Source: Vitis vinifera (Eukaryota; Streptophyta; Magnoliopsida; Vitales; Vitaceae). Taken from it: a stretch of 64,000 nt of DNA. Shown in pieces: positions 1-64,000 of this stretch. A model generated the notes under the pieces. It was not told the DNA's origin. It worked only from the letters and a program-made list of their open reading frames with translations, and did not search any database. The first letter of the stretch is position 1. Every line of letters begins with the position of its first letter. A program made the position numbers and the translations under genes. Location: positions 547,501-611,500 of the forward strand of contig NC_081811.1 of NCBI RefSeq assembly GCF_030704535.1, read 5' to 3'.

Positions 1-402
1 TGTCTATAAAGTTTTAAGTTTCTAATTTTAAAAAGAAATTTTTTAATTCCATTATTTGGAAGATTCTAGAATTTTAGGAAAGAAAAGAAGAGTTCTAATA
101 AATTACTGCATAGGTTAGATTTTTTTTTTTTTAATGATTTTATCTAGTTTTTAAGTTCTTTTAAAACCTTTGAATAATGCTAATTGCTGTAAAACGATAT
201 TAATGATGAATAATGCCCCTTTTTTTTTTCCGCAAACTTTGCAATTTCTAGTGGTGACACTTCATTGTTTCTCTTCCTTGTGAAACTGCTAGAAAGGCCT
301 TAGTGAGACTTCAAGTCATCCTATCTTTTCGTTGTTATCTTTTTAGACTTTTACTTTCTTTTTCTGTTGTCATAATTTTAGTTCCTCCTTCTCTTTAAAT
401 GA
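1..402. other. AT-rich flank, no gene seen
   Basis: Homopolymer-rich AT sequence. I see no exon, repeat unit or open frame worth calling. It lies outside the left LTR of the small gag element. Confidence 0.5.
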
Positions 403-651
403 TGCAAGGGAAAAAATGGGAAAGAAATGACAAAGAAAAGAGTAAAAACTCTTCTTGGAATAAAATTCAGGATAGAGATTCAAATGATATGTTTTATTGA
501 ATAAATAATGAATGAATAATTGTCTACCATCATGGGTATTTATAAAGTTAATCTTATGTTTTCCTCTTAGGAATAATTTAATTGTGTTAGATTTATATAA
601 TAGACCATGTCTTTGTCATATAACCATAGTCTTTACCAATAGAATGTAACA
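403..651 (-). repeat. 3' LTR of the gag-only element
   Basis: On the plus strand it begins TGCAAGGG and runs to GTAACA. Its first ~90 bases match the start of the repeat at 2146. It is shorter than the other LTR, and the outer boundary is my estimate. Confidence 0.5.
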
Positions 652-949
652 AGCATCCATAGGCACAACATTACATCAAGCTTCATCATTACTAGCAACC
701 ACTACAGTCAACTTCACTAAACAATGGGAAGCAACCAAAACCTTCTTCTCCTTTCAAAACTATGCTATTTGTAAAGGGTAGGATGCCTTTTAATGGACTA
801 CTGCAACTTTTCAACAACCTCTTTTAAAACAATATTCTCGCTACTAATCTATCAAGAGTAACATTGCATACTTACCACTATGAACGACAAGTATGCATCA
901 AGGATTCCCCTTGCACTAGAAGAATATCCATTTCTTCTTCATCATATCA

Positions 950-2105
950 TCATATGTTGGCTCCAGTAGGCAGTACCTCCTCTTCTTCATCTTCATACTG
1001 CGTGAGGTTTACTCGCCATTGTGCACAAGCACAAGAAGTGTGTCCTTTCTCTCCACAAGTGAAACAATAAATTTGTGACATGTTGTCCAATTTTGAAGAG
1101 CTTGCAGCAAGGGCATTTTACAATTTGAGCTTATGTATTTTTTTTTCCCTGTTCTACCCCTATCAACATGGATATTGATATCAGCAGTCTAACTAGTTAA
1201 TCTTTTGCTCATTCTTTTAAGCTGTTTGATCACTCCAAACACCTAGGCCAACAATTATGTTCAAGTGTGACACACCATTAAGGCACTTAGATACAGTTTT
1301 CTCGCACCAAAGCACCATGCCTTCCTTTTGGCCATTAAGGCATATTGTCGAGCATCTTTGAGGTTGAACAAACGCATCACCCCCATTTTATCTCTAATTA
1401 TGCACTCAAGCCTACGAGGTAAAGAGACATCATTTATTACCTTACTCTTATTTAAACTAACCTGAACAGAAAGATTATCAAACTCAGAGGTATATTCCAC
1501 AATTGACATATCCCTTTAGCTTAAGGAGCATAACTTCTCATACAACTTCATAGTATAATAATCCACCAGTAAAGATTGCTTCTTGGTTTTTGTTTTCATG
1601 TCTTCCCATGTACTGATTGTTAGTTTGCCTTGTCAACTACATTGCTCTTCAACTCTTTGCTACCATCGAAGTGCAGTACCCTTCAACTTAAGCATTAACA
1701 AACAAAATTTTTCTTTCATTAGCCATAGGTTTCCACTTGAAGTGTTTCCCCAAACTTGTTTCCCAATTAAGATAATCTTAGGCATGCATCTTCCTAAAAA
1801 AAATTAACGACTTCACTTCTTATTCCTCCTTTGTTCAAATCAAATGTTGAAATGTTGAATCAATTTATATTCTAACTGACTTCACTCTATGCTATCTCTT
1901 TGTTTAGCATAGTAAAGGGGGTTTTCTTCTATTTCAAAAGTTTCATCCTCGTGATTACCTTCTAGTATGTCCAAGGAGTTACGGTTGCCTTCCAAACACT
2001 CTATATGGGCTTTCCACTATTTATATTAGTTCGTGACAAATCCTCAATCACTTCTGTCATCTCAACATCTTTATTTGCTGGTCCTAGTTTTCTCTTCTAC
2101 CATGG
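950..2105 (-). pseudogene. gag remnant with CCHC zinc knuckle
   Basis: Minus-strand fragments of a retroelement gag protein. Positions 1261-1509 encode a gag-like block (starting MSIVEYTSEFDNL). Positions 1025-1066 encode a perfect C-x2-C-x4-H-x4-C zinc knuckle (CFTCGEKGHTSCAC), followed by an acidic tail. Stops and frame changes break the frame between these blocks, so no full gag can be made. In intact elements this protein packages the element RNA in virus-like particles. Confidence 0.65.
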
Positions 2106-2127
2106 CCAATCATGATACAGATTTTGT

Positions 2128-2139
2128 GCTCTGATCCCA
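2128..2139 (-). promoter_or_regulatory. Primer-binding site (tRNA-Met type)
   Basis: The minus strand reads TGGGATCAGAGC, one base off the plant initiator-Met primer site TGGTATCAGAGC. It lies six bases inside the LTR ending at 2146. This fixes the element's orientation as minus. Confidence 0.7.
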
Positions 2140-2145
2140 ATTTGA

Positions 2146-2531
2146 TGCAGCAAAAAAATAAAAAAAGTGACAAACAAAGGAGTACAAACTTTTCTTGGAA
2201 TAAAATTCAAGAGAGAAATATTTTAAATAACACCTTTTATCATATGATGATATGAATAATGGTCTAAAATCCTAGGTATATCCTAATTATAACTGAACAA
2301 TTTCTAACAGGAAAACATAAAATAGAAACCTAAATAAAGTATAAAACTAATACAATAAAAGTCCAATTAGAATAGAAAACGTAAATATATGGAAACCTAA
2401 TCCAAGTAATTCTTAATGATTAAACAATTCTATCTTTAAGGTACTGAGGTGATTTAACCTTTACATACTTCATGAGTGCTCCTGCATCATTAAACCTAAA
2501 CTAGTGAATTCCTAGTTCATCTAGTGTAACA
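2146..2531 (-). repeat. 5' LTR of the gag-only element
   Basis: On the plus strand it begins TGCAGC and ends GTAACA. The end next to the primer site matches 403-490. The TG...CA ends support the boundaries, though the outer end is less sure. Confidence 0.5.
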
Positions 2532-3592
2532 ACCACCCTAGGGTTGTCCTCCATGTTGTTCTATAAGCAAACTTCATTGTAAATATTCATGCAACAGGAA
2601 AGTTTTCTTGTGAACTTATAGATATAAAGAAGCAGGTAACTAACTTGGATTAAACATTCTTGTGAGGAAAAAGTCTTTAATAACCATATGCAACATATAT
2701 CTCACACTTACCCATATCCCAAATTAGCATGTTCAACACATTCCCAAATCCACAGCTGTTTCATGATGTGGCCGACACCAACACTTTACACATTCTTAAG
2801 TATTTATATGATGGTGGTTATGAGGAAAGCCAATTTGGCTTGTTTCTTTTGAAGATCTTTACCTGCAACGTCTAAAATCATGCTGGCTCATGGTTGTGCA
2901 AACTCATTTTAAAATCATTAGCAGTCACCATACAAGGTGATGACACAATGATGACATTGTGGTGTGTTGGGGGTTGCAGTGCAGTTTGGCAGGTTTGGTG
3001 GAAGTGCAGTGATGCTGGTCTTGAGATAATACCAAAAACATATTAAAAAGAATGTGATGTCGGTGTTGATAAAACAACTCTAGAACGTTAACTTAATAAT
3101 AATACAGATGAGTAAGCATGTGGGCAAGGAGAAATTTCCCTGATTAATGTAAGAGAGAAATGAAACTGTAAAATATGGAAATTTTGAAATACAGGATTCA
3201 TCCCTGCTCCATCCTTAGCAAATTTCATGAAAGCATTGGCATTGTCTGTTATTAGGAAGCTAATTTCCTAGCACCTCTAACCCCACAGCATTCATCTATC
3301 ACGTTAGAGAAACACCCATAATTGATAGACCAACTCACACCAATTCATTTCTACTATCTGAAACTACATTTCTCACATAATCTCATTGACAAAATCAATC
3401 AAACTAATAATCCACTCATTTCACTATTTATCACTACCATCCAAACTCCCAATGCTTGTTAATCCCGCAAAACTGTTGCCCTTTTCTAACAAAACACCAC
3501 AAGTAGACAAGGAAATAGGGCTTTTTGGGCGATTTAACAAAATAGTTCAAAATAAACAAGAAAATACATAGAGATACGAAAAAATGGATCAC
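2532..3592. other. Non-coding stretch downstream of the OSB exon
   Basis: No exon could be assigned. I looked on the minus strand for the next OSB exon (a strand with tryptophan followed by a WDELA-like block) and did not find it. If the OSB gene is whole, this is intron and its other exons lie left of the window. Confidence 0.4.
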
Positions 3593-3945
3593 CAGGTGGT
3601 GTCGGAGGCGGATTTCCTGACGGCGAGACGAGTCCAGGCCAGGACCTTACCGGAGCTGAGATGCTTAATCTCAACCGGAGCTCCGACGATGCCGATGAGG
3701 CTGACGGAGTTGCAGAGCTCCTTCTTCCACGGCACCTCTGAGGGTCTAGGGTATGATACAGCCTGGTTGTGGTGGTCATTGTTGTAGTTGCAGATGATAG
3801 AGCATCTCAACTGGGTCTTGGGTTGTGGCAGAGAAGAGAAGAAGGGGTTTGGGCATGGCGACAAAAAGAGGGTTTGGGTTTTGAAGAGAGGGGTTTTGGG
3901 AACACAGTTGAGGATACTTGTTCTTCCTACCGTTTGGTTCAACAT
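3593..3945 (-). CDS. OSB-type organellar ssDNA-binding protein, first exon only
   Basis: The exon encodes 117 residues plus two bases and ends at a GT donor (GTGATC at 3592-3587). Residues 1-~45 are basic and Ser/Thr/Pro-rich without acidic residues, as in an organelle transit peptide. From about residue 66 the sequence RPSEVPWKKELCNSVSLIG and the following GKVLAWTRLAVRKS match the start of the OB-fold domain of plant OSB proteins (PriB/SSB-like). These bind single-stranded DNA in mitochondria or plastids and restrain recombination. The rest of the OB fold and the C-terminal PDF motifs are absent from the window. The gene either continues to the left past the gag element or is truncated. The start at 3945 is the first Met of the open frame. 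Confidence 0.7.
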
Positions 3946-4557
3946 GACTGCCCTCCTCCCTCGCCTTCTTCTCTCAGATATTTATCTCTCGGCGCCAAAA
4001 ACAAGAAGGAAATCTTTTCTGAGGCTCTTCTTTATCAAGTAATATTGCCTTTAAAACCTAACGCTCTAAAATTTTGAATTACTTTTTGTTTCTCTATTTT
4101 CTTTTTCTTTTTTTTTTCCCTTCAAATATTTTAAAATATAAATATATGATATTTTCTTAAACGGTAAACAGAGAGTTTAAGAAAATTATAAAATAAGGTA
4201 AAGTATCATAAAAGTTCGATGAAAAATGGAGAGAAAAATCAAAATAAATTTAAAAATGATAAATTATTTTTATATACTATTATAAATTCTTTTAACTTAT
4301 TTAACTCTTTTATATAGAAATTATATAATTTAAAAATATATAAGTTGTTAATCATTTTAGTTATATTTAACATTTTTCATCTTTTTTTATAGTCAAACTA
4401 AATATGAAAAAATTGATTTTTTAGGTTATACTTAATTTTCAAAACATATCAAATAAATAAAAAATATTAAAGAAAATAAACTTTTTATATTTTGTTGTCT
4501 CGTGGAAAATACTAAAGAAAAGAGAGCATTCTAAGTGTAATTATAACGTCTTGATGT
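3946..4557. other. OSB upstream region passing into AT-rich repeat
   Basis: Positions 3946-4080 are probable promoter and 5' leader of the OSB exon. From about 4090 the sequence is AT-rich. Positions 4200-4420 resemble the MITE-like sequence at 4590-4870 and 22480-22720 (shared blocks such as AAATTTAAAAATGATAAATTATTTT). Confidence 0.4.
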
Positions 4558-5200
4558 AGGCTATATTTGGTATATGGAAATATAGGAGTGAAAATGGGAA
4601 AGAAAAAAAAAATAAAGAGAAAAAGTAGAAAAAAATTTAATGAAAAGTAAAAAATAAATTTAAAAAATTTAAATTATTTTATATGTTATTTTAAATTTAG
4701 TTCACTTATTTTCATTTTTTATGTAAATATTAAATAATTTTAAAATACATACATTTCTATTTAATTTTAATTATATTTTATTTTATTTTTTTATTTTTCA
4801 TGTTAGAACAAAACATGATAAAAATGTTTTTCTTAATATTTTTTCTTTTTTAGTATTTTATGATAATCAAATGTAACTTTAAAAAAAATTATTCTTCAAC
4901 TAGTAATAACATATCTAATGTTATGTTTGATTTTAAAAAAGTAATAGGAAAGGAAAAAAATATTAAAAAACAAACAATTTTCAAATAGTAAATATATATA
5001 TATATATATAATTAAAATTATTAAAAAAATTATATAGTTTAAAATTATTTAACCTTAATACAAAGAGCTAAATAAGTTAAAAAATAAATTAAATTATTAT
5101 ATAATAATAATTTATTAACTTTAAATCTATTTTTTATTTTTCTTCTATTTTTTTCCCTCTGTATTTTTTTTTCAAATTTATCGATAACCAAACATAGCCT
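4558..5200. mobile_element. AT-rich MITE, apparently a tandem dimer
   Basis: The ends are inverted copies: AGGCTATATTTGG at 4558-4570 and CCAAACATAGCCT at 5188-5200. Near the middle, end-like sequences face each other (ATCAAATGTAAC near 4865 and GTTATGTTTGATTTT near 4919). The stretch therefore looks like two short elements side by side. It has no coding capacity. I could not find a clear target duplication. Confidence 0.5.
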
Positions 5201-5335
5201 AAAATATTACATAGAAGATTATTTTTTTCTTTTTTATTTTTATTTTTTTACATTTTATACTATTTTTATTTTTAATTTTTTTGGATGTAAATGGACGCTT
5301 AAAAAGAAAGATTGGTGCAATATATTGGCATGCAA

Positions 5336-5344
5336 ATGATTAAA
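5336..5344. repeat. 9-bp target-site duplication, left copy
   Basis: ATGATTAAA, repeated exactly at 5962-5970 on the other side of the MULE-type MITE. Confidence 0.85.
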
Positions 5345-5961
5345 GGGAGAATTATGTTTTGGGGGTAGATGAGCCCCCAAATTAACAAAAGGTCCATATA
5401 ACTCTTCAAATTAAGCCCAAGACCCAATGAAAGTATGGAAATTGAGTTGAAGAATATCATCTTTCAGTATTTCCAAAAATGCCCTTTGTTGATTTTGAGA
5501 AAAAAATTAATATTTTTGAAAAATACTTTTATTTAATTTAATATTTTTAAAAAATACTTTTATGTAATTTAATATTTTTTACAATACTTTTATTTAATTT
5601 AATATTTTTTTAAAATAAATTTATTTAATTTAATATTTTTTTAAAATAAATTTATTTAATTTAATTTTTTTTAAATAATTTAATTTAATTTAATTTTTTT
5701 GAAAAAAAAATTTTAATTTAATATTTTTGAAAAAAAAATTATTTAATTTAATATTTTTGAAAACTACTTTTATTTAATTTAGTATTTTTGAAAAAAAAAT
5801 TATTGAAAAAAAATTATTTAACTTAATTTTATAAAATATTTTATATATGTTATTAAAGAGTATATTTGTCCATTACTATTTCATATCCTTCAACTTAATT
5901 TGAAGAGTTATATGGACCTTTTATTAATTTGGGTCCATCTACCTTCAAAGATAATTCTCCC
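5345..5961. mobile_element. Mutator-like MITE with ~70-bp terminal inverted repeats
   Basis: A 617-bp non-coding element begins GGGAGAATTAT and ends ATAATTCTCCC. The inverted repeats run about 70 bp with a few differences and include the shared run GGTCCATATAACTCTTC. It is flanked by an exact 9-bp duplication. Long inverted repeats plus a 9-bp duplication are typical of Mutator-like (MULE) elements. The centre (about 5505-5825) is a decayed tandem array of a ~30-bp AT-rich unit built on TTTAATTTAATATTTTT. The right end lies 183 bp before the start codon of the complex I gene, so it may form part of that promoter. Confidence 0.85.
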
Positions 5962-5970
5962 ATGATTAAA
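5962..5970. repeat. 9-bp target-site duplication, right copy
   Basis: ATGATTAAA, identical to 5336-5344. Confidence 0.85.
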
Positions 5971-6144
5971 TTCATCGAGGGATTTAAATGGGCCAAGGGC
6001 CAGCCCTGGCCCACAACCTATTTAGCCCAGATACGAAGCTGGGTGGATTCGTCAAGAAGCCCAAAAACTGACATAAGATCTCCACACTCCTCACGCACGC
6101 CGTTTCTCTCTCTTCCCCCAAATCTCTTCTCGGTTCATCCAAAA

Positions 6145-13792
<7,648 letters not shown>

Positions 13793-14212
13793 ATCTTGAA
13801 TCTGTCAAATATTGTCTCCAATAATGTAAAACCTTCCATGCTGATGGTCTTCCCCCGGTTGTAAGCTGCTCTTGACCGTCTCCGTATTCTTTTTTTAATG
13901 CATTACTCTACCAGTCTGATGTCTGGTGGATATCTCTGTTTGGTTTAATTACGAGTTCTTACTTTCATTTTGTATGGAATGACCGGATAAACACTCTGCT
14001 TCGTGAACCATGGTGAACACAGAAATAGTTCATCTTATTTTAGAATATACCTGAGAACCAAGTTGGATTCTTAGTGCGAGTCTTCAATAATAATCCATGG
14101 GCTATTTGCAAATATTGGAGAAGAAACAATTTTATCTCTTACATTGAGTTTCCAAAAATTTGGCAGGCCATGCTTTCATATTCTTTTCTCCATGGGAGTC
14201 AAGTTTTAGATG
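13793..14212 (+). other. 3' region of the complex I gene
   Basis: Probable 3' UTR and downstream spacer. AT-rich motifs suited to polyadenylation occur, but I cannot pick a site. No other gene is seen. Confidence 0.4.
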
Positions 14213-14481
14213 GTGTTTGTTTTTTTGGTTTTTTGTTGAAAGCAATTTAGTTTTAGAATTTAGGTTGTTTGTTTTTCTATTTTTTCATGACTTATTATAA
14301 ATTTTTTATTAAATAGAAAAAACCAAAATATGTAACTTTTTTTAAATAGAAAAAATAACATATTGATTTTTTTTACTTTTTAATACTTAATAGAAATAAA
14401 ATACTATAAAAACAAACAACCTAATATTTAACACTATTAAATATTAAGGTTTTATTTAAAATTAAGTAAAAAAACAAACAC
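14213..14481 (+). mobile_element. MITE copy A (hAT-like ends)
   Basis: A 269-bp AT-rich element has short inverted ends, GTGTTTGTTTTTTT and AAAAAAACAAACAC. A second copy in opposite orientation at 44764-45035 aligns end to end with roughly nine bases in ten the same by eye. It has no coding capacity. The ends recall hAT MITEs, but no 8-bp duplication could be confirmed. Confidence 0.75.
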
Positions 14482-16109
14482 AAATTACTATTTCTGATAC
14501 AAATGTTTACTACAAATTCTGGGGTCAGCAGTAACTAGCAAGTTCCAAAGTTGGTGATCGAACCGCTGAATAGGGCTGATTCTAATTGTATCAACAAATC
14601 AAGAATGACGGATGGATTACGTACTGCTGAATGTCCGTTTACACAAGTTTTTTATTTTTTAATTTCTAATTTTATTTTATTTTATTTTTTAGTGTACGGT
14701 GATTGGTCACCAAAAGGCAAGATGCCGGTTTTGAGATTATATTTTCAAGGACATAAAAGAGAGACAACTACTTTTGCACACCATAAATAAAAGAAATCAC
14801 CGATCATAAACTGTTTACTTCTGCATGGCTAAATCTCTTTTATTTGGGTCTAAGCCCTTTTTTTTTCCTTGAAGGGAATTTATAAAATTCTTTGTACTTT
14901 TACGTTGGTTCAAAAGCTCTTTTTATTTTTATTTTTTTGGAAAAAGCTCTTCTATTTTTTCTATTAAAATTTTTGGTCAGAAATTTTTAGACGTACTCAA
15001 TTTGTTTAATTTTAATCACGTGAGATTACTTTTAAAAAAGGTTAGTTATTAAATAGAGATATTTAGCAAGATTATTTTAATTTATCTTCTTTTTCCTTTT
15101 CTTCTTTTTTTTTTTAGAAAAAGGCATTTGCCAACCTTGTAGAATATTCATAAAAAAATTATGTGGGGTTGGCCGACCCAAGACTTATCAAAAAAAAAAA
15201 TTATGTGGGGTTGGCCTACCCAAGACTAAGACTAAACTTTTGGCCCTAAAAATCTCATCGAATCTCTCGTTTCATACGTTCAATTCGTTCACCCATTGGA
15301 GGAACACAAAAAGGCAAGTCAGTGCCATAAAGACGTTGCCTACAATCTGAACTTCCCAAACAACCACCACCACTACCACCAAACCCAGTCACAATAATCC
15401 CTCCTTTCTTTTGCCCTCTCTCCAATGATGATGATGCATCGATGCAGAAGAATTTGGGAAATAAGTCAAAAATACTTTTGTAAACACACCCCACTCACCC
15501 CTTAACGGACCAAGTTCAGCACTATCAATTTCCCTTGGACTTTAAAACCCTACTTTTTCAACCAACCAACCATCATCCCCTTCCTATATCTTCCCACAAT
15601 CTGCATTTCATTCGCTCTCAAGATACATTACAATTTCATAAACATATTAAAAACATTAACAATCTACCTATCTATCCATCTATCCCTTTTACAAGGTCCC
15701 ACCACCCACTACCAAAATATTTTGAGTCTTTGAGACCACACCCCCCACTACAAAAGTGCTTTCCTCATCCACCACTACTCCCCCCACTGGCTGATACAAA
15801 AAGGAAGACCACATCAATCTATTGGAGCTTTGAAAATTCTCCCTTTTACTCCAACTCAAACAAGACGTTAAGGGTGTGATATGCATTTTTTTTTTTTAAG
15901 AGCATAACATCAAACCCTGTTTTGACAAAGCTGATATAAAGGTAACAAAAAAAAAGTTGGGGACTATGGCATCTGACTTCGATTGCAATTAAGAGGGAGT
16001 GACTGGCTATGCGATTATGTTGTGGGGCCAATGGCGCATTTAGAGAAAATTTGGACGGGGTAATGAGATGTGTTACCTTTTTTTTTTTTTTTGGGAGTGG
16101 GGAGAGGTT
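14482..16109. other. Convergent intergenic region
   Basis: Spacer between the 3' ends of the complex I and bHLH genes. It holds a small tandem duplication (15153-15228) and AT-rich runs. The part nearest 16109 is likely the 3' UTR of the bHLH gene. Open frames at 15255-15494 and 15535-15879 are low-complexity and resemble no family I know. Confidence 0.4.
15153..15228. repeat. Two-copy tandem duplication, ~38 bp
   Basis: The unit contains TTATGTGGGGTTGGCC and ACCCAAGACT. The copies differ by one internal base and the length of an A-run. Confidence 0.8.
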
Positions 16110-19100
16110 TTACGATGGGGGATTTGTCTGGGGCTTGATCAGTGGAGTTGTGTCCGGCTGCTGAGAGTGGTAAATGGCTGAAGCGAGAGAGATGGGCATG
16201 ATGCAGAGTGCCTTGGACTGAAGGAACTGCATTGCAGCCCCAACATTCTCTTCCATGAGCTTAGCAACTTGTCGTTCTGTACCGTCGTTTGACCATTTCT
16301 CCCATGCCGGTTCATTTCTTCCCCCTTCACTTGCTTCTTCCTTAAAAAAAGCAGAAAAAAGAAAGAAACCTACAATTAAAGACATGGGGAGAATTAAATG
16401 GCAAGTTTATATATCTTCTTGTTGTTGATTACCTCGACTGATGCTAATGGAATGTCTGTTACAAGTGGTGCAACTGCACCAGCTCCGCCCAATCTACTCA
16501 TGCTCAAGACCTGGTTAATGAACAGAATATCAGTAATCGGGAAAAAAATGAAGTTGAAGATTTCCGAAAAATGAGAATGGGAACAAGTTTAGGTAGTCCC
16601 TATTCCCTGTTTTTTGACTAAGGAAATACACCCTATCAAGCAAATGGTCCACAACCTTTACTGGATGGCATAAACATGATTCCTTCAAGTGTGTTATTGA
16701 CTTCTACATGTTGGGTGTTCCCTCGTCAAAATCTGAGAGTGCTCAATTCAACTGTCTATGATGATGGGATACAACCTCAAGTCCTATGTTTTCTTATTAC
16801 AACCGCACTATTTAAGATTCCACAATAGCAGATTGGGGATGGAAATTCCAAATGAAAAGGACACATCTCATGCTTGAGTTTATAATGAGCGCTTTTTGAA
16901 TTGAAGAAATCTAAACGATAAAGCACTCAAAGAAAATTTGACTGTTTGTAACCACAATTTAGGTATTGATATCCATCATTAGAATGGGAAACTTATGAAT
17001 CATAGTTTCCTGGAAACGAAATAGAAATAATTGTTTGAACGGAAAGAAGTTGGTCTGAGATAGGGAACACATGGAAAGCCTGGTAATTTTTAGAAACTTG
17101 GCACAAAATGGTGATGATAATGAAAATGAAAACTCATGGGGTGAATTACCAATTTCCAAAATGGAAACTATTTAAAGCTTTATATTGTTGGAATGCTAAA
17201 TTAAATGAACAATGTTTACATAGCCTACCTGACTCCTAGAGACTTAAACATATTTTTGGATTGATTATGGTAAAACAACTAGATAATTTAAAAACCAATA
17301 AATAAATAAAATTCAATTCTAACTTCAGAAGAATGGTTGTGTCACTTTACCTTTACTTGGAGCCTTAGGAATTTCACATAATCCACAATTTCATCAAGCA
17401 TTGCAGCTCTATCCGTCTACACAAACAAGGACAACAGATCAGTATCATGGGATGCCAAGTTCGACATTATTTTCTGTATTTTGCATGAGCATGAATGTAC
17501 AGCTATAATTCTTAAATATAAAGGTGAGATTAGGCAGTCTATAACATTGTAATCACTATGGCCATGCTACTTAATTGCATCCGCTGTGTAGAGAATTTCC
17601 AATTGCCAGATTCAGAATTGGAGCAGTGAGTAAACTAGTAGTTCTTCCTAACAAATGTCATTAACACACAGTCATGGTGACCAGCCTTATTTGATCTCAA
17701 TCACAAAATTTTAAGATTGTTACAAAGAAGCTACAAAGATAATGCTCTGGCTATGGATACTTGAGATGTAGGCACACATTGAAAAGCCAATTTTGTTTAT
17801 GTTTGGTGTTTCCAGCAATGTTGCAAATTTTGTACTTTTAAGCACTGGAAACCACTACAATCTTATTCAGCTGTTTCTCTTCTTGTTCGGAACAGATAAT
17901 ACCACAATCTTGGGTTGCTCATAGTCCTTGATCCAACAAATATGAGATTTGCATGTCGACAAAAAAAATATGTAACAAGATGAGAAGAAGATAAGTCAAG
18001 ATGATTTGGAATAAAACTAGGGTATTTTTGTGTCTGAAAATTTTAAGACATCATTGTTTGTTGAACTTAAAAAATTATGGTTAGTTAAGGAAAGAAGAAG
18101 CAGCTGGAACAAACACACTCAAGGAACTTAAAAGTTAGGAATTGCTGCAATAAGAATTCTTGAAGTTTAGCTCACTAAGACAGGGGGACATAATTGCAAA
18201 GTTTCTAAAATCTATCAACATAGAGGGCTTAGGATTTCTTGAAATTCAGCCCCAACATGACAAGGGGCATAATTTCAAAGTCTCTAAAATTCATCATCAA
18301 ATGAGGATTGTAGGAAAAAAAATTGAATCAATTTGCAACAACATATCAGGATATAGCCGACAGAATGGTATGGGACTAGCAAGAGAGAGCTCAGCACTAA
18401 GTAACAAATTGTCATGTACCTGTTACCAGTATCAACCAGATGTAAATACGTATCAATCCAACAGCTGATTTTAATTATCTGCTCAGCTTAACTTTCAACA
18501 TCTTAAATCACAATTCTAGGGAATCATTAAAACAAGTAAATGTAGTTAAGCCTTTCTTCACTGATTCTTTTAATATTCAAGACAGAATGACACAGGTGGC
18601 AAAATTGCAAAAAACAATTCAGATAGTGAAATCCCAGTCAGTAAGAAAGCCTATAATAATGAAAGTGATAAATAGGAGCCTCAGAGTTCTTTCCTATGTT
18701 TCAATGGTCCTGGCTACGATATTACTGTTTTTGCATGTACATCAGATGGCAACTGGTTCAATTCTCTATAGCTAATGCAACGACCATCTCAACTAGGCGG
18801 GAGGTGTCAATGCATACTCCATGTTCCAACAGCCTAATTTTCAGTGAAGAAAGACCTGATTATAAACTTGATAATCGCTTCTTTTCCTTGTTTCTGCTGT
18901 TTATGATTTGTTACAGTAACTTGAATTGGTTTGAAATGCTAGGGCCAATATGAAAATCGTTTTGAAGTGCTAAGAACCTCAATTTTTTTTCATTATTAAG
19001 TTAATCAAGAATTTTACCATTAACCTAAGAAAGGATTTTACTCTAACTTGAGAAGGGACAAATCTAGGCTCTATTTGACTTTTATCTTCTTTATTGTTGT

Positions 19101-22100
19101 TGTTGTTGTAGTTATTTGCAGAAATGAGAATAATTTCCCTCATCTTCTCCTGGTGATAAAGTTCGAGTGGTCAAAGTAGAATTTTTTCTTTTTTATAGAT
19201 GATCAAGTAGATGAAAAACACATTTACTTCAACTGAGGTAAACAGAAAAACCAACAAAGTGGAAATAGTGTTATAGAATGACAATATCGAGGAGGCACTG
19301 ACCTTGTTGACACTAGGAACTAGTTCCTGCAGTGCTCTAATTCTCTCTGCTATTCTTTCTCTGCGTAACTGTAACAAAGGAGATGGACAACGATTATGCA
19401 ATAAGAAATAGAGAGGGAACAACAAACTTTGAAAAGAAAGAGAAGGAGACATAAACACATGGCTTCAATGTGCATCAACACACTAGTTATTCTTACTATC
19501 ACAATTCTCAGCCAGGTCTTGGCATCCAATTCATAATTAATGGCATCAGGTATACAGGAGCTTATTCCAAAGAAAGAAGTGCTCTTTCTGTAATGCATCA
19601 ACTTAAGATCCATGGTTTAGCCATATTTGAGCAAATCCATTTCTGTACTAAATTTTATCAAATAAACAGGAATGAGCTTATTATTATTGTTATCTTTTTT
19701 GTTGTTGGATGATTCTCTCAAATTGAGCACCAATTTTTGTAGAGAATTATGCCTACCAAAATTTTTTGTTGAGAATTATAAACAAAAGCCCAATTTGTCA
19801 TACACAAAGGGAAGAATGAAGAAAAAGAGTTGCAGCAGTTGATAATCATTCCATTTTTTATATGACCAGAATTTTAGCAATATTTTCAGCATATCATTAG
19901 CACTGATTACAAACACAAATACACACAAGAAACCACTGAAAGAGCCTTGTAAAAATAGTTTCTTTGATATTCTTTCACAAGGCAACACCTTCTTTCATGC
20001 ACATATGATGTAGAGGACCTTTGTTCATTCCCCAACTTTCAAGTGACAGTCTACAAACTACAGACACATATTTTTGCTTCGTTTGATATGGGGCCACAAC
20101 ATCTTTGTGTATTTCTAGTATTATACTCCATATCTGTCTATTGGAGGCTGTCATGAAACTTCAAAATTCTCATTATGTCTCTATGTTCTTACAATACTTT
20201 ATGCCTTTTTGTTCCCTTATGTATATTATGTCAAGCTTACCCGCTCAGCAATGCTGTGTGGATCTGTGGCCTGTCCACGTCTCGCCCGCACCCTTGGGCG
20301 AATTGCAGGAGGATGTGGTGCTGCAGCAACGGTAGCCTGCATTGGTTGACCATGGAAAGCCTACAACAGGATGGTAATTTCATTCCCAATGGAACAGTAC
20401 AAGGAAAAGGAGAAATGTTTGAACAGTAAATGGAAATGCTTTTAAGAAGTAATGACAACAGCACCATCTAAACCAACAGACACCAGAAATTACTTTAAAA
20501 TAAAAGAACAGAACGCCAAAATACAGCTTCTGGAATCTGTTGCAACATCATTTTGAAGCTTTGGAGGATAACTTCATCATTATAAATGAAAATTAATAGA
20601 AATAAAAGAGCACCAAACATTTTTTTTTTATATTGGTAAAACGCAGAGATCTAAGAGGGAAGTGATTATGAATGCTGAAGCAACTAATTAAATGCATGAC
20701 ATCTCTCCCATAAACGCAAAAAAGAAATATATAAATAAAAGACAAATATATCCCCACTTCACCCAAGTTAAAATTTCAGATTAAATGCACAACACTAAAT
20801 ATCTCTTCACTTCCCTCGAATTACAATTCTCCCACCCCCCAAACCACTCCTCAAAAGATCTCTTTTACATACCCCAGAAACTTCAGAATTCTATATAAAT
20901 ATGGTGTCCTTCAATATATGTTTGAACCTCAGTTGATCCTTATTTTCTAAGATCAATATTTACTTATTTATTCACAAGACAGCAAATAGCGGCAATCAAC
21001 TGGGTTTCATTTGTTCTGAAGGAAAAAAGAAAACCAGGCAAAGAAATATGAAAATGATGTTGAATGGAGCATTGATACCATTAAAGAATTTAGACAAAGT
21101 GTAATAATGGAGACAGAGATGAAAATTTCACATACAATTTCCAGTTCAAAGAACAAAAAAAGGCAAATTTCTTTGCAAGTACAAGATTGCTGAAAAGACA
21201 ACAAAATTCTGAAGTCCGGTTATCCAAATGCCAAAGAGGTACATAAACTGTTTCCAGTTAAAGCGGATGACTAGGTGCCAGTATCGACAGGTCAAACAGG
21301 TGTTGGTTCAGTTGAAAAAATTATCTCACAGGCGAACTTTTCGCACATGTTGTTTAAAGTGAAATGTCTTTGATTTCAACAGGAACCAAGATGCCAGCTT
21401 AAATTTTCTAACACTATCAAGGAGAAAAAATTTCCACTAAAATTTTTGCCATGAAATTGAACGTATTATGTTAAGTTCTTTGAATTATTTAAAAAACGCC
21501 CAAATTCAAGAAACTGCATGAGCAAGGTGTGTCCAAATGCAAGAGCTGATTACTCTGAAAGTAAAAAATCAAATAAAATAATTCCAATAAGTTATAAATT
21601 CCTCTACAATGGAAAAGAAAAACCGCTGAAATGAACACTTCAGCAGTACCACATGGAAGGTGACAAAAACACAACATGAAAATATTGGAAAAGAAACAAC
21701 TAACAATTTACAAGGATATATATAACAGATTCGTAATTTCATTTTTCCTCCATTTTCTCAGCAACCAAACAAAAGCTAGAGAAAGAAAAACTTACATTTT
21801 TCACGGTAGAAGCTCTACCATCAATAACCTCCTCACGAAAGCGCTTGCCACTGCCAGACGCGTCTTCGGGCTTCAGAAAGCTGCTCTTTCCCTGCTCCAA
21901 CCTCAACCCTAACGGAAACATGGTTCCCTGGTACCCGCCGGCGATGTGGCCAGAGCCTTCGCCGGAGCCGAGCTGAAGCACCATAGGAGCGGCCAAATTC
22001 ACGTCATTAGCAGCCAAATTAGGGTCAGCTGCGGGGTAGGTGGGAATTCCGAGGATTTGCTCGAGAAAATCGTCCGCTGGAGCTTCCGAGGGATTGCTCG

Positions 22101-22104
22101 CCAT
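16110..22104 (-). CDS. UNE12: bHLH transcription factor, UNE12 type
   Basis: Six exons join in frame: 21796-22104, 20241-20360, 19303-19368, 17351-17416, 16433-16510 and 16110-16340, giving 289 residues. The basic region and HLH span about residues 127-190. The G-box contact residues H138, E142 and R146 are present, as is the helix-loop-helix [20 protein letters not shown]. This matches the Arabidopsis UNE12/bHLH59-like subfamily, nuclear factors binding CACGTG-type sites; UNE12 mutants affect fertilisation. The acidic N-terminus with [11 protein letters not shown] is typical of the family. The start is the ATG at 22104, inside MASNPSEAP. Introns total 5.3 kb. The gene is head to head with the tryptophan synthase gene, 1.7 kb apart. 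Confidence 0.95.
18156..18310. repeat. Diverged two-copy tandem repeat, ~79 bp, in a bHLH intron
   Basis: The two halves share TCTTGAA-TTYAGC, GACA-GGGG-CATAATT and CAAAGT-TCTAAAAT. It lies between exons 3 and 4 of the bHLH gene and explains the open frame there. Confidence 0.6.
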
Positions 22105-23672
22105 CACTCAAACTCGGACGAGCCGGAACTGTACGGAAGGCGGGTTAGGGTTTCGGAGATGGAAGAGATGGCCTTGGTTGGAGTGAAGTCTCAGCTCTCG
22201 GCCTCTCAGCTTCCGTTGAGAAGGAAGAGACTCAGGAGTCAGCTCATTCCGTCGTGCCCCTTATATAGGTTGTACTCTATCCAAAGAGCCCTTATTTTCA
22301 AGGAAATTACGACTCTACCTGCAGTGACTCCAAAGTTCCAAACGACGTCGGTTTGCTTCTTGTGCTCGCTACCTCCATGGGTGATGGGTGAGAAAATGAT
22401 TGGCCCAGGCTTACGTTCAAGCCAAGCCCAATACAACCTCTCCTCAGTGTTTGGCTCTTATAATTTTTGGGGGAAAGTTGAAGAAAAAGAAATAGAGTTA
22501 AAAACTTGTTTTAAAAAAAATAAATAAAGGAAAATAAAATATATTTAAATTGATAAATTATTTTTACATATTTTTAAATTTATTTTATTTATTTATTTTG
22601 TTTATATAAAAATGAAATATTTCCAAATTGCATATGTTTCTAATTGATTTAATCATATTTGATTTTATTTGGTATTTTTCAATATAAATCAAATATGAAA
22701 AATTCTTTTTTTTTTTTTGTCATGTTTCGATATTAAATTTTTTTAAAGAAAAGTAATGAAAAAGAAAAATAAAATAAATATGAATAAATTTAAAATCAAT
22801 AAATTATTTTATATATTATTTCAAACTTATTTCACTTATTTCTTTTTTTATTTTTTATAAAAAAATAAATAAATATATAATTAATTTTAAATATATTTAA
22901 TATTTTATATAATAAAATTAAACATTATAAAATCAATTTTCTTTTACCTTAATGCTTTTCGAAACCTCACATGATTTAACTTGTTTTATAATTCATATTA
23001 TTTTGGAATTGTAGATAATATAAATACTTTGACAGAAAATTCTAATTTTATCACAATGTCTTTATCAAAAATAGAATAAACTTGAATTTTAAAATAAAAT
23101 TTTATTTTAAAAATAATTAAAATTTATTTTAAAAATTTTCAAGAGGGTTGAACAATAAAGTAAGTCTAGATTTTTGTGAATTCCTCAAATTTGATAAATG
23201 ATTATTTTCCCTTTATAATTAATATTCTCCTTTTTTTTATTAATATTTGATAATCAATTATGATAAAATGATTATTAATACAAATAATTTTAATTAATTT
23301 CCAAAAATGAAAACTAAAGTTTTTTTAAATAAGAAAAGAGTTTAAATTTTTATTATTATTTTTTCCATTTCTATACCCATCTTAGATTTACTTTTATTTT
23401 AATTTTTCCTTTCCTTTTTGTTTCGTATTATTTACATCCACGACGGTATCATGCATATTTGTAAAAGAAATCCTAGGTGAGAAAGATGTCTAAAAACAAA
23501 ATCAGATTGGATAGTAGAAAATCCAGAGTAATCTTCGAAATGATGCATAAAAGGGAAAAAAAATGAAAAGATCATATGCGCAGTTACATCAGATTCGGAA
23601 TTTGGATACCAGAGATTGGACGGCTGGGATGGATGACCAGTTAAACCCTATAGTTCTTACCACAAATGCCCA
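22105..23672. other. Divergent intergenic/promoter region of the bHLH and TrpA genes
   Basis: Positions 22105-22270 are GC-richer and probably the 5' leader of the bHLH gene. Positions 22480-22960 are AT-rich MITE-like repeats related to 4200-5150. Positions 23440-23672 are the proximal promoter of the tryptophan synthase gene. The 193-codon frame at 21946-22527 is a shadow of bHLH exon 1 and its leader. Confidence 0.5.
22480..22960. repeat. AT-rich MITE-like repeats (two units)
   Basis: Two successive stretches (about 22480-22720 and 22730-22960) repeat the layout of 4590-4870 and 4920-5150: an A-rich block, AAATTTAAAA...AATAAATTATTTT, then TTATTT-rich and AATTTTAA blocks. No clear ends could be fixed. 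Confidence 0.4.
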
Positions 23673-23679
23673 TATAAAA
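23673..23679 (+). promoter_or_regulatory. Possible TATA box of the TrpA gene
   Basis: TATAAAA, 112 bp before the start codon. This spacing fits a plant TATA box plus a short leader. Confidence 0.5.
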
Positions 23680-23790
23680 CCAAAAGGTAGTCATTTCTAT
23701 ATTCAGAAAAACCCCGTGTAGCACCGTACATAAACTTCATGTTTCATCACCTAATCCGTTGTTCAGGTTCTTGCCACTGTTCATATTATC

Positions 23791-26700
23791 ATGGCTGTTG
23801 CTGCTTTCAATTCAGTCTCCTTTGTGGGTCTCAATAAATCCGAAGCCCATCTTCTCTTTGGTTCTGGTTTTGGGTTTCCTTCTACGAGGCTGTCTGTTTC
23901 CTTCAAAGCCTTCAAGCCCATGGCGGCTGTTGCCGCAGTTCCAGCAGTTGGGCTCTCTGAGACCTTCGACAAATTGAGAAAACAGGGCCAAGTATGTGTC
24001 TTTCATTCCTGTGTCTTTCCTTTCTGTTTCGGGCTTTTTTTTTTCCTGGGTGTCTGTTTGTGATTTGTTTGGATGGTAGGAAAATGGGGGAAAAGAATGG
24101 AGGAGTCTGAGCTTTGGGTTTTTTGATTTTTGATATTTGGGACCTCGGAACCAGGAAATCTATTAGGACGAGAGTGAACTAGGTGTTGGGTCGGTTGGAG
24201 TTATGTATATGTAGGATCTTCAGATTTTCTTTTTCTCAGCTTTCTCGGCCTCCAACCGGAGGTTTATTAAAATTTTTCAATTTTCTTAATTTTCATTGCC
24301 AATATTTTTGTACAATGTCTGGTTTTAAGTGGGTTTTTGGTACCTTACTGGTTGGTTTGTTGTTTCATGTGGATCTTGATTGATATCTAATGGGATATGA
24401 ATTGGGTTGTCGTGGCAGCTGATTTTATGGTGCTATGATGAAATTAAATTAGGGTTTATAATTATGCAATTTGTTAACATGTTCAATCTTTTAGATGATC
24501 AAAGTTGTACAGAGGGGACTCGGTCATGTGATTTGTTTGGCAGATTAGTACTTCTTTTAGCTGATTATGAATTAGATTGATGCCTGTAATGAGCTGAAAC
24601 ATCAGATCCATTGGATGATTGGTCACACTTAAGATACAGAGTTCTCATGTGACCTATAATGGAGCATTTGATTCCGGCCAAATTGCTTGTCACATTTTGG
24701 ACTGGAATTGTTTGGGCATTTGAACAGGCTATTCATCTCATAGCAAAGCCCAAACTATCTCCCCTTTGGTACAATTTAATCCATTTCTTGTCATGCTGAT
24801 TGTTTCTGGCCTCTTGAGATTTCGTGGCTGTGAACATTGCTGTTTGAGGCAGAAATGATGCCAGTTCATAACAACAAATTCAGTTGGGCTCTGTCTGATT
24901 GCTCAAAATTTTGGAATTGGGATTATGTAGAATGTGGAAAATTTGCTTTTAAATAAAGCAACCACACTTTAAAACTGTAATCCAATTCTAGATCTGAAGG
25001 TATATAAAAGCACACCCATACAGTGTAGGAATTGGAATTACCCTGAGCAACGAAATGCAGCCTTAAGGTGTTAAGGGGAACTTAAGCGGTTTTGTTTCAT
25101 TTTTTTCTTTTGATATTCTGTTCTATAGCTGAATTTAAATGGCCTTAGTACTTTGGAACTTATGAGAAAGCAAACTTGGACAATGAAATTCTGAAGGGGT
25201 TATACCAAGAAGCTAAACTGAAACCCTTTGGAGAAGTCCTGTTCAAATTCTATCGCTGTCCTGAAACTTTTTTACCTTCTCTTCAAAACTCAATGGTGAA
25301 ATACTAATCACTTGACTGTGTGGCTCTCTGTTGATGTAAAGATATGCTTTTATTTCATAAATCTGTTCTGATAAGAATCTCTTTTATGCAAAGGTGGCCC
25401 TTATCCCATACATCACTGCTGGTGATCCTGACCTTTCAACTACAGCTGAAGCGTTGAAGGTGCTTGATTCCTGCGGGTCAGACATCATTGAATTGGGTCT
25501 ACCATACTCCGATCCCTTAGCGGATGGTCCAGTTATCCAGGTCTGACAGTTTGGCTGTTGTAGCTTTTGCATATTAGATATTTCACATGTATTAAATATT
25601 TCACATATTTCCTATTTATATATATCTTGTAACTGATATATCTTCTAATTTTGATTTTCAGGCTGCTGCCACACGCTCATTGGCAAGGGGGACCAATTTG
25701 AATGCGGTCATTTCAATGTTGAAGGAGGTAGGATAATTATGTTATGCCATATACCCATTTTATTTAAAAATGTACATAGGTGCAACAAAACTTGAAGTAT
25801 TTTTATTGATATGAATTGCTTTAGGAAAGAGTTCTTCAGGTCGGACCTATATTATAATGTTTTTATACAGTTATTTTTGACTTAGAGTTAGTGGAACAAC
25901 TTAAGTGAGCTGGCCCAACAAAACCTGGCCCCAATCCAACCTTCTAGCGTTTTTGAGCAATTATTTTTAATACTTGGGTTGAGCTTAAGTTAAGTTCTTG
26001 TTACCCAAACTTAATTTGGGTTGGGCTTGGACCAAGGTTTGGACAACTTGAGCCTTACTCAAGCCTGATTTAATTTAATATTTCTTCACTATAATGTTAA
26101 GTCGCTTATTTATTGTTCATTAAGGATGTCACTTCTTGTTTTTGGAAAATAGGTTATACCCGCACACATCTCATCCATTTCATATTTTTGGAAAATAGGT
26201 TATACCTGCACACATCTCATCCATTTCATATTTTTGGAAAATAGGTTATACCTGCACACATCTCATTCATTTCATATTGTGCCAGTACTTGACAGATGTG
26301 ATATATCAGCAATCAGTCTATACATGTCTCATCCCCTACGTTGATAGTTTCTTGACTCTTCTCCTTCCATTTTTTCTTCTCCTGAAATGGAGATGCATGC
26401 ATCCACACATTCAATCACATACATAATTATAGAATGGTCATTTATTTTTAGTTGAAATGATCTCCATGAAATTCTAACATCATTTTTATTTTGAATTTTT
26501 GAAATAGGTGGTACCTCAATTATCTTGCCCAGTTGCACTGTTTTCATATTACAATCCAATACTTAAGCGTGGCATTGGGAAGTTTATGACCATCATAAAA
26601 GATGTTGGAGTGCATGGTAATTATTAGTCAAACTTTGTTGAATTTTTTCTAGGTTCTTACACCGATGGTAATAGATTTCTTTAGCAAACTAAGTAATGCA

Positions 26701-29700
26701 ATGATTATCCTAAAATTATGAAGTGTTAAGCAAGGTGCTTTATTTAGCCAAATGCTATGTGTAGATGCCATGAACACAACTTTACTTGGCCAAAGTGTGT
26801 GCCAACTACTTGGAGTTTGCTAAACCATTTTCTTTTTGCCATTACGCTCTAAGGGCCTGTGCCATGCAGCTGCAGCTGCTATTGTAGTTCTTTAAAAAAA
26901 TCTTTGTAAAGGATACCTTCTATTTAATGTGTAAAAAGGATTTAGATACAAAAACCTCTATAAAAGGATCTAGCTCCCAATTTTACTGATTAAGCCTTAA
27001 ATGTTTTCTACTTCAAAAGTGTTTTTGTATGTAATGAAACATGTCTTAGCGTATATTACTGGTTGGGATGAACTTTTTGGCTTGTATACAGCCTTCATTT
27101 CTTCACTGAGCTTGGAATTAACCTTGTCAAAGTTGAGCCTATATGGATATTTATTTGCGGATACAATCTGAAATAAAATAATAACTTTTTTTTTTTAATG
27201 GATAAGTGAAGGAAAATAATAACTTATGATCATGTCCTTTGTGGCAAGTAACTGAGGAACGAATAACAGAAATGAGATTAATTATCTGTTTTTTGTTTTA
27301 CCATTTTGAGAAGGAACTCCTGTTTGCATGAATAGAAATGAGCTATGTCAATTTATTTTTGGAATTTTGGAAAATTTTAAGTCAAGCACTTCTCTTTTTC
27401 ATTTTCCTTTCTCCACTCTGGCATGTTATCATCTTATGGTGTCCACACTTCTTTTCAGGGCTTGTGGTTCCAGATGTTCCGCTAGAGGAGACTGAAATCT
27501 TGAGAATGGAATCCATTAAGAATAACATCGAATTGGTGTGTTGCCTATTTAAATTTTCTTTTCTATCTGGTGAAGCTTCTGGATTAATATGGAATGTTTG
27601 GCTCATTGTATTTGAATGATTATAATCCTTATAAGTATTTTTGATATATATACTCACTAGCACTGTTTGTATAAGGAGTTAGTTTAACTCATTTTGGTAA
27701 ATCTGCTGTTTAGTCCATATAGAAGTTACCTGGGTGATATCTCTCTCTTTTGTCTTCTTTCTCCATTTCCTCTTGTAATTCATCTTTCAAAAGCTTCTTT
27801 CCTCTTCTTTTCTCTTAGAACTTTCAAAATCTCACCACTTCCTTTGAAAAACAATCTTTTCACTCCAAGGATTTTAGGCCAGTCCTACATCAGCTATATC
27901 TATATCTGTTGAGAATCGTATTGTGAAGTAAATGATGTGTATAACTTTCTTTGAAATTGCTCATCCATGGATCCTTATTTTAAAAGGATTGCATAAAATG
28001 GGGTAGTAGTGGGAAAATCCTATTGAGTTGGCTTCACATCCATCATTTTATAAATAGTTTGAAATAGGGATTTCATAAGAGAGATGAGGAATAAAAGTAG
28101 TTTTTCATAAAAAATAAAAAAAATAAAAAATGTTTTAGCCTCAACTACAATTTTTCGTTTAGAAAATATTTATTCATTGCACTTTTTTTTTTTTTTTTTT
28201 ACTTTGTTTGATTTATATACAGTTGTTCATGAGATCCAATTTCTTGTGTTCAAGGTACTGCTCACAACACCTACTACTCCAATAGATCGGATGAAAGCAA
28301 TTGTTGCAGCTTCAGAAGGATTTGTATACCTAGTAAGATCCTTTTCTTTGTTGGATAAATATTGATCATGTTTAACTGGTTGATTTGTGCTTTCTGAGCT
28401 TTTTGTTCACAATAACATAGTTCTGTATTCAGATCATACCCATGACTTTTGAGATTTGGTGCCTTAAAATCTTAGGAGGCAGCTAGAATAAAAAGGCTAA
28501 GGGATTCTTATATGACAAAAAGGGTCAGGGATTAAATGGCTTGTTCTTGTGAAAAGAGGGAAATTTACTGTGCCAATGTAAACGGCTTCATGGTGGAAAT
28601 GTGCTTGAATCTTATTTAGGATTATCATCATTTTTCTTTTGCTGGAGTTACTTCTCTTGATATGTAGAAGAATGTTCCCTTTGATTGCATGATGGTGGGG
28701 AATGATACTTATGGAGTTGCGAATGTGCAGTAGGAATTAAGTTGCAACAGCTTGCCCATCTGTTGACAGAAAACAACACAAAATTAGATGATCGTAATTT
28801 GAGACTAGTTTCATGTCTGATAGAATATCTTTCAAATTAGGGATGTATTCGCAATTTTACGGATGCATGGATTCTTTGAGGTCGGAGGAAAGTAATGGTG
28901 AAGTTCACTAACCTTTGCTACAGAAGTTCATGGGTTTCTTGGACTGAAATTGTGAGGGCTTTCCTCTTTTCTGTGTTGTTGGTGGAACTGTAGCCAATAA
29001 TTTGCTCATGCATCAAACGTTGTCAAGGGGATAACCAACAAGGAAATAGGGGCATTTTTATTTTCATTTGGTTGAACTTCGTTACTGCAAATTAGATTTA
29101 ACCACTGTCCTGCATTACAATTTACAGGTGAGTTCAGTTGGAGTGACTGGTGCCCGCGCCTCTGTCAGTTCACGAGTTCAGACTTTGCTACAAGAAATCA
29201 AACAGGTTCATCTTCTGGATTAATATCTTTCATGCTATAGAGTGTAATAGATCTCACCCGACCCATGACATCACCATTGAAAGATGTGCTGATCTCACGT
29301 GCAACATGAAGTATTGATTAGGATTTTAACTAATATATGTACACAGTTTTAGTCTAAACTAACCCTTGAAAAAATATATGATAAAGTTGTTGCTTGGTGC
29401 ATTACTTCAAAACACATGTTGAATACCTCTAGATATGGAAGGAAGTAGAAAATTCAGAAATTTTCCTTCATCCTTTCTTGGAGAATTCATCTTCCTGTTT
29501 CAATTTCAACTACTAGCATATGCCTCTGTGTCAGCTCATCAGGTCCAAGACAGCCAAGACGACTCTTACATTCGTACTCTTTTATCACCAAAAGCATGAA
29601 ATTCTCCTATTTTGTTTAGGTTCTAGAAAGTAAATAGGTAACCATCCCAACCACGATTTTGAGATTTGATTATGTAATCAGGTCTTGTGACTTTAACTGA

Positions 29701-30065
29701 AGGCTCTAGCTCAGTGAGTAGGCGAATTGCATCACATACACTTCTTACTTAACCTTTGTTTCTTACAGGCAACATCTAAGCCAGTGGCAGTTGGCTTTGG
29801 CATATCAAAACCTGAGCATGTGAAACAGGTTAGTCTTCTAATGACTATGGATTGTTTCTGATGTTTCTTCCATAGTCAGATTCCTTGGTGCATGTAACTT
29901 ATTGCCCAATTTTGATCACATTTCTTTCAGGTGGTGGCATGGGGAGCTGATGGTGTGATAGTTGGTAGTGCCATGGTGAAAGTGCTGGGGGAAGCCAAAT
30001 CTCCCGAGGAAGGGTTGAAGGAACTAGAAACTTTCACCAAATCCCTGAAGTCTGCACTTCTTTGA
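23791..30065 (+). CDS. TSA1: Tryptophan synthase alpha subunit, plastid type
   Basis: Nine exons join in frame: 23791-23991, 25394-25540, 25662-25727, 26508-26616, 27459-27535, 28255-28332, 29128-29205, 29769-29828 and 29931-30065, giving 316 residues. It cleaves indole-3-glycerol phosphate to indole and glyceraldehyde 3-phosphate, the step before the beta subunit makes tryptophan. Residues 1-~48 are Ser/Ala/Phe-rich and basic, a likely chloroplast transit peptide. The TIM-barrel core begins at about residue 57. The catalytic acids are present: E100 ([11 protein letters not shown]) and D111 (PLADGP). The active-site loop V-T-G-A-R and the phosphate-binding GFGISKP and [10 protein letters not shown] are also there. 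It could instead be the beta-free indole synthase paralogue (INS), which differs mainly in lacking the transit peptide. The transit peptide here favours TSA. Confidence 0.95.
26139..26276. repeat. Three-copy 46-bp tandem repeat in TrpA intron 3
   Basis: Units start at 26139, 26185 and 26231. Each reads TTTTTGGAAAATAGG then TTATACC-GCACACATC. Copies differ at one or two bases, so the array is recent. Confidence 0.9.
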
Positions 30066-30201
30066 GAATAGTTATGTGGGATATTAAATCTTCACTTGAC
30101 TGAGAATTTTGTGGGATCAAATAATGTTGTATCTCTCATTGTCAACATCAACTTACATGGGATTGAATACAAAAATATTTTTTGTTGTTAGCTCAATGTC
30201 A

Positions 30202-32010
30202 TCACAACCTCATAAGCTTTTCAATCTTTTCTACCATAGAGTTTATCTCGGTGTAACAGGGATGTGAATTGTCTCCTACAAGAAACCCATGAACACTACC
30301 ATTTACCTCAATTGAGCTACAGCCAGGAGATTTCTTCAACCCCTTCTTTTTAATTTCTTTCCTCAGTCCCATAGACCGATCCCATTTAGCTTCTTCTGCA
30401 TACATGTTAGACAGCATGACTCGGGCCCAAGGATCACGGGGGTCAAGCCCAAGCAACCTTCTGGCTGCAACCTCCCCCAGTTCAACATTGTTGTGGACTC
30501 TGCAGGCACTCAGGAAAGCACCCCATATTATCTCATTGGCCTCCATGGGCATTCCCATTATAAGATCATATGCCTCCTTTAAACAACCCATTCGACCGAG
30601 AAGATCAACCATACACCCATAGTGCTCAACCTTAGGAACCAACCCAAAAACCTTTTCCATTGACTGGAAATACCACCACCCTTGATCTAACAATCCGGCA
30701 TGAGCACAGGCACTGAGGACTCCGACCATTGTCACATCATCTGGTTGAACCTGGGCTTCTTTCATCTTAGAGAAATAGTGCAGAGCTTTCTCCCCACGTC
30801 CATGCATAGCCAGTCCGCATACGATCGATGTCCATGTGAAGAGATCTCTTCTGGTAGACTCCTCAAATATTTGGACTGCCTTATCAATATCCCCACACTT
30901 GGAATACATGTCAATCAGGCTAGAGTCCAGTGACCCATCTCGATTCATGTCGTTCTTGTCGACATAAGCATGAATCCAAGCACCAGTGTCCAGAGCTCCA
31001 TGGCTAGCACAGGCAGACAGAGTGCTCAACAGGGTCAATGCATTAGGACTCACACCTGAAAACTCCATCTCATGAAACCATGTCAATGCTTCCTGATACT
31101 GTCCTATACGGGCAAATCCTCCGATCATTGAATTCCATGACACTACATCTCTATCAGGCATCGATTGGAATAACTGCTTCCCAAGCTCCAAGTTGTTGTG
31201 CTCCACGGATTGATGTATCATAGTGTTCCAAACCACAATATTTTTCATGGGGGTTTCCTGGAAAAATCGGTAAGCGTAATCCAAACTTCCACACTCCCCA
31301 TATGTGCTGATAAGGGTGCTACTCACAAATGCGTCAACCTCAATCCCACTCTTCTCAATAAAGCAATGCATCGCCTTTGCAACTCCCAAATCGCCCAACA
31401 GGCCACATGCTGAGACAACGGTGGATATTGCAACCATGTCCGGCGTCAACCCAACTTCCCTCATCGTCCGGAACAGCTCCAACGCTTTCTCCGGAAAGGT
31501 CACGCAAACATAAGCCCGAATAATCAGAGTCCACAAAACCAACCCTGGTTGACGCATTTCGTCGAACACCTGTCTCCCTTTACCGACAAGGCCACAGGCC
31601 ACGTAAAACCCTAGCAAAGCGCCTGAAACAAACTCGCTACACGCAAACCCAGTTCTCACAACGCTCGCATGAACCTCTTCTCCTTCCTTGACCTCTTGCC
31701 CACTAACCAATGCCTTCAATAAGTACATGAAGGTGTGCCCATTGGGTCTCAGACCCGCACGAAGTCCTTGCATGTAATACAAAAGAGGTGGATCTCTAGT
31801 AATAAGGCCGTTTTCTACCTGTTTCCTGATCATGGTGTTCCATACAAAGACATTGGCGCAGTCTAATCGGCTCGCCGCAGATGGATCTTCGACAGTTGCG
31901 ATGGTGTTACCATGAATTCGAGGAAGCTTGTTAGGGTTTGTGAGAGGATGAAGACGAAAAGAGAAGCGCGTATGTGAAAGTTGAGGGAAACGTTGCATGC
32001 ATGCTCGCAT
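30202..32010 (-). CDS. Pentatricopeptide repeat protein, PLS class with E/E+ tail
   Basis: A single intronless frame of 602 residues, as is usual for plant PPR genes. The first ~45 residues are basic with no acidic residue before about position 41, suggesting a mitochondrial or plastid presequence. Degenerate PPR units of about 31-36 residues follow (for example VVSWNSMIGGFARIGQYQEA, near the middle), then an E domain (HYGCMVDLLGRMG, IIWGAFLSACRVHNN) and an E+ tail (GCSSIEVNGSVHGFLVGD). There is no DYW deaminase domain. Such proteins bind organellar RNA and often recruit a partner for C-to-U editing. The target cannot be read from the sequence here. The stop lies 137 bp beyond the stop of the convergent TrpA gene, so the 3' UTRs probably meet or overlap. 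Confidence 0.93.
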   Translation of the reverse strand: MRACMQRFPQLSHTRFSFRLHPLTNPNKLPRIHGNTIATVEDPSAASRLDCANVFVWNTMIRKQVENGLITRDPPLLYYMQGLRAGLRPNGHTFMYLLKALVSGQEVKEGEEVHASVVRTGFACSEFVSGALLGFYVACGLVGKGRQVFDEMRQPGLVLWTLIIRAYVCVTFPEKALELFRTMREVGLTPDMVAISTVVSACGLLGDLGVAKAMHCFIEKSGIEVDAFVSSTLISTYGECGSLDYAYRFFQETPMKNIVVWNTMIHQSVEHNNLELGKQLFQSMPDRDVVSWNSMIGGFARIGQYQEALTWFHEMEFSGVSPNALTLLSTLSACASHGALDTGAWIHAYVDKNDMNRDGSLDSSLIDMYSKCGDIDKAVQIFEESTRRDLFTWTSIVCGLAMHGRGEKALHYFSKMKEAQVQPDDVTMVGVLSACAHAGLLDQGWWYFQSMEKVFGLVPKVEHYGCMVDLLGRMGCLKEAYDLIMGMPMEANEIIWGAFLSACRVHNNVELGEVAARRLLGLDPRDPWARVMLSNMYAEEAKWDRSMGLRKEIKKKGLKKSPGCSSIEVNGSVHGFLVGDNSHPCYTEINSMVEKIEKLMRL

Positions 32011-33535
32011 TTGCTGGAGAAATAAGCAACATGCAATATGGTTATCTGGTCTTAAAGAGAGTACTGGAAAATCAATTGAAAAAGCTGCTTTTTATTAGGA
32101 GGAAAATGTATAGGGTAACCCAATTATGGGCTTATGTTTAAATTTTAGAAAAATTTTAATCTAGGAAGAAAGTAACCGTAGAATTTTATATGAGAAAATC
32201 TACAGTCAAAATTTGATGGAGCTTGCAAATAATAAAATTAAGGTACAAAACAACAAGATTGAAGTATAAAATAATAATAAGTTCAAATGCACGTATAATA
32301 AGATTTAATTCATCATATTTTTTGGCATTATAATCGAATACTAAATTTAAAATATAAGGAATTGATAACAAGTAAAAAATAAAATAAACCCATAAATCAA
32401 TAAAAGTCTTATAAAGTGCCGGAGTTTTCAATTATAGTTTTGATAGTACAACATTTCTCAATAATATGGAAGATGACTAATAGAGTGAGAGATAAATCGA
32501 TGATTCTACTATCATCAAATCAAACATAAGCGTAAAATAAATAGGTGAACATATAATATCGATGTGAAAGGACATGAAAAATAATAAGATTAAGGATTTT
32601 ATAATGTGATTGATCTATTTAGTAAGTTTAACAATACCAATTATTAAGTGTCTCATACTATCCCATACCAATTATGATTGATTTTGAATAGCCTATGACT
32701 TTTACCTTTTTAATATGACACATGTCAACCAATTAAAGTGTATTACAAAATATAAGGTCCCTTTCCTTGATATGGAGTACCATTACCTTATATCATATAT
32801 ATATATTTGTACTTTCAATTTCAATTTCATTGCATATTTTAAATAATTTGAATTAAAAGTTTGATAAATAAAAATTTGATATTTTAGAACTTTTAATAAA
32901 AAATCAAGGGACTTTATTTTGGGACGGTGCCACCATTTGGCATCGGTCTTCCCTCCAAAAACTACTTTTAATGCTTTGTTATTGTTTTTTATTTATTGGA
33001 GAGAGTTGCCAAAGCACTTTAAAAGCTTTAAGCTTTGATTTATAAAGGTGACGTGACACTTTCTAAACCATTGAATTAACTTTTTCTTTACTTTTTTAAT
33101 GATTAATTAATTATTTTCATGCATATCCTTTTTTTGGTAAGGATAGATTCTGAACGTTTTCTTAACCATTACGGATTTAAAAAATAATAAAAAATAAAAG
33201 AGTTATGGTAAGTTTCGAACCCTTTTATGTCCTAATCACATTTTCTTTATTATATTCTTGTATTAAATTAAATTTATTATTTTAACAAATCTCATTGAAT
33301 TTTAAAATAAATTATTTAATAAATCGATATAAGGGAATAACGTAATTCGTTGTTAAAATATTAATGGATTGAAAATAAATTTTAGAAATTATTGAGCCAA
33401 GTTTCTAATTATTTTCAAGTGTCCAAAATTAAATCATATATTACCTTAAAAAAAAAAACCAATATTGAAATAAATAAAAATAAGATAAAAAGACCAGGAA
33501 TCTGGTGGGCCCCATTTCGTACACTAGGCCTTAAC

Positions 33536-33541
33536 CACGTG
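33536..33541. promoter_or_regulatory. G-box CACGTG upstream of the bZIP gene
   Basis: The palindrome CACGTG in the context AACCACGTGTGA lies 88 bp before the start codon. G-boxes are bound by bZIP and bHLH factors, so self- or cross-regulation is possible but is inference. Confidence 0.5.
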
Positions 33542-33590
33542 TGAAAATGGTTCATATTAAATCCGGGCAGAAGCAATCAAAGTGGAGAAA

Positions 33591-33627
33591 GTGGAGAGAG
33601 AAAGCAGAGAGAGAGAGAGAAAGAGAG
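33591..33627 (+). repeat. GA-rich tract in the bZIP 5' leader
   Basis: AGAGAGAGA-type simple repeat directly before the start codon. Such GA tracts are common in plant 5' UTRs. Confidence 0.7.
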
Positions 33628-33628
33628 A

Positions 33629-36600
33629 ATGGAGTCTGTGTTTTCGTCGGACGATCTGGAAGCGATGTGGACGGCGGTGACTGCGGGGACGTCGGCGGGA
33701 ATGAGTAGGATATCATCGGAGTGGATGTTGGAGAAGTTTCTTCTAGAAGCTTCTTCTTCTTCTCCTGCTTCTTCTACTTCTTGCCCGGTATCTGCGGTGT
33801 CTCAGTGTCCGGCCCCCTATGCTGACGTCACAGCGCCTTATGCCGCCGCCGCCGCCGCCGCTCAATCATCGTCGTCGAAGTCGAGGCCGCGAGGTGAAGA
33901 CGATGAAGTCGTGGAGATCAAGGTTCGTTCTCCGCCGTCGGATCAGCCTCCGGAGAATCCCGTTGATCATCAGGCGTTTCTCAGAAAACGTCTCGATCTG
34001 GCGTGCGCTGCTGTTGCTCTCTCTCGGGTAGTTTTTTCTAGCTATATTATTGAATGTGTTGCTTAGGCTCCGTTTTGTTTCGATGGAAAATTTCCAGGTA
34101 TGAGTTTCTCGGAAAATGAAATAGGGAAATTTTTTGGGGAGGAAATTTAGGATACCTGATGAATTAATGGACATTTGGGGGGAAAATGTTTCCTGGAATT
34201 ATATTCCATCGAAAGAATCGTAACTAGTGGAAAGAAAATTGACGGATTTTGATCGAAAATTTTGATAAATGTGTAGGAATCTGGCGTAAAGCCTCAGGAA
34301 TCTGCCGTAAAGCCTCAGGAATCTGCTGTAAAGCCTCAGGAATCTGCACTTTCAATGCAAACTCAATCAAAGCCTTCTCAACTGGGGTCTCAAGCTGTTG
34401 GTAATTCAGCTAATTGATTGTCAATTTCTGATTTATTGATGGAGAGTTTACACATCATGAGATAAATGATTTGCTTTGGATTTTCTTGAATTATGTGGAT
34501 ACTAGTTTTCCATGAATTAAGAATGAGGACAGCTATGTTAGCTTTGTGATTCTGTGTGGTTGAGTAAATAACGTGCGTAGTTTTGGCAAAGTTATTCATA
34601 AATTCACAGTTCTCTTTTTGTTGTTGGGAACATAGATTTTATGAATCATAGACAGTAAACACTTATTTTGGAAAATTGTTTGGACAACGCGATTGAGTCT
34701 TCCCCCTGAAGGCAAAAATGATCCCAGGACTTAGTTCTGCAGGATGGTGTAGCAAGCAATTAGTTTGAGGCTTACATGCCTTTGTTGTTTGGACATTCCA
34801 GAGAATTGGGGAGCATGAAATACAACCATATTGTCATGTTGGTAACATTCCTCTATGGTCAAATTTGGCATGTAAAAATTTCTCTTTTAATCTTTTGGGG
34901 TTGTTGGAGGGGGTGAGAGACAGTTTCAATTCCTTTTAATTTTTTTAATGAGTGTTGTGTATAGAGCATTCCTATTCATTTCTCTCTGTTCTTACTTGCA
35001 CTCCCGATACACCTCCTCAAGTCATGAGGGTCTTTTTTGTTTGAATCATAACTTAGATGGGCAGGGAAATAATTTTATAATTATTACAACCTCAAAAGTT
35101 ACTGGGCTTCCAATATAAAATAGGGAGATATTTCTCTTGCATGGTTTACAATCCTGTGCTTGTGTTAATGCTATTAACTGGAATTTGTAGCTTTCAGAAT
35201 AGCTTGGCTGTGGATGCCAAGTTCCTTGAACATTGACTGTAATGCATTTTTCTTTTTAAATGTTGTTGTTGTTGTTGTTGTTGTTACTGCTACTGAAAAG
35301 GTAGGCAATCAATGTGTGGTTTGAAATGAGGTAATTAATGGCATAACAGAGGTCTATAACAGAGACATTTGAGAATCTAGAGATGGTGGCTAAGAGCTTG
35401 TTGTGCCCATAGAAATCATTCTCAACCTTCAAAACAAGTCAAATCATCTTTCTTTAAAACCATTTGCAGTTTTTGCCCATAGAAATCATTCTCAACCTCC
35501 AAAACAAGTCAATCATCTTAATTTAAAACCATTTGCAGTTTTTCCAGTTTGATATATTTTTATTTGTAAAATTGTTGAGCATGTCAAATTGGGGGCAATG
35601 GTTGATGTGAAATGTTGTAAATTCTTAGTAGTCACCTGTAGTTAGTGCTTGGTTGGATGGTTAAGAACAACTGCTTCCAAGTGGTTTTGGGCTGTTATGG
35701 TATTACTCTCCTGAATTTCATTGATGGATCTGGTTAGGGGATGTCCTTTTAATTTCTCTCTTCTTTTCTTTTTCTTTTTCTTTTCTTTTTTGCCCTTCTT
35801 TGCCATTAGACACTTCTTGTATGCATCATATATAGCTGGATAGCTCTCCTATCTGTTTGATATTTTTCTAATAATTTTTTTTGATAAGAAATTGCATTAT
35901 AGGAAACTTTCTATCTAGATACTCCGACATTCTTCTTGTTCTCATGCAATGATTGCAATAATCATTTGGCTTCCTTTGAGTTGTCATATTTCAATATACC
36001 ATGAAGATGCTCTCTCCATTTGTATTACTAAATGTAGAACAGGTTCTGTTTATGAACAAACAAATGAAGTGTTTGAGGTTTCTATTTAGTTATATATGTA
36101 TATCAAATGCTGGTGACAATTTCTTTTCTTTTCTGTTCCTCTTTTCTCCAACTTTAAGTTTCTGGTCAATTATCAATTGAATGTTGTATAGCTTAACCTG
36201 CTTTATCTTTCTACATTCATGGAATTTTCCTTTCCAATTTTCATCAGTAGTTCTATTCTCTTTCATTCAATGGCATTTTCTACTTTTAGCCACTGTGGAC
36301 CCTGGACATGTATTCCCCATCACACAAGATAAGGTTGAAGGTGGGTCACTTGGCATTCCAGCCTCAGCTACCTCTCAGAATAAATCAGGGGCACAGGTTA
36401 TAACAACAACCAGTGGATCATCAAGAGAACTATCTGATGATGATGAGCTTGAAGGAGAAACTGACACCACTGGTAATATGGATCCTGCTGATGAAAAGCG
36501 TGCTAGGAGGTAACATTGGCTTTCTGCTTGTGTTGCTAGTGCTCTTGTTAGTTGAGGGGGTACTGTGGGTTGGCTCCAGAAACCATGGGACAAATCTATA

Positions 36601-39600
36601 TAAAATTTCTAAAAATCCCAGTGTGGAAAGCCTGTTAAACAACCTCATTGAAAAAATAAGCTCTCAATAAAAATAATACTTATGTGGGTTAGGGAGTTAC
36701 ATGATATGTTTGTACCTATTGAATTGTTTAATTTATGAGATTTAATTTAAGAATGCAGTTGAGGAATGATTGCATGACTGCCTGGGCTGTTAGTGAAGAG
36801 AAAGAAAGGTTAGACTCTAGAAAGAAAAGAGTGAGGGACAAAAAGCAATAATATGGCTCTAATATTAGTTTAGTCTTTTATTAAGGGAAGAAGTGGGAAG
36901 AGGGATGTATGAAAGAGAGGAAGGGACAAAGCTCAAGATCCAGTTTCTTTCTTCTTAACATAATTTTGAGTGAGAGTTCATTAGGTGCTTCAGATGCATG
37001 TGTGTGTATTATTTTTGTTAGAATCGAGACCTAGGAGGTTGTATGATTGGATATGCAAAGAAAAGACTACTTATTCATTTATTTATTTTTTGCGCTAGGT
37101 AAGGTATAGCAAGAAAAAAAAAACCATTTAACAATGTTGACAATGTTTATAATTTACAGTATAACTTACCAAAGTTTTTAGTTTTGCAAACCCTGGTTTG
37201 TCCACAGGTTGTTCCTAGATCCATGTGACTTACTATTAGGTTTGATTTGGGTTGTAGTTTTTAATTCTTAATTGGGCTCATGTCATGGTTTTCTCTCCAA
37301 AAACTCCCCTAGATTAGGTAGGTGTACCAAAGCTGAAGAAAGGAAGTATCATCGACTCTCCAATTGTGGACAGGAAAATTCATGTCATTTACCTAGAAAA
37401 TTTGATGAAGAAAAGTTATTTTGTTTTTATTTGTGTACCAAAGCCAAAGAAAAGAAGTATCATTGACTCTCCGATTGTGGATAGGAAAATTCATGTCATT
37501 TACCGAGAAAATTTGATGAAGAAAAGTTGTTTTGTTTTTATTTGAGACTGAAAAAAATACCGATTGGACCCATTGCAATGTTTTTATTTTTCTTTCCATT
37601 TTTAAAAATTTTATAGGGCTTATAGGGGCTATATGAACTTGAATAGTAGACCTTCTCTATAAATTTTAAATTAAATGGATAAGGAAATAGTGGACTCCAT
37701 TGTTTCTATGGTTACCTCTTAAATGGTGATGTTGTTTTTATTCGCTAAATCTCCTTCCTTTGTTTAATAAATGTTATTGGTAACGTGCATAATTCACACT
37801 TTTTTTGGCTCTACACATGAATTGGTAAGTAATAGATCCTTCACAAATATGTTTATTTAACTCAGGATGCTATCTAATCGAGAGTCAGCTAGACGCTCCA
37901 GAAGAAGAAAGCAAGAACATTTGAGTGAACTTGAAACACAGGTTTTCATCATGCTTTTCCTTAAAGCACAAGCCCCTTAATTATCTTCTTTCTTGCTCAT
38001 TCTTCAAGTATGTCTTGAGATAATGTGTATGGGTTTCACAGGTTTCACAATTAGGGGTTGAAAACTCTTCATTATTGAAGCGTCTCACAGACATTAATCA
38101 AAAGTACAATGAAGCTGCTGTTGACAACAGAGTTTTAAAAGCTGATGTTGAGACATTGAGAACAAAGGTAAGCTGCCCTTTAGTGCTGATTGTCTAAATT
38201 TCTATTTATCACATTGGTGAATATATGGGTACTCTTGAAATTTAAAAATTGTTTTTGTTTCTTTCTAAATAAAGGTGAAGGAGATGATATTTGATCACAA
38301 AGCAAGCGAAGTCCAATTTTCTATATTAGAAATGTAAAAACACATGTACATGTTCGAATTCTCGACGGAAGTTGAATTCATCCATGGAGTCCATCAGTCA
38401 TGAAAAATGATTTTACAAGATGGAAAAATATCATTTTGTGAAATCTTAAAAATTGATCCTAGTCATGCAATGAATGATTTCATTTCTAATGCCATCAAGA
38501 ATGAAATTGAGTCATTTGAAATTTTTCTAGGGGGCATCTGGCTAATGGTTAGATAGTTGCTTTGCTTTTGATAAGTATGCTAGGTGAGCCTTGGTTCTAA
38601 AGGTGTAGAAGTACCTGAGATCTCACATTCTATAGGTGAAGAAATTGAGTCTTTTAAAATTTATTTAGTGAGCACCTGGTTAACAGATTGTGAGATAGCT
38701 ACTTTAGTTTGTGAGGGTCTCATTTTTGATAACTATGCTATCCTTCATAGTTTGTGAGGGCCTTGGTTCTTTGTGGTGGTTTGTGTGTATTAGATTCTTC
38801 TTTTTCTTCTTTTGGTTGCTTGTGCTCTTGATTTGAGATGACCCTTGGTGCTTAGGAGGGGATTTTAACATAGTCAGTTTCTAGGAAAAAGTGTATCTCT
38901 GAAATGAGACGATTTTTAGAGATCATAAAAGAGTTGAACTTGAGGGATCTTCCATTAGCTTAAGGGCCATTCACTTGGAGTGAATTCTTAGTCTACTTCG
39001 AGGTTACATCGGTTCCTAGTGTTAGATGATTGAGATGAGACTTTTTTTGGCCTAGCTCAAAAGTATTTTACCTAAACTGTTCTTAGATCACTACCCCATT
39101 GTTCTAAATGGAGGTGGGATGAGAAACAACAAAATTCCTTCTCATTTGGAAAATATGTGGCTTAGAGTGGAAGGTTTCAAAGATCCAATGAGGAGTTGGT
39201 GGTTGGGTTATAACGTGAGTGGCTCTTATGGTCATATGTTGGCAACAAAGCTAAAGGCCCTTAAACAAGATCTAGAAAAGTGGAATACTGAGTGTCTGTT
39301 TGGATACACTTCCTGTTTTTTGTTTTTAAAATCATAAAATAATTGTATTTTTTTATATAAGATACAAAAACTCTTAAAAAATTACATTGAAAAAGTAATG
39401 ATTTTAAAAACTATTTAAAAAAATTGAGGTATCAAAAAGTTTTTAAAATTTCAAGTTTTAAAATTTCTTAAAGTGGTTTTTGAAGGCACAAGGTAAATTT
39501 ACACTTTTTGTACAAGTTGTTGTACTTTTATATAGAAGTTTTTTATTTTAAAAACAAAGAACAGGAAGTCATTCTAAATGGACACTAAGGTCTTTGAGAA

Positions 39601-42600
39601 TGTCATAAATACAAAATTTAAAGCCCTTAATAATATTGGCTTTTGGGATTCTACGGAGAGAGAAGCAACACCCTTTCTACTTCCTCGGACAACCATTCAC
39701 CATTCAATCTAACTTTGGTTAACAAGTTTCTTCTTCTTCACGCATTGGCTATTTTGTGAAAGAATTTAGTGTTTTTATTCCCATCTTTCCACATAGTTTC
39801 TTCCAACAAAGCCCACCTATTAAACTCAACCATCGCTAATCTTTTGGCCTCAAAATCTTCAGTAGATGCAAAGTGGGGGTGTCCAAGGATTGGAGACCTA
39901 ACATCAACAAGATGTCCTTTGAAGCATTGAGAAGTGATGTATCAAGGAAATTGGAGGTTCTTTTTTTTGAGGAGGAAGTTTTTGTAGTCTTGTTTAGTTT
40001 GAGTGAGGATAAAGCTCTAAGGCTACATCATTTCACTATGGCATTTTGATAAATGAGCTGAGACTATGTAAAACCAAAGATAATGGTCTTCTTCAGGGAG
40101 TTTTTTGGATAATGGCTCTTTTGAGAGAAACCTAAATGTCAATTTCTTACTTTTGATTCCAAATAAAAGTGGAGTCGTGGACTTAAAAGATTTCGAATCC
40201 ATTCGCTTAGTTGGAGGGTTATACAAGCTCCTAACTAAAGTCTTGACTTATAGGCTTAAGAATGTGGTGGGTAAAGTGGTTTCAGCTTATGAGTGGTGCC
40301 ATTATGAAGGGTAGATAGATATTGGATGTAGTCCTCATAGCGAATGAGAGATCAGATTTAAGGCTAAAGAGTATCACTAGTGGGGTTATAATTATATGCA
40401 AGTTAGATATTGAGAAGGCATTTGATCATGTCAATTGAGACTTTTTGGTTGTGGTTTTGAATAAAAATGAGGTTTGGTAAAAATGAGTAAGATGGATCAA
40501 ATGATGCATTTCTATGACGAAATTCTATGTTCTAGTTAACGAAATCCTGTTTGATTTTTTTCTAAAGCTTAGGTGAGGGGACCCTTACCTATTCATCTTG
40601 GCAATGGAGGCACTTAGTAGGATTTTAAGGAAGGCAAGGGAAGGGGACTTCATCTTGGGCTTTAGTGTAGGTAGAAGAGGTGGGGATATGGAAGTGTCTC
40701 ATTTGTTGTTTGCTGATGACACCCTAATTTTTTGCAATGCTAATCAAGAGTAATTAGAGTACCCATGCTGGACATTCATGTGGTATGAGGTTATATCGGG
40801 CTTAAAAATTAATATGTAGAAAAATCAACTAATATCGATAGTGTAAGTTCTAACTATGGAGGGTCTTTCTTTGGTGTTAGTTTGCAAGATTGGAATCCTA
40901 CCCACTACGTACTTCGGTTTTCCCTTTGGGAACTCTTTACAAATCAATGGTGGAGGAGAAATTTTAGAGAAGGCTTGCTTTATGGAAGAGACAATGCCTT
41001 TCTAAAAGGAGGGAGACTTGCTTTGATCAAGAGTATGTTGTCAACTCCTCCCATTTATTTTTTGATAACCAACTCTTCCCATTTATTTTACGTCTCTCTT
41101 TGACATTTTGAGGAGGGCGAGCTTAAGGCTGGAACAAATTCAAATGGAGTTCCTTTGGGGATGGGGAGGGTTGAGAAAAAGTCTCATTTGACTAGTTGGT
41201 CAATAGTTCAATTGGATAAAAAGAATGGAGGTCTTGGTATTATTAGTCTTTACACTCTAACAAGACTCTCCTTAGCAAATGGGGCTAGAGGTTTTGCTTT
41301 GGAGAGAGAATCATTTTGGAAACATGTCATAGCTAGAAAATTTAACGCCAATGAAAAGGGATGGCATTCAAGGGTTGTGATAGGTAGGTATTGGGTGGGG
41401 TTGCAGAAGGCTATTAGAAATGAGTATTAGATCTTTAGAAGTAGATCTCATATCATAGTGGGTAATGGAAGGAGGGCAAAATTTTGGAAAGATAGTTGAT
41501 ATGGGGAAAGCTCTTTGGAAGAATCCTTTTAGGTGGTATTCTCTATAGTTGTTGATGAAGATGCATTGGTAGCAGAGATGTGGGAGCAAGTTAGAGAAGG
41601 GGGTTGGTGGAGTCTCTAGTTTTACAAACAGTTACATGATTGAGAATTGGAAGGAATGGAGACCTTTTTTAAAAGACTGCAATTGGCCTCAATTAGTGTG
41701 GATGAGGAAAGATAGATTGGGAAGGAAGGGAATTGTGGCAAATTCTTTGTCAAATCCTACTACTCTTCATTAATTTGGGGAAGAAGTGAGTCTTTCCCTG
41801 CAAAAATAGTGTGGAACCTTTGGATTCCTGCAAAGATGAGTTTCTTTGCTTAGGAAGCTTGTATAGGGAAGGATTTTAATGCTTGATCAACTCAAAAGGA
41901 GGGAATGAATTTTTCTGAACCAATGTTACATGTGTAAAGGGGAAGAGGAGTCGACTGTTCATATGCTCTTGCACTGCTCTAAAGCAAGAATTTTGTGGCA
42001 TCTAATTTTTTCTCTTTTCTGGAGTGACTTGGGTAATGCACTCTTTATTTAAAAGAAACCCATTGAGTTGATATGGTTCTTTTGTGGGGAAAAAGTAAAA
42101 GAAGGCTTGGAGGGTCAATCCCTTGTGTATTTTCTAGATGTCAAGGATAGAAAAAAATAGGTCATTCGAAGTACAAAAACTATTTCTTGACCATGATAGG
42201 CTTTATAGATTGGTTGGATTCAAAGTAGGCAGATGGGGTTGTTTTTTGTTTTTCTTTTCCTTTTTGCTTGGCTGATGATGATTCTTGTATACATAGTGTG
42301 AACTTTGGTGCTTTCTTTTTCAGGCGCCTTTAATATATTATCTCTTTCTATAAAAGAAAAAAGTATCTGAGATCTCAGTTCTCTTCCTCATCCTCATTAT
42401 CATTTTCTCTTCCTCATCCTCATTTCTGATTACTATGCTAAATGGGCCTTAGTTCTATACTAGTAGTTCTATTTAAATCTCAGTTTTCCTCCTGTTCTTC
42501 TTCTTCTTCTTCTTGGGTCTCATTTCTGTTAACTATGCTAGATGGGCTTTGGTTCAACCATAGTAGGTGTATCTGAGATCTCAGTTTTTCTCTTCTTCTT

Positions 42601-43501
42601 CTTCTTGTGTGTATTGGAGTTGGAGGACGATCTCTTCCATGAATTGCAGAATGCATAATTTGTCCAAACAAGTCTGCTATTTGCTATTTTGGTCCCCCAT
42701 CTGTGTACCAGTGTGTGTACTTTTATTTATTCTACCCTGATGTCCGCTCTTCTTTCTTTCTTTCCTTCTCTTTCTATTTGGTTGTTTCTCTGTCTATTGG
42801 AATTGGAGGAGTGTCTCTTCCATTAATTGCAGAATGCATTGTGTGACCAAGCAAGTATGCAGCTGCTATGGTCAAGTGCTTTCTTTATTCTACACTTAAT
42901 TTCTTTATGACTGTTCCATTGTGTACAAATTGTTCTCTATTCATGATATGGACATAAATCCTCAGATCAAGTACTGGCATTTTTGGTGACTGCTCTGGAA
43001 TACAAATGGTCATTGAACTTTGGATTTATACTGCCATAATTTGCTATTGATTTGCCGAGGTGAATATTTCATTAATACAATTTCTAGGTGAGGATGGCTG
43101 AGGATGCAGTTAAGCGAGTCACAGGGTTGACCTCTCTGCTTCCTGCTATACCGGATATCCCGAGCATGGGCATGCCATTTGTGAACAACACATCTTCCAA
43201 CACATCTGCAGATGCTGCTGTGCCTGTCCAACGCGACTCCAACCACTTCATCCACCCACCGGTTCCTAACAATCTGATTGCTCCTCCACATGACCAGAGG
43301 TTGAACAATGGCTTCCCTACCAATTGCCCTCCCCTCCCCACTGAAAGCCTACTGAATGGCGCTGGGCCAAAGAACATGCCTCAAACATCGCCAATGCAGA
43401 ACGTTTCAAGAGTTTGTGTGGGTGCTAATCCATGTGGCGTGATGCCTGGTTGGGACTCGGTGCCTTCCCATGTAACTACAAACATTAAAAACCAGAACTA
43501 A
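33629..43501 (+). CDS. BZIP10: Group C (Opaque2-like) bZIP transcription factor, bZIP10 type
   Basis: Six exons join in frame: 33629-34027, 34277-34400, 36290-36509, 37866-37941, 38042-38167 and 43088-43501, giving 452 residues. The basic region is residues 248-~264 with the invariant N252-x7-R260 (NRESARRSR). The leucine zipper is long and spans exons 5-6, as in group C. The N-terminus [14 protein letters not shown] and the segment [12 protein letters not shown] are conserved in the Arabidopsis bZIP10/25 pair. These factors bind ACGT-core sites as heterodimers with group S1 bZIPs, in seed storage gene control and energy/stress signalling. Exon 2 holds three tandem copies of a 7-residue unit. 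The 4.9-kb intron 5 carries a decayed LINE. Confidence 0.95.
33823..33830. promoter_or_regulatory. TGACGTCA palindrome inside bZIP exon 1
   Basis: A perfect C-box/CRE-type site (core GACGTC), the kind group C bZIPs bind, sits within the coding sequence. A role in autoregulation is speculative; an eight-base match can arise by chance. Confidence 0.3.
34277..34339 (+). repeat. Three 21-bp in-frame coding repeats in bZIP exon 2
   Basis: Three tandem copies each encode ES(G/A)VKPQ, followed by a partial copy (ESA). They differ at only a few bases, so the expansion is young. The exon begins exactly at the first copy. Confidence 0.95.
35404..35543. repeat. Two-copy 71-bp tandem duplication in bZIP intron 2
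   Basis: Each copy begins GCCCATAGAAATCATTCTC and ends CCATTTGCAGTTTTT. They differ by a few bases. Confidence 0.9.
37323..37545. repeat. Two-copy 111-bp tandem duplication in bZIP intron 3
   Basis: Copies start near 37323 and 37434 and share AAAATTCATGTCATTTAC and AAATTTGATGAAGAAAAG. Small open frames here come from this repeat and are not genes. Confidence 0.9.
38570..38830. repeat. Diverged intron repeat, left part of a split array
   Basis: Contains TATGCTAGGTGAGCCTTGG and CCTGAGATCTCAC (38578-38628) and a second weaker copy at 38738-38800. Related copies lie at 42430-42480 and 42530-42590, beyond the LINE. The LINE seems to have landed inside this array. Confidence 0.6.
38842..42220 (+). 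pseudogene. LINE ORF2 remnant (endonuclease C-terminus, RT, zf-RVT)
   Basis: Translated fragments follow the order of plant L1 ORF2, but stops or frame changes break it in nearly every domain. No frame over ~95 codons survives. It cannot make an enzyme. Confidence 0.85.
39293..39584. mobile_element. MITE nested in the second LINE, with 5-bp target duplication
   Basis: A 292-bp element starts TGTCTGTTTGG and ends with inverted TGTCCATTTAG. The ~40-bp inverted ends share ACTTCCTGTT and TTTGTTTTTAAAAT. The flanks are CTGAG (39288-39292) and CTAAG (39585-39589), one base apart. Skipping the element and one flank copy makes the LINE reading frame continue across the gap (KWNTE then VFENV). That confirms the boundaries. 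Confidence 0.85.
42361..42860. repeat. Diverged intron repeats right of the LINE
   Basis: Holds two further copies of the array seen at 38570-38830 (TATGCTAGATGGGCTTTGG and CTGAGATCTCAG), CTT-rich runs, and a second pair at 42605-42660 and 42795-42850 sharing ATTGCAGAATGCAT. Non-coding intron. Confidence 0.6.
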
Positions 43502-44763
43502 AATCTGGTAGGTGCTGGTCTCTCCCCTCTTTTATTCTGGGGTTTAGGGGCTTAAATGGCTGATCAGCCTGCTACAAATATATCTTATGATGAATTTTGA
43601 TCATGAGTCCTTCACTGTACTCATGACTTCTAATTTCTGCGTTTGGTAGGGACTTTTGAGTGTGCTGGTTCTGGTTCTGTTATCAGATAAACAGTTTCCT
43701 TGTCATTAAAAATAAAAAAGGCAATGTTTGAACATAAATTGTTTAATCATTTTGAGGAAACTCTAGTACATGTCATCTGTAGCCTATTATGACTGATTTT
43801 AGAATCAATTACAGTGTGGTTTTAGAAAACTTTTTAATCAAAAGTTTGTCATGCTTTTTGAATTACTTTTAAAGAATAGAAAACTACTTTCAATGTCTTC
43901 CAAACACAAAGCTGACTTTCTTTCTAGACGTTGAAAAATTATTTGGTTAAAGATATTCCATTATTCTCTCCTTTGCTATTAACTTGTCTCGACCTCAACA
44001 ATTATATGGCAATATTTTGAAAGGCCATGAATGAATATATCTGGGGAAGAATATGACTTTTGGAATCTATTCTTGAAAATATTTTTTTGTTATTAACAAT
44101 GTAATTTAATTATCCTAACTTAAAATATATTTGATAAGTTTCGAAATAATTTTTTTTTTCCTTTGGGGAATTTGTTTTAAAAGGAAGATGAATTTTTAAA
44201 ACAAATTTAAAGTGTTTTCATGTGTTTATTTATTTATACAGTGTAATGAAAAATAGTTAAGAACTTTTATTATATAAGTGTATAAGGTCTTAAAATGAGT
44301 TTAAGAGTGATTTTATAAAGTGTTTTTATATTTTTTAACACTTAAATGATAAAAAAATTTCGAGTATTAGAAAATATTAAAATCATTTTCTACTATCACT
44401 ATCAAACGAGCTCTTAATAAAAAATAGATTATAAAAATATATATTTTTCATCCTTGAGTTTTTGAATTGAATTTTGTTCTTAAAAACAACTTGAAACTAT
44501 TTTTTTTTTTCTCATATTGGTTTCGGAGAATTATTTTTGAAAGCATTGTTAAATATATTTATGGAGTTCTTTGCATGTAACTTGAAATAGGGTTCTCCCA
44601 TGTGTACAAAATCCGATAGAAAGAGAAATTCAACTAGGCGACATTCTATAGTTTTATAAGAAAAAAAATATAATATAACAAGGAAATCATGCTGAGAAAC
44701 TTATGTTATGCGTAAAGATTTGATCTTCTCATTTGAAAATCAATTGACTATTAATAAGATATG
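43502..44763. other. bZIP 3' region and AT-rich spacer
   Basis: The first ~200 bp are probably the bZIP 3' UTR. The rest is AT-rich, with no open frame or repeat I can place. Confidence 0.4.
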
Positions 44764-45035
44764 GTGCTTGTTTTTTTACTTAATTCTAAATAGAACCTTA
44801 ATACTTAATAGTATTAAATATTAGGTTGTTTGTTTTTGTAGTATTTTATTTCTATCAAGTATTAAAAAGTAAAAAAAAAAACATTGTGTTATTTTTTCTA
44901 TTTAGAAAAAGCCACATATTTTAACTTTTTCTATTTAGTAAAAAGTTTATAATAAGTCATAAAAAAGTAAAAAAACAAACAACCTAAATTCTAAAACTAA
45001 ATGATTTTCAGCAAAAAGCAAAAAAAAACAAACAC
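44764..45035 (-). mobile_element. MITE copy B, inverted relative to copy A
   Basis: 272 bp. Its reverse complement aligns along its whole length with 14213-14481. The ends are GTGCTTG and CAAACAC. Confidence 0.75.
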
Positions 45036-45568
45036 TACCACTCTTCTCCATATGAATGTCATACTCATTTATACTTATACTAGGAATTAACCATCCAAAG
45101 GCTTTCACAAGACGCTCATTCTAGAGCCTTTACTCATCCTGAGGCGCTTAATCATCTATCTCACACCCACTTATCTCAAAGATACCCTCATTCCAGAACC
45201 TTTACTCATCCTAAAGCGCGGTCTTAATTGATCATCCCGAGACTTACAACAGGCGAGCCTAACCATCTCTGGTCTTATATATCCATTTTGGATCACTCCT
45301 TCAATTGTCATTTTTGAAGGGCGTAACATTGTTGCATGCCTAGCAACTTGTTATACAGATGGTGGAGGGAGTTGTGGAAGGGGAGACATTCTACTTTGAG
45401 TTGGTTGGTGAAAGCACCAAATATGATGAGGTGCCTAATTTTTTTTTTTTAAACAAGGAAACTTATATTTTAACTAGAAAGGGCAAATTAATATGCGAAT
45501 ACTCATAGACTTTAGGCCAAAATAGTCTTGGGAGTAAAACAAAAAATATTTTAAGCCATTCTCCTAGG
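45036..45568. other. Spacer with a diverged ~80-bp repeat
   Basis: Two imperfect copies around 45105-45225 share CCTTTACTCATCCT-A-GCGC. No coding sequence is seen. Confidence 0.4.
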
Positions 45569-45846
45569 TTAAGAAATGTGAGTTTGAAGCTTTGAGAAAC
45601 TTTTTGCAATTCTTGACATATTGAGAATTTACTTGAGTGATTTATAGAATATATAGACCTTATGATAACAGATAAGAATAAGGGACAACCTATGATAGCT
45701 AATAGATAAGGATGAGAATGAGACTGCTCACAATAAAGGGATAGTCTTAAGAGAGTTCTGATAAAGAGTCCTACAATCTGAAAGAGTAATATAGTCTTGT
45801 AATAATTCTGATAAGACATTTTCCATGTATGGATGACTCTTGAACA
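45569..45846 (-). repeat. 3' LTR of the copia element
   Basis: Similar along its length to 48186-48437 (shared TATAGACCTTATGATAACA and CTAATAGATAAGGATGA). On the minus strand it begins TGTTCAAGAG. Confidence 0.8.
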
Positions 45847-45879
45847 TGCTCCATCAAGCGAGAATGTGGGGAATGAACA

Positions 45880-47120
45880 ACAAGGAGCTTGCTTTTGAGA
45901 AAGTGGAATTGAGAGATGGATAATGGGTTTGTCAAGATAGTAGCAATTTGATCTTCTCTTGGCACATATTTTATCTCTAGCTCTTTGGTACTAACCTTGG
46001 CTCTCATATAATGAACATCAATCTCAATGTGTTTTGTTCTTGAGTGGAAGATTGGGTTAGAAACAAGTTGTTTAGCTTCTGTATTGCCACACCAGACTAC
46101 AGGGCACCCATTTATCTCAATTCCAAGTTCAGAGAATAGAGATTGTAATGAAACTAGTTCTATTTTAACTTAAGCCAGGGCACGAGATCTCGATTCAGTG
46201 ACTAAGCAAGATATCACCTTTTGTTTTCGGGAGTTCCATGCCACTAAGTTTCCACCAAGATAAATACAATAATAACTTTTTTGGATTTTCTATCATCCTA
46301 GGAGCTCACCCAATTTGCATCAACATACCCTTCTAATGTCATTTCTACTATTGGTGAGAAGAGAAGCTCATGGCCAAGAGTGCCATTTAAGTATCTTAGT
46401 ACACATTTACAAACTTGCCAGTGATTAATTGTTGGTCTTGCAGATATTGACACAACAAATGATGTCTGGTCTTTTTGGAGTTAGGCACTGCAAAGCTCCA
46501 ATGATGCTCTGGTATAGAATTGGTTGTTTGAATGGATCACTATCATCAAGGCGAACTTTTGTTTGATAGATTGCAGACTTTGTTTGATGAGGTTCAAAAC
46601 CAAGTAAATAATTCAATGATCCCAAGTTCTTTAAGGTGAAATGTGTCTTCAAGTTTTCAATAGTTTTTTTCATATTGACTTGATCATTCTCATTTATTAA
46701 GATATCATCAACGTATACCAACAATATGAGAAATGTTTTTCCAGACCTAAACACAAATAAAGAGCCATCTGATTTAGCGTTCACAAAGCCAAGACATATT
46801 AATATGCTATCTCAATCTAGTCAAACTAATCTCAGGGTGCCTGTTTCAACCCATAGCCTTTGTGAGTTTACAAACAAATTCTAGTTTGAATGAATTGATA
46901 TAGCCTTCCCTATTTTGAAAAACATTATTTACATCAAGTTGTCGTATATCCCAATTGTTTGTTATTGTCAAAGTCAAAACAAATTTTTGAAGCCTTCACT
47001 ACTGGCTTGAAAATTTCAAAGTAGTTGACTCCTAATGTTTACTGAAAATCCTTGGCAACTAATTGGAATTTATATATTTGAATTGTACCATATGAATTTC
47101 TCATAACCTTGAATACCCAC
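45880..47120 (-). pseudogene. copia reverse transcriptase / RNase H remnants
   Basis: On the minus strand, WVFKVMRNSYGTIQ-YK and LVAKDFQ (about 47000-47120) are the copia RT start. The catalytic YVDD box is in LLVYVDDILI (about 46710-46740), and LGSLNYLLGFE follows. The RNase H tail reads STKELEIKYVPREDQIA (about 45945-45995). Several stops break the frame. Confidence 0.85.
47104..47120. repeat. 17-bp direct repeat, left copy
   Basis: TAACCTTGAATACCCAC, exactly repeated at 47465-47481. It flanks a foreign insert. Confidence 0.85.
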
Positions 47121-47464
47121 CATGACGGCCGCCGGTAGGATGAAACCGTACTAGCTGATCAGAAACCCTAAGAGATCATTTGATATGTATTCAAGGAGAA
47201 ACATGGTGGAATGGGTTATGAATGTATGTAGTTTTTGGATAAAAAATAGCTAAAAACCATGCATTTAAATAGCAAAAACAACATTTATTTATTTGTTACG
47301 CTACATGTATGACATCATATAATATGGTGTTCCGCTACATGTGTGACATCATATAATATAGTGTTACGTTATGGCTATCTATGTTAGGCCATGTACAGTT
47401 GTAATTAAACCAAATTAGTTAGAAACCTGTATCTAAATGATTAGTTTTGGTATTGTTAGATAAT
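47121..47464. mobile_element. 344-bp insert in the copia RT, flanked by 17-bp duplication
   Basis: The copia coding sequence stops at the right repeat (KWVFKV on the minus strand) and restarts at the left one (WVFKVMRNS). The intervening DNA is therefore an insertion. It holds two copies of a ~34-bp unit (CTACATGT-TGACATCATATA), a TATTTAAAT stretch, and a GC-rich end (GACGGCCGCCGG). It has no poly-A tail and no inverted ends. A 17-bp duplication is long for a DNA transposon and suits target-primed or repair-related insertion. Confidence 0.7.
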
Positions 47465-47481
47465 TAACCTTGAATACCCAC
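47465..47481. repeat. 17-bp direct repeat, right copy
   Basis: Identical to 47104-47120. Confidence 0.85.
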
Positions 47482-47870
47482 TTTTCAATATGAGAAATGT
47501 GAAGTATTTGACCATTATTTGCAACTAGCTTCTCATTACCTTTAAACTTTGTAGCATAAATCAGACTTCTTGCAGAGTTACCTCATCACATCGAGAGGTG
47601 AGATTAATGACCTTAGGATCATACTCCTAACCAATTCTTTCAAGAATATACATAATTTGGTCCTCATAAGAAATTAATTGTCTTGTAGTAAACAGATTCT
47701 CAACCACAACTTTTATCTTTGAGATATAATCATTTACGCTCATGGATCCCTTCTTAATTGACATGCTTTTGACTGTGTGGTGAATAATTTTTCAAGGGTA
47801 CTCTAGACTTCATGTGAGTTAGCACAATGCACCACATGCCAAATATGGCCTCAAAGAATGTGTTTATAAG

Positions 47871-48083
47871 CTAACTCATTAAGGACCAATCAATTTTTTT
47901 CAAGATAACAAAGCTAGGATTAACTTGATATTCACAAGGAATATCCTCTGGAATGTTGTGATCTACATATTGAGATGGGTAGATTGAGATTCCAAACAAA
48001 TATCCTTCCATTTCATGAGCGTGGACTATAGGTAACACTTGCGAAGGCCAAAAGGTGTAGTTGTTTTTGTGTAGTTTTAGCAT
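47871..48083 (-). pseudogene. copia gag N-terminal remnant
   Basis: A 70-codon minus-strand frame (LKLHKNNYTFWPSQVLPIV, then EGYLFG) is like the start of copia gag (UBN2-type). It is cut off downstream. Confidence 0.7.
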
Positions 48084-48171
48084 TAGTGGAGCAAGGTTTT
48101 GAAATAGAGAAAGTTAAGATAGAGTACAAACTTCTTGATTACTTTGAATAACCATTGATGTGTCTGAGCCT

Positions 48172-48183
48172 ACTTTGATACCA
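48172..48183 (-). promoter_or_regulatory. Primer-binding site of the copia element
   Basis: The minus strand reads TGGTATCAAAG, close to the initiator-Met primer site, directly inside the LTR that starts at 48186. Confidence 0.7.
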
Positions 48184-48185
48184 AG

Positions 48186-48437
48186 TTAAGAAATAAGAGA
48201 TTTTGAAGCTTTGAAAGACTATACAATTCTTGATATATTGAAAATTTATTTGAGTGGTTTAGAAAATATAGACCTTATGATAACATATAAGAATAAAGAA
48301 AAGCTTATGATAACTAATAGATAAGGATGATGAGAATGAGACTTCCCAAAATAGAGAAAAAGAAAATCTAGAGTCTTGAGAGAGTTTTATAACTAATTTT
48401 GATTAGTCATTTTCTATGTATGGATAACTCTTCAACA
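48186..48437 (-). repeat. 5' LTR of the copia element
   Basis: Begins TGTTGAAGAG on the minus strand and ends beside the primer site. It matches 45569-45846. Confidence 0.8.
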
Positions 48438-49651
48438 TCCCAAACTTATATTCAAACTAACTATTTTGTTGCCCGTTAAAACCACATGGTTTAATTTGTT
48501 AAATAACATTGAAATTGCATTTCAAAATATGGTTTCATAATTTGTAGTGAAGATGTGTATTTTCAAAATGCAATTTCATATATTGAACTAAAAGCATTTT
48601 GAAAATATGGTTTCATATTTGAATTGAAACCACATTTTTAAAGTGATGTTTTATTTTTGAACTAAAACCATATTTTGAAAATACGTCATCACTTTAAAAT
48701 AATAATAAAAATAAAAACCAATATGACATCTGTGTGGACAAAAGGAGGTTAAATGGAACATAAGTTTCAAAAAAAAGGCTAGAGTTGATATTATTTGGCC
48801 CCAAAAACTGCCATTATGGCTCAAAATTCCAATACTTTAGAAGTCGGTCAATTCAGCTTAATTATAAGAGTCCGATATGTGACACCCTGAATTAAGCTGG
48901 TGGCATCAGACCTAACATATATACAAAACACCAAAAGCCAAAGGCCAAAAACTTAGAAAAAGACGGTTGTTTGAGTGGAGAAATCAAGCTTAGGTTCATT
49001 GAACAAAGATTATTTTTAAATTTACATTGTTTTCAACCAGATAATAATTAAGCAAAAACCAAGTTAAACGACCAAAACAAAATCATTAACTGAATAGGAC
49101 CCATCAAATGGGATCTCCTTTTCCTGGAAAAATTAAACCCCTTTCAAACTCAGGTCATGCTAATCATCATAAGAAAGTTGAATGATGAAACATGCTGCCA
49201 GCTGAGGTTTATCAAATCATAGGAGAAAAATAACCAAAATTTGATCCAAATTCATTTTGTAATAAAATTCAAAATTCAATTGTTGTTTCTCCATCTAACC
49301 ATTTCTTTTGAAATGATAAATATTATATAAAAAATAAGCATATATTCAATTAGAAATTGTCACACCATTAAAAAAAAAAAAAAAGTCCCTTGATTTTTTT
49401 TTTTTCCTCTTGTATATTTTAAGTATAATTTTTTCATATTTTCATTTGATAATCCAGATATAATCAAACACTTTTAAGGGTTTGGGTTTGGCATGATACT
49501 ATTTGGTGCCATAACATTTTCCGATATGACGATCCATGAAGCATGACAAAGCCGATTTAAATGACACAAAACAATAATACTGTAATAATTTTGGTCACAG
49601 ATTTGGCATAAATGCCTTCCTGCTGCTGAAACTAGAAGCAAATCCATTCTC
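48438..49651. other. Spacer and 3' region of the GCN5-like gene
   Basis: AT-rich, with short runs that alternate AAACCACATTTT-like and ATTTTGAAAATATGG-like motifs at 48490-48690. The part nearest 49651 is probably the 3' UTR of the minus-strand gene. No other gene is seen. Confidence 0.4.
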
Positions 49652-52600
49652 CTATGAGTGAGTATGCTGAATTTTGCTATACTGGAGGCTTGACTGAAAT
49701 TTGACTGAGAAAAAGGATTCCAGCCTGCAAATTCTCCATCAAAGTGAGGAGCCAGTGATATATATATACACACTACATATCTGAGCATGGATGCAGAGAA
49801 AAAAAAGTAAAAAAAGAAAAGAGGAATTGAAGTATGAGAACTCTTGCCTGGTGGCACATTTATAATATATAGTATGAGGTGAGTTGTATGTGCGAGCGTT
49901 GGCAAACATTCTCCTCACATCTGCCAGAAACATCTCCAATGTAATATAGTATTGCTCAGACTCTATCCTCTTGGATATCGTCTTTAAATCTGCACATAAA
50001 TGATTTCCATTAAGGCATCACAACTTTGATATATATACTGATGAGCTAGCCAAATTAATTTGCATGAATTACTCAATTATAATAACAACAGATGAGAGTT
50101 TTCCAAAATAGCTCCAACCCATGCAATGACGAGAAGTGCCATGGTATACAAGCGCCATTAAGCCCTTCTAAAAAGTGCTTACATTGAACCATTTTTCTAC
50201 AAGCACCTCTTCATATACGCGGACATTGATACTTTTTGGAAGCATTATTATTTTCATTTTTTGTAATGGTATTGAAGATTGTTCATTGACAACATGTCTT
50301 TTCTAGAAAACATGGCTAGGGTTTTGGCAGAAAATCTATAATTCATCAGATTGTTGCACCCATTGACGAAAACTTTCATAAGCTTCCTAGAATTGTTGTT
50401 AATTAGAGTGTGCAAGTGTTATATCATGCAATTACATATACCATGATGCATAAATGTAATGTTTTTCTTTACTGCACAAGATACTAGCTGCAGTGGTGTT
50501 AGAATGAAGAATTAATATTGATAATGCAGTTCTCACCCATGGGATCTTTGATTATGTCATAGTAGCCGGGCGCGTTATCAGAGTCAACCGGTTCCTTGAA
50601 AGGCCAAGCATCTGGATGGTCATAAATTTGCTGCTAATTATATAAGAAACCCCACTTGTTAATATAACACAAACAAGCAAAGCCTAGAGTATCCCACTGT
50701 CAACTACATAAAATAATTGTTGCAGTTTCTATCACATTTTAAGCCTAGGGCTTAAACAAATGCTTTTAAAAGCTTGCCTTCAAAAGCGAGCGCATGAATG
50801 TCGTTAAGGGTTCTCGATTTGATACAGTGTCTGCAGAAGCATTCGATGTTTTAAACCGAGAATGGCCATATTGATCAGGGGTCCAGCCTGCATCCTCTGT
50901 AATCAAATTTATCACCAACTTCAGATTGGTACCAAGAAATTCATCAGAAATATACAAACACAAACTGAAGCAGCAACTTGACACATGAATTGTCAAATAG
51001 TATGTAATCAACAATTAAAATTAATAGTAACATTAACTATAAGTTACAGTATATAGCTAGAAATTATGGTCTCCTGTGGGAAGATCTTATAACTACTGCT
51101 CTAAAGATGAAGACCATTATGACAATAAAGCATTTTTCCTTCAGTTCCAAGTAACTGAGAAAATCAAAACTACCCAGTGGGTCATATCTGATCAACATAC
51201 ATGCATCCATCCAGTTTTCAGTACTAAAAAAATGAAAATAGACAACACGAACATCATCTCAACCAAAAATAAGTACAGAAATCTTTCCAATGGACACGAC
51301 AAATCTAGCAAAGGGTTTATATGCAGTTCTTAGGATGAACACAGATAAACTCAACTGGAATCAAGAAAAAAGATGGTTTAAGATGCACTCGTTAAAGTTA
51401 AGGAACTTACTCAAACCAGGAATATCCTCTAATTTGATGGGCCTTGCAGGAACACCGTCATCTCCCTGAATAAATGATAAGTTCTAGGTCAGAACCAATT
51501 CTGAACCAAAAAAAGAAAGAAAGAAAAAAAATTAAGAGCAAAACCGAATCTGAGATATGCTGTACTTTTCATGCAAAGTTAAATACAAATGCTTATATTA
51601 AAGTTTATTGTCATCAAATGGAAGATTGGATTTGTTTGGATGTCAAGAATACAAATTCATTAACTAGGAAGCAGAACCAAAGTTTTTCATTCAAGATAAG
51701 AGATTTGTCAATAGAAGAAAGAGCTTTAATTTTGAAGATACAATGTGCCAAACATGACTGAGAACAGTGCCTCTCTTTTATTTTAACATGGGGACACTTA
51801 TTTTGCTGTCTTGATTATCAAAGGTTCATGATCTTTAAAGAGATTAATTCTTATTGTCTACAAGGAACATAATTCAACTCCAAAACAGTCAGATTCTTCA
51901 AACCATTTCTCCATCAAAAAATAAACAAGTGAATAGCCACAAAAATAAAATAGAAAAAGAAGTTTCAAAAAAAAAAAAAGTAAGGATTTCAGTAAACATG
52001 TTATCTAAGAAAATGATTAATCCTTGTTTTCCAGTAAGGCCTGTTCCTTTTGATATGTTGCTGTTCTAAGAACAAAGAACACAACCATCTGCAAGAACGG
52101 ACATATCATAATCATTTAGAACTACTGTCATACAACATATACTCATATAACCTTCAAGCATCAGTGCAAATGATCAATCTGCCAATATATAGAATGAATT
52201 TACTAAAGGGCCGGCTGGAAGCTTGCAAATGGTAATAGTTAATAATTGACAGCAAGTACCTTCTGAAAATCAATGCCAGGGTAGACAATTTCACAGTTGG
52301 ATACTTCTCTTATCCTTTCATTGATAGCCTATCATTAACAAAATAACAAGAACATCATTGAAGGTTAAAGCATAATTTTGCTAAGAAAGTGTCAAAAAGT
52401 AAAAGCAGAATTTAAGACATAAGGACTTCCAAAAACATCCTGTGAATGGAAACAAAAAGTTGCAGCTTCTAAAATGTAATTTCATAAGAATAAGTGACAA
52501 AATTAATATAGTGTAGGGAATGACTTAGCTGAAGTTGATGGGACACTAGGTTCTCCAGCTAGTTAAAGTGAAAAACAATGCCTAACAACTTAAAACTACT

Positions 52601-55600
52601 ACACTGGCTTCGCAAATTAAATTGATTTATGCCCTCAATGTCTGACTCGAGTGGCAAGGAATTGGAGTGGAAATGTGAGAGGTTCGAAGTTAAAATCCCA
52701 AAGAAAAAGAGAGTAACTTATAAAAGGAAATTGAGCAATTTACCTGCCTCTGATGGCTAATCATAGTCGTTAAGTAAGAATATGGAAACTTTGGATGAAG
52801 TTCACATTCCATTAGGATTCCTCCATCATAGGCTTTGATATATCTGAAATGTTGTAAATTTCATATTAACAGTCTACACATTGTGCTAAGTAAGGAACTA
52901 TAACTAATGAAATACATTCAAATAGGTTCTCTCTTAGAATAAGATATATATTCAGAAAATCAAGGGGCCACTCTCAGTAGCCGTGCTGAATAATAAAAAA
53001 AGAGATCAAATTAATAACAGGCTAAGTGGCAAACAAAAGGGCTCGCCCAGGTAATACAGGTGATCATTAAAGAGTGACACCATAAAATCTTGCTTAAAAA
53101 AGGCTTAGGAAACTGATTAAGGTTGTATGAGATTTTTCACTGGAAAAAAATCATTTTAATGGTCTTAAATCATACAAGGGTTGTGTATCAAACAATCATA
53201 CAAGGGTTGTGTATCAAACATACCCTTGCCATCGCTCTTTCTCCAAAGTGATCTTTTTAAAACCCTGTGACAAAAAAAAAATGTAGAAATTAAGAAGAAA
53301 ATGCAATCCAACCAATATGAAACTTAGAAGAATATGAAGGCCACTGACTAAGAGGAAAATGTTGAGCCAATGAAAACTGAGATTTTACTGGAGCATGGCT
53401 GCTTGTAGAATTATATAAAGAAGGATGCTGATGCTCTAACAATTTAAAGTCCTCATAATCAACTAAAAGAATGAAATTATGATACAATTAAAGTTCTGGG
53501 ATAAGTTTAAAATGGAGCAGGCAGAAGATTTTGTCCATTTGTCCATTATCTCTGTTGGTATTCTATGAAGAGAAAGAAATCCACCATAGATAAAAGAGAA
53601 CTAATTTCATGCCTACAGATTTTTACAGAAATTAAGAGTCCAAAAGCAAAAGGGGAATGAAAACTACATATGCAGGCCAAATAATAAACACACCTGTTTG
53701 ATAAAATAATCAACAGCATTGTTATCTGCGCATGTTAGAAGATGTGTCACCCCATCCATATTGCGTGCATGTTGTTTTAAATGGTTCATTAGTCTAGCAC
53801 CACAGCCTTTTATTTGCTCATCAGCCATAATTGCACCAAAGGCTATCTCCACAAACTGTTGGCTACAAGATTCAAGGGATAGAGTCAGTGGAGAGAAGTT
53901 TCTTATGGCTTAGCACATGATGAAGCCTGGCTCTTACCAAGTCATTGCTTATCTTTTGTTAATTGTGTATTAACAGGGAAGGGAATATGTAAGTTCATAA
54001 AGCAATAAAAGGTGGCATCCAACCATACTTTTCTTTTTGCCTTATAGGAAAGAAGACTTTCATTAAATATATGAGGCTTGGGGCAGCAGGGAAAGAGATA
54101 GAATAATAGAATTGATGTTTTTCAATGGGGTAGAAAAAGAAATAGATGAAAGAGAGAGAGAGAATTCAACACTCTTATATGCAAAGGAAGAAATGATAAT
54201 GGCAATATAACAGGAAAACAAACGTTACCTCAAATATGGACGGTATGTGATACCGCCAACGACCTGATTCCGTCTGATAATCATTATGGATTTATGGTTT
54301 CTGTAACAGTAGCAATGATGAAAAACATATATGATCATACTCTGGAAGAATTAGAAACAGCATTAGATTACTAAAGAGAGATGGCAGGCAATACAAAGTT
54401 ACAAACTATTTGAAGCATCAGAAACCAAAGTTAGTCCTTAACATGAGTTAGCATGCTGTTTTATCTCTGCCAGATTCACCACTTCATATTTACTGAATAT
54501 TAAAACAGATTCAAATGCCCAAGTTCTGAACCAGACTTGAAACACAACCCAGACACTTAAGAGTACATGGTTCAGTGAAAAAAGAACTTGAAAGCATAGA
54601 TAATAGGAGTTCATATAAAAGAGCATGCCCCCAAAATCAATAAGTGGTTCGATAAAGCCTATATCTCCATACAAAATAAGAAGAAAACTATCATATATCA
54701 AGAGCATACTACTGGTTTTTGTTTATTTATTTATTATTTTTTTTCATCAAGTCCTACTTAATTGGGTTAGACAGTTGAACCATTCAAATGAACTGATCAG
54801 TTCAAGAATCGGTATGATGCCCCTTTTAGTGTATCTTTAGATCAATGTACAGCTTAATATAAGAAGCATGCTCATACAGTTCCTCTATAATAGTTTGTGA
54901 ATTTGTTGAGATGCTCACATGTCCAGGACAAGACGAACAATGTATTCCCTTGGCACATCTGGTAGTTGCCTGGAAAATAGGTTCTTCAATTCTATCAGCC
55001 TGAGAAAACCATAATTAAAGCAAAGAACAAATTGCATGTTAATGAAATTTTATTCCTGAATTGCCAAAGCTAATAGTCATTATGCAGTTTCTGAAAGCTT
55101 ACAATAATCTTATGTAAAAATGCATGATAAAATTTTTTTGGATGAATGTTTATAAAGTGAAAGATAGCCCTTGAAGGGATATTTGTGAAGAGAGAATTAG
55201 ATACCAAATCATGTGCTCATCAACACCATCATTTTCAATGAACACAAATTTAAGTCTTCCTGCTTCCTCCTGTAAATTCCAGATGGCACACTTCTTTAGA
55301 GTGAAGGTCTAAAGCATTCATTACATGGTTTAATGAAACTTTTGACAAGGGAATTATCCTTTTTAAAAGCATCACTGCATGCTTACTGGTTGATCATTTA
55401 ACACCCATATGTTTAAACAATCTTAGATGATTTAAAATTCAAAAAACCATTTTAGTATGACGACGAGAAAAGAAACCGTTTAGTAAAATATAAAATTAGC
55501 CAGGAAATTAGAACAAAATAGACACACATATCCACAAAACAGAAAGAAAGAAAAAGTTTGGGAGCCAATAACAGTGGAAATAAAGGAAACACAAGGGATT

Positions 55601-58600
55601 ATGTGCCTGGAAAAAGTTGCTTTATCTATGTGGCACACTTTCATCTTGGTTTTATGCTACATGCCCCTTCAAATTTGAAGTCATTGCAGATAGTGTATAC
55701 ACATATAACCCACACAATGAAACATCAAGGCACTTCTCAAAGACCTAGAGGAAACAAAGCATTTAGCATGTGCTAGTTAAAACCTATGATCAGCCTTTAT
55801 ATTGGAAACTTAATTGACTGTATCTTGAATATATATCATCTATATATGCTCCTAATTTGAAAAATCAATTCTAATTAAAAATAAATAACTTAACAATACA
55901 TTTGAATCTTACACACAAACATGTGCATGCATGCCTGCATAGACACAGATATACATATATGTTGGCAAATTAGCAAGACATCAGTGATTATTAAAAAAAG
56001 TGTTAGCATGACCAACCTCACTATCCAGAACCTTCTGTTGCAAGATACATAGTAATCTGAAAAGATAAAACAAGGGTGGATAGTGAGAACATGCAAAATC
56101 AGCTTGCTATATGCATATTTAGAAAATTCTCTATTGATGACAAGAATAGAACTTCTAATATTATCGTGCCTTTTGGAGCTAATAGAGCATATATCTTTCA
56201 TATATTTATGAGCAGCTAAGACCCCACCTCTAGACCAAACTTCTAATATTACATGAAATACAGTGGCAATTGATCAAACTCCAAATGGATATAAAAACTC
56301 CGAGCAGAAAGGAAAAATGATGTATCATGATTTAAGCAGAATCCTAGCATTGCAGATCTCTGCCATATTGGAAACTGCTTTATTCACTCTTGGGCATGTG
56401 TTAGTCAATAATGTCATTACATTTTATCAGGTAACCATATGCTAAGCTATCATTGTTGACAAGTACCACCGAATAGACGTCATTTTGGAAACTTATACAA
56501 GATCTCAATCAAGCAAAACTTGATATACTAGAGCACCTAGATTCTAGGGTTTACATGTATTACTGCAGAACAAAAGCATTACTGGCACTAAGTGGATACT
56601 GCAATGCATTAGTGTGCTACATCCACCAAAATAATAATAATAATAAGGAAAAAGGAAGAAAAAACCAATCCTAAACACTATGTTCAACTAAGGATTAAGA
56701 CTAGCTCCTTATCATTGAGATGCGTATGTTATAACCATGTAATATTGATCATTGACACAAAAAGCGAAAGGACCTAAAGATAGAAATTTTTGGACATAAA
56801 TTAATAAAATTGTTACTTGAAAATATACCAATGCATATTAAATATTGTTCAATTTTGTAAGGTAAGACATGCTTCTATGTTCTTCAAATGTGAATTTACT
56901 TTTTGTTGCTCTTGAAAGATTCTTATAATAGCATTGACATAGTTCTCGTTTGCAAGGGTAAACAGCTAATAAGAAAACTTTGACATCCAGACTAGTACAT
57001 ATAAAGCATACAAATTAACTCCAACTTCAAAAATTATAGGTTGCAAGGTAAACAAGATAGATCGATCTCAAACCTAATCACCTCCTTACCTTGGCATTCT
57101 ATGGGAAAGAAACAGCATATCAATGAGGTCAGGAGGGGCTAAAGTTCTTATTAACGTCTCCTTGTCAACTACTTCGTTGTTTCTGTCTTCATACACAATC
57201 TGCATAATTATTTACTTCATAATAAGATTCTCACTACATAAGACATTGAAGCTTATGAAAAAGATTAACTAGTGCTTATTAAGTTCAATCAAATATCTAA
57301 ACTAAGATGCCACATAAAAATTTCCATCATAAGCCAGAAGAACTTGTATACATGCATGAATACATACATATATACATCTGTGAGTATATATTCACATGAG
57401 ACTGAAAGTACTAAACCTTAAATTGAGCAGTTTCATTATCGTAGCCCACAACCAATCCCATTATTCTCTCGCCACAAAATATTTTAGAGACGTATCTACC
57501 AGCCATGTCTTCATTTTCTCTGATAAGTTTTTCAACTTTTGAAACTTCCTGGAAAGAAAACATCTGAATTAGATGATTCAACATAGATCAAAATGAGTGT
57601 ATATATATGTATATACACTCTTCTTTACAGTGTTTAATTACATCTTGAATTGATGAAGATCTGTTGGTGCTCGAGGAAGTTCCCCAGCTATAAATTGATT
57701 GATTTTGGTTGGATGCTTTTGTTGCTCTTCCTTTTCCTGTTTCATAAGAAGATTGCAATGCAAAACAACTTAAAATTTCTTATGTTAAAGGCAAAGACCT
57801 AGAAAATGATATCTTCCACTGACAACTATAGTATACCCATAAACCCTATATAATTCAATTTGATTGAGAATGTACTAATGACTTTCAGTTTCCATAAAGA
57901 TATTCAAATAATTCTACTAATGAATGGCAACAAGAACGAAAAATGACAAAAAGAATAAAATGTTTAAATAAATCTTTCAGTTCATTATCCAAACCTCATG
58001 TATACTGAATTTAGAAACCATGGTTATCAAGAAAATTAACGATGTAAGATACTAACATAGAAGCTCATACTGGGTTCTACTATAGATGAATCAGAAAATT
58101 TCTCTTGTATAACATTCTGGCAAAAACTGCCAGCACGCATTATTAAGGATTGGCTAACTTTTCAACTTAATGAAAGCTAAAAAACATCACTTGGTATTCT
58201 TTTGCTAACATTGAATTGTAGTAAGGAACAAGGATACACAAGGCTTCTTTGTGTTTTTTTTTTTTTTTTTTTTACTTCCTCCTCTTTTTTTTTGGTTAGG
58301 TTATAGATGATTGAACTTAAATAGTTCAGTTGTGCCTACTGCAGTGCATTACGGTAAATGTCATCTGTTATGTACTCCTGTAAATGCTAATAACAATATA
58401 AGTCATCTAAATCTTTGAAGATCTATACGCATCCATAAGATTCACTAAGTATCATGGTTAGTCTATTGTCTGGAAAGATAGAACTATTTATCAAACTCAA
58501 AAGAGCCAGACTTTATTCAAGATCAAAAGCTTCTAATGTACTTGATTCAATTGTACTTTCAATTTTTTCATTCACTTCCCATAATTGGGCTACCAAATAC

Positions 58601-58739
58601 ACTACCAATAAAGTGATATGAAGAGAAAAATAAAAAAATCAGGAACAAAAATAAGGTATATATATAAGAGACACAAGCATACATTCTCCAAGTTCTCACC
58701 TTTCTGCCTTCTTTTAGTTTCTCCAACTCCAGAATTCAT
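49652..58739 (-). CDS. GCN5-like histone acetyltransferase with N-terminal Tudor-like domain and bromodomain
   Basis: Seventeen exons join in frame to 498 residues: 58700-58739, 57642-57736, 57417-57548, 57090-57199, 56017-56056, 55205-55269, 54919-54999, 54229-54300, 53694-53862, 53224-53264, 52744-52843, 52260-52328, 51411-51465, 50778-50896, 50537-50630, 49848-49989 and 49652-49724. Residues ~60-110 are Tudor-like ([20 protein letters not shown], then [11 protein letters not shown]). Residues ~140-285 are the GNAT domain, with general-base E217 (FVEIAF) and acetyl-CoA loop QIKGCGA (228-234). [11 protein letters not shown] (~359-369) is the Ada2-contact region. Residues ~397-480 are the bromodomain, with Asn463. 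GCN5 acetylates histone H3 in SAGA. The usual ~200-residue Ser-rich/acidic N-terminus is missing. Changes such as [10 protein letters not shown] (usually YADNNAVGYF) mark a divergent paralogue. Introns after 50778 and 49848 start with GC. Confidence 0.88.
53168..53219. repeat. Two-copy 26-bp tandem repeat beside a GCN5-like exon
   Basis: AATCATACAAGGG-TTGTGTATCAAAC occurs twice without differences, ending four bases from the 53224-53264 exon, just inside the intron. Confidence 0.9.
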
Positions 58740-60382
58740 TTTTCAAAAACTGAATCTAAAAACCCTAAATAAGATCTGGCAAGCATCATAAGCAAAACAA
58801 ATTCAATCAAAAAGAAGAAAAATCATAGAAAAAAATAAGAAGGAAAAATAAAAGAAAGATAACCTGCTACTAGAAACTTTTTCAAAATATGATGAAATGA
58901 GCAAATATGTGTGGTAAAATGATTATTTATTTGAGAAATTTTAGGATTTGATTTGTTAAAATATCCTAGCATTAGACATTAATTATGCTAACCTTTTGTA
59001 ATTATATTTAACTAATTAAGAAAGGAAAATTTTGGAAAGAATCAAGAGAGCCAGGTAGATTGTGATATGTGACACTTACTAGTTTGTTGACCGATGACCT
59101 TAATGCTACACCATTGGCGTGATGCAGTGCTGTGGTCCCTTTTATTTTGCTATTAATTTAAATACTATGATTAGAAACATAATATATTGGACAGAGAACA
59201 ACCACATGTGGCTTGAGCAATTCAAAATTATGAAGATTTTAATCACATGTGCAGACTGAAGCTTAAAATTTAATGCTCATTAATGGAGTTCGTAAAAATT
59301 TTGAAGGTTTTGTTTAGAAGAATCTTGATTTTTGGGTTTCATCATGATGAAAATTAAGAAAAAAAAGTAATATGGTGAGAAAAAAAAGAGAACTTTACCT
59401 TTTGAAACAAATCATTTTCAGTTTATGAAGTGAAGAGAAAATTAGGGAAAACTAATCTGTTAATAGGTCTTAAAATGAATGTCAAATTAACACATGATTC
59501 TACGAAGTTCTTTATGTACTTTCTCCCTTCTTGGCTAAAATGCGAGATGGTTCAATTGATAAGATATCAGACCATGATTTCATTGCAGTTTGCAGGTTGG
59601 GCTGTTCTTATTTTCCAATATTTGATTGAGTTTATCCCCACATTTTGCAGTATATGCACAAATAATTAATAGCGCTGGAAAGATATAATTTAGTCTTAAA
59701 AAAGCTTGTGTTTGTATCTCAATGTTATGCGTATTATATCAAATCAAAATTTCGTTTTTCCTTTTATTTTTTGTGCTTTTCATACTGCAAATGGGGAAAG
59801 CCGACAATATGGGGTAAATACGGGCTCATATTATCTTTTGAGCTGGGAATAAATTGCTTACATGGGGTAGTGGATGTCAGCCTAATATTTTTGTCAAGGC
59901 ATTGTCTATCGTTCAAGGTTGTGATTGCATGAATTTGTCACATATTAGTAATGGAATCATTAATTTGTGTGAGTGCTTTAAGTAGATTGATAATTTTAGA
60001 TCAAAATTTCTATATATACTCCTAACTTGGGTCTTTCAAAATCCTCCATTGGACTACTTGTTTATTTAAGATCAAGGTTGTTTGCAAAATCGCTTAGTAG
60101 TAGATAGATATAAATGAATCAACAAGGTTCTTAAATTATGATTATCTTAATTCATTTTTGTAATAAAAGATCACAAAGAGTAAATGGGTAATGTTTTTTT
60201 TTTACCAAGTACTCTTTTTGTGCTCTATTGTGTAATCAATCCAACCTTAATGACAATCGATCCATGTTTATTTTGTATGTGAAATTTCGAATTTACACTA
60301 TGATGGTGAGTTAATTGATTATTAATGAGGATATATATAGGCTAAACTTGAATCATATGTGCTTAGGAAAGTAGTAAAATAA
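58740..60382. other. Upstream region of the GCN5-like gene
   Basis: Promoter and 5' leader, then AT-rich spacer. Frames at 59430-59669 and 59708-59932 have no recognisable domain and atypical composition. No gene called. Confidence 0.4.
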
Positions 60383-60610
60383 TTTTTATTTTGACTAGGA
60401 AATTGATGGATATTTGGGTATGTGATGGGTGTTGTTGAATATCTATATACATTTTGATGGAGTGTTGGTGCATTTGTATGTAATTAAATTGTTAATTTTT
60501 ATTTTGACTATGAAATTGATGGATATTTGGGTATGTGATGGGTGTTATTGAATATTAATTTACATACATCTTGAAGGAGTGTTGGTGTATTTGTATGTAT
60601 ATTGTATTAT
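60383..60610. repeat. Two-copy ~114-bp tandem duplication
   Basis: Copies begin TTTTATTTTGACTA (60383 and about 60498) and share GAAATTGATGGATATTTGG and GAGTGTTGGTG. They differ by small indels. Confidence 0.85.
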
Positions 60611-60738
60611 TTAAATTGTTGGAAGAGTGTTGGTCCCTCATGCATTCTTCCACAAGGGGAGTGATAGCCTTCTTTAAGAGTAACAAAACACCTATTCAAT
60701 ACCCATTCCCCTTGGAGAAGATAAAGGTTAATCTTAAA

Positions 60739-62005
60739 AGAGAAAAACACCCAAAAAGGGGGGTGAATTGAGTTTTTAAAAATTCTTTTTAAACACAACA
60801 AATTTAAGCACAAGAGAAGCAAATATAAAGAAATAAGGTTAGATAAATCAAACTCAGATTTTATAGTGGTTCAGCACTTCCTTGCCTACGTCCACTCTCC
60901 TCAAGCTCCTAACTTAGTGAAGGTCTCACTAACTTGAAGTTTCAATCAAGTTTCTAATCACCTTTACACTTGGATTCCGGCTCCAGTGGGCTCTTACACA
61001 ATCTCTTCAAGTTTTAACTCACTTGGAGGCTTTAACACTCAATTAACAAGTATTAATCTCTCAACCTAGCTCAACAATGACTCAAATACAACTTAAGGTT
61101 AAGATGAATCACAAAGATGTACTAAAAGATATGCAAATGAAGATTTAATGCATCAAGAAAAGAAATGAGAGCTTTTAAGTTAAGAACAAGTAGGTAAACA
61201 AATAAATGCAGGTGTTCTCTTGCTCATAAATGAAGTAGAGCTCTCTATTTATAAGTTTCTAACCTTAGGAGCCAAAGAAACCAAAAAACAACCTCAACCA
61301 GTTGAGCTAAGGGGTCAACCGGTTCACTAACCGTTTGAACATTTAATGCTTGGCAGGTAATTATTACCCTAGATCGGACCTTGATCGGCCCTTGACCAGA
61401 CCTTGATCGGGAAAGCAAATACCTCGACTGTGAAAGAAAAGTTATTGGAAGAGAGAGAATGTTTTTACACCTCTTGAATGGATCTCGACCGGGAGAAGGA
61501 ACCAGTTAACTGGTACCTTATTTGGTTGAGTCGGTTTAGATAGTGTTTTGATCGGTTCACCATTTTTTGTCTGAAAACCTATCTTTTTCTGGTCTTTTTG
61601 CTTCTATCACTTAGGCAAGGTCTTTAGGTAAAATTATATGTCAATTTTGAAACGTTTTGCCTAAGGTTCATTTGATAGATCTCGGATTTTGATGGAAATG
61701 TAACTTTAAAGCATAAACCGAGTTTTTCAAAGATGCATGAAATGATATGTAAATCCTAAGTGCACCCATGCATTCATCTTATATATGTTTCCTATGATTA
61801 AAAGTCTTCCAAAAGTCTTGATCTTGCATTCATTAGGTCATTTGATGAAATTCCAAATTAATACCTGAAATTCTTTATAATTCAAACCAATTGTAACTAA
61901 ACCATGGTTTGTTATTATCAAAACATGATTAGGAGAACCCTTGGGCTAACACCTCTCAATGTAGTCCATAGTTGAGATTCGTATACAATTAGTATCAAAG
62001 CAAGT
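60739..62005 (+). mobile_element. LTR-like segment with tRNA-Met-like primer site
   Basis: The block from about 60739 (AACACCCAAAAAGGGGGGTG) to about 61985 is typical in character of a long plant LTR. It includes GC-rich repeats built on GACCTTGATCGG (61370-61415). It is followed by TTAGTATCAAAGCA (about 61986-61999), close to a primer site (TTGGTATCAGAGC). No coding part follows, so it would be a 5' LTR fragment. Boundaries are uncertain. Confidence 0.45.
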
Positions 62006-62884
62006 TTCCAATTTAAATTTTTTTGGTCCTTGAATCTCAAGCATGAATCCTTATATCAAGAAGGCACCTAGTACATGATGAGACCATTTTATTTCAATGG
62101 TTAAAATTTTTCACATTATAAAATGAAAATACAATACGAAAAAAATATGGAATGTTATTGAATTTGAATGAATTCCATCAAAGGTGTTGAATAAAGAAGG
62201 TAGATCAAAAGTTTGCACCATATTGACCCTTTCAGGTTTAAAAAGGGTTTGTCCTCATTGTGCTAAAACAACATAATTATATTTATCCAACAAACAAAGC
62301 CTAAGTTGAGTATTCACTTATTCTCAAAGACTAATCTTATAGCCTACACAAATGATAAATTAATTACACACCCAAGGAATTTTACATTTTCAACATCCTT
62401 GCATCATATGTTATATAAGAAAATCCTTGATTTCACTTCTTGTGTCAATAAAAACTAGTGTCATATTATTAGTTCAATAACATAAAGATAAAAAAATCAT
62501 TCACAAAAAAAGTATACGAGGTTTAATCTAGTTTGACCAAACATGCTTATGATATTTATGAAGAAGATAAGAATCATTTTACTGAACATGCATAGAGAAT
62601 ATCATTCAAAATAGAAAGAGAGAGAGATAGCCATTAAACTTTGATCAAACATCTTATATTTCCGACTCCATTTATTTACATCCGCAATAGCGAGCCTTCT
62701 AATTTTATGAGAAAATTCCAAATATATAAAATATTGTATATTATGCCATAAAAGTAAATATATACCGAATAAGAACTTGAAGCTCTTTCCAATATTATGC
62801 CATAAAAGTAATAGCATGCAGCAGGATCAAGATATAACAGACGATTCCCCTCAGACTACTGCTACCAGAGAAAGCCTAGCTAGT
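62006..62884. other. AT-rich spacer
   Basis: No exon recognised. ATTATGCCATAAAAGTAA occurs twice (around 62738 and 62795). Confidence 0.4.
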
Positions 62885-63305
62885 TCAGTAATCTTGAGCA
62901 TTTTTCAGAGCTAGATACATCTTATGTGCTTAAACACACTGGAACTAGTGGAAAGGAGACTGGTTTTTGGATCAAGATAAGGTGCCTGCATGTGGAAAAC
63001 GATATTATTCTTGTAAGTTACTTCAAAAAGAGATCATTTGACATAAATTGAAATTAAATTGCTCCATATTCTTATGAGTTTCACAATGTTGTTCATGCAC
63101 AGATGTGGGGGCATAAACATGACCCCAAAAAAAAAAAATCCTGGCCAGAAATAATTGTACTTTAGTATCCCAAGACAGTTTGTTTTTTCGTCATGGCTAG
63201 AGTCCATAAATTTATGAGACAGCTACATACCTCCAATCCAGTTATATCATAATTTCTTTGGCATGGATTCAGAGAGGGTGCATGGTGAGTACTCAATGTT
63301 AACAT
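62885..63305 (-). pseudogene. INO80 complex subunit C (IES6-like, YL1_C domain) pseudogene fragment
   Basis: Two exon-like blocks (63231-63305 and 62885-62985) are joined by an intron with GTATGT and TGCAG ends. The first reads VNIEYSP in one frame, then shifts to PCQRNYDITGLE. The second reads APYLDPKTSLL then VFKHIR, and after another break YLALKNAQDY before a stop. This order matches the C-terminus of plant INO80C, where a ...CDITGFEAPY-DP-T-LRYAN... core (YL1_C domain) precedes a YLALRNA tail. At least two frame breaks and the loss of the RYAN segment show it is dead. Earlier exons were not found to the right. Confidence 0.65.
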
Positions 63306-63310
63306 CTGCA

Positions 63311-64000
63311 GAACAGGATAAAATGAAGTAAAAATTAACTTTTCAAATTATTGTTGACATTGATTTCCTAAAAACATTGATCACTAAGCCACAAATGCAT
63401 GTTTTATTAGAAGGGAATACTCTTTTAGACAGAAAGAACATGTTTTCTCTTCCAGATGAAGAGTTTTGACTCTATGTTGAAGCACAAAATCTCCTAGAGC
63501 TGCATGTCATGATGAAATGATGCTATGCTTCCAAAATGCTAGCTTCTATCTTCTACAATTGCAACCATGTATGGTTTTTTAACCTAAAAAACACCTACAT
63601 AATATATAGCAATGAGATTCTCATATATATATATATATATAACAAGTATGAGGTAAATTTAATAAAATTAATTATCTTAATGTTTAGAAAAAAATACAAA
63701 TAGGCCAAATATCAATTCTAATACCTTGTCATGCCAATATGGCTAAGAAACACAGTTGATGGATCAGTTAGATCGATGGAGCCAAAGTTGGAAGCAGTAC
63801 CGTCTCCTTATCAGATACTTCATTGCAGTTGTGTAAGCTTAATGAATAAGATCAATTGGCCAATTATCCAAGAAACTTCAATGAATGCTGGTTGAAATTA
63901 AAGAAATATCTACATAAATACTTTCAATAGGAAAAAAGTGCATTGGATATATTTCATATGGGATTTGTTAACAGTAATAGTGAATATAAACCTTAAACAG
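63311..64000. other. Right flank, no gene recognised
   Basis: AT-rich with a TA dinucleotide run (63626-63641). A stretch at 63755-63840 has less AT bias but gives no domain I recognise. It could hold upstream pieces of the INO80C copy. Confidence 0.35.

Follow-up and report, generated by a model that had tools for sequence, protein, structure and literature searches.

A predicted Tudor-GCN5 fusion gene beside the canonical GCN5 of grape

Results and Discussion

GCN5 is a highly conserved chromatin enzyme. In a 64,000-nt window of the grape genome (C7:547501-611500; genome size 495.6 Mb), the minus strand encodes a GCN5-like protein whose N-terminus and promoter appear to have been replaced with those of a small Tudor gene. 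(C7 coordinates follow whole-contig numbering; all others are window positions.) We consider it probable that this is a chimeric gene of the grape genus, in which a GCN5 duplicate that had lost its first exon came to lie behind the promoter and exons of a Tudor gene, and that it encodes an active, alternative GCN5. This reading is favored by the exon match to canonical GCN5, two common GC-AG introns, the tandem, same-strand position, a colinear second Tudor copy, a Tudor match above the family cut-off, an orthologue in Vitis piasezkii, low dN/dS, and substitutions that avoid invariant columns. Against it, the fused branch carries about six times the derived residues of the canonical one (63 vs. 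11), and the 439-aa lengths of the orthologue (P0001) and of the catalogued grape protein VvHAG8 mean that exons 1 and 2 may be untranslated or replaced by others. Judging by sequence and by the published listing, what is newly recognized is the Tudor layout and the source of the 5' half, a decayed neighboring copy; the gene itself is very probably already listed as VvHAG8.

Structure of the fused gene

Seventeen exons between positions 58739 and 49652 join in frame without a stop to give 498 codons, as an earlier, sequence-only reading had reported; this count holds when the exon 15 acceptor at 50630 is used. The acceptor is a NAGNAG (50628-50633), such that a start at 50633 yields QQ and 499 aa, whereas a start at 50630 yields a single Q and 498 aa. 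The latter gives a 94-nt exon, the length found in canonical GCN5, and the single Q seen in V. piasezkii P0001; the affected position sits immediately before the bromodomain. Fourteen of the 16 introns are GT-AG, while introns 14 (50777-50631) and 16 (49847-49725) are GC-AG.

All exons lie on the minus strand. Exon 1 (58700-58739; residues 1-13, with the predicted start codon) and exon 2 (57642-57736; residues 14-45) are absent from the 439-aa orthologue. Exon 3 (57417-57548) encodes the first part of a PTM/DIR17-type Tudor domain and holds Met60, where the orthologue starts, and exon 4 (57090-57199) encodes the remaining Tudor domain and the residues next to it. They are followed by a 40-nt linker exon, exon 5 (56017-56056), which is present in V. 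piasezkii P0001 too. The HAT region begins in exons 6-8 (55269-55205, 54999-54919, and 54300-54229), has its core, with Glu217 and the acetyl-CoA loop, in exon 9 (53694-53862), and ends, together with the linker, in exons 10-13 (53264-53224, 52843-52744, 52328-52260, and 51465-51411). The bromodomain with Asn463 is encoded by exons 14-16 (50896-50778, 50630-50537, and 49989-49848), and the C-terminus and stop by exon 17 (49652-49724). The 93 nt of intron 2 (57549-57641) keep the reading frame open; a transcript retaining them would still encode an unbroken protein, and a database ORF (P0121) reads through this intron.

Domains of the fused protein

Comparison with Pfam profiles placed the PTM/DIR17 Tudor domain (PF21743) at residues 62-101 with 32.5 bits for the whole protein, and at residues 62-102 with 34.8 bits when residues 1-140 were used by themselves (cut-off, 27.2). 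The margin is modest; the score was lower in the orthologue P0001 (28.6 bits) and in exon 3 alone, where the domain is cut by the intron (24.9, below the cut-off). Even so, the profile corroborates the Tudor-like module that had been proposed for exons 57417-57548 and 57090-57199. It was the one Tudor-type match, with no MYST, Tudor-knot, or SGF29 family match among the Pfam profiles. The acetyltransferase domain (PF00583) was found at residues 165-270 (33.7 bits; cut-off, 20.7) and the bromodomain (PF00439) at residues 397-475 (84.6 bits), both in the 499-aa numbering. Catalytic Glu217, the acetyl-CoA loop, and the acetyl-lysine Asn463 of the bromodomain, which the earlier reading listed as kept, are all present. 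The acetyl-CoA loop motif of these enzymes is Q/RxxGxG/A; the loop here, QIKGCG, keeps QxxGxG and has a Tyr to Cys change inside it.

Canonical GCN5 as the parent

The canonical grape GCN5/HAG1 (VvHAG7, XP_002275146) lies upstream on the same strand, in 13 exons at C7:629806-619329, with 13.1 kb between its coding region and that of the fused gene. Its product in this genome differs from P0003 at a single one of 541 residues, and the HAT-bromodomain part of P0003 is common to a partial V. vinifera protein, P0011. Over 355 codons of HAT core, linker, and bromodomain, the canonical and fused proteins are 76% identical. Exons 6-17 of the fused gene (65, 81, 72, 169, 41, 100, 69, 55, 119, 94, 142, and 73 nt) pair one to one with canonical exons 2-13 (65, 81, 72, 169, 44, 100, 69, 55, 119, 94, 142, and 67 nt). 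Since the same two GC donors occur in canonical GCN5, the GC-AG introns of the fused gene were inherited, and similarity persists at the level of intron DNA (74% between 55368-54910 and C7:627411-626947). Exon plan, GC-AG introns, and tandem same-strand position therefore bear out the earlier claim of a duplicated GCN5.

The two genes differ at their 5' ends. Canonical exon 1 (549 nt) encodes 183 Ser-rich, acidic residues and is replaced by exons 1-5 in the fused gene; P0003 has no PF21743 match, in agreement with the earlier description of canonical GCN5 as a protein with a Ser-rich, acidic N-terminus and no Tudor. Unlike the fused gene, the canonical one also has few derived residues. Local alignments found no counterpart of canonical exon 1 in introns 4 and 5 of the fused gene, so continued constraint on the GCN5 part would need an upstream start.

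In the protein tree, the fused protein and P0001 form a pair with full support and P0003 branches next, at an unsupported fork; the case for sisterhood with canonical grape GCN5 therefore owes more to gene position, exon plan, and similarity of introns than to the tree. The fused protein and P0003 share departures from the majority at only 14 of 357 columns, and all 14 states are found in other plants too. Identity of the fused protein to P0003 (75.6%) is barely higher than to P0004 (75.1%), as expected from a long branch.

Origin of the 5' half

Between canonical GCN5 and the fused gene, at C7:612537-611222, lies a degenerate second copy, colinear with exons 1-4 and the promoter region of the fused gene; its last part is window 63722-64000. 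Its exon-1-like part has an ATG (C7:612351) 6.1 kb upstream of the fused-gene ATG. Positions 58950-58606 align with C7:612537-612214 (64.5% over 355 columns), the stretch 58833-58690 is 75% similar to the copy (E about 1e-16), and exons 2 and 4 are homologous to C7:611883-611740 and C7:611325-611222, respectively. By DNA alignment, the exon-4-like part (63722-63825, minus strand) has in-frame stops, and the central part of the Tudor exon has no counterpart; most of the copy extends beyond the window, to C7:612537. Such a second, colinear copy suggests a small Tudor gene, present in tandem, as the source of the 5' half. Since about 200 bases before the ATG (58740-58950, minus strand) are also shared, the fused gene looks to start with the 5' part of that gene, which suggests that it carries the Tudor gene's promoter. 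The C7 DNA between canonical GCN5 and the decayed copy also includes a stretch rich in imperfect GACCGGTTGA-like units, with three exact copies on the minus strand.

Homology to the decayed copy stops at ~57087 and homology to canonical intron 1 starts at 55368, or possibly at 55576 (score, 56 vs. a maximum of 55 in 60 shuffles), which would place the fusion junction between ~57087 and 55368, around exon 5. The earlier idea of exon shuffling stands insofar as a GCN5 duplicate gained a Tudor module; what was gained does not look like an inserted pair of exons, but rather like a promoter region and first four exons, by gene fusion. Exon 5 was also compared with the Tudor gene and with GCN5 intron 1 as a possible remnant of either, and neither gave a score above chance (best scores, 25 and 33 vs. 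95th percentiles of 35.5 and 33.0 in 200 shuffles).

A full-protein search of the same genome gave no other close copy; the nearest Tudor elsewhere, at C8:15119348, is 34% identical (E = 0.02). Searches for a free-standing relative of the N-terminal part were negative as well: residues 1-140 within the full-protein search had one match among 105 candidates (P0001), and the 140 aa alone matched one of 11 candidates, P0121, which is exons 2-3 read without splicing from the same or a near-identical grape locus.

The gene model might instead be an artefact that joins a separate, small Tudor gene to a 5'-truncated GCN5 pseudogene whose frame was kept by chance. The neighboring copy does show such Tudor sequence decaying here without GCN5 exons, exon 5 has no clear origin, and its donor (AG/gttggt) is weak compared with the usual splice consensus. 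Set against this, 17 of 17 exons are in frame, substitutions avoid invariant sites, the V. piasezkii protein has the same junctions from exon 3, and a 439-aa V. vinifera product has been printed, at least as a listed length (PMC7473812). Moreover, the pairing of exons 6-17 with canonical exons 2-13, together with the second copy of exons 1-4, argues that the gene model is beyond chance; we regard an artefact as very unlikely.

Orthologue and annotation

A whole-protein search of about 5.8 billion proteins returned 715 matches, 120 of which were listed; because the method relies on 5-residue words in common and on targets of about 275-873 aa, it could overlook more distant cases. According to the precomputed Pfam column, PF21743 occurs in one of the 120 matches listed, V. 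piasezkii P0001, which stands for a cluster of nine sequences at 90% identity. P0001 is a 439-aa Tudor, HAT, and bromodomain protein that starts at Met60 of the fused protein, to which it is 99% identical over 88% of the length (5 of 439 residues differ), and its exon junctions are the same from exon 3 on. The same architecture thus exists in a second Vitis sequence, the sole one with a Tudor among the 120 matches listed of the 715, and the Tudor-GCN5 layout is apparently a genuine, lineage-restricted architecture.

A paper on grape lists VvHAG7 (XP_002275146.2; chr7 77,994-88,805; 417 aa) and VvHAG8 (XP_010651956.1; chr7 89,628-110,743; 439 aa) as tandem genes whose exon-intron distribution is conserved, gives Ka/Ks < 1 for all duplicated pairs, and includes an expression heat map (PMC7473812). 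XP_002275146 is also the grape GCN5 of two papers on SAGA (PMC4532415; PMC4604261). The printed ends of VvHAG7 and VvHAG8 are 21.9 kb apart, compared with 22.2 kb between the canonical and fused-gene stops. Since VvHAG8 is the tandem partner of VvHAG7, is 439 aa long, and has matching spacing, the fused gene is very probably the already catalogued VvHAG8. In the main text of that paper, from which the word Tudor is absent, VvHAG8 is printed only as a HAG family member, while the fused protein is read here with a Tudor domain; no Tudor-GCN5 fusion was reported in the titles and abstract openings of the open-license PMC literature searched. Studies in grape that take VvHAG7 and VvHAG8 for a simple pair of duplicates may therefore compare two differently built proteins.

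The printed length suggests that VvHAG8 probably starts at Met60 too. Since P0001 and VvHAG8 agree in this, neither annotation supports residues 1-59 (encoded by exons 1-2 and the first part of exon 3) as coding sequence; the PF21743 match falls within the 439 aa. In addition, VvHAG8 as printed starts about 0.8 kb past the end of VvHAG7, a long way upstream of window exon 1, which suggests an annotated 5' part unlike exons 1-2.

Divergence and selection

Over 355 codons, dN and dS between the fused gene and canonical GCN5 were 0.127/0.828 (NG86), 0.122/0.669 (LWL85), 0.135/0.705 (YN00), and 0.129/0.696 (ML), i.e., pairwise ratios of 0.15-0.19, and the GCN5 part is therefore not decaying freely. 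Differences were polarized with 32 other plant GCN5s (the alignment holds 34 of the 120 listed proteins), which assigned 63 derived residues to the fused side and 11 to the canonical side and left 12 unassigned (Tajima-type test, 63 vs. 11: chi-square 36.5, P = 1.5e-9). If dS is assumed to be equal on both branches, so that each receives half of it, and the unassigned sites are also divided in half, dN/dS comes to about 0.30 on the fused branch and 0.07 on the canonical branch. Changes on the fused side fell in 20 of 172 outgroup-invariant columns vs. 43 of 185 variable columns (Fisher P = 0.005); this avoidance of invariant columns implies that constraint acted on the fused branch for at least part of its history. 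A large part of this constraint may be older than the fusion.

The derived residues of the fused and canonical proteins number 33 and 2 in the HAT region (162 columns), 17 and 5 in the linker (86 columns), and 10 and 4 in the bromodomain (96 columns). The linker, which meets ADA2 in other GCN5s, is present in the fused protein. With so many changes in the HAT core, activity may be reduced, and it is conceivable, if somewhat unlikely, that the gene is active but its acetyltransferase weak or dead, the product acting instead as a regulator, one that would compete for ADA2 with canonical GCN5 and deliver a Tudor domain to SAGA. Besides the HAT share of the 63 derived residues, this would fit the loss of one residue after Phe270 and the position of the changed invariant columns, 14 of 20 of which are in the HAT region and 10 of 20 between residues 216 and 263, the segment that holds Glu217 and the acetyl-CoA loop and appears, as judged from sequence, close to the active site. 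However, Glu217 and the QxxGxG loop are kept, and dN/dS of the HAT part alone is still low (NG86, 0.108/0.714).

The same excess of derived residues (P = 1.5e-9), together with the loss of one presumed cage aromatic from the Tudor domain, would also suit a relaxed duplicate that was formerly useful but is now fading in function, with the Tudor end as a neutral hitchhiker. We think this unlikely, since the frame is open in two Vitis sequences despite a dS of about 0.67-0.83 to the paralogue, and these two differ at just 5 of 439 residues.

The Tudor module and putative methyl reading

The Tudor region shows three strands and a helix in sequence, but its fold was predicted with low confidence (block means of pLDDT, 42-53). 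Two structure predictions of P0001, from alignments of 34 and 77 listed proteins, were poor overall (mean pLDDT, 48.8 and 56.8); the bromodomain, which matches PCAF/GCN5 bromodomain structures, was the sole usable part. The top Foldseek match of this low-confidence model was a yeast Gcn5 HAT chain with a bad fit (TM 0.14/0.22, rmsd 15.6), and no Tudor structure was among the matches listed (50 of 1226). A PDB sequence search with the Tudor part gave three matches, all at chance level.

The best PF21743 match in the genome is a DIR17-like ORF of 211 aa, with its domain at C8:15119363-15119506 uninterrupted by an intron. Indeed, the four most complete PTM/DIR17-like domains elsewhere in the grape genome are single open frames, whereas that of the fused gene, alike in scoring above the family cut-off, is split by an intron. 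A PDB search with the C8 relative gave 14 weak matches, the best being "Transcriptional regulator" 7de9 (E = 0.046), followed by ARID4B and 53BP1 (E at least 0.37). In our alignment of the window Tudor with the C8 relative and two C6 grape domains (C6:20184003 and C6:21970085), which we take to be PTM-like, the Phe of KxF and the Tyr of VYED are kept, but RNN replaces GD[F/S/C] and an Ile stands where the others have Tyr or Phe. By the weak 53BP1 alignment and the cage numbering of Tudor domains, this Ile would stand at the position of a cage aromatic. A cage that still works in methyl binding is possible but not indicated; contact with protein or with DNA is equally possible for this domain. 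With this substitution and the weak fold prediction, the potential reader of methylated Lys/Arg proposed by the sequence-only reading lacks support, and a function in reading methyl marks would be speculative. By extension, we find it distinctly unlikely that the grape genus has a single-chain reader-writer, i.e., a GCN5 with a built-in Tudor reader and under another promoter, through which a lineage-specific SAGA would acetylate according to a mark read in cis, without dependence on SGF29.

Comparison with other systems and proposed origin

Some MYST acetyltransferases carry a Tudor-knot or chromo-barrel. Like the fused protein, they combine a Royal-family fold with an acetyltransferase, but they belong to a different HAT family from its GNAT domain. 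SGF29, a double Tudor protein that binds H3K4me2/3, is a separate subunit of the SAGA HAT module (PMC4604261). There, the Tudor reader and GCN5 are neighbors on separate polypeptides, whereas the fused protein has its Tudor in cis, as one divergent domain of another family. Since SGF29 already links a double Tudor to the HAT module, a Tudor in cis would be a variation on a known partnership.

For the chimeric gene that we favor, we propose that the ancestor of the GCN5 genes was adjacent to a small Tudor gene of the PTM/DIR17 type, and that tandem duplication brought the Tudor gene ahead of a second GCN5 copy, whose own exon 1 was lost. Transcripts from the Tudor promoter would splice the Tudor exons onto GCN5 exon 2, as homology and the annotated orthologue suggest, and the product would keep HAT core, linker, and bromodomain. 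It could then enter the SAGA HAT module as an alternative to canonical GCN5 in the catalytic role, with an expression pattern of its own. In place of the acidic, Ser-rich N-terminus, its Tudor module would offer one more contact with chromatin or protein, and assembly with ADA2 would be combined with altered targeting of acetylation. If this is true, the fused copy is a readable case of a chromatin modifier gaining a module, with the parental enzyme and a Tudor relic beside it.

Just downstream of the fused gene are a direct repeat (45568-45847 and 48185-48438, 74% similar) and, at 48520-48700, small inverted and direct repeats; both are perhaps the remains of transposons.
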